From the NCBI GenBank assembly GCA_018500015.2, contig JAHBAR020000012.1, positions 1 through 53,275 on the forward strand: a stretch of 53,275 bases of DNA, in the 5' to 3' direction. The number at the start of each line of letters is the position of its first letter. Positions within the stretch are counted from its first letter, which is position 1. The position numbers were made by a program, and so were the translations under genes. The DNA is from Candidatus Kerfeldbacteria bacterium. GTDB taxonomy: Bacteria > Patescibacteriota > Patescibacteriia > UBA9570 > XYC2-FULL-38-9. Positions 1-53,275 of the stretch are shown here, piece by piece. Below the pieces are notes generated by a model. It was not told where the DNA came from and made no database searches. It saw only the letters and a program-made list of their open reading frames with translations.

Positions 1-38
1 CTGCGCGCACCTAGGGAACCCACACAGGTGTCACCCGC
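1..38. repeat. R3 intergenic repeat, partial copy cut by window edge
   Basis: The stretch CTAGGGAACCCACA followed by a GGTG...CCCG ending matches the right half of the element between gyrA and tpiA (about 6171-6209), including a preceding CTGCGC. Only the right part is inside the window, so its left arm and what it separates cannot be seen. Confidence 0.6.
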
Positions 39-60
39 TGTGCGGCGACTATCCAAGCAT

Positions 61-119
61 GTCATTGCGAGGAGACACGTCACTCGCGAGTGACGTGTCG
101 ACGAAGCAATCTTGTTGTT
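61..119 (+). repeat. R1 palindromic repeat, copy 1
   Basis: This 59-nt unit begins GTCATTGCGAGGA and ends GACGAAGCAATCTTGTTGTT. Its core (73-98) is a perfect 26-nt palindrome, and ATTGC near the left end can pair with GCAAT near the right end. It is identical to the copy at 2633-2691. Related units occur at about 2571, 16058, 16097, 26722, 26777, 43841 and 47163. Confidence 0.9.
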
Positions 120-127
120 AAGGATAT

Positions 128-159
128 AAAAACAACCGCCTGATCAGGCGGTTGTTTTT
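128..159. terminator. Bidirectional rho-independent terminator
   Basis: Positions 128-143 and 144-159 form a perfect 32-nt palindrome. Its GC-rich core is AACCGCCTGA, flanked by A5 on the left and T5 on the right, so it works as an intrinsic terminator on either strand. It is the second stop signal downstream of the minus-strand gene at 257-778 and may also end whatever enters from the left. Confidence 0.85.
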
Positions 160-203
160 CTTTTTCTAGAGATGAATGTATCATCTGCAGAAAAAGCGGA
201 CAG

Positions 204-250
204 GGGCGGCGGACCAGCATGGTGTTTCACATGCATGATGTCCGCCGCCC
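204..250 (-). terminator. Terminator hairpin of the GC-rich orphan gene
   Basis: GGGCGGCGGA (204-213) pairs with TCCGCCGCCC (241-250), with an inner GCATG/CATGC stem (217-221/230-234). On the minus strand it lies 6 nt after the stop codon of the gene at 257-778 and is followed about 9 nt later by a T5 run. The position fits a dedicated terminator, although the T-run is not immediately adjacent. Confidence 0.65.
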
Positions 251-256
251 TTCTCC

Positions 257-778
257 CTACCGGCGCCTGCCGTCAGTCCTCTCGGCGCGCGGTGCCTTCG
301 AGAGTATCTGACCGGCCTCCTCAACGACGAACTCGACCAGTTGGTCGAGAGTGATTGTGGTCCCGGAGGCTACTAGCCAGTGAACGACGTTGCCGTCGCC
401 GAACTGGTGGTAGTCCTCCTTCCACTTCACGTCGACCTCGCGGCCGTCGACCTCATCGTAGAAGGCACTCTGCAGCGTGGTCGAGAACTCCGTGAACAAG
501 TCCACGTAGTTGCCCCCTTTCACCCAGAGCTCGTCGCCCTCGCTAATGTGGGCGACGAGGATGTCGGCGCGGTAGTACCGCTCCTTCTCCTCTGGAGTGC
601 CCTCCGGAGGCTGGAGCGTGCTCCAGCACCGGTTGGCTTCGGCTTCGGTCGTCGCGTCCACGATGCGGATTGTCAAGCGGCGGTTCGCGCCGCTCACGAT
701 TTCGAAGGTGCGGAGCACGCACCGGTAGTGGATGGTAAGGTCAGAGGCGGAAGGGGGAGTAAAAGAAGACTTGGCCAT
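257..778 (-). CDS. GC-rich hypothetical protein (orphan)
   Basis: This 173-residue protein is not recognised. It is soluble-looking, with no signal peptide or membrane helix, and is acidic in the middle with an Arg-rich C-terminal tail. The reading frame is judged real because a strong AAGGAGG Shine-Dalgarno lies 5 nt before the ATG and a terminator hairpin follows the stop. The gene is clearly richer in G+C than its neighbours and prefers GTC, GTG and GAG codons, unlike the A/T-ending codons nearby. That, with its isolation between repeats and terminators, suggests a recently acquired or independently evolving gene. Function unknown. Confidence 0.7.
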   Translation of the reverse strand: MAKSSFTPPSASDLTIHYRCVLRTFEIVSGANRRLTIRIVDATTEAEANRCWSTLQPPEGTPEEKERYYRADILVAHISEGDELWVKGGNYVDLFTEFSTTLQSAFYDEVDGREVDVKWKEDYHQFGDGNVVHWLVASGTTITLDQLVEFVVEEAGQILSKAPRAERTDGRRR

Positions 779-783
779 GGTGG

Positions 784-809
784 CCTCCTTAAGGGGTTTG
801 ACCCCTTAA
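784..809 (-). promoter_or_regulatory. Shine-Dalgarno with abutting 9-bp hairpin
   Basis: Reading the minus strand, a 9-bp stem with a 3-nt loop (TTAAGGGGT at 789-797 with ACCCCTTAA at 801-809) directly precedes and partly overlaps the AAGGAGG ribosome-binding site (784-790) of the orphan gene. The overlap could limit ribosome access, so it may be a translational control element. This is an inference from position only. Confidence 0.5.
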
Positions 810-958
810 TGTAGGGAATTGTCGAATTGCAGAGACGCACAATGCGCCTCTCTGGCGTTCTTTGAAAACATCAAAAAACCTCAGAAAAGCACATACTTTT
901 TTGAAAAGTATGACGAAGTAAGATAACAGAAAATGGGTGTTTTGTCAACCCAAGCTTC
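810..958. other. Intergenic region between orphan gene and truD
   Basis: No gene was recognised. The stretch holds two small inverted repeats: AGAGACGCA/TGCGCCTCT (831-851) and CATACTTTT/AAAAGTATG (892-912). No clear promoter for the minus-strand orphan gene could be picked. Confidence 0.5.
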
Positions 959-1093
959 GCCCTGCACCCCTGCAGGAAAACGGTGTCGGCGCTCTCCGAG
1001 CTGCGCGCCGCACCTCTTGCTCACTGGCGTGGCCGCTTTCAGCGGACCAAGCCCACGCCAAGTTCCGCAGGTTTCCTGACAGAGGCACAGGGC
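959..1093 (+). repeat. R2 structured repeat, copy 1
   Basis: This is one of three copies (others 12233-12369 on the minus strand and 43658-43797). Conserved blocks are CAGGAAAACGGTGTC, GCACCTCTTGCTCA, ACCAAG and CCGCAGGTTTCCTGA. Between them lie stems that keep pairing while the bases change: an outer GCCCTG/CAGGGC, stem 1 GGTG-t-CGGCGC with GCGCCG-CACC, and stem 2 GGCGTGG/CCACGCC with inner CCGCT/AGCGG. It lies just upstream of the truD promoter. Confidence 0.85.
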
Positions 1094-1155
1094 TGCGCTG
1101 TGACAAAAGGACGGGAGAGGGTAGAAGAGAAATAGCCGCATACGTAAATTCCCTG

Positions 1156-1167
1156 TATCATTCTCCC
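1156..1167 (+). promoter_or_regulatory. truD -10 box, leaderless-type
   Basis: TATCAT (1156-1161) is followed by 6 nt and then the truD ATG at 1168, so transcription should begin at or very near the start codon. No good -35 is seen. There is no Shine-Dalgarno, which fits a leaderless message. Confidence 0.55.
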
Positions 1168-2562
1168 ATGGACATGGAACAGCGCGCATGGGAGGTTGAA
1201 GCGCAATCGCTTGCAGCTCTTCCAAGCGACGCGCGGAAACAAAAACAACAGAGCAACTCTGCGCGTCACATTGGCATTGATATTTTTTCTCATGCACGCC
1301 CTCGCGGTGTGTTGAAGTATGTGCCGACAGATTTTGTAGTGGAAGAAGAAAGTATCGACGGCGACATTGTGCGCATCGATGAGCCTGTGAGTTTTGAGGA
1401 GACGGCATATGGCCAACACATCGCGGCGCGTTTAACAAAATGCGGAATGTATTCAACGCTTCAGGCATCGCTGGAACTTTCTCATGCGCTGAATATTCCA
1501 CTCGAGAATATTCATTACGCGGGAGTGAAAGACGGGCAGGCGACCACAGCACAACGACTTGTGATTGAAGGTGTGCAACTTGAAGCGCTCCAACAATTTC
1601 GCGACCCACGTTTTGTCATTGAATCTCTTCATCGCACTTCAGAAATTATTCGCCTTGGAGAACTTTCCGGCAACCACTTCTCAATTTTGGTGCGCACGAC
1701 TCAAACCATCACACAGCAATGGCTTGATCACATGATTGCGTGGATCAATCAACATGGTGTGGTGAATTTTTATGGGCCGCAACGATTTTACGAACCGCGT
1801 TTGCTTTCGCACATCTTCGGACGCCTTATTTTTCAAGGGAAATATGACGAAGCTTTGAAAGCGCTCTTTCTGATGCCTTCCCAGTTCGAGCCGCGCGCGA
1901 TTGCAAACGTGCGCAGTCGATTATCGGGTTGCTATGGTCGCTTTGATGACATGCGTCGCGTTATGAGCGCATTTCCATATTCCTTTGCTGTGGAGTTGCG
2001 CGCGCTTGATGCGATGCAATCTGGAAAAAATGCGATCGACACATTGAACGCAATTGGTGATCAAACGCACTACTGGGCACTCGCATACACGAGCTTGCTT
2101 GCCAACGAATTACTTTCCGAAATCGTGCTCAAGAAAAAACAGATGCCCGAAGAGTTGCCGCTTCTGCTCTCCACAACAAAGTGGACATGGGACACATACA
2201 AGAAGCAACTCTTCCGCGATAGCACGCAACAATACATCGACAACATCAAACCAATCGCCGCAATTCGCATGAGCAAAAGTCCGCGCGTGTCGACAGTCGT
2301 GCGCCCCGAAGGTTTGCGCGCAGTGAGCGTGCCTGAAGGCGTTGTGTTTGAATTCTCGCTTTCAAAAGGTGCGTACGCCACAACGCTCCTCTCGTACTTT
2401 TTTGACCTCGTGACTCCACCTCCGCTCATTGCCGGTATTTCGCATGAATGTGTTGATGTGAAAAAAGTTCTTGGCAGCGGCTCCCTCAAGCACATCACCT
2501 CCCACTTCCAACGCGAAATCGAGAGTGTGCAAAAGTTTCATGAACTTATTGTAGAAGAGTGA
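1168..2562 (+). CDS. truD: tRNA pseudouridine(13) synthase TruD
   Basis: TruD converts U13 of certain tRNAs to pseudouridine. The family signature AGVKDGQATTAQ is present near residues 118-129, with the catalytic aspartate at D122, and NHFSILVR and NFYGPQRF match the NxFxI and NYFGxQRF motifs. At 464 residues it is longer than the usual 340-400, with an N-terminal lead of about 45 residues before the conserved fold. The start at 1168 was chosen because upstream in-frame codons run through repeat R2, and a -10 box sits 6 nt before this ATG; ATG 1174 is an alternative. It stands alone, followed by an R1 repeat pair. Confidence 0.9.
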   Translation: MDMEQRAWEVEAQSLAALPSDARKQKQQSNSARHIGIDIFSHARPRGVLKYVPTDFVVEEESIDGDIVRIDEPVSFEETAYGQHIAARLTKCGMYSTLQASLELSHALNIPLENIHYAGVKDGQATTAQRLVIEGVQLEALQQFRDPRFVIESLHRTSEIIRLGELSGNHFSILVRTTQTITQQWLDHMIAWINQHGVVNFYGPQRFYEPRLLSHIFGRLIFQGKYDEALKALFLMPSQFEPRAIANVRSRLSGCYGRFDDMRRVMSAFPYSFAVELRALDAMQSGKNAIDTLNAIGDQTHYWALAYTSLLANELLSEIVLKKKQMPEELPLLLSTTKWTWDTYKKQLFRDSTQQYIDNIKPIAAIRMSKSPRVSTVVRPEGLRAVSVPEGVVFEFSLSKGAYATTLLSYFFDLVTPPPLIAGISHECVDVKKVLGSGSLKHITSHFQREIESVQKFHELIVEE

Positions 2563-2570
2563 ATGACATA

Positions 2571-2691
2571 AACAACAGAAGAGATTGCCACGTCGGCCTT
2601 GAGGCCTCCTCGCAATGATAAACCTTTTGCGTGTCATTGCGAGGAGACACGTCACTCGCGAGTGACGTGTCGACGAAGCAATCTTGTTGTT
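2571..2691. repeat. R1 repeat, inverted pair
   Basis: A degenerate minus-strand copy (2571-2620, starting AACAACAGAAGAGATTGCC and ending CTCGCAATGA) faces a perfect plus-strand copy (2633-2691) identical to the one at 61-119. The head-to-head layout, also seen at 16058-16145 and 26722-26818, can fold into one long hairpin. It separates truD from the next gene, and its T-rich right end appears to supply a -35 element. Confidence 0.85.
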
Positions 2692-2715
2692 TTTATTCTC
2701 ATTTTTTGTTATACT
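2687..2715 (+). promoter_or_regulatory. Promoter of the MBL-fold gene, -35 provided by R1
   Basis: TTGTTT (2687-2692), mostly the end of the R1 repeat, is 17 nt from TATACT (2710-2715). Transcription would start near 2722, leaving about 39 nt of leader before the ATG at 2761. Confidence 0.6.
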
Positions 2716-2760
2716 AAGGTTGAAATCACTCGAATTCATTATCTCTAATATTAGCCAAAT

Positions 2761-3366
2761 ATGCACATTTACTGGCACGGAATTTCTTGCGTCAAAATTC
2801 AGACAGGCGACGCTGTCTTTGTCTTCAATCCATACAGCGATTCCACAGGTCTTTCGATGCCAAAATTGAAGGCTGACGTTGTGGTGGTGAGCAACATGGA
2901 AAACGATGCGTGCAACAATATCGACCGCTTGCAAGGTGAACCATTCCGTATTACTGCGCCCGGTGAGTTTGAGGTGAAAGGGATGCACATTCGTGGTGTT
3001 GAGTATGGTGAGAATGACACGTTCTACATGCTCAAAGCTGAAGGGATGACGCTCGCTCATTTGGGCACCACAGGCATGCCGTTTTCTGATGAGCATCTGA
3101 GCTTGCTCGAAGGTGTTGATGTCGTCTTCCTTCCACTCAATTGTACTGAAGGCGTTGTGCCATCCAAGATGGTCGCAACCATCGAACCACGTGTCGTTGT
3201 TCCAATCATGTACAAAGCGGCGAAAGAAAAACTCAAGCTCCCAGAGTTCGATGCGTTTGCAAAAGATATGGGTTTGAAAAATGTGGAGCCAGAAGAAAAA
3301 TTGTTACTCAAGCTCAAAGATTTGCCACAAGAAGAAACAAGCATTCGCGTGTTAAGTGTTGCTTAA
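2761..3366 (+). CDS. Metallo-beta-lactamase-fold protein (UlaG-like), metal site lost
   Basis: This 201-residue protein follows the layout of UlaG/RomA-type metallo-beta-lactamase-fold hydrolases: an opening MHIYWHGISCVKI strand resembling the usual GHSCF start, FNPYSDSTG where DPF is usual, then APGEFEVKGMHIRG and LAHLGTTG. The HxHxDH zinc motif that should follow the KADVVVVS strand reads SNMENDACNN, so the first ligand cluster is gone, and the late PxHY-like histidine is PIMYK. It is therefore probably not a standard metal hydrolase and may bind a ligand or act structurally. It is followed 6 nt later by a small membrane protein and then gyrA, likely one transcript. Confidence 0.75.
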   Translation: MHIYWHGISCVKIQTGDAVFVFNPYSDSTGLSMPKLKADVVVVSNMENDACNNIDRLQGEPFRITAPGEFEVKGMHIRGVEYGENDTFYMLKAEGMTLAHLGTTGMPFSDEHLSLLEGVDVVFLPLNCTEGVVPSKMVATIEPRVVVPIMYKAAKEKLKLPEFDAFAKDMGLKNVEPEEKLLLKLKDLPQEETSIRVLSVA

Positions 3367-3372
3367 GAAGAT

Positions 3373-3630
3373 ATGTCGCAACGCATTTCACAGCAACCCG
3401 AGCAATCCGCAACGCCACAAGAGCGGCGCAAATTTTGGATTCTTGTTGGACTGAGTGGGGTGCTCATTGTGTTGTTCTGGGTTGCGACTCTTCCGTTGAG
3501 CAGCGACTCCAACAATGGCCCTGCGGGCCCGGCAACGTTTTTTCAAAAAATTGGTCAGCAAATTTCACTCTCAGGTCTCATCTTTAAAAAAGCAGGTGAA
3601 GTGCAAAACACTCTAAATGATCCACAATGA
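3373..3630 (+). CDS. Small single-pass membrane protein
   Basis: This 85-residue protein is not recognised. It has a polar N-terminus of about 20 residues, one hydrophobic helix (roughly [20 protein letters not shown], 21-40) and a short Ser/Gly-rich outer or periplasmic part. It begins 6 nt after the MBL-fold gene, and its end touches or overlaps the gyrA start, so the three are probably co-transcribed. Confidence 0.65.
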
Positions 3631-3631
3631 T

Positions 3632-6097
3632 ATGACAGAAGAACATCAGAACATGCAAGCAAACGTCGGGAAACTGACTGACAGAAATATTGAACACGAA
3701 ATGTCAGCATCGTACATCGATTACGCGATGTCGGTGATCGTTGGTCGTGCGCTCCCAGATGTACGCGATGGGATGAAGCCAGTGCATCGTCGTATTTTAT
3801 ACTCGATGTGGACGACAGGTTTGCGTGCTTCTGCAAAGTTCAAGAAGTCCGCAACTGTTGTCGGTGAAGTGCTCGGTAAATATCACCCGCATGGTGACAC
3901 CGCTGTATACGATTCGTTGGTTCGCATGGCGCAAGATTTCTCCATGCGTTATCCGCTCATTTGGGGACAAGGAAACTTCGGTTCCATGGACGGTGATTCT
4001 GCTGCTGCCTATCGTTACACTGAAGCAAAGCTCGCTCGCATCTCCGACGAAATTCTTTCTGACATCGACAAAGAGACGGTCGACTTTATGCCAAACTACG
4101 ACGGTGCGCACCAAGAACCAAAAGTGCTTCCAACGCGCATTCCGCAACTCTTGCTCAACGGTACCGTCGGTATCGCTGTTGGTATGGCGACTTCTGTGCC
4201 TCCACACAACCTTACCGAACTCTGCGACGCGCTCACTCATGTGATCGACAACCCAGAGGCTGACACCGAAGACCTCATGGAGTTTGTGAAAGGTCCTGAT
4301 TTTCCAACCGGCGGCATCATTTACAACGCAAAAGATATTAAGCAAACCTACGCAACAGGTCGTGGTCCGATTGTGTGTCGCGGTAAAGCAGTGATTGAAG
4401 AGACCAAGCAAGGCATGTTCCAAATCATCGTCACCGAAATTCCATACATGGTGAACAAGGCGACGTTGATTGAAAAAATTGCCGAGCTCGTGCGCGATAA
4501 AAAAATCGAAGGCATTAAAGATCTGCGCGATGAATCTGACCGCGACGGTGTGCGCATTGTAATTGAGCTCAAGAAAGGCGCGTACCCACAAAAAATGCTT
4601 AACCGTTTGTACAAGCTCACGCAGTTGCAAACCACATTCCACGTCAACATGCTTGCGCTCGTCGATGGCATTCAACCTCGCGTGCTCACACTCAAGATGG
4701 TGCTCGAAGAGTTCATCAAGCATCGTGAAGATGTGGTGAAGCGTCGCACAGTGTACGAGCTCACACGCGCAGAGGAACGTGCACATATTTTGGAAGGTTT
4801 GGTGCTCGCGCTTGAAAAGATCGACGCAATTATTCAAACGATCAAAAAGTCGAAAGACAAAAACGAAGCGCGCGAAAACTTGATGAAGAAGTTCAAGATG
4901 ACCGAGCGCCAAGCTGTGGCCATTCTCGAAATGCGCTTGCAAGCACTTGCAAACCTCGAACGTTTGCAGGTTGAAGAAGAGTTGAAAGAGAAGCACAAGC
5001 TCATTAAAGAGTTGAAAGCTCTGCTCGCTTCACGCAAGCTCATGCTTGGTGTCATCAAATCTGAAATCGAACAGATCAAAGAAAAATACGGCGATGAACG
5101 TCGCACTGAAGTGGTGAAGTCTGCTATCGGTGAATTCTCACAAGAAGATTTGATTCCAAAAGAGTCAACCGTTGTGATGATCACTACCGACGGCTACATT
5201 AAACGCTTACCACCAGACACATTCAAGAAGCAAAACCGCGGTGGCAAAGGTGTTGTTGGACTCACTACCAAAGAAGAAGATTCAGTGTCGGATATTTTTA
5301 TCACCAACACGCATGCTGACTTGATGTTCTTCACCACGCGCGGCAGATTATTCCAACTCAAAGCGTACGAAGTGCCAGCAACATCGCGCACGGCAAAAGG
5401 TCAGGCGATTGTGAATTTCTTGCAACTCTCTTCTGAAGAGCGCTTGTCCGCGGTACTTTCTGTTGAAGATCTTCCAGCATACAAATACTTTGTGATGGTC
5501 ACCAAGCAAGGTGTGATCAAAAAAACCGAGATCAAAGATTTTGCAAACGTGCGCAGCTCCGGCATCATCGCGCTCAAGATCAAACAAGGTGACGATCTCA
5601 TGTGGGTGCAGCCATCAACTGGCACCGACGACATCGTGCTTGCATCCGACAATGGCCAAGCAATTCGTTTCAAAGAAACAGACATTCGCGCAATGGGCAG
5701 AGCGGCCGCTGGTGTGCGCGGTATGAAGCTCAAAGAAGGTGGAATGATCGCTGGTATGAGTTTGGTGTCCAAAGGCGGCAATGCAAACGACCAGTTGCTC
5801 ACCATCATGGATCAAGGGTACGGCAAGCGCACCCCAGTGAAACAGTACAAGACGCAAAACCGCGGTGGCTCGGGTATCAAGATCGCCAAAGTCACGCCAA
5901 AAACAGGGCGCGTGATGGCAGCGATCGCTGTCCGCCCAGCCGATGAAGAGCGCGACATCGTGATGATCTCTGTAAATGGTCAGGTGATCCGCCTTCCACT
6001 TAAATCGATTTCCGTTCTTGGCCGCGCGACCCAAGGTGTCCGTCTGATGAAATTCAAAGATGGAGAGGATACTGTTGCTTCTGTGACATTGGTGTAA
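3632..6097 (+). CDS. gyrA: DNA gyrase subunit A
   Basis: GyrA is the breakage-reunion subunit of gyrase, which adds negative supercoils using ATP hydrolysed by GyrB. The N-terminal winged-helix/tower part includes the quinolone pocket [10 protein letters not shown] (Thr at the E. coli Ser83 position, Asp87 kept) and the catalytic Tyr in RYTE (Y129 from this start). The C-terminal beta-pinwheel carries a GyrA-box QNRGGKG near residue 534, which marks gyrase rather than ParC. About 821 residues. The ATG at 3632 lies 2 nt after the stop of the preceding gene; ATG 3617 in the same frame would overlap it by 14 nt. The stop codon lies inside the arm of the R3 terminator. Confidence 0.96.
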
Positions 6098-6223
6098 ATA
6101 AAAATACGGGACTCGTCACCGATGCTTCCCTAGCCGTGCTCACAGTACATCATTGGCATGCTGATGTACTGCTGCGCTCCTGCTAGGGAACCCACATCGG
6201 TGCCGCCCGTTATTTTTATTTAC
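6094..6223. terminator. R3 nested inverted repeat, bidirectional terminator between gyrA and tpiA
   Basis: GTAAATAAAAATA (6094-6106) pairs with TATTTTTATTTAC (6211-6223); these arms contain the stop codons of gyrA and of convergent tpiA. Inside are CGGG/CCCG, CACCGATG/CATCGGTG (6117-6124/6195-6202), CCCTAG/CTAGGG (6128-6133/6183-6188) and CAGTACATCA/TGATGTACTG (6143-6152/6162-6171). The outer A/T arms make it a terminator in both directions. The core resembles the sequence at 1-38. Confidence 0.75.
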
Positions 6224-6930
6224 ACTGTTTGGATAATCGAAGCGAATTTGTGAGAGTTGAGAGAGGCTGAGCCAACAAGAAGACCGTCAACGTTGGTGAT
6301 GTGCAAAATTTCCGCAGCGTTTTTTTCGTTTGCTGAGCCGCCGTAGAGAATGCGTGCGTGTGCTCCAACTATTTTGCGTATTGCTGCGTGTGTTGTTTCA
6401 ATTTCCTCCGCGGTCGGTGTCACTCCTGTGCCGATTGCCCAGACAGGTTCATATGCGACTATCACTTTTGATGTATCGATGTTTTTTAATCCTTCCTTGA
6501 GTTGTTTTTTTACAACCGCGAGTGTCTCACCATTCTTTTTTTCTTCTGCACTTTCGCCAATGCAGTACACAGGAGTGATGCCAGCTTCAAGAGCGCGGAG
6601 CATTTTTTCATTGCAGAGTGCGTTTGTTTCATTGTGTTGCGCACGACGTTCTGAGTGTCCAACGATTGCGAACTTCACGCGCATGTCGACGAGTTGCTCA
6701 GCGGCGACATCGCCAGTGTACGCACCTTTGGAAAACGCTGACACATCTTGCGCGCCGAGCATCAACGGTTTTTCAAGTTGGCCGCGCACAACAGAGAGCA
6801 GGGGAAACGAAGGTGCGATCACAATATCCGCGTTTGAAGCTTCAACGCTCGGAAAAATCTCTTCCAAAAAAGGGACAACATCAACACTTGTCATGTTCAT
6901 CTTCCAGTTAGCGATAATGAGCTTCTTCAT
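6220..6930 (-). CDS. tpiA: Triosephosphate isomerase
   Basis: TpiA interconverts dihydroxyacetone phosphate and glyceraldehyde 3-phosphate in glycolysis. The 236-residue protein has the NWKMN start (substrate-binding Asn and Lys11 region), the catalytic His motif VGHSERR, the catalytic Glu in AYEPVWAIGTG (loop 6) and the YGGSAN phosphate-binding segment near the C-terminus. It is slightly shorter than the usual 250 residues but looks complete. It is convergent with gyrA, and both stops fall in the shared terminator. It is divergent from rpmF. Confidence 0.96.
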   Translation of the reverse strand: MKKLIIANWKMNMTSVDVVPFLEEIFPSVEASNADIVIAPSFPLLSVVRGQLEKPLMLGAQDVSAFSKGAYTGDVAAEQLVDMRVKFAIVGHSERRAQHNETNALCNEKMLRALEAGITPVYCIGESAEEKKNGETLAVVKKQLKEGLKNIDTSKVIVAYEPVWAIGTGVTPTAEEIETTHAAIRKIVGAHARILYGGSANEKNAAEILHITNVDGLLVGSASLNSHKFASIIQTV

Positions 6931-6951
6931 ACAGGGCTTGTCAAATAAGGG

Positions 6952-6991
6952 ATTATATGGTATGATAAGTACCGATTTTTATTAGTATAAC
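6952..6991. promoter_or_regulatory. Divergent -10 elements of tpiA and rpmF
   Basis: On the minus strand TATAAT (6957-6952) lies 21 nt before the tpiA ATG. On the plus strand TATAAC (6986-6991) lies 14 nt before the rpmF ATG at 7006. The -35 elements are poor, so these are moderate-confidence assignments. Confidence 0.45.
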
Positions 6992-7005
6992 ATTGATTGA
7001 GTTCT

Positions 7006-7281
7006 ATGCCAGTTCCTCCAAAAAGACACAGCAAAGGCAAAACACGCCGCCGCCGTTCACATCACGCGATTTCTCCTGTCGCTTCAACGACTTGTCCGAA
7101 ATGCGGATCAGCAATTAAGCCGCACTATGCGTGCCCATCATGCGGGTACTATCGTGGTCGCGATGTCATGAAAAAAGCTGCAAAGGTCGAAGCAAAAGTT
7201 GTCGCAAAGAAAGCCCCTCGCGCAAAGAAGACGACAAAAAAAGCGTCAAAGAAAACAGAGACCACTTCTGAGAAGAAGTAG
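7006..7281 (+). CDS. rpmF: Large ribosomal subunit protein bL32
   Basis: bL32 is a zinc-ribbon ribosomal protein. The start MPVPPKRHSKGKTRRRRSHH is typical, followed by a four-cysteine ribbon (C30, C33, C43, C46: CPKC and CPSC). After about residue 55 it carries a Lys/Ala-rich tail of some 35 residues not found in most bL32, making 91 rather than about 60 residues. The start at 7006 was chosen over an in-frame TTG at 6997 because the family begins at this Met. It is followed 3 nt later by nusB. Confidence 0.93.
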   Translation: MPVPPKRHSKGKTRRRRSHHAISPVASTTCPKCGSAIKPHYACPSCGYYRGRDVMKKAAKVEAKVVAKKAPRAKKTTKKASKKTETTSEKK

Positions 7282-7284
7282 CCT

Positions 7285-7749
7285 ATGGCAAATCGCCACC
7301 TCGGCCGCACGATCGCGCTCCAAAGTTTGTTTGAATGGGATTTTCATCGTGGACAAAAGTCTATCGATGCCATCCTCGACCACCATATCGGTGTGTTCGA
7401 AGAAAAAAAATTCCACGACGGTGACTTTACGCGCGATCTTGTGCATCATGTGCTTGAGCTGCAAAGCGAGCTCGACACAATGATCACACACTACGCGCCC
7501 GATTGGCCTCTGCAAAACATTACGATTGTTGATCGCAATGCACTGCGCATTGGTCTCTATGAACTTCGCGTCGACACTGCAATCCCACCGAAAGTGGCAA
7601 TCAACGAAGCGATCGAACTTGCCAAAACATTTGGCGGCGAAGCATCAGGAAAATTTGTGAATGGCGTTCTGGGCTCTGTCTATCGTGACATGGAGAAAGA
7701 ACATCATCCCAAACTTTCCGCCCCAACCCCAACTCCCACTACTAATTAA
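7285..7749 (+). CDS. nusB: Transcription antitermination protein NusB
   Basis: NusB joins NusE (S10) on boxA RNA to keep RNA polymerase processive on rRNA operons. The 154-residue all-helical protein shows the family landmarks: an N-terminal [13 protein letters not shown] helix, then [20 protein letters not shown] and the end motif [33 protein letters not shown]. It begins 3 nt after rpmF. A short Pro/Thr tail ends the protein. A long hairpin and then rnc follow. Confidence 0.93.
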
Positions 7750-7752
7750 ATA

Positions 7753-7799
7753 GATGTTGGGCGTCGCATGTGAAACCCTCACACACGACGCGCGACATC
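7753..7799 (+). ncRNA. Leader hairpin of rnc, possible RNase III self-processing site
   Basis: Arms 7753-7766 and 7786-7799 pair over 13 positions with one G-T wobble and one mismatch, then a symmetric CA/CA internal loop and TGTGA/TCACA (7769-7773/7779-7783) close a 5-nt loop. About 18 bp of nearly continuous helix ends 14 nt before the rnc ATG. In E. coli, RNase III cleaves a hairpin in its own leader to limit its synthesis; a similar role here is inferred. Confidence 0.6.
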
Positions 7800-7813
7800 C
7801 ATAAGAACTATTT

Positions 7814-8515
7814 ATGGACAAAGATCTCACAGCTCTCATGAACCGTTTGGAAGTCAAATTCACAAACGTCGATTTGTTGCGCCAAGCGTTGGTGCATCGT
7901 TCGTATTTAAACGAACATCGCGACTTTCCACTCGAACACAACGAGCGTCTTGAATTTTTGGGCGACGCTGTGCTTGAGCTTGTGGTCACCGAGCACCTCT
8001 ATGACACGTATCCAAATCCAGAAGGTGAGCTCACCACGTGGCGAGCAAGCTTGGTAAACGCACAAATGTTGGCAATCATTGCAGAGCAGTTGGGAGTTGA
8101 TGATTATCTCTACCTCTCACGCGGTGAGTCAAAAGAAGCTAAGAGCAAAGCGCGTCAAACTATTCTCGCAAACTGCATTGAAGCTATTATCGGAGCAATG
8201 TATTTAGATAAAGACTACGACACCGCGGCAACGTTTATTCATCGCGAAGTTATTTCTAAGTTGCCACATATTTTAAAATACCGCTTGTATCTTGATTCAA
8301 AGAGTCGTTTCCAAGAAATTGCACAAGAAGAAACCGGCATCACTCCAGTGTACCGCGTACTCAGCGAATCAGGCCCCGATCATTTGAAAGAATTTGTGAT
8401 CGGTGTGTACCTTGACCAAGAAAAAGTTGCAGAAGGCATGGGCACCTCAAAACAAGAAGCTCAGATGCGGGCAGCAGAGGCGGCCATTACAGCCAAGGGC
8501 TGGTCAGAAAAATAA
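7814..8515 (+). CDS. rnc: Ribonuclease III
   Basis: RNase III cuts double-stranded RNA during rRNA and mRNA processing. The nuclease domain carries the signature NERLEFLGDA (about residues 43-52, metal-binding E47 and D51) and the second acidic cluster ANCIEAIIGAMYLD, where E124 is kept but the position of E. coli Asp114 is Asn (N121). A C-terminal dsRNA-binding domain runs from about residue 160 (KSRFQEIAQEE...) to the MRAAEAAI helix. 233 residues, normal length. It follows nusB after a 64-nt gap filled by a strong hairpin. No Shine-Dalgarno is visible. Confidence 0.95.
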   Translation: MDKDLTALMNRLEVKFTNVDLLRQALVHRSYLNEHRDFPLEHNERLEFLGDAVLELVVTEHLYDTYPNPEGELTTWRASLVNAQMLAIIAEQLGVDDYLYLSRGESKEAKSKARQTILANCIEAIIGAMYLDKDYDTAATFIHREVISKLPHILKYRLYLDSKSRFQEIAQEETGITPVYRVLSESGPDHLKEFVIGVYLDQEKVAEGMGTSKQEAQMRAAEAAITAKGWSEK

Positions 8516-8520
8516 AGGAA

Positions 8521-8548
8521 AAGAAGCTGGCCGACAGCTTCTTTTTTT
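8521..8548 (+). terminator. Rho-independent terminator after rnc
   Basis: AAGAAGCTG (8521-8529) pairs with CAGCTTCTT (8535-8543) around a 5-nt loop, followed by a T7 run. It lies 5 nt after the rnc stop and just before the smc promoter. Confidence 0.88.
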
Positions 8549-8557
8549 GCGTATTTT

Positions 8558-8573
8558 TGGTATACTTTGAGTC
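8558..8573 (+). promoter_or_regulatory. smc extended -10 promoter, leaderless-type
   Basis: TGG-TATACT (8558-8566) is an extended -10 element. Only 7 nt separate it from the ATG at 8574, so the transcript should start at the start codon. Confidence 0.7.
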
Positions 8574-11267
8574 ATGCGTTTAAACAAGCTTGTCCTTCAA
8601 GGATTCAAATCATTTGCTGACCGAACCGTCTTCGAGTTCACCAAAAATTTTACTGCAGTCGTTGGTCCCAACGGCTCGGGCAAATCAAATATTTCCGACG
8701 CGATCCGTTGGGTGCTCGGCGAGCAAAGCGTGAAGACGCTCCGCGGCAAAGAGTCGACCGATTTAATTTTTGGTGGCTCAGAAAGTTTGAGTAAGCTTGG
8801 CATGGCGCAGGTTGAGCTCTATCTCGATAACTCCGACCATACTGTTCCGGTGGAGTTTGAAGAGATTGTCATCTCACGCAAAATTTTCCGTGATGGAGAG
8901 TCGGAGTACCGAATGAACGGCGCGAAAGTCCGTTTGCAGGATATTATCATGATGCTGGCCAAAGCGCGCTTTGGCCAGAAGTCGTATGCGGTTATCGGAC
9001 AGGGGATGATTACGCAGTTTTTAAACTCCACCCCTCAAGATCGCAAAATATTTTTTGATGAAGCCACAGGCGTTCGCGAATTCCAAATCAAGCGCGACCA
9101 AGCGATTAATAAGCTGATTCGTACAGAGGAGCATTTGGTGCAGTGCGAAACACTCATTACAGAGATTGATCCACATTTGAAGTCACTGACGCGCCAAGTC
9201 AAGCGTTTGGAAAAACGCGCTGAGGTTGAACAACAGTTAAGCGCAATTCAACTCGATTATTTTGGCTCACTCTGGCGCGATCTCGTTGCAGAGCAGCTTG
9301 TGCTTTCTACGCGCGCAAAAGAGATCGGCGTGCAAATTGCTGAAGTCGAAGGTCAGCTCACTGAAGTACAAAAACAGAGTGATATGCTGTCAGCCGGTGC
9401 ATCGCGTGGCGAGCGCTATCAAGAATTGCAGAAAGAATTCAATGCAATTTTGGAAAAAAAGAGCGAGCTGCTGAAAGAGCAGGCGATCATGCGTGGTCGC
9501 TTGGAACTTGAGCACGAAAAACAAGGCAAGCTCAGTTTGTTATGGCTTGAGCGTAAAGAGTCAGAAGTGCAGAAAACTGTTGCTCGTTTTACGCAGGATG
9601 CAGAGTTGCTCAAAGAAGAAGAGCGTCGCGCTGCTGCCGCACTTGATCGCGCTGAGCGCAATTTGAAATCCATCGCTTCTGATTTTCGTGAAGAAGAGAT
9701 GAGTGTGATCCAATTGCGTGAACAAATCGAACGCGAATCGCATGTGCTCACTGTCCCAGAGATTCAAGTGCGCTTGGAAGAGTTGCTCCGTGAACAAGAA
9801 GCGTTTCTCGCTGAGCTGCTCGAGACAAAATCACTCGATGCGTTTCATGATGTTCAGAAAAAAGCGAGAGCTATTACTACGCGTTTTGCAGATTTGTATG
9901 CAACAGTCAGCACCGACACTCGTGATGTCGTTGAAAGTCTGCGTGTGCAGATGCGCCAGAAAGAGCTTTCTATCGAACGCGCTATCGTCGAGCGTGAAGC
10001 AGCGCAAAAAGAGGTGAATACGTTACGCGTGGCTATTGAATCAGCACAAGCCAAAGCGCACTTTGTCCGCGAACAACTTGAGCGTGCGCAGGATGATCTT
10101 TCCCAAGTGGTTGCCGACCTCTCCGAGGCTCGTGCGCAAGAAGAAAATCACGATGCCGAAGCTCAGGCGCGCCAGATTGCTGAATCGGTTGCAGAGTATG
10201 ATAAACAGATTCAGCATTTTGATCGCGAACTTTCCGGCGTTCGTCAATTGATTGATCAATTCAACCAAGAAGAAGAGGCAAAGAAAACACAACTGTTGAA
10301 TTTACAATCTGAAATTCGATCATTCCAACGCAAGCTTACCACATTGCGCCAAGATATGAGCACAGTGGAAGTCAACCGCGCTCGTATTGAGACGCGTCAA
10401 GAAGATGTGAAACGCGAAATTGAGAGGGATGTTGTCGAGAGTGTCCGTGCAACAATCTACACATACACATCTACAGAAGTGGTTGATCGCGTCGCACTCA
10501 GCAATCAAGTGAATAATCTGAAGAAGCAGCTTGAACTCATTGGTAGTGTCGACGAGTCAATTGTGAAAGAATATGAAGAGACAAAGACGCGTTTTGATTT
10601 TCTCACCACGCAAACTACAGATTTACGTTCAGCAATTACTCAGCTTGAGCAGGTTATTGATGAGCTCGACACAACTATTCACGCACAGTTCCAAAAGAAT
10701 TTTAAGAAAATTAACGAACTCTTCGGTCATTACTTTACTGTTCTTTTTAATGGTGGAAAAGCAAAACTTGAATTAATTACCGAAACAGAAAAAGATGAGG
10801 AGCAGGCCGTAGCAAGCAAACCACAGGAAGGTGAGCAGTCGGTTGCTGAAGAAAAAGCGATGGAGTTGATCGGCAAGAAAAAGAAGAAGCAAAAAATTGT
10901 TGCTGGCATTGATGTGCTTGCTTCACCACCAGCTAAGAAAATTGCGCATGTGAATGCTCTCTCTGGTGGCGAGAAGTCGCTTGTGGCTATCGCTCTGCTT
11001 TGTGCAATCATCGCTCACCATCCATCGCCATTTGTTGTGCTCGATGAGGTGGAGGCAGCGCTCGACGAAGAAAATTCTGAGAAGCTCGCAGGTATTATCA
11101 AGACACTCTCCGAATCAACTCAGATCATCATCATTACACACAACCGCGTGACCATGCGCATGGCCGATATTCTCTACGGTGTGACCATGGGTAAAGAAGG
11201 AAAGTCACATGTGCTCAGCGTTGAGCTCAAAGATGCCGAAAAAATAGCAGAGGCTGTGAACTCATAA
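8574..11267 (+). CDS. smc: Chromosome segregation SMC-family ATPase (short)
   Basis: SMC ATPases organise and segregate chromosomes. The N-terminal head has Walker A GPNGSGKSN (about 31-39) and the C-terminal head has the signature LSGGEKS (about 796) and Walker B FVVLDEVEAALDEEN (about 820-834). At 897 residues it is 250-300 shorter than usual. The middle reads as continuous Glu/Gln-rich coiled coil, and the conserved globular hinge with its Gly-rich dimer motif was not found. The C-terminal head has an acidic then Lys-rich insert (around 735-775, including KKKKKQK) before the signature. No ScpA/B gene is near. The stop codon lies in the arm of an inverted repeat. Confidence 0.9.
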   Translation: MRLNKLVLQGFKSFADRTVFEFTKNFTAVVGPNGSGKSNISDAIRWVLGEQSVKTLRGKESTDLIFGGSESLSKLGMAQVELYLDNSDHTVPVEFEEIVISRKIFRDGESEYRMNGAKVRLQDIIMMLAKARFGQKSYAVIGQGMITQFLNSTPQDRKIFFDEATGVREFQIKRDQAINKLIRTEEHLVQCETLITEIDPHLKSLTRQVKRLEKRAEVEQQLSAIQLDYFGSLWRDLVAEQLVLSTRAKEIGVQIAEVEGQLTEVQKQSDMLSAGASRGERYQELQKEFNAILEKKSELLKEQAIMRGRLELEHEKQGKLSLLWLERKESEVQKTVARFTQDAELLKEEERRAAAALDRAERNLKSIASDFREEEMSVIQLREQIERESHVLTVPEIQVRLEELLREQEAFLAELLETKSLDAFHDVQKKARAITTRFADLYATVSTDTRDVVESLRVQMRQKELSIERAIVEREAAQKEVNTLRVAIESAQAKAHFVREQLERAQDDLSQVVADLSEARAQEENHDAEAQARQIAESVAEYDKQIQHFDRELSGVRQLIDQFNQEEEAKKTQLLNLQSEIRSFQRKLTTLRQDMSTVEVNRARIETRQEDVKREIERDVVESVRATIYTYTSTEVVDRVALSNQVNNLKKQLELIGSVDESIVKEYEETKTRFDFLTTQTTDLRSAITQLEQVIDELDTTIHAQFQKNFKKINELFGHYFTVLFNGGKAKLELITETEKDEEQAVASKPQEGEQSVAEEKAMELIGKKKKKQKIVAGIDVLASPPAKKIAHVNALSGGEKSLVAIALLCAIIAHHPSPFVVLDEVEAALDEENSEKLAGIIKTLSESTQIIIITHNRVTMRMADILYGVTMGKEGKSHVLSVELKDAEKIAEAVNS

Positions 11268-11426
11268 ATGGCACACTGTATAAAAAAAGTCCTGGCAAAG
11301 CCAGAGACTTTTTTATACCCTTCGGGCTTGTCCTTCGTCCTCGGGCTCTCTCGACGTAGCGTCCGCTACGCCTCGGTCGCCCTGCGGACTCCAGGACGGC
11401 GCATTGTGCTCATTTCTGAGTTCACA
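11255..11426. repeat. R4 inverted repeat around smc end, with filler
   Basis: TGTGAACTCATAAATG (11255-11270), which includes the last smc codons and its stop, is repeated inverted at 11411-11426 with one mismatch. Between them are a terminator (11279-11317), GTAGC/GCTAC (11356-11369) and CTTCG-rich filler. The layout resembles the gyrA/tpiA junction, where stop codons also lie in the arms. Confidence 0.7.
11279..11317. terminator. Bidirectional terminator between smc and a membrane protein gene
   Basis: TATAAAAAAAGTC (11279-11291) pairs with GACTTTTTTATA (11306-11317), with an inner CTGGC-AAA-GCCAG stem. A-rich and T-rich flanks let it work in both directions between the convergent genes. 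Confidence 0.85.
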
Positions 11427-11433
11427 AATAACA

Positions 11434-12147
11434 CTAACTTTCTTGCTTCTCAAGCAGTGAAAGTCCGAAGTAGGTGAAGACGATAGTGGAGTAGATGACG
11501 ATGAGTTGAGAGACTAAAGCCACGACAACATCTGCGCCAACGTATTGTGCGACAGATTCTGTGATTGACCCCCAAAGCACATTCAGTATGTAGACACCAA
11601 CGTTAAGAAGGATAAGTATGGAGGCGATGTTGAAGAAATATTTTTTTCCAAGCAACATGCTTTCTGAGAGGGAGTTCGCAATTGAAGGGTTGGATCGCAC
11701 AATAATATATGGTGACGCAAATGCAAAGAAGACTGCTGCGATGATTCCTGGCACAATGAATAAAATCATTCCTGTCCCAATAATTGCCCCAGTCATGATG
11801 CTTACCAACAAGGCTTTTGGAAGAATGCGTAGCACACCAGTAGAGGTTGTTCGCATTGATTGAGGCTGATGTATACATACGTAGGTCACTATAATTGCCA
11901 CCAACATGTCCATAAGTATGGAGAGTAAAAACAGGGCCACGTACCATGGATGTTGCTGAATAACAGAAAGAGTTGTGGATGGTTCTGTGCGTATAAGATC
12001 AAAAATCGCGACAATAGATTGCCCATCTAAAAATTGTACAAGGCGTGCAAACGCCGTAAGTACCAGCTGGCTCACAAAAGCTAGAATGAAAAATGTAGCA
12101 AATTGTTGTGTGAAGAGCGTCCATGCTCTATTAAAAAATATTCTCAT
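11434..12147 (-). CDS. Multi-pass membrane protein, unknown function
   Basis: This 237-residue protein has about five or six hydrophobic segments (for example FFILAFVSQLVLTAF near the start, then VALFLLSILMDMLVAIIVTY and MILFIVPGIIAAVFFAFASP). The VPGI..A..F.F..P segment followed by SLSESMLLGKKYF resembles the glycerophosphoryl diester phosphodiesterase-type membrane domain and the DUF975/YciC-like families of integral membrane proteins; no catalytic motif is visible. Start 12147 was chosen because TGC-TACACT sits 6 nt upstream. It is convergent with smc and isolated. Confidence 0.7.
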   Translation of the reverse strand: MRIFFNRAWTLFTQQFATFFILAFVSQLVLTAFARLVQFLDGQSIVAIFDLIRTEPSTTLSVIQQHPWYVALFLLSILMDMLVAIIVTYVCIHQPQSMRTTSTGVLRILPKALLVSIMTGAIIGTGMILFIVPGIIAAVFFAFASPYIIVRSNPSIANSLSESMLLGKKYFFNIASILILLNVGVYILNVLWGSITESVAQYVGADVVVALVSQLIVIYSTIVFTYFGLSLLEKQES

Positions 12148-12153
12148 GGAGCT

Positions 12154-12162
12154 AGTGTAGCA
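12154..12162 (-). promoter_or_regulatory. Extended -10 promoter, leaderless-type, of the membrane protein gene
   Basis: Read on the minus strand, TGC-TACACT (12162-12154) is followed by 6 nt and then the ATG at 12147, the same geometry as truD, uvrC and the DUF2079 gene. Confidence 0.55.
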
Positions 12163-12232
12163 CACATCAGGACGACGACACTTTAGGCGGAATGTTCTTC
12201 TTCTCTCCCTCCCAATGTCAAAAAGTTGTGCA

Positions 12233-12369
12233 GCTCTGGTGCCTGTTCAGGAAACCTGCGGAGCTGAGTGCGAGCTTGGTTCGCTTGAAAAGCGGTTGCA
12301 CCAGTGAGCAAGAGGTGCCGCCTCCCGCAGGAGGAGGCGGACACCGTTTTCCTGACACAGGTACAGAGC
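12233..12369 (-). repeat. R2 structured repeat, copy 2 (minus strand)
   Basis: This is the same conserved blocks as copy 1, in the opposite orientation. Stem 1 is CCGCCTCC/GGAGGCGG, stem 2 has GTGC/GCAC with inner CGCTT/AAGCG, and the outer stem is GCTCTG/CAGAGC with CCTGT/ACAGG. The pairing is kept though the bases differ from copies 1 and 3. It ends 11 nt before the rpsP -35 box. Confidence 0.85.
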
Positions 12370-12380
12370 GAGAGCTGGAG

Positions 12381-12409
12381 TTGACGTACACCCCCTCCTT
12401 TGATATAGT
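12381..12409 (+). promoter_or_regulatory. rpsP promoter
   Basis: TTGACG (12381-12386), a 17-nt spacer and TATAGT (12404-12409) form a near-consensus sigma-70-type promoter. The predicted leader is about 44 nt to the ATG at 12460. The rpoB promoter has the same -10 and spacing. Confidence 0.85.
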
Positions 12410-12459
12410 CTGTTGCGCCATCATCATGCTCACAATTTTGGCACATTAATCGAAATTCC

Positions 12460-12759
12460 ATGTTAGTTATCCGTCTCGCGCGTATTGGTAGAAAAAATAC
12501 CGCACAGTTCCGTGTCATTTTGCAAGAAAAGACACAATCTCCAAAATCTATTGCAAAAGAACAATTGGGTGTATACAACCCACTTGCAAAAGAACGCAAA
12601 GATCAGGTCAAGCTCAATGTTGAACGCATTAAATTCTGGCTTTCAAAAGGTGCTCAACCATCTGAAACCATGCACAACATGCTCGTAGAATTCGGCATCA
12701 CCGAAGGAAAGAAAAAGCGCGTAGTACGTGGCAAGAAGAAAGAAGAGGCAAAAGCCTAA
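12460..12759 (+). CDS. rpsP: Small ribosomal subunit protein bS16
   Basis: bS16 helps assemble the 30S body. The 99-residue protein begins MLVIRLARIGRKNTAQFRVI, close to the family's MVxIRLxRxGxKxxPxYRIV, and contains LGVYNPL and VERIKFWLSKGAQPSETMHNML. A Lys-rich tail follows. It has its own strong promoter and a tight terminator, so it is transcribed alone rather than with rimM-trmD-rplS as in many bacteria. An R2 repeat lies directly upstream of the promoter. Confidence 0.96.
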   Translation: MLVIRLARIGRKNTAQFRVILQEKTQSPKSIAKEQLGVYNPLAKERKDQVKLNVERIKFWLSKGAQPSETMHNMLVEFGITEGKKKRVVRGKKKEEAKA

Positions 12760-12771
12760 GCAATTGAGAGA

Positions 12772-12797
12772 AAAAATACCGCAATCGCGGTATTTTT
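12772..12797. terminator. Bidirectional terminator after rpsP
   Basis: AAAAATACCGC (12772-12782) pairs with GCGGTATTTTT (12787-12797) around a 4-nt loop. It ends rpsP and can also stop the minus-strand operon coming from 15 kb. Confidence 0.88.
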
Positions 12798-12820
12798 GAT
12801 ATGTAGTTATAATGGATGCA

Positions 12821-12860
12821 ATGCGTAGTCGTGGAGTTTGAGCACGACAGCGCATTCTGC
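12821..12860 (-). repeat. Inverted repeat at the end of the O-antigen ligase gene
   Basis: AATGCG with TCGTG on the left pairs with CACGA and CGCATT on the right. It lies 8 nt after the minus-strand stop at 12868. It has no T-run of its own, but the bidirectional rpsP terminator is just beyond. Confidence 0.5.
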
Positions 12861-12867
12861 GAATTTC

Positions 12868-14184
12868 TTAGCCTGAGGACGATGCTTCGGTTAGCGAAAG
12901 TCCGTACACCATCCAGAAGAGTGAAATACCAAACGGGAGCGACCAGAGATAGTGATCAAACCATGAGATGATGAAGAGTGCGAGCAATGCAAGGATGAAT
13001 GGATTTGGAGCGTGGAGATTTTTTTTGAAAAAGAGAATGCATGGTGCGAGTAGGAGTGCGTACCATGCAACTACACCGTACAATCCAATTTCTTGCCAGA
13101 TGAGTAAGGTAACGTTGTGTATGGGTTGGTAGCTATATGCGTCAATTTTTTTTCTATCGTGTGTGTATATGTAGTGTGTAGTTTCGCCAATGCCAATGCC
13201 CAACCAACCGTTATCACGAATAATCGTTTGTGTTTGGTCAAGGAAATCTTTGCGTTCTTCAATAGAGTTCTGTTCTAAGGCCGACGAGGCAAAGAGGCGT
13301 GTATACACAAGGTCGACATGTGTTGATACAAATGCGATTGGCACGAGAAGTAGACACAGCGCCGCGCCAAGCATAAGGCTGTTCCGTACCCTGTTAAAAA
13401 AACAGTAGCCAAGAAAAATAACAGAAGCAATAATAGCACCGATCCACGCTTGACGAGAGAGGGAAACGCAAAGCCCAGCACTTATTAAGATGAGCGACGC
13501 ACCAGCGTATAGACGAGTGTTGCGTGTTTTAGTATATACAAACATCCAGAGCGCGCAGAGCAGTGAAACAACAAGTAAGCCACCGAGCATGTTTGGATGT
13601 CCAAGTGTTCCGTATGCACGCAAGATACGTTCACTTCCAACTTGGATCACTGCGCTACCAATTGTTGCTGGGGCATGGTCGACCATGCCAAAGCCCGGGA
13701 GCGCAACAATCTGTTGAGAAAAAAATTGCACAAGAGCTAGAGAGCTTTGCATAAGCCCAGAAACGATTACTCCCCACATCAGCCAGCTTTTGTGCAGTGT
13801 TGCATATGTACATGCAAGCGCAATCGCTATACCACGCACAGCGAGTGAAAAAACAGCAAAGAAACTCACTGATTGTAGAGAGCTGTTGTTAATAGAAAGG
13901 ATAGCGATGAGTAAAAAAAGCGTTAATCCATAGGCTACAGATCGCGGACCACGAGCTCGAAACTCTCCAATGGTCATGGCACTCGAGAGCAAAAAAAGAG
14001 CAAGGATAATATCGTTTATGAAGAAAGAAAATGTTCCGTACTCAGAGTATTCAACACCGAGCATGCCCGGAAAGATGATGATGCGTGCTTGCCATGGAAG
14101 AAGGATGAGAAAAAGCGCGCCAAAAAAACTTGCGATATCTATGACCGAAAGTTTAGGGAGGTGGAAACGTGATGAGCGCGACAT
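12868..14184 (-). CDS. O-antigen ligase/polymerase-like (Wzy/WaaL) membrane protein
   Basis: This 438-residue protein has about 10-12 transmembrane helices and a large extracytoplasmic loop in the second half (about 290-350) containing NGWLGIGIGETTHY and the Wzy_C-type segment QPIHNVTLLIWQEIGLYGVVAW. The GTLGHPNMLGGLL and LSRQAWIGA stretches are also typical of the O-antigen ligase family, which joins or polymerises undecaprenyl-linked glycans at the cell surface. Its start overlaps the end of the upstream nucleotidyltransferase gene by 46 nt, so they form a two-gene operon. Whether it acts as a ligase or a polymerase cannot be told. Confidence 0.85.
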   Translation of the reverse strand: MSRSSRFHLPKLSVIDIASFFGALFLILLPWQARIIIFPGMLGVEYSEYGTFSFFINDIILALFLLSSAMTIGEFRARGPRSVAYGLTLFLLIAILSINNSSLQSVSFFAVFSLAVRGIAIALACTYATLHKSWLMWGVIVSGLMQSSLALVQFFSQQIVALPGFGMVDHAPATIGSAVIQVGSERILRAYGTLGHPNMLGGLLVVSLLCALWMFVYTKTRNTRLYAGASLILISAGLCVSLSRQAWIGAIIASVIFLGYCFFNRVRNSLMLGAALCLLLVPIAFVSTHVDLVYTRLFASSALEQNSIEERKDFLDQTQTIIRDNGWLGIGIGETTHYIYTHDRKKIDAYSYQPIHNVTLLIWQEIGLYGVVAWYALLLAPCILFFKKNLHAPNPFILALLALFIISWFDHYLWSLPFGISLFWMVYGLSLTEASSSG

Positions 14185-15062
14185 GAATCGTAAAAATGTT
14201 CTCGAACTGACTCTCGTGAATCGTGCGTATGTAACTTTAGAATAGCATCATTTAGCACCACAACGCCAGTTGGTTGCGCCTTGATGATTTCCTCAGGCAT
14301 GTGCTGCATTTGCAGTCGTTTTACAAAGCGCTCGGGAGTAATTTTCTCGAAAAAATGTTTGAGCGTCTCTATGAGTATGGAGAGATGGACGATTCGACGA
14401 GACGTTGGTTGAACATATGGTGTGTGAGTGAAAAAACGTCGCGACCACTTTTGCGCCTTTGCCCATGTGGTAAATAGCTCGGGGTTGTAGAGCGGCATCA
14501 TTTGCATGATCCAAAATGCATAATGGATGTCATCGCTTGCAATACGGTGGGAGCCAAGGTCAGTACATGCATCGGTGATGTAAAATGATGGACAGATCGC
14601 ACGCGCTCTCTCGCATTCGCCCGGGCGGCGTTTTAGAATTTTAAGCAGTGCAGTGGTAAACAGTCGTGCAGTCCACAGATGGTTACGTTTTGCCACAACA
14701 CAGAGATCCGTATCGCTGTTTGTGTGAGCGTTGCCCCAACCAAGCGTGTTGCAGAGCCATACCCCGCGCACTCCGGGCATCATGCTGAGTAAGCGAAAAA
14801 TATTTTTGTCACGTTCAATTTTGGTTTCAGTGAGTATGTAGCTGTTATGACGACGTTCTGCTAGTGTTGTGCGTTGAGTGAGAGTGATGTACCCGTGTGT
14901 AATGGAAAGCGAGGATGATTTTCTAACAATCGTCTCAAGCAACGGAATCGTGACTTCATCTTCAGTGTAGAGTAGATAGCGATAGAGCTCAGTAAACGTT
15001 GGAGCAAAATCGCACGTGTCGAGATAGATCAGTGTTTGATGAATAGCTGTGTTCAGCGTCAT
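14139..15062 (-). CDS. Nucleotidyltransferase-fold protein
   Basis: This 307-residue protein has an N-terminal helical part with winged-helix character (about 1-75) and then a pol-beta-type nucleotidyltransferase core. The motif LGWGNAHTNSDTDLCVVA (about 108-125) carries the SDxDL metal-binding pair. The rest is helical. It could modify a small molecule, protein or RNA; the substrate is unknown. It is divergent from galE and overlaps the downstream O-antigen-ligase-like gene, hinting at an envelope role but not proving it. Confidence 0.75.
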   Translation of the reverse strand: MTLNTAIHQTLIYLDTCDFAPTFTELYRYLLYTEDEVTIPLLETIVRKSSSLSITHGYITLTQRTTLAERRHNSYILTETKIERDKNIFRLLSMMPGVRGVWLCNTLGWGNAHTNSDTDLCVVAKRNHLWTARLFTTALLKILKRRPGECERARAICPSFYITDACTDLGSHRIASDDIHYAFWIMQMMPLYNPELFTTWAKAQKWSRRFFTHTPYVQPTSRRIVHLSILIETLKHFFEKITPERFVKRLQMQHMPEEIIKAQPTGVVVLNDAILKLHTHDSRESVREHFYDSCRAHHVSTSLNFRS

Positions 15063-15067
15063 ACCAA

Positions 15068-15097
15068 TTGTGATGTTGTGTAGTATTCTGTATTATA
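15068..15097. promoter_or_regulatory. Divergent promoter sharing one -10 element (galE and nucleotidyltransferase)
   Basis: Plus strand: TTGTGA (15068-15073), a 17-nt spacer and TATTAT (15091-15096), then 7 nt to the galE ATG (leaderless geometry). Minus strand: TATAAT (15097-15092) lies 29 nt before the nucleotidyltransferase ATG. The two -10 boxes overlap almost completely, as in symmetric bidirectional promoters. Confidence 0.6.
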
Positions 15098-15103
15098 GAG
15101 CGC

Positions 15104-16087
15104 ATGAACATTCTCGTCACGGGTGGAGCTGGATACATTGGATCGCATATTTGTCGTGCTCTTTTGGCATCGGGATATGCTGTGCACGCTCTTGATAATT
15201 TGTCTTCCGGTCATGCCGAAGTGGCTGTAGGCACATTGCATACTGTAGATTTGGGTGACGTTGTTGGTTTGCGTAATATATTTGCAGAATATCACATTGA
15301 TGCAGTCGTGCACTGTGCAGGTCTCATTAATGTTGCTGATTCTATGCAGCATCCAGAGGTATATCGCACAGTCAATATTGAATATACAAAATCGTTGTTG
15401 GAGGAGATGGCGCGAGCCAATGTGCGTGATTTTGTTTTTTCTTCTTCGTGCGCTGTGTACGGTACGCCACAGCATCTGCCTGTTGATGAGGCGACACCGT
15501 TTCATCCTGAGAGCGTGTACGCTGAAACAAAAGTTGCTGCAGAAGAAATAATTCGCAACTCTGCAGAGATGTACGGTATGCGGTATGCGATATTGCGTTA
15601 TTTTAATGCGTGCGGAGCTGCTGCTAACGGCTCTGCAGGTGAGTGGCATGATCCGGAAACGCACCTCATCCCAAACGTGATTCGTGCCGCAATGAGCCAA
15701 CAACCGGTCATGATTTTTGGGAACGACTATCCAACGAGCGATGGTACATGTGTGCGTGATTATGTACATGTAGAAGATCTTGCTGACGCGCACGTTAAAG
15801 CGTTACAGTATATTGATAGCCATGTCGAACCTTTGATACTTAACCTTGGTTCGGGTCACGGGTATTCAAACGCTGAGATCGTTGCCGCTGTTGAAACAGA
15901 GCTTAAGACAAAAATTGTTGTGCAGTATGGGCCACGTCGCGTTGGCGATCCCGCATGCATTGAAGCGTCGAATGAAAAAGCGCGCATGCTGCTTGGCTGG
16001 CAACCGCGGCACGATCTAGCAAGTATCATTCGTACAGCTGTAGAGTGGGAAATAAAAAACAAGATTGCTTCGCTGCGCTCGCAATGA
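15104..16087 (+). CDS. galE: UDP-glucose 4-epimerase, extended SDR family
   Basis: GalE interconverts UDP-glucose and UDP-galactose (or the GlcNAc/GalNAc forms). The NAD-binding GGAGYIGSH is at residues 7-15, a catalytic YAETK (YxxxK) follows SSSCAVYG, and RYFNACGAA, PNVIRAAM and the end motif RRVGDPACIEASNEKARMLLGW are all as in GalE. 327 residues. The last nine residues (NKIASLRSQ) and the stop are encoded by a copy of repeat R1, so the C-terminus has been replaced or extended by the repeat. It probably supplies sugars for the glycans handled by the neighbouring envelope genes. Confidence 0.93.
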   Translation: MNILVTGGAGYIGSHICRALLASGYAVHALDNLSSGHAEVAVGTLHTVDLGDVVGLRNIFAEYHIDAVVHCAGLINVADSMQHPEVYRTVNIEYTKSLLEEMARANVRDFVFSSSCAVYGTPQHLPVDEATPFHPESVYAETKVAAEEIIRNSAEMYGMRYAILRYFNACGAAANGSAGEWHDPETHLIPNVIRAAMSQQPVMIFGNDYPTSDGTCVRDYVHVEDLADAHVKALQYIDSHVEPLILNLGSGHGYSNAEIVAAVETELKTKIVVQYGPRRVGDPACIEASNEKARMLLGWQPRHDLASIIRTAVEWEIKNKIASLRSQ

Positions 16088-16145
16088 CAACACTCTGTCA
16101 TTGCGAGGAGACACGTTTACGTGTCGACGAAGTAATCTTGTTGTT
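16058..16145. repeat. R1 inverted pair between galE and uvrA
   Basis: A minus-strand unit (16058-16089) encodes the end of GalE. It faces a plus-strand unit (16097-16145) with a shortened core, GACACGT-TT-ACGTGTC. A6 on the left and T6 on the right flank the pair, so the combined hairpin can act as a terminator for both converging genes. Confidence 0.85.
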
Positions 16146-16147
16146 TT

Positions 16148-18988
16148 TTACTTCTTCATTAATGGTTTGAGAAACTTACCAGTATAACTTCGAGCAACTT
16201 TTACAACATCTTCAGGGGTGCCTTGTGCGACAACTTCGCCACCAAGCGTACCACCTTCGGGGCCAAGATCAACGAGCCAATCAGCGCTCTTAATGATGTC
16301 GAGATTGTGCTCGATCACAAGCACGGTGTTTCCGGTTGCAACCAGTTGTTGCAACACATTGAGCAAGCGTTGCACATCGGCAAAGTGCAAGCCGGTTGTG
16401 GGTTCATCGAGAATATAAAGTGTCTTGCCTGTTGAGCGGCGTGAAAGTTCGGTTGCGAGTTTGATACGCTGGGCTTCACCGCCTGAGAGTGTTGTCGCGT
16501 TTTGACCGAGCTGCACATAGGTGAGGCCAACTTCAGCAAGGGTATCAAGTTTTTTGCCAATTGATGGCAACGATTGAAAAAATTCACGCCCTTCCTCGAC
16601 AGTCATCGCAAGCACGTCAGCGATACTTTTTCCTTTGTAGTGGATTTCGAGCGCTTGTTGATTGTAGCGCTTGCCGTGGCACTCTTCGCATTCTACGTAC
16701 ACGTCAGGCAAGAAGTGCATCTCGATGCGGATCACTCCATCACCTTGGCATGTTTCGCAACGCCCACCTTTGACGTTGAACGAAAATCTGCCCGCTTTGT
16801 AGCCACGCATTTTTGCTTCAGGTACTTGTGTGTATAAATCGCGCACAGCAGTGAATACCCCGGTGTACGTTGCTGGGTTGGATCGAGGTGTGCGGCCGAT
16901 AGGAGACTGATCGATAGTGATCACTTTGTCGATATGCTGCAACCCTTTAATCTCTTTGTGTTTGCCCGGTACATCTTTTGCATTGTAGAAATGTTGTGCT
17001 AGCGCTTTGCTCAAGATGTCGGTCATGAGTGTCGACTTTCCAGAACCTGAAACTCCAGTGATACAGGTGAGTGTGCCGAGTGGAACTTTGAGGTCGACGT
17101 TTTTGAGATTGAATTCAGATGCACCAAGCACTTCGAGCCATTTGCCATTGCCTTCGCGACGTTTTTTTGGCACCTCAATGCCTTCTTTACCCGCAAGATA
17201 GCGACCAGTGAGGGACTTGGAATCTTTTGCGAGTTCAGCTGGGCTGCCAGCAGCCACGATATTGCCGCCGTGTTTGCCAGCGCCAGGTCCCACGTCGACG
17301 ACGTAGTCAGCGGCGCGGATAGTATCTTCATCGTGTTCAACTACAATAACGGTGTTTTGAAGATCGCGCAGTTTTTTGAGCGTTTCGATCAAGCGTTCGT
17401 TGTCGCGTTGATGCAAACCGATCGACGGTTCATCGAGAATATAGAGGACGCCAACAAGTGATGATCCGATTTGCGTCGCCAAGCGAATGCGCTGTGCCTC
17501 ACCGCCCGAAAGCGTTGATGCGGCGCGGTCGAGTGTGAGGTAGGAGAGGCCTACATCTTGCAAAAATGAAATGCGAGCGAGGATTTCCTTGAGAATGACA
17601 CGCGCAATAGCCTCTTCTTTTTTAGTGAGTGTGATGTGTGCGAAAAATGTACGCACGTCAGCAATTGAGCCCTGACAAACGTCCGCGATATTTTTATTGC
17701 GCACCGTGACTGCGAGTACTTCGGGTTTCAAACGACGGCCTTTACATTCAGGACAGGCAAACACGCGCATGTATCGCTCGATTTCTGAGCGCATGTATTC
17801 TGATTCGGTGTCTTTGTAGCGGCGTTCAAGGTTTGGAATCACGCCTTCATATGTCGTAATGAACGCTTGCACTTTGCCGGTGTACCCTGCTCCTGCATTG
17901 ACGTCGTACTCAGCTGAGCCTGTGCCAAAGAGCACCATGTCGAGTTGTTTTTTGGTGAGATCTTTGACCGGGGTGTTGAGCGAGAAGCCGTTTGCTTTTG
18001 CCATCGCTTCAACAATGCGTGTCATCCATGATTGATTCGACGATGTGCGCGACCATGGACGAATTGCGCCTTGCGCGACCGACAAGCGTTTATTTGGAAT
18101 GATGAGCTCGGGGTCAACTTCTAAGCGCGTACCTAAACCTGTACAACGTGCGCATGCGCCGTGTGGAGAGTTGAACGAAAAATTGCGTGGTTCGATCTCT
18201 TCAATGCTGAGATTACAAAAATGACAGGCGAGCGCTTCGGAAAGCAACGTGTCTTCTTCTTGTGCAGAGTCATGAACGATCATCACACCGTTACCGAGCT
18301 CAAGCGCAGTCTCTACAGATTCGTGCAAGCGTGTTTTGTCGACGTTTTCGCCAACGGTCATGCGATCGACGATAATGTCGATTGTATGCTTTTTGTGTTT
18401 ATCAAGGCTGAGCTTATCCGCTTCATCAATAGTGTATATCAATCCGTCGACGCGTACGCGCACGTACCCGGATTTGCGCGACTGAGCGAACACCGCTTTG
18501 TGTTCGCCTTTCTGGTCGCGAATCACCGGAGCAACGAGCAGCACAGTTGTCCCTTTTGGCATTTTCAAAATCACATCCATGATCTGCTGCGGCGTTTGTT
18601 TTTGTACTTCGCGTCCGCAATTTGGACAATGCGGCACACCAATACGCGCAAAAAGTAAGCGCATGTAGTCATAAATTTCGGTCACCGTGCCAACAGTTGA
18701 GCGAGGATTGTGCGATGCAGTTTTTTGGTCGATCGAAATTGCAGGGGAGAGGCCATCGATTTGGTCAACATCTGGTTTGTCCATGAGCCCCAAGAATTGG
18801 CGAGCGTATGCAGAGAGGGATTCAACGTAGCGGCGTTGACCTTCGGCGTAGATGGTGTCGAATGCGAGTGATGATTTGCCTGAGCCAGAGAGCCCTGTGA
18901 TGACTGTAAGCGTGTTGCGAGGAATTTCGAGCGAAACATTCTTCAAATTGTGCGCCCGAGCGCCTTTGATGCGAATGGAGTCAGACAT
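16148..18988 (-). CDS. uvrA: Excinuclease ABC subunit A
   Basis: UvrA is the damage-sensing ABC ATPase that loads UvrB in nucleotide excision repair. It shows the first Walker [10 protein letters not shown] (32-40), zinc-binding cysteine pairs ([19 protein letters not shown]...CEECHG), two LSGGEAQRI signatures and two Walker B segments ([15 protein letters not shown] and [15 protein letters not shown]). 946 residues, full length. The start was set at 18988 ([17 protein letters not shown]), the normal family start; an upstream in-frame codon is unnecessary. TACACT ends 9 nt before this ATG. uvrC is transcribed divergently. Confidence 0.97.
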
Positions 18989-18997
18989 ATGCGAGGG

Positions 18998-19076
18998 AGT
19001 GTAAAAAGTAAAGGTCAGTGACACAGTGTACTGGAAAAAGCGCCTGTGGTCAACAGTTGTGCTGCGCTGGTATACT
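18998..19076. promoter_or_regulatory. Divergent uvrA-uvrC promoter region
   Basis: The minus strand has TACACT (19003-18998) 9 nt before uvrA. The plus strand has an extended -10 TGG-TATACT (19068-19076) 6 nt before the uvrC ATG at 19083. No GTTC-N7-GTTC site like that at lexA is seen in this interval, so LexA control is not supported. Confidence 0.65.
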
Positions 19077-19082
19077 ACCCGT

Positions 19083-20687
19083 ATGATTGATCTTCGCGAC
19101 CTCCCTCAAGCTCCTGGCGTTTACCGTTTTTATGACAAAAACGATCGTCTCTTATACATAGGAAAGGCAACTTCTTTGCGCTCCCGCGTGAGCTCGTATT
19201 TTCGTTCTTCAACAGCATTGACGTTGGCTAAGCAGCAAATGGTGCAACAGATAGTGCGCTTTGAATATACCGTTGTCACAAGTTCACATGAAGCGTTGCT
19301 GCTCGAAACGACGCTGATCAAAAAACACCAGCCGCCATACAACATCATCATGAAGGATGACAAAAATTACCAGTACATCCACATGACTTCTGACGCATTC
19401 CCGCGCCTTGAGACCATTCGTAAGCTTCCTGAGACAAAGTCAAAACGCACCGGGCAATATTTTGGCCCGTACACTTCGGGCCTATCAGTAAAACGCACAC
19501 TGCGTTTGCTTAAGCGCATTTTCCGCTACTGTGACACACCACCTCAAGAGAAAAATGGGGAGCTCGTACTCCCAAAGCGTCCGTGTTTAGAATACCATAC
19601 CGGCAGATGCTCAGGCGCATGCGCTGGAGAAGTGTCAGCGACTTCCTACCAGAAAACTATGCGCGAGATTCGTCACTTTTTTGCTGGCGACTACAAGCCA
19701 ATTGCTGAGCGTTTGGAACATGAGATGAAAGAGGCAGCCGCTCACGAGCAATTTGAACGCGCCGCTCGATTGCGCGATCAGTGGCAATCCATTTTTCAAT
19801 TGATGAAAGAGCAACACGTTGTGCTACCTCGTCGTGAAAGCGCCGATGTGTTTTCACTTGCGCGCTTGGATAGCGATGCAGCAGTCAACGTCTTTCTTGT
19901 GCGTAACGGCGTGCTTGTACATCAACAAATTTTCCGCGTGCGCAACACGCTTGAGCGCACTGAGCAAGAAATTCTTGACGCTGTACATGAGCAGTACATG
20001 ATTGCTCACCCTGAGCCGCCAAAAAAAGTGTATTTGAGCTATGAGTCGCGACGCGGTGCATATCGCAAATTGCTCGACATGGGAGCGCGTAACGCTGAGG
20101 AGTTTTTGCGCGCGCAACTGCGACTCAATACTGATCGTGATGCGCGTGGCCGCATGCGTGTGCAGGCGCTTTCGAAAGTGCTAGGCATTCACCCCGACCG
20201 TTTGCGCCGCATCGAAGTGTACGACATCTCGCATCACCAAGGTGCATTCACCGTTGCCTCCATGGTTGTAGGTATTAACGGCATGCCCAAAAATTCCGAG
20301 TACCGACATTTCACCATTAAGACTGTGATGAAGGTCGACGACTTTGCTTCCATGCAAGAGGTAATGGATCGTCGTTTACGACATTTAAAAGAGTATGGCG
20401 CAGAAGGAAAAAACGAGTGGGATCGTCCAGATTTGATTGTGATCGACGGCGGCAAAGGTCAACTTTCCGCAGCACACGAAGTGTTTTGCATCCGTAAGTG
20501 CGACATTCCAATGATCTCGCTTGCCAAACGCGAAGAAGAAATTTTCCGAGTTGACAACCCTGAGCCAATCGTACTTCCGCGTCATTCTGAAGCGTTGCAC
20601 TACTTACAAGAAATGCGCGATGAAGCGCATCGTTTTGCTATCACCTTTTATCGCAAAAAACACACGTCAGCAATGCGCGACGCGTGA
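19083..20687 (+). CDS. uvrC: Excinuclease ABC subunit C, lacking the C-terminal HhH domain
   Basis: UvrC makes the two incisions around the lesion bound by UvrB. It has the N-terminal GIY-YIG nuclease (GVYRFY...LLYIGKA, residues 12-29), a four-Cys-like segment (CDTPP...[13 protein letters not shown]), the UVR UvrB-contact motif (about 212-245) and the C-terminal RNase H-like nuclease ([16 protein letters not shown]...[15 protein letters not shown]). It is 534 residues and stops soon after [11 protein letters not shown], exactly where the tandem helix-hairpin-helix normally starts. Start 19083 matches the family and sits 6 nt after a -10 box. The next gene ends on the very next base. Confidence 0.95.
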
Positions 20688-21563
20688 TTACATTTTTTCT
20701 TCAGCAGTCTCTTCTTTGATGATTTGCAGCAACTGCTCAACGATCTGAATTTGCGTTTTAATGTGTTGAAGGTGCTGTGAGTTTGAAGAAACGCTAGCCA
20801 CATTTTTTTCGAGCTCCTGGGACTCTTGGAGTAATTTTTCTTCTTGAGCTTTTAATTGAGAGAGGTGTTGTGTGTTTGGGGCTATGGGTGGTGTGTCCGC
20901 GTGTCGAGGTTCTGCCAAACTCTTTGTGTTGCCTAGACGTGCCTCAATAGATCGCAATGTAAATAGGTGTTGTCGTAAGCGTGCTTGATAATTTTTTATA
21001 TCTTGTCTGCGTGCTTCCTCAGAAAGACGGCTGTTCATTGCTATCTCAGCAGCATGTTGTTGAACAAGTGTTTCGATTTGCGTTGCCGCCTCTTCAAGTG
21101 TAGCGTCATCTTTTAAGTGCAGGGCTTGTAGAGCGTTATCGCGTAACAATTTGAGTTGATCGTTTTCCGCCTCATTCAGTGTGGCCACCTGTTGCGTGCT
21201 GCCACCTTCTTTTTCAATGGCTTGAGCAATCGCCGCAGGCTTATTGTGCGCAACATCATGTAGCAGTGCTTCAAATACTGCTCCTGACACAATTAAGTTT
21301 GCAAGAGCTTCAGGTAAAATGCCCGGCGAATTTTTTGCACTTTCGATAGCGCTTGTATATTGAGCGGTGATGGAGCGCAACATTTCCACAGATTGTGTAG
21401 CGTATGTTGTTGCAAGCCATTCAATATATTGCATGGCAGAAAGTGGAGCTCCGGTGGGCATTTGGTTTTCATCAAACGCATGAAAAATCACAGTATCAAA
21501 AGATCTCCCAAATGAGTTTTCGGCTTGTGACAAAATAGAGGGAAAGGAACCTTGATTCAGCAT
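20688..21563 (-). CDS. Coiled-coil protein, unknown function
   Basis: This 291-residue protein is not recognised. It has no signal peptide. The first 100 residues look globular and helical. The rest is Glu/Gln/Ala-rich with heptad-like coiled coils, clearest from about 220 to the end (KAQEEKLLQESQELEKN...IQIVEQLLQIIKEE). It is the second gene of a minus-strand pair, 17 nt after a Lys-rich membrane protein, and abuts the stop of convergent uvrC with no space for a terminator. Confidence 0.65.
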   Translation of the reverse strand: MLNQGSFPSILSQAENSFGRSFDTVIFHAFDENQMPTGAPLSAMQYIEWLATTYATQSVEMLRSITAQYTSAIESAKNSPGILPEALANLIVSGAVFEALLHDVAHNKPAAIAQAIEKEGGSTQQVATLNEAENDQLKLLRDNALQALHLKDDATLEEAATQIETLVQQHAAEIAMNSRLSEEARRQDIKNYQARLRQHLFTLRSIEARLGNTKSLAEPRHADTPPIAPNTQHLSQLKAQEEKLLQESQELEKNVASVSSNSQHLQHIKTQIQIVEQLLQIIKEETAEEKM

Positions 21564-21580
21564 ACGTGTGTAGAAGTATC

Positions 21581-21919
21581 TTACAACAACGCTAACACGC
21601 CGTACATACAGGCAATGCCGATGATAGAAAAGAGAATGGCTATTAAGTAGTATTCGCCAATAAGTAACATGGTGTGTTCAGGATGCTTTTTGAACGACTC
21701 TTTGATCTGAGCAATCGGTTCAATGCGTAGCATCTCTTGCGGCATGGTAAGCGCGTCAGCGCTCGTGATAGAAAGTGTCGGAGCCATCAGCGTCCCTGTT
21801 GTCTGTGCGGCAACTTTGCGTCGAGTTGTTTTTTTGGTACGAGAAGGCGCTGTAGATTTTTTGATCGCAGCTCTTTTTTTAGTTGAAGATTTTTTTTGTG
21901 TTGTACGTTGTGTTGGCAT
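21581..21919 (-). CDS. Basic-tailed membrane protein, unknown function
   Basis: This 112-residue protein starts with about 40 residues rich in Lys, Arg, Ser and Thr (KKSSTKKRAAIKKST...), followed by a neutral linker and a C-terminal hydrophobic helix (LLIGEYYLIAILFSIIGIACM). The tail resembles histone-like or DNA/RNA-binding tails, so it might tether nucleic acid to the membrane; this is only a suggestion. Start 21919 was chosen because GGAGG lies just upstream (unusually close) and TGG-TATACT lies further upstream (21948-21940). An earlier in-frame ATG would need transcription from before that promoter. Confidence 0.6.
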   Translation of the reverse strand: MPTQRTTQKKSSTKKRAAIKKSTAPSRTKKTTRRKVAAQTTGTLMAPTLSITSADALTMPQEMLRIEPIAQIKESFKKHPEHTMLLIGEYYLIAILFSIIGIACMYGVLALL

Positions 21920-21939
21920 ACCTCCGACAGTTGAATTGC

Positions 21940-22005
21940 AGTATACCAATCTCTGCGCACACAAGCAAATCAAACGCTTGCTTTTTCGCTATTTTTTAGT
22001 ATAAT
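21940..22005. promoter_or_regulatory. Divergent promoters of the basic membrane protein and galU
   Basis: Minus strand: extended -10 TGG-TATACT (21948-21940), 20 nt before ATG 21919. Plus strand: TTGCTT (21978-21983), a 16-nt spacer and consensus TATAAT (22000-22005), with a leader of about 35 nt to galU at 22047. Confidence 0.65.
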
Positions 22006-22046
22006 GAAGTTCTCAGATTATTTGATTACTACTCAAAAATCACAAT

Positions 22047-22913
22047 ATGCTTCGTGTTGAAACCGCTGTGATTCCTGTTGCAGGGCTTGGTACTCGTTTC
22101 CTTCCCGTCTCTAAAGGTGTTGCAAAAGAACTCCTTCCAGTTATTGATAAACCTGTTATCCAATACATTGTTGAAGAGCTTGTCGCATCTGGCATTCGTC
22201 GTATTATTTTTGTTGTGAGCGATAACAAGCGTGAGGTATTGGAATATTTTCAAAAAGATGAGGCTCTTGAAGTGTATTTGACAGCAAAAGGAAAGATGAA
22301 CGAATTAGCGAGCATTCAACATCTGCATGATATGGCGGAGTTTTTTGCCGTTGAGCAACACCAACCACTTGGTTTTGGTCATGCAGTGTTGCAGGCTCGT
22401 GATGTTGTTGGCAATACACCGTTTATTGTATGTGGCGGAGATGACATCATCGACGGCGATGTGCCGGCCGCACGTGAGTTGGTTGAAGTGTATGAGCGCA
22501 ACGGCGGTGCTTCGGTTATTGGTGTGGTGCGTGTACCGGCGCATACTGTGAATCGCTACGGTATTGTCGCGCCTTTACATGATGGCTCTGATCGTACATT
22601 TCAAATTAAGGATGTGATCGAAAAACCAAGCGTTGAATCGGCTCCGTCAAATTGTGCTGCGGGTGGACGCTGGCTTGTTACGCCGGAAATTTTTGAATCG
22701 CTTGCGCGTATAGAGCCCGGAGCCGGCGGTGAGATTCAACTGACCGATGCGTTGAAGGACCTGTTGCAGACTCAACCAATGTATGCACACCAATATTCAG
22801 GTGTATACAGAGATTGTGGAAATAAAGTAGAATATATCAAAGCGATCATTGCCTTCGGTCGCAGGCACCCTGTGTTAGGTGCTGAGATTGAACAGTTCAT
22901 CCATAGCGCATAA
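22047..22913 (+). CDS. galU: UTP-glucose-1-phosphate uridylyltransferase
   Basis: GalU makes UDP-glucose from UTP and glucose 1-phosphate, the substrate of GalE in this window. Family motifs: VIPVAGLGTRFLPVSKGVAKELLPVIDKPVIQYIVEE (residues 6-42, nucleotide-binding loop with G-x-G-TR and the catalytic KE), GFGHAVL, CGGDDIIDG and the later IEKPS and AAGGRWLVTPEIF. 288 residues, normal length. It has its own promoter and is followed 16 nt later by a solute-binding lipoprotein gene. Confidence 0.95.
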   Translation: MLRVETAVIPVAGLGTRFLPVSKGVAKELLPVIDKPVIQYIVEELVASGIRRIIFVVSDNKREVLEYFQKDEALEVYLTAKGKMNELASIQHLHDMAEFFAVEQHQPLGFGHAVLQARDVVGNTPFIVCGGDDIIDGDVPAARELVEVYERNGGASVIGVVRVPAHTVNRYGIVAPLHDGSDRTFQIKDVIEKPSVESAPSNCAAGGRWLVTPEIFESLARIEPGAGGEIQLTDALKDLLQTQPMYAHQYSGVYRDCGNKVEYIKAIIAFGRRHPVLGAEIEQFIHSA

Positions 22914-22929
22914 TATAAAGTCAACAACT

Positions 22930-24270
22930 ATGCGATCATACAAAAAATTTTTTCTTCTTCTCACCGCCGTTATGTTTCTGGGAGCAGGGTGTTTTGGTGG
23001 GAGTAATCTTGTAGCTCCGGAACCGGTGAAGTTGGTCATCTGGCAAATGTCTGATCCTGAGGAGGCGTTTAAGAGTACGATGGACGCATATACTGCAATA
23101 TATCCGAATGTTTCTTTTGAGTATAAAACATTTACCCCGGAAGAATATGAAGTCGCGTTGCTAAACGCATGGGCAAAAGGCGAGGGGCCGGATATTTTTG
23201 AAACACCAAACTGGCGTTTAGGAAAGTATCGTGAATTTATCGCTCCAATGCCGGAACAAGCCTCATTTGTGATTGCGCAAAGCAAAAAAACGTTGGGCAA
23301 AACCACGACAACTCTTTCGCAACGAACTGTTATTTTTCCAACCATCTCTCAACTGCGTGAACGTTTTGTAGATGTCGTCACTGATGACATTGTGTATGAT
23401 GAAGAGGTGTACGGAGTCCCATTTTCTGTGGATACACTCGCTCTCTATTACAACAGAGATGTCATGGCGCGCGGCCAAGTTGCAGTAGCGCCTACAACGT
23501 GGAACGAGCTTGTAGCTGCTGTCTCTGCGATCCGTAAAATTGACACTGATAAACGCATTGTATTACCCGCAGCCGCCTTAGGCACCGCTGATAATCTTCC
23601 ATATTATTTTGATATTTTGTCTTTGCTCATGATACAAGGCGGCACAACATTGAGTGTTAATAATCGTATGACTATGTCGAGCGGCGATGAGCGTTCGTTG
23701 CCAGCTATTGAAGCTCTGGATTTTTTTACCAAATTTAGCAATCCCAAATGGCAAGTGTACACATGGAATGATCAACAGCCCAACGCTTTGGAAGCGTTCA
23801 CACAAGATGCGCTTGCTTTCTACTTTGGATATTATTCCGATCTTCAGACCATCCAAGAACGCGCGCCAAATTTGAATTTTTACTATACAAAAGTTCCACA
23901 GACCGACCTCGACAATCCTATTAACTATGCTAATTACATGATTGAGTCGGTGCATGTGAACAGCAAGCATGTCAATCAGGCTTGGGATTTTATTGATTTT
24001 ATGTCAACCCAAGAGCAAGTGATCAACTATCTTACAGTAACAAAGAAAGTGCCCGCACTCCGTTCGCTGGTTGCTCAAACGCAAACCGACCCAGTCATTG
24101 GCATTTTTGCTCAACAGGCGCTCACAGCACAATCGTGGTATCATGGTGTGCGCCCTGATACAGCGCAAACAGTTTTTGGGGATATGATACGCGCGGCTCA
24201 GGAAGGTATTATTCCGCTCAAAGAGGTTGTCACCACAACAAATTCTCAGCTACAATTGACTCTACAATAA
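22930..24270 (+). CDS. Family 1 extracellular solute-binding lipoprotein
   Basis: This is probably the substrate-binding part of an ABC-type sugar importer or a free-standing binding protein. A lipoprotein signal peptide (basic start, hydrophobic core, LGAG-C with C21) is followed by a mature domain of about 425 residues with family landmarks: VKLVIWQMSDPEEAF, YPNVSFEYKTF, EGPDIFETPNW, YGVPFSVDTLALYYNRDV and TWNELVAAVSAI. No permease or ATPase genes are adjacent, so its partner is unknown. It may be co-transcribed with galU and the pilin-like gene 5 nt downstream. Confidence 0.88.
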   Translation: MRSYKKFFLLLTAVMFLGAGCFGGSNLVAPEPVKLVIWQMSDPEEAFKSTMDAYTAIYPNVSFEYKTFTPEEYEVALLNAWAKGEGPDIFETPNWRLGKYREFIAPMPEQASFVIAQSKKTLGKTTTTLSQRTVIFPTISQLRERFVDVVTDDIVYDEEVYGVPFSVDTLALYYNRDVMARGQVAVAPTTWNELVAAVSAIRKIDTDKRIVLPAAALGTADNLPYYFDILSLLMIQGGTTLSVNNRMTMSSGDERSLPAIEALDFFTKFSNPKWQVYTWNDQQPNALEAFTQDALAFYFGYYSDLQTIQERAPNLNFYYTKVPQTDLDNPINYANYMIESVHVNSKHVNQAWDFIDFMSTQEQVINYLTVTKKVPALRSLVAQTQTDPVIGIFAQQALTAQSWYHGVRPDTAQTVFGDMIRAAQEGIIPLKEVVTTTNSQLQLTLQ

Positions 24271-24275
24271 ATCAT

Positions 24276-24974
24276 ATGAAATTTCGATTGAGTCGATTCA
24301 TTCTTCCCTCTGCCCTTATTGCAGCATGTATACTTGGCTTGCCGCAGACGGTGTATGCAGCCATTCTTTCGCTCCCCCCATGTATTGCCACCGGTAATTG
24401 TTTCAGTTGTGATTTGGTTGGATTGTTTGTTTCTATTGCAAACTTTATTTTACTCACCATTTCCGCAGTAGTTATTTTTGCTATTGCCTTCGGGGGGTTT
24501 ATGTGGATTTACGCTGCAGGCAACACAGAAAAAGTCCAAAAAGGCATTCAAATTATACTTGGTGCCATCACAGGTTTGGTATTTGTGTTGTGTGGTTGGG
24601 TGATGGTCAATGTCACCATTGCGGCGATTATGGGGCAAACTGACTTTACAGCTGTCAAAATTTTTGGGAATGATTGGGAAAAACTGTGTCGCAGTGGTAA
24701 TTCTTTTGCGGTTGTTTCTTCATGTAGCAATCAACCTGATGGGACCGCATGTAGTGGTGGGCCGTGCGGTGATGCGGCCGTGTGTGGGTGTTTTCAAGGA
24801 ACTTGTTATAATGGTTGTGCTTACAATAATCACATAGTGTTCAATCCTGATGCTGAAGTAAACCTGCAGTTGTCGTGTGCATCATCATGTACAAACGGTG
24901 CCACAGAGACAGGCACATCTGGATTTTGCCCAACAGGGCAGGTATGTTGTGCATCTTATGTGACTACACCATAG
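24276..24974 (+). CDS. T4SS pilin-like membrane protein with Cys-rich C-terminal domain
   Basis: This protein has a signal peptide (cut likely after VYA, residue 28) and then two hydrophobic helices around the pattern GGFMWIYAAGNTEKVQKGIQII, shared with the four genes that follow. This is the VirB2/TrbC-like pilin pattern common in CPR genomes (Pfam T4SS pilin type). Unlike the others it continues with about 110 residues containing many cysteines (CSNQPDGTACSGGPCGDAAVC...), probably disulphide-bonded outside the cell. 232 residues. It could be a tip or adhesin-like variant of the pilin; that is inference. Confidence 0.78.
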   Translation: MKFRLSRFILPSALIAACILGLPQTVYAAILSLPPCIATGNCFSCDLVGLFVSIANFILLTISAVVIFAIAFGGFMWIYAAGNTEKVQKGIQIILGAITGLVFVLCGWVMVNVTIAAIMGQTDFTAVKIFGNDWEKLCRSGNSFAVVSSCSNQPDGTACSGGPCGDAAVCGCFQGTCYNGCAYNNHIVFNPDAEVNLQLSCASSCTNGATETGTSGFCPTGQVCCASYVTTP

Positions 24975-25018
24975 GGTAGACTAACAGATTGCAAAAAATT
25001 ATCTCATCATGTAGTCTT

Positions 25019-25369
25019 ATGGCTATGAAATCACCTGTTGCACATATTTCTCGTGCTGTCTGTATCTCAGCCGCTCTTGCCATACCCTTTGTCACTGTGG
25101 CTCAGGTCACGCTCACAAACCCCCTCGGATCAAACGTAAATTCTGTTGATGACGTTCTTGCTAACATTATTAAAGTGTTTTTAGGTGTAGTTGGTGGCGT
25201 AACGCTGTTTATCTTTGTGTATGGTGGCATGATGATGCTTATGTCAGCAGGCAATCCTGAAAAAGTAAAAAAAGGACAGTCTGCCATGGTATGGGCTGCC
25301 CTTGGTTTACTGTTTATTTTTGGCAGTTACGGCCTCACCCAATTTATATTTGAACTTCTTGGTGGGTAA
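25019..25369 (+). CDS. T4SS pilin-like membrane protein
   Basis: This protein of 116 residues has a signal peptide (ending near TVAQ), then two hydrophobic helices separated by MLMSAGNPEKVKKGQSAM, the shared motif of this cluster, and ends FELLGG. The start is uncertain: ATG 25019 or 25025, both in frame; an upstream TTG is less likely. It lies 44 nt after the Cys-rich pilin-like gene in the same direction. Expected role: subunit of a pilus or of a membrane channel. Confidence 0.8.
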   Translation: MAMKSPVAHISRAVCISAALAIPFVTVAQVTLTNPLGSNVNSVDDVLANIIKVFLGVVGGVTLFIFVYGGMMMLMSAGNPEKVKKGQSAMVWAALGLLFIFGSYGLTQFIFELLGG

Positions 25370-25372
25370 AGC

Positions 25373-25738
25373 TCAGCCGAGACTTACAAGAAAGTTGTTG
25401 AAGAATAGAATAATGCCCCAGGATGACATGATGATGAGTAGCCCAATAATGGTCCATCGTAGTGTTGCCATCCCTTTTTGAACACGTTCTTCACTGCCGG
25501 CCGCGGTCATAATCATCAGTCCTGAGTATATAATAAGGGCGAGGGTAATGGCTGCGAGAAGGCCCAACACATAAAAAATAATTTGAAAAATATACACATC
25601 CGGAGCGACTGTAGGCAGTGTGCTTTTTGATGCAAACGAACCTGTAGGGTCAAAAGCTGCCAAAACTGGATGCGCCACAATGATTGCGTACAGTGTTGCG
25701 GCTATTCGAATACTGTTCGTAAGGGGTTTTCCTCGCAT
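25373..25738 (-). CDS. T4SS pilin-like membrane protein
   Basis: 121 residues: a signal-like N-terminus (to about VLAAF), helix one (FQIIFYVLGLLAAITLALIIYSG), the loop MTAAGSEERVQKGMATLRW and helix two (TIIGLLIIMSSWGIILFF). It belongs to the same paralogous family as its neighbours. It follows the gene at 25765-26151 after 26 nt on the minus strand, so the two are probably one transcript. It is convergent with the pilin-like gene ending at 25369, with only 3 nt between stops. Confidence 0.82.
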   Translation of the reverse strand: MRGKPLTNSIRIAATLYAIIVAHPVLAAFDPTGSFASKSTLPTVAPDVYIFQIIFYVLGLLAAITLALIIYSGLMIMTAAGSEERVQKGMATLRWTIIGLLIIMSSWGIILFFNNFLVSLG

Positions 25739-25764
25739 ACGGCAAATTTATGCATTAAAACCAA

Positions 25765-26151
25765 TCAGCCGGTAGTGGTGTTTGTTGCAGTTCCAAATAT
25801 AGTAGAGAGGTATACGACAATGCCCCATGATGCCATGATAATGAACAATCCAACTATAGTGTTTCGAATAATCCCTTGTGCTTTTTGTACTTTTTCTTCG
25901 CTACCGCTTGCAGTCATCCAAAGTAAACCAGCATAAATAATGAGGACAAGAGTGATGATGGCGAGTAAACCCAAAATGACATAAATAAATTGGAAGACGA
26001 TATCAACTAGTGAGTTTTGACCAAAACCGACGGTAGCTGCATAGGTGTTTGTTGTTGAATTCAAGATACCTGTAGCAAGTGCCGGAGCCATTGGTACGGT
26101 CATTAAAACGATGCTGAGCATCAACTTCTTGAAATTCTTGAGAAGGTTCAT
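25765..26151 (-). CDS. T4SS pilin-like membrane protein
   Basis: 128 residues with a signal peptide (APALA, cleavage about residue 27), a Thr/Ala-rich short mature N-terminus, helix one (FQFIYVILGLLAIITLVLIIYAG), the loop MTASGSEEKVQKAQGIIRN and helix two (TIVGLFIIMASWGIVVYL), ending with a Thr-rich tail. It is divergent from the pilin gene at 26306; the 154-nt gap is very A/T-rich on this side. First gene of a two-gene minus-strand unit. Confidence 0.82.
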   Translation of the reverse strand: MNLLKNFKKLMLSIVLMTVPMAPALATGILNSTTNTYAATVGFGQNSLVDIVFQFIYVILGLLAIITLVLIIYAGLLWMTASGSEEKVQKAQGIIRNTIVGLFIIMASWGIVVYLSTIFGTATNTTTG

Positions 26152-26214
26152 AAGTGCTTCTTAATAAAGATTAAGATAAAATAAATTATTATTTGAACTA
26201 TAGCATAAAACTTC

Positions 26215-26243
26215 TTGACAATCAAGTCCTTTCTTGAGATAAT
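26215..26243 (+). promoter_or_regulatory. Strong promoter of the pilin gene at 26306
   Basis: TTGACA (26215-26220), a 17-nt spacer and GATAAT (26238-26243) are close to consensus. Transcription should start near 26250, giving a leader of about 55 nt. Confidence 0.8.
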
Positions 26244-26249
26244 ATATTG

Positions 26250-26300
26250 CAGAAGCTTTTGTATTCGCTTCTGTACTACTCTTTAAAGAGAAAGGAGGTG
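26250..26300 (+). promoter_or_regulatory. Structured leader and full-length Shine-Dalgarno
   Basis: CAGAAGC/GCTTCTG (26250-26256/26267-26273) forms a 5' hairpin that could protect the mRNA. The 12-nt palindrome CTCTTTAAAGAG (26279-26290) then abuts AAAGGAGGTG (26291-26300), a nearly complete complement of the 16S rRNA 3' end, 5 nt before the ATG. Most other genes here lack any Shine-Dalgarno, so this one seems built for high output. Confidence 0.75.
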
Positions 26301-26305
26301 AAGAC

Positions 26306-26671
26306 ATGAAAACAGTATCCAAAATCGCAATGACAGCAGTGGGCTACGCAGCAGCACTGCCAGCATTCGCGCAAAACTATGGAGTGAACACGAACTTAAC
26401 TATCAATGGTTACGGTTCCAACTCTCCTGAAACTATCGTTGTCAATTTGATTAACTGGGTTCTTGGCATCCTCGCTTTGATCGCAGTGATCCTCATCTTG
26501 GTGGGTGGTTTCAAATGGATGACTTCTGCAGGCAATGAAGAAAAAGCAGAAGGTGGAAAAAAGGTCATCATCTCTGCAATCATCGGTCTTTTGATCGTTA
26601 TGGCTGCTTGGGGTATCTCCTTGTACGCTGTCAGCATCCTCGCGGGTGTTACAGGCACATCTACCTATTAA
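26306..26671 (+). CDS. T4SS pilin-like membrane protein, probably highly expressed
   Basis: 121 residues with a signal peptide (cut after AFA, about residue 22), a short Asn/Gly/Thr-rich N-terminus, helix one (LINWVLGILALIAVILILVGG), the loop MTSAGNEEKAEGGKKVIIS and helix two (AIIGLLIVMAAWGISLYAV). It is the fifth paralogue in 2.4 kb and the only one with consensus promoter, strong ribosome-binding site and terminator. It is therefore the best candidate for the major pilin subunit, with the others as minor forms; this ranking is inferred. Confidence 0.85.
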   Translation: MKTVSKIAMTAVGYAAALPAFAQNYGVNTNLTINGYGSNSPETIVVNLINWVLGILALIAVILILVGGFKWMTSAGNEEKAEGGKKVIISAIIGLLIVMAAWGISLYAVSILAGVTGTSTY

Positions 26672-26672
26672 T

Positions 26673-26718
26673 TTTCACTGCAGTGAAATCCCAAAAAAGA
26701 GCCTTCTGGCTCTTTTTT
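26673..26718. terminator. Terminator after the major pilin-like gene
   Basis: AAAAAAGAGCC (26693-26703) pairs with GGCTCTTTTTT (26708-26718) around TTCT: a bidirectional intrinsic terminator. The 16-nt perfect palindrome TTTCACTGCAGTGAAA (26673-26688) lies just before it, right after the stop codon. Confidence 0.9.
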
Positions 26719-26721
26719 GTT

Positions 26722-26818
26722 AACAACAAGATTGCTTCGGAGCTCAAAGCTCCTCGCAATGACATGTCGAAGGTTTGTCATGAGCTCGAAGGCCGTAGGC
26801 CGACGAAGCAATCTTGTT
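26722..26818. repeat. R1 inverted pair upstream of the DUF2079 gene
   Basis: The minus-strand unit (26722-26764, AACAACAAGATTGCTTCGG...CGCAATGACA) faces a plus-strand unit (26777-26818, GTCATGAGCTCGAAGGCC...GAAGCAATCTTGTT). The cores differ from other R1 copies but stay self-complementary (GGAGCT/AGCTCC and GGCC/GGCC). The right end runs straight into the next promoter. Confidence 0.85.
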
Positions 26819-26819
26819 T

Positions 26820-26834
26820 TGGTATACTATGTGT
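26820..26834 (+). promoter_or_regulatory. Extended -10 promoter, leaderless-type, of the DUF2079 gene
   Basis: TGG-TATACT (26820-26828) is followed by 6 nt and the ATG at 26835, the same sequence and spacing as upstream of uvrC. Confidence 0.65.
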
Positions 26835-28736
26835 ATGAAAAAATACGCGCCGGAAATTCTGTTAGGCTCGTTTGTTGCGTTGTGGGTGATTGTGTTGTGC
26901 GTTGTCGCTGCAATTCAGTACCATTTTTTTCTGTATGACGCGCTTGATTTGGGTATTTACACACAAGTGTTTTGGAATACGGTGCATGGTCGTCCGTTTG
27001 CATATACCTTTAATAATTATTCGTATCTCGCCGATCACCGTGAGTGGATCATCATTCTGCTTGCTCCCGTGTTTGCTCTTATTCAGCATCCGCTGACATT
27101 GGTGGTGATACAGATTGTTGCGCTCGCGAGCACGGTGATCCCACTTCGGGGTATTGTATTGCATGTATACGGCGAGAGCATAAAAGCACGCTATGCGGCT
27201 GCAGGAGTTGGTGCGTTGATGTTGTTGCACCCTGCAATACAGCATATGGCACTGTATGAATTTCACATACTCATTTTTGTGGTTCCGTTTTCTGCATTGG
27301 CATGGTATGCGTATGTGCGCAAAAAATATACGCAGATGATTGTGTGGACGGTGTTGTTACTTTGTGTGCGCGAAGATGTTGGATTCATGGTTGCGGGTAT
27401 TGGTGCGTTGGCGTGTGTGCGAGCGCAGAATCGAGTCGAAAAAATACGCGCGGCTGTGTATGCAGTAGTTGGTTTAGCATGGAGTGTAGTGATGATAGGT
27501 GTTGGTGGGTATTTTTTCCCAAGCGGTTCTGAAAAATTTTTGGTATTTTATCCTCAGCTCGGTACGAGCATGAGTGATGCGGTGTACACGCTGTTCACTC
27601 AGCCATTGCAGGCATTCAGCCCGCTGTTTGCCTATGATCACGCGTGGATTCTGATTGTGTGTATTGCGAGTGTCGGTGCGTTGTGTCTATGGTCACCATG
27701 GTTTTTGCTCCCCGCAATTCCGCAACTTTTGTTGATGCTGCTCATTCCGAAAAATATGCTAAATAGCGTACTCCACACACATTATGCTGCGCCGATTGTT
27801 ATCTGGTTAGTTATTGCAAGTGTATATGGGTGGAAAACAATGCGTAAGCGACTGCGTTCATCAATAGCATATGTGGTGACAGTGATTGCTTGCGTTGTTG
27901 TGGTGATGCATGGAGTGTTGCTCAGCGGCGTTGCATTTAGCATCGCGCGTGCAGCCGCGCACAGTACTGTGGTTGAACTTGTTTCAGCACACAGTGCGTT
28001 GGAACGCATCACATCGCAAGATCATGTGGTGGTTTCGCACACATTTGCCACAGCACTTTCAACGCGCGAATATGTGTACCCAATGTTGCAAGTGTTTACC
28101 GGTAAAGACCATTACGCGGAGAGTGTATACGACCTGCCTGATCGCGTCGATTGGATTGTGTTCGCTCCTCGAGATCTGATTGAGATGACTATAAATTTTC
28201 CGTTTAGTGATGTTGCCGGTGGATGGGCGCGAATTCAACAATTGATTGAAGAAAATAATTTGGTTGCGGTTGTCCGCACTCCTGATCTTGTGATGTACGG
28301 ACGTGGTGAGGTGCATGCTCTAGAGCCTATTGCATACACTCAGCGTATAGACACTGAAATTTCGTTGCATACTCTTACACACTGTGGAACAGATAGTGCG
28401 CGTACATACTTGAGCTGCTCTCTCGCATCTCGTGCGGGAGATGAAGTCGGGAGTGTGCACGGAGTTGTGCAGTGGTTTGATGCGGAAGAACAGCGCGTTG
28501 CGACAGAGTGGATTCCGTTTGTGGATGGCCGTTTACAACCGTCACATCTGTGGTCTGCGGATGAAGAAACGACAATTATTTTTCCGTTGCGCACAGTTGA
28601 GAATGCGAGCGCGGCAACATTAACCCTTGTTCTTGTGCAAAAAGAAGAGGCAAAAGTATTTCTTTCGCATCATGCAGTTGACCTCAGCACCTTGCCACAT
28701 GCAAGCGTTGATCTTACTCAGTTGCTTCTCCAGTAG
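26835..28736 (+). CDS. DUF2079 family polytopic membrane protein
   Basis: This 633-residue protein has about 9-10 transmembrane helices in the first 400 residues and a soluble extracytoplasmic C-terminal part of about 230 residues. The segment YDALDLGIYTQVFWNTVHGRP, followed by HREWIIILLAPVFAL and YEFHILIFVVPFSALAWYAY, is the DUF2079 pattern, a GT-C-like glycosyltransferase-related family of unknown substrate. Start 26835 was chosen for MKKYAPEILLG just after the -10 box; an upstream in-frame TTG would include the promoter. Its 3' end overlaps the convergent STT3-like gene by 23 nt. Confidence 0.85.
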   Translation: MKKYAPEILLGSFVALWVIVLCVVAAIQYHFFLYDALDLGIYTQVFWNTVHGRPFAYTFNNYSYLADHREWIIILLAPVFALIQHPLTLVVIQIVALASTVIPLRGIVLHVYGESIKARYAAAGVGALMLLHPAIQHMALYEFHILIFVVPFSALAWYAYVRKKYTQMIVWTVLLLCVREDVGFMVAGIGALACVRAQNRVEKIRAAVYAVVGLAWSVVMIGVGGYFFPSGSEKFLVFYPQLGTSMSDAVYTLFTQPLQAFSPLFAYDHAWILIVCIASVGALCLWSPWFLLPAIPQLLLMLLIPKNMLNSVLHTHYAAPIVIWLVIASVYGWKTMRKRLRSSIAYVVTVIACVVVVMHGVLLSGVAFSIARAAAHSTVVELVSAHSALERITSQDHVVVSHTFATALSTREYVYPMLQVFTGKDHYAESVYDLPDRVDWIVFAPRDLIEMTINFPFSDVAGGWARIQQLIEENNLVAVVRTPDLVMYGRGEVHALEPIAYTQRIDTEISLHTLTHCGTDSARTYLSCSLASRAGDEVGSVHGVVQWFDAEEQRVATEWIPFVDGRLQPSHLWSADEETTIIFPLRTVENASAATLTLVLVQKEEAKVFLSHHAVDLSTLPHASVDLTQLLLQ

Positions 28737-30339
28737 TATTTCTTGGAATGCGGTAAATTGTCGCTTCATCGTCGTGATACGCTTCTACAAATCGAGGGTC
28801 AGCATCGAGCTTCGCCTTTAGCACTGGGTGCTCACTATCAACAAACACAAATCGTGCACGGAAATGGTCGGCGATAACGGGGTATATATCGCCCTCGTAC
28901 GTGTTGAGTGTAATTTTTGCCCACTCCCAATACAAGTCAGGATTGTGCCGATACATAAATGTGGCATCGAGGCCAACGATGTAGTAGGGTTTTGTTGCAT
29001 TATAAAATAAAAGAGGAAAAGTGCTCCAGTTGTCGTGAAAGACAATGTCACCTGCAGTTGCATGGGTTTGTAACCAACGCCCCGCATCAGCAAATAAACG
29101 TGTGTTAAGTCCGCTTTGGAGATACTCTTCGACTTTATGAATTTGCGACCACATAATAGATGTGGTGTTTACCAAAAAGCCGATAGAGCTGGCAATGATA
29201 ATGGCACGTGCGCTTATACTATATGTGTTCCAACGTGAGAGCGCTTTTTGTGTAGCGTGCATGCACCAACGAATAACACCCGAGTCTGTGAGCACATATG
29301 CACTGGCAAGGAGCGACCATGGAATAAGATATTCGACATATCGACGCGACTTGAGAGTGAAGAGGAGAAAGAAAAAGCTCATGATGAGCGTTATCCACGA
29401 ACCTTCTTTGAGTTTTCGCGCGTGCCAAAAAGCGAGTATAATGCTCACCACATAGATAATGGTGGACACAATCATCGAGCCGGCAAGATCACTAATGTTG
29501 TACGGGTACCACTCTCCACCAACGCCAATGGTGTCGGAGTAGTTTACAAAACCAATTTGAATAATTTGCTCCCAGTAAAAGCGAAAATGGTTGGGGAAAG
29601 AAGGATGAATCAACAACGCAGCAAAGGTGCCGGCACCAACAACAAGGAGTGGGGCACCAAGCATAAGCAACATCTTTTTATGAGGAAAGCGGCGTGCATG
29701 AATACGCACCATGAGTGTACGCACAACCACACAGACGATGCTTAAAATAGCCAGCAGCAAAAAACCGCCATACGACCACACAAAGAAAAATGCACAGAGT
29801 GCGAGTAGGCGGTAGTTGCGTTTGAGTATCAACATCAATCCGCTGATCATGAATATGAAGCCAACGGTGGTTGCTTTTGTGAGCAACATGCGGAATGAAA
29901 AATCCGGGTTGCACATGAGCAAAAGCGCGCAGAAAAATGCGATAGGTACTTTGTATTGACGCAACGCCAGATAAAATAGGGCGATGGTTGTTGATGCAAG
30001 GACAACAGTGGCAACTTTTGCGCCAATGATGTCGCCAAAAAGAAGTATCCACGGAATCAGGAATGCGTGATAGAGAAAATGATGGTCAACGTATGATTGT
30101 GTCAGCGTAGTAAATGCAAGCCATGGGAATTCTACGACCGGCCCTTTGTCGCGAATCATGAGCTCCGCCATCTTGATGTGATAAAACGAATCAGGATCAG
30201 CAAATACAGGTCCAGCGAGCATGTATGCATATACAATCATGGATATTGACCACAACACGAGCGCGCCAATGAGTGGGTGGCGCTTCCATGCAGCCACGCA
30301 AGAACGGTAAAACGTAAGCGCAGTATCAATATTTTTCAT
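28714..30339 (-). CDS. STT3/GT-C-like membrane glycosyltransferase
   Basis: About 541 residues, with roughly 11 transmembrane helices followed by a soluble domain of about 120 residues. The first outer loop holds ADPDSFYHIKMAELM, matching the acidic D-x-D...YH motif of STT3-type oligosaccharyltransferases and related GT-C enzymes, and YVDHHFLYH follows. The C-terminal part has VFHDNWSTFPLLFYNATKPYYIVGLD. It may transfer lipid-linked sugars to protein or lipid outside the membrane. Start 30339 (MKNIDTAL) is preferred; an upstream in-frame ATG at 30363 lies in the loop of a hairpin. It forms a convergent pair with the DUF2079 gene. Confidence 0.78.
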   Translation of the reverse strand: MKNIDTALTFYRSCVAAWKRHPLIGALVLWSISMIVYAYMLAGPVFADPDSFYHIKMAELMIRDKGPVVEFPWLAFTTLTQSYVDHHFLYHAFLIPWILLFGDIIGAKVATVVLASTTIALFYLALRQYKVPIAFFCALLLMCNPDFSFRMLLTKATTVGFIFMISGLMLILKRNYRLLALCAFFFVWSYGGFLLLAILSIVCVVVRTLMVRIHARRFPHKKMLLMLGAPLLVVGAGTFAALLIHPSFPNHFRFYWEQIIQIGFVNYSDTIGVGGEWYPYNISDLAGSMIVSTIIYVVSIILAFWHARKLKEGSWITLIMSFFFLLFTLKSRRYVEYLIPWSLLASAYVLTDSGVIRWCMHATQKALSRWNTYSISARAIIIASSIGFLVNTTSIMWSQIHKVEEYLQSGLNTRLFADAGRWLQTHATAGDIVFHDNWSTFPLLFYNATKPYYIVGLDATFMYRHNPDLYWEWAKITLNTYEGDIYPVIADHFRARFVFVDSEHPVLKAKLDADPRFVEAYHDDEATIYRIPRNTTGEATE

Positions 30340-30344
30340 ACAGA

Positions 30345-30379
30345 AATTCCCGCTACCAAGCATGGGACTAGCGGGAATT
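30345..30379 (-). promoter_or_regulatory. Leader hairpin before the STT3-like gene
   Basis: AATTCCCGCTA (30345-30355) pairs perfectly with TAGCGGGAATT (30369-30379); the 13-nt loop holds an alternative in-frame ATG (30363). On the minus strand the hairpin ends 5 nt before the ATG at 30339. It has no T-run, so translational control or mRNA protection is more likely than termination. Confidence 0.55.
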
Positions 30380-30481
30380 ATTGCACGTGTATATTAAATT
30401 GTCATCTCCGCAGTCGACCTTAACACACGGTTAAAATTAGTCAAGAAATATATTGCGACACACTTTTTTATCAAAATATTG

Positions 30482-31555
30482 CTACGCGTTTTTGAGTTGT
30501 GCTTTGAACCAATCAACATTTGGAATTGGGGATGGGTCGATCTGACCAAGCATGGCGAGATAGAATGAAATCCAGCCGCCGAGTGTGAGTGCTTCTCCGA
30601 GTTGACCAAATTTTGTGGTGCTGTGTGTTGTGTATGTGATAGCGCGGAACCCTCTGCTTGTGAGCAGTTGTTCAGTCAATGCATAGCGCACTTGGTTGCG
30701 TGGATGATAGAGTGTGCTGTTGATGCCGATGAATGTTGCAAGTTGTGGAAGCGTGTGCGGAGCAACGAGCGCTTCGGTAAGATGGTGGTTTGCTTCGGGC
30801 AACGGAAAACGCACCGCAAACAATTTTCCGTTTTCGTTAATTTGATTGGTGACCGCATGCACAATGCCTTCGAGATGCTCACTCGAAAAAAGCACTGGGA
30901 TGCGTTCAGCGCATTGCTCAGCAAGCATGAGCGCAGGATTGTGTTCGTTGAGATCTGTGCATACAGATTGTGCGTAGCGGATGCCAGCGACCACCTCTTC
31001 CATGTGTGTGGATGTGAGTTGCAGCAATCCTGCTGTGCTGAGCACGCCAGCTATACTCCCGATCGAATATCCAATGGCCATGCGAGGTTGGTTACTTGGG
31101 TTGAAGCGTGGCGTATAGACGTATGCTGGTACATTGTGTTGTTGTGCCCAGGAAGCGAGTGTTGCGCCAGTCGTGATGACAACGACATGCTGTGTGATGT
31201 TCAGGATTTTTTCTGCAGCAGCGAGCGTCTCTTCTGTTGTGCCGGAGTAGCTTGAGAGCACAACAAATGTGTGTGCATTCACAGAGGCTGGAATGGTGTA
31301 GTCGTTGATGATGGTCACTGGCACCTTGAGCTGATCCGCACATGCCGCGCGCACAACATCCATGCCAAGTGCAGAGCCGCCCATCGCAAAGCATGCGATG
31401 TGCGTGATGCCCTCAGCTTTTGGGACGTTTACTTTTGATGCTTCTGTCCACGCATCCATCACTTGTTGTTCAAACACAGCGATAGAGCCGCGCATATTTT
31501 GCGTGTCGAGCGCTGCGATGATTTCTGGAGTGAGTTGATGAGAAGAGAGAGCCAT
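30482..31555 (-). CDS. Bifunctional phosphoglucose/phosphomannose isomerase family protein (SIS domains)
   Basis: These enzymes interconvert fructose 6-phosphate with glucose 6-phosphate or mannose 6-phosphate. The 357-residue protein has two SIS domains: the first with HIACFAMGGSALGMDVVRA and VVLSSYSGTTEETLAAAE (sugar-phosphate loops), the second with VLFSSEHLEGIVHAVTNQINENGK and PEANHHL, the latter matching the catalytic EaNHN-like segment of the PGI/PMI family. Start 31555 (MALSSHQ) is preferred over an upstream in-frame TTG. With tpiA, galU and galE it covers central sugar-phosphate steps. Confidence 0.88.
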   Translation of the reverse strand: MALSSHQLTPEIIAALDTQNMRGSIAVFEQQVMDAWTEASKVNVPKAEGITHIACFAMGGSALGMDVVRAACADQLKVPVTIINDYTIPASVNAHTFVVLSSYSGTTEETLAAAEKILNITQHVVVITTGATLASWAQQHNVPAYVYTPRFNPSNQPRMAIGYSIGSIAGVLSTAGLLQLTSTHMEEVVAGIRYAQSVCTDLNEHNPALMLAEQCAERIPVLFSSEHLEGIVHAVTNQINENGKLFAVRFPLPEANHHLTEALVAPHTLPQLATFIGINSTLYHPRNQVRYALTEQLLTSRGFRAITYTTHSTTKFGQLGEALTLGGWISFYLAMLGQIDPSPIPNVDWFKAQLKNA

Positions 31556-31636
31556 AGAGAGATTCAATAAATTGTATGCAGAGAGTGTAGCGTAGTCTTG
31601 AATAAAACAGAAGTTTAGCGTAGGCTAAAGAACGCT

Positions 31637-32281
31637 ATGTCACATACTGCGGCTATTTTTGATATCGACGGTGTTATTGTGGACTCTGGTCCCATCCACC
31701 TTCAAGCATGGAAAGAGGTGCTGAAAAATCACGGCATCATCGCCGATGATATGGAGTTTCGTCGACTGTTTGGTATGCGTGATTCAGAGGTAATCCCGCG
31801 TCTTATTGAAAATAATAGCGATGAACAAGTGAAGGAATTCATGCGAGAAAAAAGCTTGGTCTTTAAAGGATTCATTACAAATATCGCTCGACCTATTCCG
31901 GGAGTTGTAGAATGCATTGAGCGCTTGCTTGCTCATGATATTCATCTCGCCTTTGCTTCTTTAGCTACGCCGGAAGAGATCGCGACGATTTTAAAAAAAG
32001 TTGGTCTTGAAGATCGTGTACCTGTGGTAGTGACTGGTGAGAATCCCATGCGTGATAAGCCAGCCCCTGATATTTTTTTGACCGCAGCGTATCGCATGGG
32101 CATTGAGCCTGAGAACATTGTGGTGTTTGAAGACGACATTGCCGGTGTTGAGGCGGCACGCATAGCAGGCGCAACAGCCATTGCTATTACCACTAGCTAT
32201 GCGCCGGGTGAGCTCTCGCATGCCGATCTTGTGATTCAAGATTTTCTTGATCCAAAAATCTACCAGTTTTTCAATATGTAA
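31637..32281 (+). CDS. HAD-family hydrolase, beta-phosphoglucomutase-like
   Basis: The 214-residue protein has the HAD motif I FDIDGVIVDSGPIH (nucleophile and acid/base Asp), a helical cap, motif II FASLATP, Lys in RDKPAPDIFL and motif III VFEDDIAGVEAARIAGA. The cap and the length fit the beta-phosphoglucomutase/phosphatase subgroup. It may isomerise or dephosphorylate hexose phosphates; the substrate cannot be told. It lies 10 nt before yebC and may be co-transcribed. Confidence 0.88.
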   Translation: MSHTAAIFDIDGVIVDSGPIHLQAWKEVLKNHGIIADDMEFRRLFGMRDSEVIPRLIENNSDEQVKEFMREKSLVFKGFITNIARPIPGVVECIERLLAHDIHLAFASLATPEEIATILKKVGLEDRVPVVVTGENPMRDKPAPDIFLTAAYRMGIEPENIVVFEDDIAGVEAARIAGATAIAITTSYAPGELSHADLVIQDFLDPKIYQFFNM

Positions 32282-32291
32282 TTGAAAGAGT

Positions 32292-33011
32292 ATGTCTGGA
32301 CATTCCAAGTGGGCAACAATTAAACGCCAAAAAGCGGTGACTGATGCAAAAAAAAGTGCTTCCTTTACAAAGCTTGCGAAAAATATCTCTGTTGCCGCGC
32401 GCAATGGCAAAGATCCAAATATGAATTCAGCGCTTCGTGTTGCTATTGAAAAAGCTCGCGAAGGCAACATGCCCAAAGACAACATCGAGCGTGCTGTGCT
32501 CAAAGGTGCTGGCGAGCTTCCCGGAGTTACATATGAAGAAATTACGTATGAGGGGTATGCGCCGGGCGGTGTTGCAGTCATGATCGAATGCGTGACGGAC
32601 AATACCAATCGCACTGTGCAAAATCTGCGCGCCATTTTTTCCGATCACGGTGGAGCGTTGGGCAGTGCAGGGAGCGTGAAATTTTTGTTCGATTACACTG
32701 GTGTGATTCGTGTGCCATTCGAAGATCAAAAAAAATCCATCGAAGATATTGAGTTACTTGCAATCGACGCTGGCGCTTCTGACATTCGCGCTGAAGAAGA
32801 GGGGATGACTATTCTTGTTTCAAAAGAGCAACTGCCAACATGTGTGAGCGCGCTTCAAAAAGAAGGTGTGACGATTGTTGAAAGTGGAGTTGAGTGGGTG
32901 GCAAAAACGTTGACTGCAGTTGAGGAGAGCGCGCGTGAATCTTTTGAGGCGTGTATCGCAGAGGTGGAAGAACACGATGACGTAAATAGAGTATTTACCG
33001 CTGCTGCATGA
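32292..33011 (+). CDS. yebC: YebC/PmpR family regulatory protein
   Basis: YebC/TACO1 proteins were long annotated as transcription regulators and more recently linked to translation of difficult peptide stretches. The 239-residue protein has the signature start MSGHSKWATIKRQKAVTDAKK, then DPNMNSALRVAIEKAREGNMPKDNIERAV and YEGYAPGGVAVMIECVTDNTNRT, all family hallmarks. Its stop overlaps the ruvC start (ATGA), the frequent yebC-ruvC pairing. Confidence 0.96.
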   Translation: MSGHSKWATIKRQKAVTDAKKSASFTKLAKNISVAARNGKDPNMNSALRVAIEKAREGNMPKDNIERAVLKGAGELPGVTYEEITYEGYAPGGVAVMIECVTDNTNRTVQNLRAIFSDHGGALGSAGSVKFLFDYTGVIRVPFEDQKKSIEDIELLAIDAGASDIRAEEEGMTILVSKEQLPTCVSALQKEGVTIVESGVEWVAKTLTAVEESARESFEACIAEVEEHDDVNRVFTAAA

Positions 33012-33484
33012 TTACTGCGCTGGGCATTGATCCCGGAGTTGCCATTACCGGTTTTGCCGTGGTGTCTTGTGACGCAGGCAAGTATACATTAAAAGAGTAC
33101 GGGGTCATTCGTACACTCGAACGCACACCATTACCGGAGCGGCTCCACTTGTTATATCGCGACATGAACAGTGTGTTGGAACGCTATGAGAGCGTTGATG
33201 TTGCAGGGGTTGAAGAGTTATTTTTTGCGAAAAATGTCACCACAGCATTCATGGTTGGACAGGCTCGCGGAGTTATTTTGCTTGCGCTTGAAGGACGAGG
33301 TGTGCGCATCCGCGAATTTAAGCCTGTTGAGGTTAAATCGTTAATTGTTGGCAACGGTCAAGCAAAAAAAGCAGATGTGCAACGCATGGTGCAGCTCACT
33401 TTTGGATTGCAAAAGCCGCCGCAACCAGACGATGCGGCTGATGCTGTCGCTATCGCGATGGCTGCCTGTAGCGCTATAAATTAG
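33008..33484 (+). CDS. ruvC: Crossover junction endodeoxyribonuclease RuvC
   Basis: RuvC is the Holliday-junction resolvase. The four catalytic acids are visible: D8 in GIDPG, E69 in VEELFF, and D142 and D145 in DDAADAVAIA. KNVTTAFMVGQARGVIL matches the conserved central helix. 158 residues, normal length. It is coupled to yebC by a 4-nt overlap; ruvA is 3 kb downstream on the same strand; ruvB is not in the window. Confidence 0.97.
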   Translation: MITALGIDPGVAITGFAVVSCDAGKYTLKEYGVIRTLERTPLPERLHLLYRDMNSVLERYESVDVAGVEELFFAKNVTTAFMVGQARGVILLALEGRGVRIREFKPVEVKSLIVGNGQAKKADVQRMVQLTFGLQKPPQPDDAADAVAIAMAACSAIN

Positions 33485-33565
33485 CGTACCGTTGATTTTT
33501 GGTTGTCTGGTGGAGTGAATTCGCGTATCATATCTGCATTACCTCTATTCTTAAAGTGTACATTC

Positions 33566-35164
33566 ATGCGTATTCAACGTTCGATTTCATTGCTTGCTGT
33601 GTGCACCATATTTTTTTCTGTGCATACAATTGTGCGTGCACAAGAAGCGACGAATACCAATACCGAAGCGGTAGTCGTTTCAGAGGTTGCAACACCAACA
33701 CTGCCGTTTGTTGCTAATGGTGGTGAGGATCGTAACGTGATCGTTGGACGCACTGTATTGTTCGATGCATCAGCTTCTACAGGCCCACAAGATGCAACAT
33801 ACACCTATAGCTGGGATTTTGGTGACAGCAACACAGGCGAAGGTATTGATGCGGCACATATCTATGAATATCCGGGAACATATCGCGCAACGTTGACGGT
33901 ACACATGCAAAGCGCAAATGAATTTTCAACCAGCACAGATGATATTATCGTCTCTGTGCAGGATCGGTTAGTGGTATTGCTCGCGGACCATAGTGTTTCA
34001 AATGAGGCATTGAAACAATGGCAAGATTATGCGCAAACACAACGCGTGCTTCTTGTGCCTATTCAAGACACTGGAATGAATCAAGAATATCTCACTGTCC
34101 AAAACCTCGCGCAACAAATTTTACAAAATCAAACAACTATCGCGTCTGCGGACACCATCATTGTGTGGACAGCTAGTAGTATTGGGCTGAACTCTTTGCT
34201 TGAGCTTTCTCGCATCTCTTCGTTTAATGGTACTCAGCTCGATACACTGCGTCTGAGTTCAAAAGCTATTGTTGCGCTTACCGATCAGTCTTTGAGTTCG
34301 AGTGCAAAATTGGCGCAATCAGTCATGCAAGCGCTGTCACCAAGATTCATTGTTGTTACTCCACCACAGGCTATCGACACCATTCTTCGCTCTCCACGCC
34401 CTGAAGATATAGAGCGTGCCTTGCCACAATTGTCTGTTGATTATCAGCTCATTACCGCATATACGGCTCGTGGTTTACAGCAGTTGAGCCCATTCAATGC
34501 AATGTCGTATGCGATGAATTTTATGTTTAACCATGGTGTGCCGGTCAACTCTGTATATTTGATTTTGATGTTACCGGTGATGGCAACAATCATAGCTACC
34601 GCTCGACAACTTGTGGGCATTAAGTCGTTCGGTATTTTTGCGCCAACAGTTATTGCATTATCATTTCTTTCGACAGGTTTGAAGTATGGTATCGGTATTT
34701 TTGCGTGCGTGCTTATCATTGGTGGTATTGGAAGATTGTTGCTCAAACGTTTTCGCATTTTGTATCTTCCACGCATGGCTCTCGTTCTTTCACTTTTAGC
34801 ACTCGGTGTATTTGGTATGTTGTTTGTTGGCGCACTCTTTAATAAAACAGGGTTCATTGCTGTTTCGATTTTTCCAATTCTTATTATGACGGTGATTGCC
34901 GAGCACTTTATTTCTGTGCAGATTGAAGATGGATTTAGCGTCGCGTTAAAACTCACCCTTGAAACGCTCGCATTGTCCGTTTTAGGTTTCTTGATTGGCG
35001 ATTGGGCGTTGTTTAAAACCACTATCCTTGCGTATCCGGAATTGATTTTACTTACGCTTGTTGTAAATTATCTTCTCGGTAAGTATTCAGGACTACGTCT
35101 TACAGAGCTGCTTCGTTTTCGTAAAGTGATTAATCGCATGCATCATGATCAGAAACCGCAATAG
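33566..35164 (+). CDS. PKD-domain protein with 7TM domain (UUP/7TM_transglut-like)
   Basis: This 532-residue protein has a signal peptide (MRIQRSISLLAVCTIFFS, cut near VRA), a PKD domain (about 45-140, with SYSWDFGDSNTGEG-like WDFGD), a further extracytoplasmic alpha/beta-looking region (about 140-310) and seven C-terminal helices. The membrane part (LPVMATIIATARQLVGIKSFGIFAPTVIALSFL... ending YSGLRLTELLRFRK) matches the 7TM domain that in proteobacteria is fused to an inactive transglutaminase and encoded beside an ATP-grasp ligase and a retropepsin-like protease. Here a PKD domain takes the place of the transglutaminase. The next gene overlaps by 20 nt and supplies both enzymes. Start 33566 was chosen for the signal peptide. 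Confidence 0.8.
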   Translation: MRIQRSISLLAVCTIFFSVHTIVRAQEATNTNTEAVVVSEVATPTLPFVANGGEDRNVIVGRTVLFDASASTGPQDATYTYSWDFGDSNTGEGIDAAHIYEYPGTYRATLTVHMQSANEFSTSTDDIIVSVQDRLVVLLADHSVSNEALKQWQDYAQTQRVLLVPIQDTGMNQEYLTVQNLAQQILQNQTTIASADTIIVWTASSIGLNSLLELSRISSFNGTQLDTLRLSSKAIVALTDQSLSSSAKLAQSVMQALSPRFIVVTPPQAIDTILRSPRPEDIERALPQLSVDYQLITAYTARGLQQLSPFNAMSYAMNFMFNHGVPVNSVYLILMLPVMATIIATARQLVGIKSFGIFAPTVIALSFLSTGLKYGIGIFACVLIIGGIGRLLLKRFRILYLPRMALVLSLLALGVFGMLFVGALFNKTGFIAVSIFPILIMTVIAEHFISVQIEDGFSVALKLTLETLALSVLGFLIGDWALFKTTILAYPELILLTLVVNYLLGKYSGLRLTELLRFRKVINRMHHDQKPQ

Positions 35165-36572
35165 AGTTTTGGGAATGAACGGTCGCAGTCGATTTTATCT
35201 GCGCGAAAATTCTGCCACAGCTCGCGACATCGCAGATAATAAATTGCGCACAAAAGAGCTGTTGGTGCAACATGGCATCGGTGCTGCCGAGCTCATTGCG
35301 GTCCTTCGCACTCCTCAAGACATCGAACAGTTTGCATGGGACGCACTCCCAAATAGTTTTGTGATGAAACCGAATCGTGGATTTGGCGGTGAGGGGATTT
35401 TGGTGATTTTTAATCGCCTTAAAAATGGTCGCTGGCTTACCACTCGCCAACGCGAAGTGTCGGCAGAAGATTTTGCATCACACGCGCACGATATTCTTGA
35501 TGGCGATTTTTCGCTTTTTAACATGCCTGATGTTGCATTGATAGAGCGACGTCTTTCGATTGATCCACTTTTTAAACGGTTTTCTGTTGAGGGTATCCCA
35601 GATATTCGCGTGATTGTGTACCACAACGTTCCTGTGATGGCTATGTTGCGCGTACCAACAAAAAAATCACAAGGCAAGGCAAATCTCGCACAAGGTGGCT
35701 TGGGTATTGGCATTGATATTGCAACTGGCATGACAACACATGCAATTACCAAGTCATGGATGTATGAAAAGGAGATTGATTTGCATCCTGATACCGGAAT
35801 GCACTTGCGTGGTGTGCGCGTTCCATACTGGGCCGATATTTTGCGCACGGCCGTACTTTCTGCACGTGTTGTTGGTTTACAATTTTGTGGTGTTGATATT
35901 TCAATCGATAAAAAATTGGGGCCGGTGGTTCTTGAACTCAATGCGCGTCCGGGGTTGGCAATTCAGGTGGCAAATATGTCGCCATTAGGAGAGCGTTTGG
36001 AGCGCATTCGTGGTTTGAATGTTGAAACTCCTGACCGTGGTATCGCCATTGCAAAAGAGCTATTTGTAAGCAGCATTGATCAAGAAATCGCAAGTATGAC
36101 CGGTCGACAAGTGATTGGGTTGATTGAGCCTGTTACTGTTGTGAGCACTACAGAAGCGAGTAAACACTTCAAAGCAAAAATTGATACCGGCGCTGACCGT
36201 AGCTCTATTGATCAGGCGTTTGCACGCGATTTGGGTTATGGTACGGCCATTGATGCCTTCGCAGCGTTGAATATTCCGGAAGATGTTACGGAAGAGGAGG
36301 CGCACACGTATGCTCAGCAGCATGAGCAACGTTTAATGGCTGAGTATCCGGAAATTAAAGGGATGACTGTTGTTAGCTCTTCGCACGGTGTCTCGCTCCG
36401 CATTCGTATTCCGCTGACAGTGACGCTTGCAGGGTATAAGATGGATATTGAAGCGACCGTGTTTGATCGTTCACATCTCATGTATCCAATGTTAATTGGA
36501 AAACGTAACCTCTCACATTTTTTGATCGATACCACAAAGTCGCCGGATACAGTAACGAAGAAGAAAAAATAA
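35145..36572 (+). CDS. RimK-like ATP-grasp ligase fused to retropepsin-like protease
   Basis: This 475-residue protein has two parts. Residues about 8-310 are an alpha-L-glutamate-ligase-like ATP-grasp enzyme: the start LGMNGRSRFYLREN, DNKLRTKELLVQHGI, VMKPNRGFGGEGILVI (ATP-grasp loop) and VVLELNARPGL (metal-binding acids). Residues about 320-460 are a RimB-like retropepsin domain with the catalytic triplet DTGADRSSI (D347) and the second flap region MLIGKRNL. In other bacteria these are separate genes beside a 7TM protein; here they are fused and follow the 7TM gene with a 20-nt overlap. A ligase that adds and a protease that trims amino-acid tags on the same target is the likely theme; the target is unknown. 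Confidence 0.85.
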   Translation: MIRNRNRVLGMNGRSRFYLRENSATARDIADNKLRTKELLVQHGIGAAELIAVLRTPQDIEQFAWDALPNSFVMKPNRGFGGEGILVIFNRLKNGRWLTTRQREVSAEDFASHAHDILDGDFSLFNMPDVALIERRLSIDPLFKRFSVEGIPDIRVIVYHNVPVMAMLRVPTKKSQGKANLAQGGLGIGIDIATGMTTHAITKSWMYEKEIDLHPDTGMHLRGVRVPYWADILRTAVLSARVVGLQFCGVDISIDKKLGPVVLELNARPGLAIQVANMSPLGERLERIRGLNVETPDRGIAIAKELFVSSIDQEIASMTGRQVIGLIEPVTVVSTTEASKHFKAKIDTGADRSSIDQAFARDLGYGTAIDAFAALNIPEDVTEEEAHTYAQQHEQRLMAEYPEIKGMTVVSSSHGVSLRIRIPLTVTLAGYKMDIEATVFDRSHLMYPMLIGKRNLSHFLIDTTKSPDTVTKKKK

Positions 36573-36573
36573 T

Positions 36574-37176
36574 ATGATCGCAACACTTACCGGAACAGTA
36601 CAATCTATCGATGCCGTTGGTGTTATTCTCGAAGTGTCGGGTGTTGGTTATCGCGTTATGCTTTCGGGTCGTGATGCGCAACAATGCACACAGGATACAC
36701 GCGTACGTGTCTATACCTATCACCATATTCGCGAAGATGCACAGCAACTATTTGGATTTTTGGATGTACATGATCTGCGTGTGTTTGAACGCTTGATTAG
36801 TGTTTCGGGCGTAGGGCCAAAAATTGCACAAGCCATCCTTTCTCAACTTTCCGGAGTTGCGGTCATTGATGCAATTTTGACGCAGAACATTACACAACTC
36901 AAAAGTATCTCAGGTGTTGGCAAAAAAACAGCAGAGCGTTTAATTGTTGAGCTGCGCGACTCGTTGAAGAAGATGAGTACCGGGAGTGGCAGAGAAGAAA
37001 ACAGCTCACATGTTGCATTGAGCACTCACATTGATTTGGTACAAGCGTTGTTGGCACTTGGATACGCTGAGATGGAAATTCATGAGGTTATAAAAGATGT
37101 TGATGCGTCGTTGTCGCTCAGCGAGCAAGTTCGTGCCGCTCTTCAACTTCTTTCTCGAACACCATATGCACGTTGA
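36574..37176 (+). CDS. ruvA: Holliday junction branch migration protein RuvA
   Basis: RuvA binds four-way junctions and loads the RuvB motor. The 200-residue protein has the N-terminal OB fold (MIATLTGTVQSIDAVGVILEVSGVGYRV), tandem helix-hairpin-helix motifs (LISVSGVGPKIAQAIL and LKSISGVGKKTAERLIVEL), an acidic-pin HIREDAQQLFGF segment and the C-terminal RuvB-contact domain (DLVQALLALGYAEMEI). It starts one base after the ATP-grasp gene's stop and overlaps the next gene. Confidence 0.96.
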   Translation: MIATLTGTVQSIDAVGVILEVSGVGYRVMLSGRDAQQCTQDTRVRVYTYHHIREDAQQLFGFLDVHDLRVFERLISVSGVGPKIAQAILSQLSGVAVIDAILTQNITQLKSISGVGKKTAERLIVELRDSLKKMSTGSGREENSSHVALSTHIDLVQALLALGYAEMEIHEVIKDVDASLSLSEQVRAALQLLSRTPYAR

Positions 37177-38182
37177 ACGTTGTGAGATCCAAGCGGTGTG
37201 GGAAGAGTGCGTGCAAAAATTTGCGCAGCCGCAACACACCTTTTTGCAATCATGGGCGTGGGGTGAAGCGCAGAAAGAGGCTGGCAATCCGATTGCTCGC
37301 ATTTTAGTTTCTGATGAGCGTGGTGTTGCTGCTGTCATGCTGTGTGTTGTGCAAGATCTTTTTTTTGGTATGCGCGTCGTGCTTTCACCTCGTGGACCGT
37401 TGTGTCGTGAGGGTGTTTCTACAGATCATGTGATTGCCGCAGTGCGTTCATCAATGATTTTTCAAGATCTTGTAGCACAGCATCGTGTCATTGCATTACG
37501 TGTTGAGCCCGAAGAAGCTATTGCTGTAGGTAAGCGTATTAAAGATGTTGAACCGGCGACAACATGGATGATCCCGCTCGCAAAGTATACGCAAAATACA
37601 TTGTGGAAAGCGTTAAAGCAAAAAACACGTTACAATATTCGCCTCGCAGAGAAGCATGGTGTTCGGGTTGAACGTGTGCAGCATGAGTATTCTATCGACC
37701 GCATTCTTGATGTGTGGAAAAAAATGGCGACGCGTACAAGTGAACGTCACGGCATTGCGCAACATCCCACAGCATATTATCGCTCGATATTTTCTACTCT
37801 CAAAAATGCTGACATGCTTGAAGTGTCAATTGCATTTTTAAGAAATAACCCAATTGCGATCACCATTGGTGTCTCTTGGGGTAACACAGCGACGTATTTG
37901 TATGGCGCCTCTGATCACACACAACGCGCGATCATGGCTCCTTCGCTTTTACAGTGGATGATGATCGATGAAGCGCTCAGTCGTGGCTTTGTGTGGTACG
38001 ATTTTTATGGTGTTGCGCCTGAGGGAGTTGAGGATCATTCACTTTCTGGCGTGACTCGTTTTAAACAAAGTTTTGTTGGTGAATATCGCACATATCCAGG
38101 CACGTATGAGATCCCTCTGCGCCCGATGTGGTATGCTATGTATCGATGGATACGAACACTTCGCCGATTTCTACGGCAATAA
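37166..38182 (+). CDS. FemAB/FmhB-like aminoacyltransferase (peptidoglycan cross-bridge)
   Basis: These GNAT-fold enzymes use aminoacyl-tRNA to add amino acids to the peptide side chain of lipid II. The 338-residue protein has an N-terminal GNAT half (FLQSWAWGEAQKEAGNPIARIL, VLSPRGPL), the conserved link LWKALKQKTRYNIRLAEKHGVRVE, and a C-terminal half with NPIAITIGVSWGNTATYLYGASD and the ending FKQSFVGEYRTYPGTYEIPL. Start 37166 (MHVERCEIQ) overlaps ruvA by 11 nt; an upstream in-frame ATG would overlap more. It is part of a cell-wall stretch with the next two genes. Confidence 0.88.
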   Translation: MHVERCEIQAVWEECVQKFAQPQHTFLQSWAWGEAQKEAGNPIARILVSDERGVAAVMLCVVQDLFFGMRVVLSPRGPLCREGVSTDHVIAAVRSSMIFQDLVAQHRVIALRVEPEEAIAVGKRIKDVEPATTWMIPLAKYTQNTLWKALKQKTRYNIRLAEKHGVRVERVQHEYSIDRILDVWKKMATRTSERHGIAQHPTAYYRSIFSTLKNADMLEVSIAFLRNNPIAITIGVSWGNTATYLYGASDHTQRAIMAPSLLQWMMIDEALSRGFVWYDFYGVAPEGVEDHSLSGVTRFKQSFVGEYRTYPGTYEIPLRPMWYAMYRWIRTLRRFLRQ

Positions 38183-38877
38183 TTATCGCAGCAGGTAAAG
38201 GCACGCGGCTTGGTGCGCTCACCGCAACGCAGCCAAAATGTTTGATTCCTCTTTTGGGCAAACCCATGCTCGGGCATATGATTGATCGCCTCAGTGCATC
38301 TGGCGTTACGCGAATTGTTGTCGTTGTCGAGTATCTCGCAGAACAAGTAGAGACATATGCGCGTACTCGCTCAGAAGAGATTGTGTGTGTGCGCCAATCG
38401 CAAGCCGTTGGAGAGAAGTATGGCACTGGAGCGGCCGTTGCTGCGGCTACAACAGTACTTGGCTCCAATGAAAGCGCGTTAGTACTATACGGCGATTCTC
38501 TTTTCTCAACTGATACTCTACGAGCGCTCGTACATGCTAGTGGAAATGTACTGTGCGCTTCTCGTGCAGCCTCGGTTCGTGGATATGGTGAAGTAATTGT
38601 TGATGCTAAAAATAATTTTGTACGTATTGATGAAAAGCCAACCGATGATCACGCAGGATATATTAACGCAGGTTTATATGCATGCACTCCAGAATTATTG
38701 CACTTAGCAGCACATGTTAAAGTATCTGCGCGTAATGAATATGAGTTTACTGACGCTGTAGTTGATGCGCATTCAAAAGGTGCGGTGGTGAATGTGCATT
38801 TGATCGATTCTTCTGAATGGACTACTGTAACTTCTATAGAAGATATTCCAAATACAGAAGCCTATGTCTCACGTTAA
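38146..38877 (+). CDS. Sugar-phosphate nucleotidyltransferase
   Basis: The 243-residue protein has the nucleotidyltransferase signature IIIAAGKGTRLGALTATQPKCLIPLLGKPML near the start and YGDSLF for metal binding, with VRGYGEVIVDAKNNFVRIDEKP later. It resembles the N-terminal half of GlmU and the ManC/RmlA group, making an NDP-sugar from a sugar 1-phosphate. No acyltransferase beta-helix follows, so it is not a full GlmU. Start 38146 overlaps the FemAB-like gene by 37 nt; a GTG at 38128 is an alternative. The end overlaps yvcK by 14 nt. Confidence 0.85.
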   Translation: MDTNTSPISTAIIIAAGKGTRLGALTATQPKCLIPLLGKPMLGHMIDRLSASGVTRIVVVVEYLAEQVETYARTRSEEIVCVRQSQAVGEKYGTGAAVAAATTVLGSNESALVLYGDSLFSTDTLRALVHASGNVLCASRAASVRGYGEVIVDAKNNFVRIDEKPTDDHAGYINAGLYACTPELLHLAAHVKVSARNEYEFTDAVVDAHSKGAVVNVHLIDSSEWTTVTSIEDIPNTEAYVSR

Positions 38878-39787
38878 CATTACAACTATTGGCGGTGGCA
38901 GCGGACAGCCTGCGTTGTTGCGCGCGCTCAAACAATTTTCTGGTGTAGAGCTTTCTGCTATTGTGACAACCATGGATTCGGGTGGCTCATCGGGTGTGTT
39001 GCGCGAAGAGTACGGTATTCTGCCGCCTGGCGATATTCGTCGGTGTTTGAGTGCACTCTCTTCACATACAGAGCTTGATGCGTGGTGGAATTTTCGTTTG
39101 AATGATGGCCTGCTCGCAGGGCATCCTGTTGGGAATATCGTACTCACTCAACTCACCAAAAAATTTGGCAGCATGGAAAAAGCAATTGCAGAGCTTGAAA
39201 AAGTATTTGTAATGCAAGGGCATGTGTACCCTGTTTCTCAAGAAGCGGGAGTATTATGTGCGGAGCTTGCTGACGGATCGATTGTTCGTGGTGAGCATGA
39301 GATCGATGTGCCTGCTGGTGTACGCGCTCCAATTTCGCGCGTATTTTTGGAGCAGCCTCTTACACTCGCTCCAGCAGCTCGACAAGCTCTCGAAACTTCA
39401 GATGTGATTGTCCTTTCGTTTGGTGATGTGTGGACGAGCGTGATTCCAAATTTGCTTGTGTCAGATGTGCCACTTGCTATCGCAGAGTCAGAAGCGCGTG
39501 TGGTGTTAGTGTGTAACCGTACCACAAAAAAAGGTGAAACTGACGGCTGGTCGTACATGGATATTGTGAATCACGTATCATCGTGCCTTGCGCCAGCACA
39601 TCTTTCGGCCGTAATTTGTGACAACCAAATTTTTCCAGTACCTTCATCTCATCAAGCATTCACAGTCTCAGAGCTCCCTACTGACCTCACCGTCATCTCA
39701 GATGATTTTGGTGATCGGGAACATCCTGAACATCTTTCAGCGCAAAGTGTTGCTCAAGCAATTGTTTCGTATGCGCATCTTCGTTGA
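38864..39787 (+). CDS. yvcK: YvcK/CofD-like protein (GlmR-type)
   Basis: YvcK (GlmR) binds UDP-GlcNAc and steers carbon into cell-wall precursors in Bacillus; the fold is that of CofD. The 307-residue protein has ITTIGGGSGQPALLRALKQF, TTMDSGGSSGVLREEYGILPPGDIRRCLSAL and HPVGNIVLTQLTKKFGSMEKAI, all diagnostic. It overlaps both neighbours (14 nt upstream, 17 nt downstream), so it is in the same operon as a nucleotidyltransferase that could make a UDP-sugar. Confidence 0.93.
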   Translation: MSHVNITTIGGGSGQPALLRALKQFSGVELSAIVTTMDSGGSSGVLREEYGILPPGDIRRCLSALSSHTELDAWWNFRLNDGLLAGHPVGNIVLTQLTKKFGSMEKAIAELEKVFVMQGHVYPVSQEAGVLCAELADGSIVRGEHEIDVPAGVRAPISRVFLEQPLTLAPAARQALETSDVIVLSFGDVWTSVIPNLLVSDVPLAIAESEARVVLVCNRTTKKGETDGWSYMDIVNHVSSCLAPAHLSAVICDNQIFPVPSSHQAFTVSELPTDLTVISDDFGDREHPEHLSAQSVAQAIVSYAHLR

Positions 39788-40367
39788 TTTTGATTACACA
39801 CTCTGCAACACTGTGTTGCTCAAAGAAGATGTCGTGACTGTCGCGCGCGAGCATGGCGTTGAGCTTGTTGATTTACCAGAATCTCGTGAGACATACAATC
39901 TTATTGGTCATTACACATTGCGCAAACATCTTGAGCGTTCACAGTGCCCTGAAGAAAAAATTGCCGCTATTGAGAAAGACTTTTTTACACGCGCACCGCA
40001 GTGGCTTTACCCAGATGCTGTAGATTTTTTTCAACACAGTACGAAACATCAGATTTCAGTACTGTCGTACGGTGATGTGAATTTTCAGCAGCGCAAAATA
40101 GAGGCATCCGGTATTGCTCAGCTTGCGCACGAAGTTATTTGCACTCCTGATACAAAAGCTGATGCGCTCAAAAAAGTACTTCCAGCCAATGCAGAGTTTA
40201 TGCTTATTGATGACCGCGCAAAGCATTTGAATGAAGTTTGTGAAGCGTTCCCAAACGCAAAAGCAGTACGCATCATGCGTAAAGAATCGCCGTATTTGGC
40301 TGAAATTACAACGTGCGCAGTGTCGCTTGTTGATGACTTGTTGTTTCAGGTCGATCAGGTAAAATAG
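39771..40367 (+). CDS. HAD-superfamily protein
   Basis: 198 residues. Motif I is FVDFDYTLCNT (DxDxT), motif II is ISVLSYGD with Lys in TPDTKADALKK and motif III is MLIDDRAKHLNEV. It looks like a complete HAD phosphatase with a helical cap; the substrate is unknown. Start 39771 (MRIFVDFD) was chosen because the HAD core begins at once and upstream codons lie inside yvcK. It overlaps yvcK by 17 nt and is the last of the 35-40 kb operon. Confidence 0.85.
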   Translation: MRIFVDFDYTLCNTVLLKEDVVTVAREHGVELVDLPESRETYNLIGHYTLRKHLERSQCPEEKIAAIEKDFFTRAPQWLYPDAVDFFQHSTKHQISVLSYGDVNFQQRKIEASGIAQLAHEVICTPDTKADALKKVLPANAEFMLIDDRAKHLNEVCEAFPNAKAVRIMRKESPYLAEITTCAVSLVDDLLFQVDQVK

Positions 40368-40371
40368 GATA

Positions 40372-40387
40372 TATAATCCTTAACTTG
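40372..40387 (+). promoter_or_regulatory. -10 box of the small gene/xseAB unit
   Basis: Consensus TATAAT (40372-40377) is followed by 10 nt and an ATG at 40388, so the leader would be only a few nucleotides. It probably drives the small gene and the xseA-xseB-LCP-exonuclease series. Confidence 0.55.
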
Positions 40388-40642
40388 ATGCGTATGGCAT
40401 ATAGAACGCTTGTAAACATCACCTGGGAAGATGGAGAGAAGGGTCAAATTTATCTCCATGCTGGTAAAGATGTTGATTCAGAAATTGTTGAGAAGTTAGC
40501 ATACCAGTTACACGCAGATGCTCACGAGTTATGGAATTTTACTGATTATGCGGCTGTCCACTGTGCGTATAACGATCGCTGGTACCGCATCTATAGAGGA
40601 GATGACCGTTGGACGTTTGTGGTTGAGCATTCGCGCGAATGA
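40388..40642 (+). CDS. Small conserved-looking hypothetical protein
   Basis: 84 residues, not recognised: no signal peptide or membrane helix. It is rich in aromatic residues toward the end (HCAYNDRWYRIYRGDDRWTFVVEH), suggesting a small beta-rich fold. Start could be 40388 or 40394, both in frame. Its stop overlaps the xseA start (ATGA), so it is translationally coupled to exonuclease VII. Confidence 0.65.
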   Translation: MRMAYRTLVNITWEDGEKGQIYLHAGKDVDSEIVEKLAYQLHADAHELWNFTDYAAVHCAYNDRWYRIYRGDDRWTFVVEHSRE

Positions 40643-41793
40643 AAATTTATTCCGTCACAGAGTTTCGCGACGAGCTCAATGAGTTGTTGTCGCAAGCTGT
40701 TGTTACTATTGAAGGTGAGATTGCCGAATTTCAAATTTCACAAGGCAAATTTGTTTGGTTTTCGCTTGTTGACGAAGAAACCACCATAAAATGTTTTATG
40801 ATGGCATTTCAGTTGCACATGCCGATTGAAGATGGAATGAAAGTGCGTGTTGTTGGAGCGCCCTCAATGTTCAAAAAAGGCCAGATGGTGTTTAAGCCTC
40901 GCACCATCGAACCTGTTGGTGATGGTAGTGTGCAAAAAGCTTTAGAAGCGTTGAAGAAAAAGTTGCAGGTTGAGGGATTGTTTGATGAAGGGCGCAAGCG
41001 TACATTACCAGAGTATCCGCAACGTATTGCGGTTATTACGAGTAAAGACGCAGCAGCGTATACAGACATTTTGCGGATTCTCAATAATCGTTGGGGTGGG
41101 CTTACTGTTGTGCTTGTGCATGTACAAGTGCAAGGTGCTCGTGCTGTGTCGAGTATCGTCTCTGGGTTTGCCTCGTTGCAAGAAGATCGTGGTATTGAAG
41201 CAATTATTCTTGCGCGTGGTGGTGGGTCGAAAGATGACTTAGCTGCATTTAACACAGAAGAAGTGGCGCGAGCTATTTTTGGTGCACGTGTGCCAGTGAT
41301 TTCAGCCGTTGGGCATGAGCGTGACACTACGATTGCTGACATGGTAGCTGATGTGCGCGCTTCAACGCCATCAAATGCCGCAGAGCGTATTGTGCCTGAT
41401 CGTACAGAAATGGTAACGCTGATTGATCAATATGTGCAGCTCGCTGAACAGCGTGTACGTGCAGGCATTACGTCAACTCACCATCGTGTTGATGAAGCAC
41501 TTTATGGTGCTACCCGCGCAATTGAACGAGTGAGTGATACGGTTGATGTGCTCTCTCAGAAATTACAGATGCATCTCACTGTGCGCGAGCAACGAGTCAT
41601 TCGCGCTCTCGAATCTGTCATGCAGAAAGAGGAATTGCTCAAATCTCTCCATCCCTTGCGTGTTTTGGAGCGTGGGTTTACTCTCACTACAGACGAGTCT
41701 GGGGCAGTTGTGCGCTCCGCTACTCAGGTACACTCTCGTGCAAAACTTCAGACGCGCACCGCAAAAGGAACTATTACATCTATCGTTGAATAA
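40639..41793 (+). CDS. xseA: Exodeoxyribonuclease VII large subunit
   Basis: XseA with XseB degrades single-stranded DNA. The 384-residue protein has the N-terminal OB fold (IEGEIAEFQISQGKFVWFSLVDEETTIKCFMM...), the catalytic domain with PQRIAVITSKDAAAYTDIL, IILARGGGSKDDLAAFNTEEVARAIF and ISAVGHERDTTIADMVADVRASTPSNAAE, then a helical region and the ending LKSLHPLRVLERGFTL. It is somewhat shorter than the E. coli protein because the coiled region is shorter. xseB follows 2 nt later. Confidence 0.96.
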   Translation: MKIYSVTEFRDELNELLSQAVVTIEGEIAEFQISQGKFVWFSLVDEETTIKCFMMAFQLHMPIEDGMKVRVVGAPSMFKKGQMVFKPRTIEPVGDGSVQKALEALKKKLQVEGLFDEGRKRTLPEYPQRIAVITSKDAAAYTDILRILNNRWGGLTVVLVHVQVQGARAVSSIVSGFASLQEDRGIEAIILARGGGSKDDLAAFNTEEVARAIFGARVPVISAVGHERDTTIADMVADVRASTPSNAAERIVPDRTEMVTLIDQYVQLAEQRVRAGITSTHHRVDEALYGATRAIERVSDTVDVLSQKLQMHLTVREQRVIRALESVMQKEELLKSLHPLRVLERGFTLTTDESGAVVRSATQVHSRAKLQTRTAKGTITSIVE

Positions 41794-41795
41794 CT

Positions 41796-42011
41796 ATGCC
41801 AAAATCGAAATCAACTTCTACATTTACTCAGCAATTTGCTGAACTTGAAGCTATCATCAAAAAATTCGAATCAGAAGAGTGGAATATTGATGAAGGTCTT
41901 GTTGAATTTGAACGCGCTCTTGAATTGGCGAAGCAATTGAAAAAAACAATCCGCACAGCTGAGAACACCGTTGAGCAGCTGAAGAATAAATACTCAGAAG
42001 AGGAAGAATAA
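41796..42011 (+). CDS. xseB: Exodeoxyribonuclease VII small subunit
   Basis: XseB is the small helical subunit of exonuclease VII. 71 residues with the family pattern FAELEAIIKKFESEEWNIDEGLVEFERALELAKQLKKTI, in which the GLVEFERALEL segment (usually SLxxFExGxxL) is diagnostic. It is directly downstream of xseA and 1 nt before the LCP gene. Confidence 0.95.
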   Translation: MPKSKSTSTFTQQFAELEAIIKKFESEEWNIDEGLVEFERALELAKQLKKTIRTAENTVEQLKNKYSEEEE

Positions 42012-42012
42012 T

Positions 42013-42846
42013 ATGTTCCGTCGATTGCGATGGTGCATTATTGGAATAGTGCTCGGGATTATTGTTTCTTTAGTAGCAATTGTTGGTGTTGCGTATCTCA
42101 CTGCTCCACAATGGTATCGAGTGTTATTTATTGGTTCAGATCAGCGTGGTGCTGAGCGCGCACGTTCAGATGTGATGGTTGTGCTGAATATTCCTCGAGA
42201 TGCAAAAAAAGCTCCAGTATTACTGAGTGTTCCTCGTGACACGAGAGTTGACGATGCTGAATATGGCTTGCAAAAAATGACACACTTTTATGCATTTGGT
42301 GAGCGCCCTGATGAAGAAAAACTACTTGGTAACATTGATCTTACAAAACGCCATATTGAAGAGTTGTTAGATCTGCCTATTGATGCAACGATTGAAGTGT
42401 CATTTCAAAGTTTTACGGAGATTGTAAATAGCTTGGGCACAGTGTGCGTAGAGTCGAATTGCGACACTGATGGTGAGGAGGCACTCAAAATTATTCGTGA
42501 TCGTTTTTCAGAAGGACGTTCTGACTTTTCGCGACAAAGTGATGAGCGTGATGTGATTTCTTCGATCATCAGTCAACTGCAATCACGCGTTGCAATCACT
42601 AAAGTTACAGATATTTTTAATACTTCAAAAACCGCCCGATTATATTACGATCAACCAAAGTTTTTGCACTTCATGCTTGGCTATATGATTGATCATAAAG
42701 GTAAAATTTCATTTCAGGAGTACCAGTCGTTGAGTGTTCCGGGAAGTTCTGATATGGTGTTCACAGAAAGTTTTGGGAAAAAGCTGTATTATTGGATCCC
42801 GGACACACAAAAGCTTTCAGAAATTGTGAATACGCAATTGAACTAA
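42013..42846 (+). CDS. LytR-CpsA-Psr (LCP) family protein
   Basis: LCP enzymes transfer lipid-linked glycopolymers to peptidoglycan or to proteins outside the membrane. 277 residues: a short basic cytoplasmic start, one N-terminal helix (IIGIVLGIIVSLVAIVGVAYL), then the LCP domain with VLFIGSDQRGAERARSDVMVVLNI, LLSVPRDTRVDD (the PRDT motif), KMTHFYAFG and IRDRFSEGRSDFSRQSDERDVISSI (the RxxxxxSDxxRxxRQ-like motif). It fits with the O-antigen-ligase-like and nucleotidyltransferase genes as part of surface glycan assembly. Confidence 0.9.
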   Translation: MFRRLRWCIIGIVLGIIVSLVAIVGVAYLTAPQWYRVLFIGSDQRGAERARSDVMVVLNIPRDAKKAPVLLSVPRDTRVDDAEYGLQKMTHFYAFGERPDEEKLLGNIDLTKRHIEELLDLPIDATIEVSFQSFTEIVNSLGTVCVESNCDTDGEEALKIIRDRFSEGRSDFSRQSDERDVISSIISQLQSRVAITKVTDIFNTSKTARLYYDQPKFLHFMLGYMIDHKGKISFQEYQSLSVPGSSDMVFTESFGKKLYYWIPDTQKLSEIVNTQLN

Positions 42847-42848
42847 CT

Positions 42849-43646
42849 ATGGGTAACGCAAAAATTGTTTTTGATATTGAAACACAGAAGACATTCGATG
42901 AAGTTGGAGGAATAGATCATCGTGATGAATTGGGAGTATCTTATGTTGGTGTCTATTCATATTCTCAGGACAAACTTTTTGGTTTTTTTGAAGACCAAAT
43001 TGAAGCGTTAGAAAAAATTATCATGGCAGAAAAACCAACATTGATTGGTTTTAACTCCATTCATTTTGACGTACCTGTCATGCAGCCGTATTTTAAACAT
43101 TTTGATTTACAGCAGCTACCTCACCTAGACTTGCTTAAAGAAGTAGAGAAAATTTTAGGGCATCGTTTGAAGCTCGATAGTATTGCGCAGTCAACGCTCT
43201 ATACAAAAAAGTCTGGCATGGGCCTAGACGCTATTCGCTGGTATCGTTCGGGTGAGTTGGAAAAGCTCGCGCGCTATTGTTTGGATGATGTTGAAATTAC
43301 GCGCGACGTGTATGAATATGGTTTGAATCATGGCGTAATATATTATAGCAATGCTGGTCAAAAAACAGCGGTGAAGGCAAGCTGGTCAACAGGTGAGACT
43401 GTGCAGGAGAAAGTAGAGCGTGCATTGAAGGATCATAAAACCCTGAAGATTGTCTATATTCAAGGTGATGAAAGTACTGGAGATCGATCAACAGAATTAT
43501 ATACCATCAACATCCTTGAACGTTCAGGAATGAATTTGAATGTCTACATTGAGGAAAAATCAGAGCCTATGCAAATCAGCATTGATCGTATTTTTAAAGT
43601 CCACGAAACCGACAATAAGTTTGCTCATCAGGGAGCACTATTTTAA
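42849..43646 (+). CDS. DEDD-type 3'-5' exonuclease with C-terminal WYL-like domain
   Basis: 265 residues in two parts. Residues 1-165 are an RNase H-fold exonuclease: FDIET (D9, E11), IGFNSIHFD (D74) and YCLDDVEITRDVYEYG (Y143, D147), i.e. the DEDDy pattern of PolB-exonuclease-like proteins. Residues about 185-253 read VERALKDHKTLKIVYIQ... GDRSTELYTINILE...LNVYIEE...ISIDRIFKV, resembling the WYL ligand/nucleic-acid-binding beta fold. Start 42849 is 2 nt after the LCP stop. The exonuclease call is firm in outline; the WYL call is by eye. Confidence 0.75.
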   Translation: MGNAKIVFDIETQKTFDEVGGIDHRDELGVSYVGVYSYSQDKLFGFFEDQIEALEKIIMAEKPTLIGFNSIHFDVPVMQPYFKHFDLQQLPHLDLLKEVEKILGHRLKLDSIAQSTLYTKKSGMGLDAIRWYRSGELEKLARYCLDDVEITRDVYEYGLNHGVIYYSNAGQKTAVKASWSTGETVQEKVERALKDHKTLKIVYIQGDESTGDRSTELYTINILERSGMNLNVYIEEKSEPMQISIDRIFKVHETDNKFAHQGALF

Positions 43647-43657
43647 GTTGGCGCTAC

Positions 43658-43797
43658 GCTCTGTACCTTCACAGGAAAACGGTGTCGGCGCTCTCCTGCG
43701 GAGCGCCGCACCTCTTGCTCAGCAGTTGCGGTTCGCTTATACAGCGAACACCAAGCCGCAACAGCTTCCGCAGGTTTCCTGACGAAGGCGACAGAGC
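43658..43797 (+). repeat. R2 structured repeat, copy 3
   Basis: The blocks are shared with copies 1 and 2. Stem 1 is CGGCGCTC/GAGCGCCG, stem 2 GTTGCGG/CCGCAAC with inner TTCGCT/AGCGAA, and the outer stem GCTCTGT/ACAGAGC with CCTTC/GAAGG. It lies 11 nt after the exonuclease stop and 43 nt before an R1 repeat. Confidence 0.87.
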
Positions 43798-43840
43798 TCC
43801 GCTATCCAAAAAAAACAACACTCCGCCTGATCTAATTTTT

Positions 43841-43874
43841 GTCATTGCGAGCGCAGCGAAGCAATCTTGTTGTT
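43841..43874 (+). repeat. R1 repeat, short form
   Basis: GTCATTGCGAGCGCAGCG runs straight into AAGCAATCTTGTTGTT without the long central palindrome. Its right end touches the stop codon of the minus-strand HhH gene. Confidence 0.85.
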
Positions 43875-44149
43875 TACAATACGGTCGCGAGTTTAGTGGC
43901 CATTGTAAAACGTTTGAAGAAAGAGCTGGAAGCTACAGTTGCTGGTTTTTCTGTTTGAGCTGGAGTGAAGCGCGCAACGCCAAAGGAAGTCACTTTTTTG
44001 ATGCTTGGACCAAAGAGTTCAACGAGTACTTGATCGGGAATGCGAGCGAGTTGACCAAATGTGTGAATGTCGAGGTCGTGCAGCACAGCTGCTGTTCTGC
44101 GACCGATACCGGGGACAAATTGGACTGGCGTGTTTGATGCGATAGACAT
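43874..44149 (-). CDS. Small helix-hairpin-helix protein
   Basis: 91 residues. Residues 10-50 (FVPGIGRRTAAVLHDLDIHTFGQLARIPDQVLVELFGPSIKK) are a helix-hairpin-helix unit like that in Y-family polymerases (DinB) or in UvrC C-termini, binding DNA backbone without sequence preference. The remaining 40 residues are basic and of no known type. It could be a stand-alone DNA-binding module or a remnant of dinB; no polymerase catalytic part is found upstream. lexA is transcribed toward it, and uvrC in this window lacks its own HhH. Confidence 0.65.
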   Translation of the reverse strand: MSIASNTPVQFVPGIGRRTAAVLHDLDIHTFGQLARIPDQVLVELFGPSIKKVTSFGVARFTPAQTEKPATVASSSFFKRFTMATKLATVL

Positions 44150-44585
44150 ATGTGTGTTGATTTATTTGTAAGATGTAGGTTTTGCGGCGCGGACGCGACC
44201 GTACTGATCGCTATACTGTGATCTTACGCATCGTGAAGGTAATACATAGCTCACGTACGCTCACCATCATCGAGAGTATGTGCACCATGTAGCGCTCTGC
44301 ACCGCAAAACTCACACCTTGCATTGATAAAATTTTCAGCTGTTCACTTGGCGATGCAGTCTTTGGCCTGCTCGACACTACATATGCGACCCACACGCACG
44401 CAGTAGCGTCGACAATAGACATCTCCCCCGTGAGCCCATTCGTTGTCTCGATCAACATAACGCAACATTAACTCGACATAAGACAACGAATGGGCTCTCC
44501 CCCACCATCCAAGTAGGGTTTTGGAAAGACCTATATTGATTAAGACTGCATCAACAGATGCTCACCTGACGTGGCTCACAATTTT
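44150..44585. other. 436-nt intergenic region with a 17-bp inverted repeat
   Basis: No convincing gene: two 63-codon frames overlap on opposite strands (44280-44471 plus, 44267-44458 minus) and neither has family features. GAGCCCATTCGTTGTCT (44432-44448) is repeated perfectly inverted at 44481-44497, with a 32-nt loop and TCTCCCCC on both sides (44422-44429, 44495-44502). A smaller GCATC/GATGC hairpin lies at 44553-44566. It could encode a structured RNA. Conserved tmRNA, RNase P and SRP RNA motifs were looked for and not found. Confidence 0.5.
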
Positions 44586-45221
44586 TCAATGATATGACCG
44601 AATGACACCGACGACTTTGCCTTGAATTGAAACTGAGGGAACAAGAATTGGTGGATACTTTGGATTGCGAGGCTGCAGACGAACGTGATCTTTTTCTTTG
44701 TAGAACGCTTTGAGTGTTGCGGTTCCGTTTTCGAGAAGTGCGACGACGATGTCGCCATTTTGTGCTGTATTCTGTTTTTGGCAGATGACATAGTCGCCAT
44801 TTTCGATTGAGCTTTCAACCATTGAGTCACCTTTGACTTTGAGGACGAAGCAATTTTCGTTGGGAACAAGTGCTTGAGGGACTGCGAGAGTTTGTGAGCG
44901 ATCTTCAAGAGCTTCAATTGGGCTGCCGGCGGTGATCAGGCCGAGTACAGGGAGTTCGAAAAAGGGGTTGTATGTGGTCTCGCTTTCGTCGCGCTCAGTG
45001 TGCTTGGTTTCGGTTTGACTCACCACCTCCATCTCTCTGCCGTCGCGTTTGATGAACCCGTGATCTTCGAGGTACTGGAGGTGTTCGTGAACAGTCGCTG
45101 CGGATGAGAGGTTGAATGCCTCTTTGATGTCGGTGAGCGTTGGGGCGTATCCGCGCTCATCGATGTACTCAGTGATGTAGGCGAGGATGCGTTGCTTTTG
45201 TTTGGGGAGAATTTTGATCAT
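44586..45221 (-). CDS. lexA: SOS repressor LexA
   Basis: LexA represses SOS genes and cleaves itself when RecA filaments form. The 211-residue protein has an N-terminal winged helix (PKQKQRILAYITEYIDERGYAPTLTDIKEAFNLSSAATVHEHLQYLEDHGFI), the cleavage bond Ala98-Gly99 in ITAGSPIEA, and the catalytic dyad Ser133 (KGDSM) and Lys171 (TLKAF) in the S24-type peptidase domain. Its promoter carries a GTTC-N7-GTTC direct repeat, suggesting autoregulation. The gene is divergent from murE. Confidence 0.96.
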   Translation of the reverse strand: MIKILPKQKQRILAYITEYIDERGYAPTLTDIKEAFNLSSAATVHEHLQYLEDHGFIKRDGREMEVVSQTETKHTERDESETTYNPFFELPVLGLITAGSPIEALEDRSQTLAVPQALVPNENCFVLKVKGDSMVESSIENGDYVICQKQNTAQNGDIVVALLENGTATLKAFYKEKDHVRLQPRNPKYPPILVPSVSIQGKVVGVIRSYH

Positions 45222-45251
45222 ATTTTTTCGGTTTACTTTCGGCTTGATCTC

Positions 45252-45280
45252 AATGTACCCGAACCAAAACCGAACGTCAA
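45252..45280 (-). promoter_or_regulatory. lexA promoter with GTTC-N7-GTTC operator in the spacer
   Basis: On the minus strand: TTGACG (45280-45275), a 17-nt spacer and TACATT (45257-45252). GTTC at 45275-45272 and GTTC at 45264-45261 are separated by 7 nt, overlapping the -35 end and filling the spacer. This is the direct-repeat LexA site type known from alphaproteobacteria. A third half-site (45287-45284) lies 8 nt upstream of the first. Confidence 0.75.
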
Positions 45281-45288
45281 CTCGAACC

Positions 45289-45297
45289 TGTGGATAA
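45289..45297 (+). promoter_or_regulatory. Perfect DnaA-box 9-mer
   Basis: TGTGGATAA is the exact consensus DnaA box. It lies between the lexA operator and murE. Alone it may be chance; a row of similar 9-mers occurs at 47499-47605. Confidence 0.45.
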
Positions 45298-45342
45298 CTT
45301 TCGGTTTTCTTTTGGTTGAGCCAAAATTATCCTCTCTCAAGT

Positions 45343-45379
45343 GGCTGCCCCAAAAAGGGCAGCCCTTTTTGGGGCAGCC
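45343..45379. repeat. Strong 17-bp hairpin with alternative terminator fold, lexA-murE intergenic
   Basis: Positions 45343-45359 pair perfectly with 45363-45379 around a 3-nt loop. Alternatively GGCTGCCC (45343-45350) pairs with GGGCAGCC (45357-45364), followed by CT5, a classic terminator. The two folds exclude each other. It lies before the murE promoter, so it would act on a transcript starting further upstream, if any. Confidence 0.65.
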
Positions 45380-45410
45380 CTTACACAGTGCTTTTTTTCT
45401 TTATTTCCGT

Positions 45411-45423
45411 CATACTTACACAC
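45411..45423 (+). promoter_or_regulatory. murE -10 box, leaderless-type
   Basis: CATACT (45411-45416) is followed by 7 nt and the ATG at 45424. The -35 is weak. The geometry matches smc and galE. Confidence 0.5.
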
Positions 45424-46752
45424 ATGTCTCTACCCACATCTCTGAAAGAGTTGGTCAAAAAATTGATTCCGCGCTCGAGCTTGCTTGCGTATCATCGCGC
45501 TGTGGCGTGGTTGGCAGCAACGCTCTACGGCAATCCATCGCGCAAAATGATCGTCGTTGGCGTCACTGGCACGAAAGGCAAATCGACAACGAGCAACGTC
45601 ATCTGGCACGTGCTTACACAAGCTGGCTTTAAAGTTGGGCTCACAGGCACGGTGAACTATCGCATTGCCGACAAAAATTGTATTTCGCCGTATAAGATGA
45701 CAATGGTCGGTCGTTTTAAGTTACAAAAGATGTTGCGCGACATGGTGCGAGCTGGTTGCACAATTGCAGTTGTAGAAACTACCTCCGAAGGCATTATGCA
45801 GCATCGTCATCGCTACATCGCGTACGACGTGTGCGTGCTCACCAACCTTTCGCCTGAACATCTCGAGGCGCATGGTGGATTTGAAAACTATAAGCAAGCA
45901 AAGCTCGAACTCTTTCGCCATCTTGAGCGCCTTCCTCGCAAAACGCTGCGTGGAAAAGTTGCGCCTCGCGCATCGGTTATCAATCTCGACAACGAATTTA
46001 GCGCAGACTTTATGGCGGTTGGTACATACCCACACATCACAATCGGTACGAATGTGCACAGCGACATTTGTTTTCAACGTGTTGTTGAATCACTGCATGG
46101 CATCGATTTTGTAATCAATGATGTTTCCGTGCACATGCCGCTTCTTGGAAAATGGAATGCGTACAATGGTGCTGTGGCGGTTGGCGTTGCGCGTGCGCTT
46201 GAACTCAATGAGTTCGTTGCAATAACAGCACTTTCAACGGCGCCATACATTCCCGGTCGCATGGAGTTCATTAACGAAGGTCAGAATTTTTCGGTGATCG
46301 TTGATTACGCCTACGAGCCAGTGAGCTTGGAGTTGCTGTATCAGTTTGGCAGAAAATTTGTTCCACAAGGAAAAAAACTCATCACACTCATCTCCTCCAC
46401 AGGCGGTGGCCGCGACACACGCAGGCGCCCACTCAATGGCAAGCTCGCAGCACAGTACTGCGATGAAGTGATCGTCACAAACGAAGATCCGTACGAAGAA
46501 GATCCAGAAGCAATTATGAACGCTGTGTTTGAAGGCGTGAAAGAAGGCGGCAAGGGAATAGATAATCACGCGTATTACATCGTCGATCGTCGTGAGGCCA
46601 TCTCAAAAGCGTTTGAACTCGCACGCGAAGGTGACATTGTGTTCCTCACCGCAAAAGGTGCAGAGCAGAAGATGTGCGTCGCGGGAGGTTCGATCCCGTG
46701 GGACGACCGCGCCGTTGCGCGAGAGGTGCTTCGAAAAATACTAACCAACTAA
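45424..46752 (+). CDS. murE: Mur ligase family protein, MurE-like
   Basis: MurE-type ligases add the third residue of the peptidoglycan stem peptide. 442 residues: the ATP loop GVTGTKGKST is already at 46-55, so the usual N-terminal UDP-binding domain of about 90 residues is missing. The central domain includes VVETTSEGIMQHRH and VLTNLSPEHLEAHGGFENYKQAK, and the C-terminal domain VIVDYAYEPVSLE and FLTAKGAEQKM. The residue-selecting motif is NEDPY, not DNPR (diaminopimelate), so the added amino acid cannot be read off. Start 45424 follows a -10 box. Earlier in-frame codons run through the hairpin at 45343. Confidence 0.85.
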   Translation: MSLPTSLKELVKKLIPRSSLLAYHRAVAWLAATLYGNPSRKMIVVGVTGTKGKSTTSNVIWHVLTQAGFKVGLTGTVNYRIADKNCISPYKMTMVGRFKLQKMLRDMVRAGCTIAVVETTSEGIMQHRHRYIAYDVCVLTNLSPEHLEAHGGFENYKQAKLELFRHLERLPRKTLRGKVAPRASVINLDNEFSADFMAVGTYPHITIGTNVHSDICFQRVVESLHGIDFVINDVSVHMPLLGKWNAYNGAVAVGVARALELNEFVAITALSTAPYIPGRMEFINEGQNFSVIVDYAYEPVSLELLYQFGRKFVPQGKKLITLISSTGGGRDTRRRPLNGKLAAQYCDEVIVTNEDPYEEDPEAIMNAVFEGVKEGGKGIDNHAYYIVDRREAISKAFELAREGDIVFLTAKGAEQKMCVAGGSIPWDDRAVAREVLRKILTN

Positions 46753-46787
46753 AAAAACGAGCCCGCCCTTCGTGTCGAAGAAGCGGG
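46751..46787 (-). terminator. Terminator of the GC-rich orphan gene, next to murE end
   Basis: On the minus strand CCCGC/GCGGG with inner CTTCG/CGAAG (46762-46787) is followed closely by T7 (46757-46751). The stem begins at the stop codon of the gene at 46788. Confidence 0.8.
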
Positions 46788-47099
46788 TTAGGGGAACATC
46801 CAGCCGGCGATGAAGCCGGCATCGACGCGACTGCGCAGGTGCCGCACGGCGACCTCACTCGAGAGAGGTGGGTCAACCGGCGACTCCCCGTCGCGCAGAT
46901 CCTGATTCGCCTCCGCGGTCATCTCTACCGTGTAGGTGACGAACTCCCGGCACTCGCGCGCGTCGAGGCTCACCACCAGCGTGGTGTCCTCCTGCCGCAT
47001 CTCGATGGAGATGCGGACACCCTGCCGCCCCTCGAGAAGGGCAAGAGCCAGAGTCCGACACTCATCGACCACGTTCAGACTTTGGATCGTGATTTTCAC
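46788..47099 (-). CDS. GC-rich hypothetical protein (orphan)
   Basis: 103 residues, not recognised; soluble-looking and acidic, with alternating strands in the middle (VRISIEMRQEDTTLVVSLDARECREFVTYTVEM) suggesting a small beta-rich fold. It starts with GTG at 47099, 4 nt after AGGAGG, has a promoter TTGACA-N18-TAGGAT (47151-47122 on the minus strand) and its own terminator, so it is a complete gene. It is clearly richer in G+C than murE and rpoB beside it. It shares these traits, but no clear sequence similarity, with the gene at 257-778. Confidence 0.72.
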   Translation of the reverse strand: MKITIQSLNVVDECRTLALALLEGRQGVRISIEMRQEDTTLVVSLDARECREFVTYTVEMTAEANQDLRDGESPVDPPLSSEVAVRHLRSRVDAGFIAGWMFP

Positions 47100-47121
47100 A
47101 CTGCCTCCTGAGCAGACGACT

Positions 47122-47151
47122 ATCCTACGAATTAGGGGCTCAGGTTGTCAA
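47122..47151 (-). promoter_or_regulatory. Promoter of the GC-rich orphan gene at 46788
   Basis: Minus strand: consensus TTGACA (47151-47146), an 18-nt spacer and TAGGAT (47127-47122). The leader to the GTG start is about 15 nt and includes AGGAGG. Confidence 0.65.
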
Positions 47152-47162
47152 ATATAAATGCC

Positions 47163-47291
47163 AACAACAAGATTGCCGCGTGGACATTAAAGCACTGCTT
47201 CGCGGTTGTCTTTCAGACAACATCGCTCGCCCTTGAAATGCTCGCACATGAAGCAGTTCATCTGCTTTTGTGCATTTCAAGTGCAATGACA
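47163..47291 (-). repeat. Expanded R1 repeat with two nested hairpins
   Basis: R1 ends (AACAACAAGATTGC at 47163-47176 and GCAATGACA at 47283-47291) enclose about 105 nt not found in other copies. Inside are GTTGTCT/AGACAAC (47205-47221) and a longer hairpin CTTGAAATG/CATTTCAAG (47232-47240/47273-47281) that continues with CACA/TGTG and GAAGCAG/CTGCTTT. Confidence 0.6.
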
Positions 47292-47330
47292 GCCTTTTCT
47301 CTTCAAAGGAGCAACTCTTTTCGACGGTGA

Positions 47331-47468
47331 TATAGCGGGTGTTTCCGCACCACAGAGCGGGTGGCGCCGGGGTACCCAAGCGACAGGCCATGTCGTTCGC
47401 GAACGACATGGCAGGACCCACGACACTAGTGTGCAAGGACTCATGATCCAACTAAAAACACCCGATAT
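47331..47468. repeat. Inverted-repeat element with central 24-nt palindrome
   Basis: CGGGTGTTT (47336-47344) is inverted at 47456-47464, and a perfect 24-nt palindrome centred on TTCGCGAA (47388-47411) lies in the middle. No coding frame was recognised here. The palindrome's build resembles the R1 core, but the sequence differs. Confidence 0.6.
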
Positions 47469-47498
47469 GAAGCGGTAAATAGGGGGTGTGTATAACCC

Positions 47499-47605
47499 TG
47501 TGGACAATGTGGGTAACTTTCGTGGAGATCTGTCAAGCTAGCCAAATGTGGAAAACCCTGTTCTTTTATGATTATACTTACTTTAGCCAAAAAGTCTGTG
47601 GAAAA
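47499..47605 (+). promoter_or_regulatory. Row of four DnaA-box-like 9-mers
   Basis: TGTGGACAA (47499-47507) and TGTGGGTAA (47508-47516) are head-to-tail; TGTGGAAAA occurs at 47547-47555 and 47597-47605. All are in one orientation and each is one base from consensus TGTGGATAA. An A/T-rich patch (47559-47585) lies between the third and fourth. They could be part of a replication origin or a DnaA-responsive control region before rpoB. Confidence 0.5.
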
Positions 47606-47635
47606 CTCGCTCTTGACACGTATTTCAGGTATGCA

Positions 47636-47664
47636 TTGACAACTGTTGACGAAATCGGTATAGT
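47636..47664 (+). promoter_or_regulatory. rpoBC promoter
   Basis: Consensus TTGACA (47636-47641), a 17-nt spacer and TATAGT (47659-47664). Another TTGACA lies at 47613-47618. The predicted leader to rpoB is about 210 nt. Confidence 0.85.
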
Positions 47665-47780
47665 AATCATCAGTCTGTTTTTCAAGCTTTTTACCAAGAG
47701 TACGGACCCGGTATCTAAAAAAGCGTCATTCTGCAAGCGATTTTCATGCGTCATCTGAGTCGATAGGACAACGCATCTCA

Positions 47781-47807
47781 AGCGCCCCTGACATGGGCTG
47801 CTTTTTT
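47781..47807 (+). terminator. Attenuator-like hairpin in the rpoB leader
   Basis: AGC-GCCC (47781-47787) pairs with GGGC-t-GCT (47795-47802), followed by T6. It lies about 110 nt downstream of the rpoB transcription start and 73 nt before the ATG. ATGCGT/ACGCAT (47746-47751/47771-47776) forms a hairpin just upstream. The arrangement suggests premature termination control of rpoBC. Confidence 0.6.
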
Positions 47808-47880
47808 GTGTGCTGGCCTTTTGTGCGGATTGAGCATCTGAACACCTTCTACAGAATGGCGAGAAACAAGTTCTCTGCCT

Positions 47881-50800
47881 ATGGCAACCCACACCACAAC
47901 GCGCAAGTACTTTTCGCGCAACTACGAGGCTCTCGACCTCCCAAACCTCATTGAAGTGCAAAAAACGTCGTATGACTGGTTCATGCGCGAAGGCTTGAAA
48001 GAGCTTTTTCAGGAAGTTTCTCCTGTGCGTGATTTCACCAACCGCGACCTTGAGCTCCACTTTGTCGACTACTACCTCGACGAACCTCGCTTTGACGAAA
48101 TGACCGCAAAGTCAAAGAACCTCACTTTTGAGGCTGCGATGCGCGTCAAAACAAAGTTGGTGAACAAACGTACAAACGAGATCAAAGAGCAAGAAGTCTT
48201 TCTTGGTGACTTCCCGCTCATGACTGATCGCGGAACATTTATAGTCAACGGTATTGAGCGCGTCGTGGTGTCGCAGCTCATTCGTTCGGCTGGTGTCTTT
48301 TTCACCGCTGAATTTCTCAAAGGCAACTATTATTACGGCGCAAAAATCATCCCAAACCGTGGTGCATGGCTCGAAATCGAGACAAACCACGACAACGTGA
48401 TCTATGTGAAGATCGATCGCAAACGCAAAGTGCCTATCACCGCACTGCTCCGCGCTTTTGGGTATGCATCTGATGAAGAAATTCTCGAACTCTTCAAATC
48501 CGCCGACATCAACCCAAACAATCAGTACATCAAAGCAACACTCGCAAAAGATGTGTCGAAATCTGAAGGTGAAGGGTTGAAAGAGGTCTATAAACGCATC
48601 CGTCCGGGAGATCTGGCTACGATCGACAATGCTCGCAGTTTGATTCACGCAATGTTCTTCAACTTTGACCGTTATGATTTTGGCAGAGTTGGTCGTTACA
48701 AAATCAACAAACGCTTCTCATTTGATATTGAAAACATCCCAGAAAATCGTGTGCTTCGTCGTGAAGATTTAGTCGCAATTATTTCTGAGGTTATTCGCCT
48801 CAACAACGCACAAGAAGATCCGGATGATATCGATCACCTCGGCAACCGCCGCGTGCGCGCTGTTGGTGAATTGGTGCAAAACAAATTCCGCATCGGTTTG
48901 GCTCGCATGGAACGCATCATCAAAGATCGCATGTCCACAAAAGAGATCGAAACGCTTACTCCGGGACAACTCATCAACGCTCGTCCAGTGATTGGTGCTG
49001 TAAAAGAGTTTTTCATGTCATCTCAACTGTCTCAGTTCATGGATCAAACCAATCCACTGGCTGAGCTCGAACACAAACGTCGTTTGAACGCTATGGGTCC
49101 GGGCGGTCTCTCACGTGAACGCGCAGGATTCGAAGTTCGCGATGTGCACCGCACGCACTATGGTCGTATTTGTCCGATCGCAACTCCAGAAGGTCCAAAC
49201 ATCGGTCTTGTTGGTCACATGGCTTCTTTTGCACGCATCAACGATTTTGGTTTCATCGAAACTCCATTCATTAAAGTGGTGCACGATGTGAAACCGCAAG
49301 ATGCTGTTGGGGAGATTGCGCGCGAAGATATTCAGGTCGACGGCAAGGTGGTATTGAAAGCCGGTGCGAACATCACGAAAGATGATGTGAAAGCATTAAA
49401 GAGTCTTGAAACCGTTCCTGTAAAACCTCGTGTCACATCGGAAGTGGTGTACCTCGACGCATTCACAGAAGAAAAATCGACCACTGTTGCTGCAACATTC
49501 CCAGTTGATGAAAATGGCTATTTTGCACAAGACAAAGCAGAGGTGCGCCATCATATGAAACCAATGATCATGCCAACACACATGATCGACTATATGGATG
49601 TCTCTCCAAAACAGATCGTCTCTATCTCAACCGCAATCATTCCGTTCTTAGAGCATGATGACGCTGTGCGCGCATTGATGGGCACGAACATGCAACGTCA
49701 GGCTGTGCCATGTATCAAGCCGGATGCGCCAATCGTGGGTACTGGTGTTGAGCATCGCGCTGCAAAAGATTCCGGTCAATGTTTGGTTGCCAAAGAAGGT
49801 GGAGTTGTGATCTCTGTTGATGGCAGTAAGATCGTTATCAAAGAAGAGAAGACAGCGAAACTTCAAGAGTACATTCTCAAGCGCTTTGTTCGCTCGAACG
49901 CCTCAACATCATTGAACCAACGTCCGATTGTCGACAAAGGCCAAGAGGTGAAAAAAGGCGATGTCATCGCTGACGGCGCTTCTACCGATACAGGCGAACT
50001 TGCCCTCGGCCAAAACATGCTTGTTGCGTACATGCCGTGGGAAGGTGGTAACTATGAAGATGCTATTCTCATTTCCGAACGTGTTGTTCAACAAGATCGT
50101 TACACCTCAGTCCACATCGAAGATTACACAATCGATTTGCGCGACACCAAGCTTGGTCCCGAAAGCATCACGCGCGACATTCCAAACGTCTCAGAAGAAA
50201 AACTCAAGAACCTCGACGAGAACGGTATTATCCGCGTCGGCGCTCAAGTAGCTTCTGGCGACATCTTGGTTGGCAAAATCACTCCAAAAGGTGAGACAGA
50301 GTTGAGTGCTGAAGAGAAATTGCTCCGCGCAATCTTCGGTGAGAAAGCAAAAGATGTGAAAGATTCATCTCTGTACCTCGCACATGGTGAGCACGGCAAA
50401 GTTGTGGACGTCAAAATCTTCACAAAAGAAAACGGTGACAAACTTCCAGCCGGTGTGATGAAGACAATCCAAGTCTCTATCGCGCAACTGCGCAAGATCC
50501 AAGTTGGCGATAAGATGGCTGGTCGTCACGGTAACAAAGGTGTTATCTCTCGTATCGTTCCTGTTGCTGACATGCCGTTCCTCGCTGATGGAACCCCGGT
50601 CGACATTATCCTCAACCCATTGGGTATCGTTTCTCGTATGAATCTTGGCCAAGTGCTCGAAGCTCACCTCGGTATCGCAGCTCGCACACTCGGCTACAAA
50701 GTGGCAACTCCAGTGTTCAATGGCGTTGCTCCAGAGCAAATTCGCGACGAACTTGAACGCGCTGGCTACCCACGCAATGGTAAAATCCAACTCTTCGACG

Positions 50801-51321
50801 GTCGTACTGGCGATAAGTTCGACCAACCAGTGATGTGCGGTGTTGCATATATGCTCAAACTCAACCACATGGTTGAAGACAAGATCCACCAACGTTCGAT
50901 CGGTCCATACTCACTCGTGACCCAACAACCTCTCGGCGGTAAAGCGCAGTTCGGTGGTCAGCGTTTTGGTGAAATGGAAGTGTGGGCGCTTGAAGCATAC
51001 GGCGCAGCACATATGCTCCAAGAAATTCTCACCATCAAATCTGATGATGTGCCGGGTCGCTCAAAAGCGTACGAAGCAGTCATCAAAGGATTACCAATCG
51101 AAAAACAGAACGTACCAGAATCATTCAACGTGTTGGTACGTGAGCTCAAAGGTCTCTGCTTGGACGTTGAGCTTCTCGATGAAAACGGCAACGCGATCCA
51201 GATGGGAGAAGACGCAGGCAAGAAGAAGAAACGTCCTGCAACACGCGAAACCGCAAACGAGTACTCTGACGATGAGGGCATTATCGATGCCACAGAAGAA
51301 GATATGTCTGAGATGGCTTAA
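47881..51321 (+). CDS. rpoB: DNA-directed RNA polymerase subunit beta
   Basis: RpoB forms one half of the RNA polymerase active cleft. 1146 residues with all main landmarks: [14 protein letters not shown] start, [21 protein letters not shown], the rifampicin pocket [38 protein letters not shown], the active-site [15 protein letters not shown] segment ([16 protein letters not shown]) and [24 protein letters not shown]403 replaces the serine equivalent to E. coli Ser531. Short for RpoB, lacking the large lineage inserts. It has a strong promoter and a long leader with an attenuator-like hairpin; rpoC starts 22 nt downstream. Confidence 0.98.
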
Positions 51322-51343
51322 TCCGTAACTTCACGAAATACGT

Positions 51344-53275
<1,932 letters not shown>

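Follow-up and report, generated by a model that had tools for sequence, protein, structure and literature searches.

What keeps the stems of a repeat paired while their letters change from copy to copy is the question raised by the stretch of DNA analysed here (the window, 53,275 nucleotides in full). The first-pass annotation had placed three copies of such a repeat in the window, each holding four short sequence blocks, and knew of no family to which they belong. All three copies are real and lie where they had been placed (Table 1), and the four blocks were located in each of them in the contig sequence, with CAGGAAAACGGTGTC exact at 973-987, 12340-12354 (minus strand) and 43672-43686, and GCAGGTTTCCTGA exact at 1067-1079, 12247-12259 (minus strand) and 43770-43782. 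The folds of these copies are better than those of 200 out of 200 dinucleotide shuffles on both strands, with z-scores of -3.9 to -8.1 on the plus strand and -5.1 to -5.8 on the minus strand. A core of roughly 100 bases, found in a phylum of tiny genomes and framed in each copy by arms of its own, is suggestive of a mobile palindrome of a little-known type.

Table 1. Copies of the element in the window and the parts of copy 1 (window positions)
Feature	Position	Strand	Basis
Copy 1, whole three-way-junction element	954..1097	+	R1 155 bits, R2 133 bits (covariance models)
Copy 1 core, P1 CAGGAAA to its partner TTTCCTG, hairpins P2 and P3 included	973..1078	+	Alignment with 7 other copies
Copy 1 hairpin P2 (GGTG-T-CGGCGC ... 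GCGCCG-CACC), bulged T986	982..1014	+	Fold and pair counts
Copy 1 arm P3 (CTTGC ... GCAGG) with inner hairpin	1016..1071	+	Fold and pair counts
Copy 1 unpaired bulge ACCAAGC, strongly conserved	1046..1052	+	A, C, C, G, C 94-100% conserved in 80 copies
Copy 1 left outer arm, with TTTTGTCA	940..979	+	30/41 aligned positions pair with 1072-1108
Copy 1 right outer arm, ending TGACAAAA	1072..1108	+	Complementary to left arm
Copy 2, whole element	12229..12374	-	R1 153 bits
Copy 3, whole element	43653..43801	+	R1 119 bits

A folded repeat in many genomes

A first covariance model (R1), built from seven copies of the window's own genome, recovered 13 elements there, four of them too divergent for a pattern search, and a second model (R2), built from 17 copies, added one more at C43. 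The original count of three was thus too low, the genome holding at least 13 good copies (13-14 with the second model) together with a chimera and a 3′ remnant. The blocks are met again at C2, C6, C12, C36 and C45, some with one or two mismatches; the copy at C36 (L047) has a core like that of copy 1 except at the tip of P3, and the locus sequence places one divergent copy (C45:10582-10729) next to dnaA. The chimera (L057, C28:5576-5753) carries the outer ends of the family around a different interior, a portion of which repeats, in inverted orientation, DNA located some 200 bp upstream. The remnant (L018, C27:10864) is a lone 3′ end beside a tRNA-Gly gene, apparently the product of decay.

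Eighty copies share one three-way junction, composed of an outer stem, hairpin P2 with the loop CTCCnGCG, and arm P3, which ends in a hairpin and bears the TCC and ACCAAGC bulges; RNAalifold recovers this junction unaided, the base of P2 excepted. Pairing holds in 90.1% of the cells of these copies; changes on both sides of the pair affect 1,265 cells, against about 40 with a change on a single side. The compensated stem changes that had been described hold within the seven own-genome copies, where 14 of 41 pairs show double-sided changes, a number reached by none of 500 shuffles and nowhere approached by slid structures. Across the 80 copies, too, the covariation is strong against slid and shuffled pair counts, which supports that part of the earlier reading. 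The letters conserved in at least 85% of the 80 copies are almost all unpaired (the bulged T, the P2 loop, and the TCC and ACCAAGC bulges), so the folded form probably has a reader, for which a protein that recognizes unpaired letters in folded DNA is the candidate. In two copies, L050 (C2) and L298 (G736), another sequence inserted in the P2 loop forms nested hairpins, the insert in L050 being palindromic (CCTGCCTGCCGG..GGCAGG).

Further copies, which the first-pass annotation had named as a sign in its favour, were found by covariance-model search both in the same genome and across the phylum. Under strict filters, the second model detects the family in 18 of the 380 genomes sampled from the phylum. 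The richest carriers hold 14, 13, 8 and 7 copies, others 1-4 and one further genome 9; these numbers are lower bounds, given that extra copies surfaced in the retrieved loci. Scanning 84,980 species genomes with a pattern, and confirming the matches with the model, added members in a Liptonbacteria MAG, a Parcubacteria MAG and one further MAG, from which, along with the earlier annotation, we infer that the phylum is Patescibacteria. The distribution is patchy: some genomes hold 7-14 copies and none were found in same-family relatives, including a relative of the eight-copy genome and, at the stringency used, four further genomes from the family to which the window's own genome belongs. BLAST against phages and plasmids returned no match to the element, and pattern and model searches of viral contigs yielded no convincing member. 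Rfam gave no match in the window, in keeping with the absence of a known family noted earlier, and on 20 related loci gave just a nearby tRNA and sub-threshold chance matches. The element is not a simple repeat, no description of it was found in the literature searched, and the family is apparently undescribed so far.

Cores, arms and gene ends

Copies in the same genome share the core alone, about 90-125 bp in length; their flanking sequence is mostly unrelated, yet the left and right outer arms of each copy, about 16-60 bp, are complementary to one another. The aligned core of about 97 bp is identical between L296 and L298 of G736, one loop insert aside, and that of about 106 bp differs by a single mismatch between L060 and L065 of G228, while the cores are about 95% identical for L297 and L299 of G729 and about 89% for L205 and L222 of G495; each of these pairs has unrelated arms. 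Such pairwise alignments are more reliable than the screening core identities, which ignore gaps and are therefore generous. Self-complementarity of the arms reaches 26/26 in L205, 18/19 in L222, 22/22 in L237 and 20/20 in L297, and 65 of the 80 copies have at least 20 aligned arm positions, the borders between arm and core being set by alignment and uncertain by several bases. Near-identical cores with self-made arms are an unusual signature. Related arms are common to some copies (G045 L242-L246, G052 and G672), so arms can be inherited, and the proposal that every arm is captured flank is weakened by those of G045.

With gene calls taken as simple open reading frame picks of at least 110 codons, 31 copies have their start between -30 and +20 nt relative to the stop codon that ends a gene upstream on the same strand, against 4 in the mirror arrangement; copy 3 of the window starts directly after the gene at 42792-43646 and its stop codon. 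The left arm overlaps a coding end in seven copies and the right side does so in one, a sign that of the two arms the left is native. The L296 copy follows a tRNA-Ser gene, and the L051 copy, judged by eye, apparently follows a 5S rRNA gene. No neighbouring gene family recurs (the most frequent, AAA, is present at 3 of 72), and a check for target-site duplication gave a mean longest direct repeat at the element ends of 3.80 against 3.54 +/- 0.11 expected.

Origin of the covariation and mode of spread

The compensated pairing had been read as a mark of selection on structure, whether RNA or cruciform DNA; DNA structure fits better, and selection on RNA is disfavoured by the absence of a G-U excess and by the uncoupling of cores from arms. 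RNA helices tolerate G-U but not A-C pairs. At the 41 paired positions of the 80 copies, 62 G-U and 65 A-C combinations were counted, against 30 and 1 in control stems at fixed positions of 30 tRNAs from the same set of loci (Fisher p 2.5e-7; 6e-9 for the inner helices alone, both overstating certainty since the cells are not independent). The ratio is un-RNA-like even though the alignment model favours G-U. A strand test on isolated mismatches gave a hint of the minus strand and was not relied on, as loop composition confounds it (strict subset 25 vs 15, p 0.15). Copying between arms yields perfect pairing without wobble intermediates, and template switching creates and maintains perfect hairpins (PMC8794818). 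Because near-identical cores bear unrelated, self-complementary arms, slow compensatory evolution cannot be the source, and copying of DNA from arm to arm, rather than selection, is the probable origin of much of the covariation. Very strong covariation is what normally counts as proof that an RNA structure is functional; here even perfect base-pair covariation is no proof of a working RNA and points to DNA copying, which calls for caution in structured-RNA screens.

It is accordingly unlikely that the element is a structured RNA, either a 3′ UTR element or a small RNA, with stems covarying under selection for RNA structure. The strong covariation and the conserved unpaired letters would fit such an RNA, and the 31 to 4 bias towards a start directly past a same-strand gene's stop codon suits a transcribed 3′-end element. 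The base-pair counts and the unrelated arms on identical cores tell against it, however, as do copy 1, which is flanked by divergent genes, the 7-14 paralogues in some genomes of about 1 Mb, and the lack, by eye, of a T run past either end or of a conserved promoter.

The reading that we prefer, with a probability of slightly over one half (about 0.55), is a dispersed, non-autonomous mobile palindrome of structured DNA, its arms produced by fold-back copying. The coexistence of near-identical cores and unrelated, self-complementary arms implies that the core moves and that it is in DNA that the arms arise or are rewritten, although both the mobility of the core and the direction of copying are inferences. 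A single-stranded core would fold into the three-way junction and be joined to one flank, after which the inserted or replicating strand would, at the core's base, turn back on itself and prime the copying of one flank, usually that beside the 3′ end of the upstream gene, into its inverted complement; repair would follow, and later template switching would keep arms and hairpins perfect. More tentatively, the folded single-stranded core may join the 3′ side of a gene end, prime its own extension and copy the target flank backwards, each insertion thereby creating an inverted repeat of its own, at least about 25 bp long, with a phylum-conserved protein reading the unpaired junction letters. If insertion does copy the flank backwards, this would be a new way of making inverted repeats. 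Weighing against the preferred reading, no transposase was linked to the copies of the element, no clear target-site duplication was seen, and some copies have related arms.

Alternatively, the core could insert midway into long palindromes that already exist and supply the arms, and the sequences lodged in the hairpin loops of L050 (itself palindromic) and L298 indicate that loops can be targets. We consider this quite improbable: perfect inverted repeats of at least 20 bp with short spacers are almost absent from the same loci outside the element and the REP-like palindromes, which makes ready-made targets less likely; moreover, the arms are AT-rich or ordinary sequence as opposed to terminators, and their complementarity often fades outward into the flanks. 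Still less probable are old, fixed palindromes homogenized in place by template switching and by gene conversion between cores, without transposition. The perfecting of hairpins by template switching is documented (PMC8794818), and in the window's own genome P2 types are combined with differing P3 and arm types, but the presence of the element is patchy, many copies occupy unrelated sites, and identical cores within unrelated flanks require some dispersal step.

That the element is of REP/REPIN type and is mobilized by a Y1 (RAYT) transposase is very improbable indeed, and this reading is already largely refuted. The window's own genome encodes five divergent RAYT-like Y1 transposases (L280, L283-L287; C28, C4, C13, C41 and C5), most of them beside short palindromes such as GGTCGGACCTT..., AAATCCGATTTGG... 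and AAAGGGGCAGCCC.... These palindromes are not the present element, which comes near a RAYT gene only as the distant chimera on C28, and no Y1_Tnp was found in G406, G228, G672 or G495, carriers of 3-8 copies; RAYT was accordingly rejected as the mobilizer. A reverse transcriptase is not required either, there being no RVT_1 match in seven carrier genomes (G406, G672, G495, G535, G729, G656 and G045), and both enzymes are unlikely to mobilize the element.

Known repeats and other features of the window

The attC sites of integrons, in which stems vary while certain unpaired bases stay fixed, are recognized in folded single-stranded form, and the element resembles them; its arms lack the RYYYAAC and GTTRRRY boxes, and none of the 80 copies has both. 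MITEs are likewise short, non-coding and dispersed in several copies, but constant terminal inverted repeats are expected among their copies, whereas arms here are unrelated between near-identical cores. Among the MITE-like palindromes of bacteria, ERIC (127 bp) and the Rickettsia palindromic elements (about 150 bp) are similarly dispersed, foldable and of comparable size. Both are sequence families with inherited ends, in contrast to the differing outer arms around near-identical cores and the phylum-wide three-way-junction core with strongly conserved unpaired letters described here. ERIC and QMITE2 include copies within the 3′ ends of genes (PMC10969869). REP and REPIN sequences with RAYT are also intergenic palindromes, and RAYT genes are present in the window's own genome; REPs are 20-40 bp long with GTAG/CGTC tags (PMC3733652), against about 140 bp for the element, and the RAYT genes adjoin other palindromes.

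The repetitive hairpin elements of sponge mitochondria, for which we know of no enzyme, can be likened to the element by description. They too are repetitive hairpins in compact genomes, in their case organellar (PMC2800124).

A gene for a LexA-like repressor lies near copy 3 (44589-45221, minus strand). A separate dispersed repeat with a palindromic middle occupies window positions 60-120 (TCATTGCGAGG ... GAAGCAATCTTGTTGTT), and a relative of it sits beside copy 3 at about 43840-43875.

Follow-up and report, generated by a model that had tools for sequence, protein, structure and literature searches.

Among described systems, the closest to the locus analysed here is RloABC of Pseudomonas aeruginosa, which affects osmotic stress tolerance, cell shape, and antibiotic resistance, and whose membrane protein RloB was reported as 96% Proteobacterial (PMC12239564). 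Its protease, RloA, has a signal peptide, is predicted to be periplasmic or secreted, and contains a disulfide in crystal structures; K46, R114, and R137 contact polyglutamate in the RloA model, and R114 and R137 are needed in vivo (PMC12239564). On ribosomal protein S6, RimK adds and RimB removes glutamates, RimB also stimulates polyglutamate synthesis by RimK, and the protease of the RimBK hybrid of Desulfotalea psychrophila is active on polyglutamylated S6 (PMC11957791). In humans, the TMCP1/2 (MATCAP) enzymes strip polyglutamylation from tubulin (PMC10499314). No published description of the Patescibacteria system reported below was found among the openly accessible papers searched, an absence that is no proof of novelty.

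The locus lies in a 53,275-nt stretch of a Candidatus Kerfeldbacteria genome (contig JAHBAR020000012.1, assembly GCA_018500015.2), referred to here as the window. Two open reading frames overlap by 20 nt on the forward strand, exactly where the initial annotation had placed them, and contain the following features:

33008..33484, + strand: ruvC, upstream neighbor, context only (PF02075)
33566..35164, + strand: gene 1, RloB-type 7TM membrane protein with PKD and Rossmann-like ectodomain, 532 aa (ORF, Pfam and NCBIfam profiles, AlphaFold2)
33566..33643, + strand: signal-like N-terminal hydrophobic segment, residues 1-26, probably cleaved (hydropathy 1.83 over residues 7-25; predicted helix 2-18)
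33698..33964, + strand: PKD domain, residues 45-133, extracytoplasmic (Pfam PKD_4 1.5e-18; fold match)
33965..34465, + strand: unnamed Rossmann-like alpha/beta domain, residues 134-300, ~170 aa (AlphaFold2 pLDDT ~90; fold matches)
34490..35149, + strand: 7TM core, residues 309-528, with conserved basic cytosolic tail GLRLxExxRFR (PF14402; conservation)
35145..35164, + strand: overlap of gene 1 and gene 2, 20 nt (ORF list)
35145..36572, + strand: gene 2, ATP-grasp ligase fused to retropepsin, 475 aa, without signal segment (ORF, profiles, hydropathy)
35160..36017, + strand: ATP-grasp ligase domain of RloC/RimK type, residues 6-291, with K75, D251, E264, and N266 invariant (profiles, alignments)
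36093..36539, + strand: retropepsin domain, residues 317-465 (PF05618, NCBIfam RloA3, crystal-structure relatives 9g59/9g58)
36183..36194, + strand: catalytic DTGA, D347-A350 (D347, G349, and A350 invariant in homologous fusions)
36399..36401, + strand: R419, counterpart of the polyglutamate-contacting R114 of RloA (aligned to 9g59)
36468..36470, + strand: R442, counterpart of the polyglutamate-contacting R137 of RloA (aligned to 9g59/9g58)
36574..37176, + strand: ruvA, starting 1 nt past gene 2, context only (Pfam)

The family identities first proposed for both proteins were borne out by Pfam profiles scoring above their cut-offs: gene 1 matched PF14402 (7TM_transglut; E 5e-30, residues 323-521, 105.1 bits against a cut-off of 25), and gene 2 matched PF05618 (Zn_protease, the RimB/RloA retropepsin family; E 2.3e-8, 34.5 bits against a cut-off of 27, best stretch 388-461). 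A PKD domain had also been described in place of the Proteobacterial transglutaminase. PKD_4 was indeed recovered (E 1.5e-18, residues 49-129), its fold resembling the PKD domain of collagenase G (Z 14.4, 85 residues, rmsd 1.8), and no transglutaminase domain was matched in gene 1 by Pfam, in the AlphaFold2 model, or by fold comparison; the description was incomplete, however, as the model (overall pLDDT 87.8) places an unnamed Rossmann-like domain, which had been missed, at residues 134-300, between the PKD domain (45-133) and the membrane helices (309-528). A Pfam search of residues 134-300 returned no family. The best fold matches of this domain, to one lobe of glutamate-receptor N-terminal domains (Z ~10, 127 residues, rmsd 3.2), are near the level of other Rossmann folds such as a receiver domain (Z 8.8), and the domain is thus assigned to the fold class only. 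The RloB model NF052267 matched only the 7TM part of gene 1, with 76.9 bits, below its cut-off of 900 bits. The basic C-terminal tail and a K/R-rich loop at residues 391-402 would fit a cytosolic tail and an outside ectodomain by the positive-inside rule. In homolog alignments the tail is among the best-conserved stretches of the membrane protein, and it is a plausible dock for the fused enzyme.

Whole-protein Foldseek matches to gene 1 were filled by the PKD domain, and hence the 7TM core of a homolog was folded alone (pLDDT 93.6). In fold comparisons the isolated core came closest to RnfA/NqrD/NqrE, membrane subunits that translocate ions (Z 8-10, ~125 residues, rmsd 3.1-3.7), and to anion channels of the ALMT type (Z 7-8, ~160 residues, rmsd 4.5-5.3), although Z below ~13 for helical bundles may reflect a common helical arrangement only; Foldseek with the isolated core gave a best match at E 0.76, and a PDB profile search with the core gave no match. 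Homology of the core to CapC/PgsC, suggested by eye, was rejected at the sequence level: hhalign against one tandem CapC gave E 0.51 and 0.2, PF14102 (CapC) matched no 7TM locus in 50 genomes with a 7TM gene, even at E 10, and a PDB search with the tandem CapC matched no chain. The only CapC match among the 379 Patescibacteria genomes surveyed belongs to a genome that also has the 7TM family (G006), in which a Mur-ligase-like gene resembling CapB by eye precedes one whose product has two CapC (PF14102) repeats (L137:167-2490).

Gene 2 encodes ligase and protease in one polypeptide, as initially described, with ATPgrasp_ST (PF14397; E 2.6e-66, residues 14-288, 224.1 bits against a cut-off of 31.4) followed by Zn_protease with an intact DTGA. 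The ligase is a close relative, below threshold, of the alpha-L-glutamate ligase-like RloC family TIGR02291 (E 7.2e-81; 271.6 bits against a cut-off of 314.2), and its D251, E264, and N266 fall in a stretch that can be aligned with RimK-type ligases of solved structure. The protease part also matched NCBIfam RloA3 (3.1e-7); its D347 is invariant in an alignment of 22 homologous fusions, and this half is expected to work as a dimer. Scores of independent genomes share the architecture of gene 2, which rules out chance or assembly artefact as the source of the fusion. Some loci hold longer fusions of 854-921 aa (L114:2227-4989 and L246:3218-5782), which combine ATP-grasp and retropepsin with, as shown in L114, a further ATP-grasp domain, and one holds a second, different ATP-grasp and retropepsin fusion right behind the first (L061:4241-5716).

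The initial annotation had contrasted separate Proteobacterial neighbors with a fusion here. The fusion stands, but RloA is predicted to be periplasmic (PMC12239564), so the compartment also changes, and the secretion of the Proteobacterial retropepsin, as opposed to the non-secreted one here, had been overlooked. The RloA hallmarks, a signal peptide and disulfide cysteines, are not found in the 57 site-intact fusions checked: not one of them begins with a hydrophobic stretch (Kyte-Doolittle maximum 0.94), and the protease part is free of cysteines in 46 of the 57, with two or more in only two. For these reasons the fused retropepsin is taken to be cytosolic, like RimB, and on this sequence-based assignment the predicted change of compartment relative to RloA goes beyond gene fusion.

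In the sample of 379 Patescibacteria genomes, the 7TM family PF14402 was present in 109 (~29%), and locus architecture was read in ~120 loci. The pairing expected in relatives was found: of 117 loci having both the 7TM and the ATP-grasp gene, 115 carry them side by side on one strand, with an overlap in 57, and the pair is a standing Patescibacteria system. In the window’s own genome (1.07 Mb; completeness 98.8%), each family is represented once. Named relatives belong to Kerfeldbacteria, the closest (mostly 60-67%, one MAG labeled Microgenomatus), and to Falkowbacteria, Moranbacteria, Paceibacterota, Dojkabacteria, and other groups. One related fusion, from a MAG labeled Micavibrio sp. (L170), is probably a binning or labeling error. 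The ectodomain is variable, with 56 of 125 7TM proteins having PKD and Rossmann-like domains, 16 the Rossmann-like domain only, and 53 neither, so that the conserved unit is the membrane core, of 211-230 aa in the minimal form, plus the enzyme. Recognition outside the cell through the PKD domain, initially given as a central idea, does not hold as such, since PKD is absent in 69 of the 125 proteins and the whole ectodomain in 53, and PKD is better regarded as accessory.

The ruv genes around the pair in the window are a local feature, since ruvC occurs in 39 loci, always upstream on the same strand, but ruvA in only 8. A FemAB-family gene (window positions 37097-38182) overlaps the end of ruvA. 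A second ATP-grasp gene, of RimK type, often follows the pair on the same strand (29 loci; L246:5792-7414 and similar) and may be another ligase of the pathway. In 15 loci, including L275:2595-5513, the pair is followed on the same strand by a penicillin-binding protein with transglycosylase and transpeptidase domains, a possible cell-wall link.

The protease site falls into two states. By our own domain profiles built from these loci, the D[TS]GA motif is intact in 61 fused copies and degenerate in another 61, counts in which one gene appears twice, through the overlapping loci L082 and L282, and which take in a few fragments at contig edges; by genome, with no genome counted twice, the site is intact in 60 of 120 and degenerate in 60 of 120. 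A lost site is a motif call, and copies with DTGL, DTGI, or DTGV might still cut. Aligned to the RloA-type structures 9g58/9g59, position 345, R419, and R442 match K46, R114, and R137 of RloA, and the two arginines are spaced 23 residues apart in fusion and RloA alike. Among the 61 site-intact copies, a lysine or arginine occupies position 345 in 60, and arginine is kept at 419 in 60 and at 442 in 59; of the 61 degenerate copies, only 3 still have R442. One copy counted as intact by motif (L260) lacks two of the three basic residues.

Where the retropepsin site has decayed, another protease is almost always present. MATCAP was found in 55 of the 60 site-lost genomes and absent in five, of which four encode, within the gene cluster, a separate retropepsin with an intact site, an arrangement seen in four DTGL relatives, and one lies on a truncated contig; a second protease is thus present in 59 of the 60. 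In the 60 site-intact genomes, MATCAP was present in 15 and absent in 45. The association of MATCAP with site loss over the 120 genomes (Fisher p 3e-14) is naive and inflated by relatedness: on the ligase tree the site state changes only 5-7 times, and a sign test on five independent pairs, too few to reach significance, gave a median p of 0.25. Every clade with a lost site has a replacement protease. In 38 of the 61 degenerate copies a MATCAP domain (PF08014, e.g. 3.9e-47) is itself fused at the C-terminus, which needs two changes on the tree; HExxxH is present in all but one of the 38, the exception (L099, G106) being broken by a frame shift, and no fusion with an intact retropepsin site carries a fused MATCAP. 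Ten site-degenerate genomes without a complete fused MATCAP were searched, and all ten have a MATCAP match, nine within ~6 kb of the 7TM gene.

Across the 379 genomes, 66 have both the 7TM family and MATCAP, 43 only the 7TM family, 18 only MATCAP, and 252 neither, and in 57 of the 66 with both, the two are in the same locus. Some intact systems also adjoin MATCAP (e.g. L078, L079, and L082), so that MATCAP is not only a substitute but also a partner of the system; a profile search of the window’s own genome found no MATCAP. Genomes of family f28 (e.g. G311 and G236) have divergent MATCAP-like genes of ~450 aa without the 7TM system. Bacterial MATCAP proteins may act as deglutamylases by analogy with the human enzymes, for which alone deglutamylation is known here. 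The near-constant presence of an alternative protease, in most cases an unrelated one, where the trimming half has decayed suggests that trimming is essential to the system.

We consider it somewhat probable that the two genes form a membrane-coupled add-and-trim machine for polyglutamate or another acidic peptide. The ATP-grasp half of the cytosolic fusion protein would make an acidic peptide chain, most likely poly-alpha-L-glutamate, which the dimeric retropepsin half would cut; the enzyme would work with the RloB-type 7TM protein, probably through its conserved basic cytosolic tail, and the chain would be made, attached, or passed on at the membrane, with the PKD and Rossmann-like ectodomain as optional outside attachments. 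A joint, membrane-linked add-and-trim system had already been proposed, and it gains support from the adjacency in 115 of 117 loci, the 57 overlaps, and the replacement of the protease. Polyglutamate would be the simplest product because the ligase residues and the substrate-contact residues are kept and two deglutamylase-type proteases are involved. Fusing ligase and protease may tune synthesis, since RimB stimulates RimK. Ribosomal S6 was judged an unlikely target, as the S6 of the window’s own genome has DSEVK rather than EE at its C-terminus, which speaks against the classic RimK substrate. More specifically, and tentatively, Patescibacteria may have their own membrane polyglutamate synthase, a single cytosolic ligase-protease whose poly-alpha-glutamate, controlled in length, would be exported or attached to the envelope by way of a small 7TM core resembling a transporter, and in which deglutamylases of two unrelated classes, retropepsin and MATCAP, were swapped several times.

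Two fates of the product are equally possible: it would stay free, as an exported or osmotic polymer, or be attached as a tag to a protein or to a component of the envelope. A narrower form of the add-and-trim explanation, possible but rather doubtful, is polyglutamate synthesis and export, with the 7TM protein as a transporter-like conduit for a free acidic surface or envelope polymer whose chain length is set by the protease, a role comparable to that of PgsBC(A) gamma-polyglutamate, but ATP-grasp-made. The minimal form of membrane core plus enzyme is consistent with this, and the Rnf/Nqr and ALMT fold matches point the same way, though at Z scores that may reflect helix arrangement only. 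Pseudomonas lacking the secreted RloA proteases is rescued when RloB or RloC is lost as well (PMC12239564), as we would expect if RloB and RloC deliver a product that accumulates outside; a cytosolic protease, however, would cut before export, unlike RloA, and the sequence comparison with CapC was negative. In a further alternative, a protein or envelope component would be polyglutamylated at the membrane, where the 7TM protein would present or be the acceptor, with glutamates added by the ligase and removed by the protease, as RimK and RimB do on S6 (PMC11957791). A writer-eraser fusion and the strongly conserved 7TM tail would fit such reversible tagging; we nevertheless regard it as unlikely, as no obvious acceptor gene is found among the frequent neighbors of the pair and the S6 of the window’s genome is without the EE end.

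A sensor, in which ligand binding to the PKD and Rossmann-like ectodomain outside the cell makes the 7TM protein activate the enzyme in the cytosol, would draw on the ectodomain present in 72 of 125 7TM proteins and on the resemblance of the middle domain to a glutamate-receptor lobe, but that resemblance is hardly above other Rossmann folds, and pair and fusion persist in the 53 proteins without any ectodomain, which makes this reading improbable. It is quite improbable that the protease half is purely structural or regulatory and MATCAP an unrelated passenger: many degenerate copies do keep the domain in place, and the stimulation of RimK by RimB (PMC11957791) offers a precedent, but catalytic and contact residues go hand in hand, being conserved in 61 copies and lost from the others, and a second protease accompanies nearly every loss.

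Under the preferred add-and-trim explanation, the swap between deglutamylase-type proteases would be an independent hint at a polyglutamate substrate, one directly testable in vitro with a single soluble fusion enzyme, and the system offers a way into the biochemistry of bacterial MATCAP proteins, which are related to the tubulin deglutamylases. Compared with known systems, the gamma-polyglutamate synthase PgsBC(A)/CapBC also combines a ligase and a small membrane protein, a possible analogy only, but has another ligase fold and a gamma linkage. MATCAP/TMCP proteins (PF08014; bacterial QEGLA family TIGR02421) are represented by the HExxxH metallopeptidase fused or adjacent in relatives, though absent from the window’s own genome. 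RimK/RimB likewise add and trim glutamates, likely with the same chemistry, but have no membrane partner, and the S6 of the window’s genome is without the terminal EE. The RimBK hybrid also joins a retropepsin and a RimK-like ligase in one polypeptide, but with the protease first, a RimK-type ligase, and no 7TM partner described, whereas here the protease is C-terminal and the ligase RloC-type; this reverse order indicates that the Patescibacteria fusion was a separate event. RloABC shares the retropepsin, 7TM membrane protein, and ATP-grasp ligase in one operon and the same polyglutamate-contact residues, but RloA is separate and secreted, with a disulfide, whereas here the protease is predicted to be cytosolic and is fused behind the ligase, and RloB has an inactive transglutaminase where the ectodomain here is PKD and Rossmann-like, or absent. 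The two-gene Patescibacteria version would thus strip the Rlo system to its core of ligase, trimmer, and small membrane protein.
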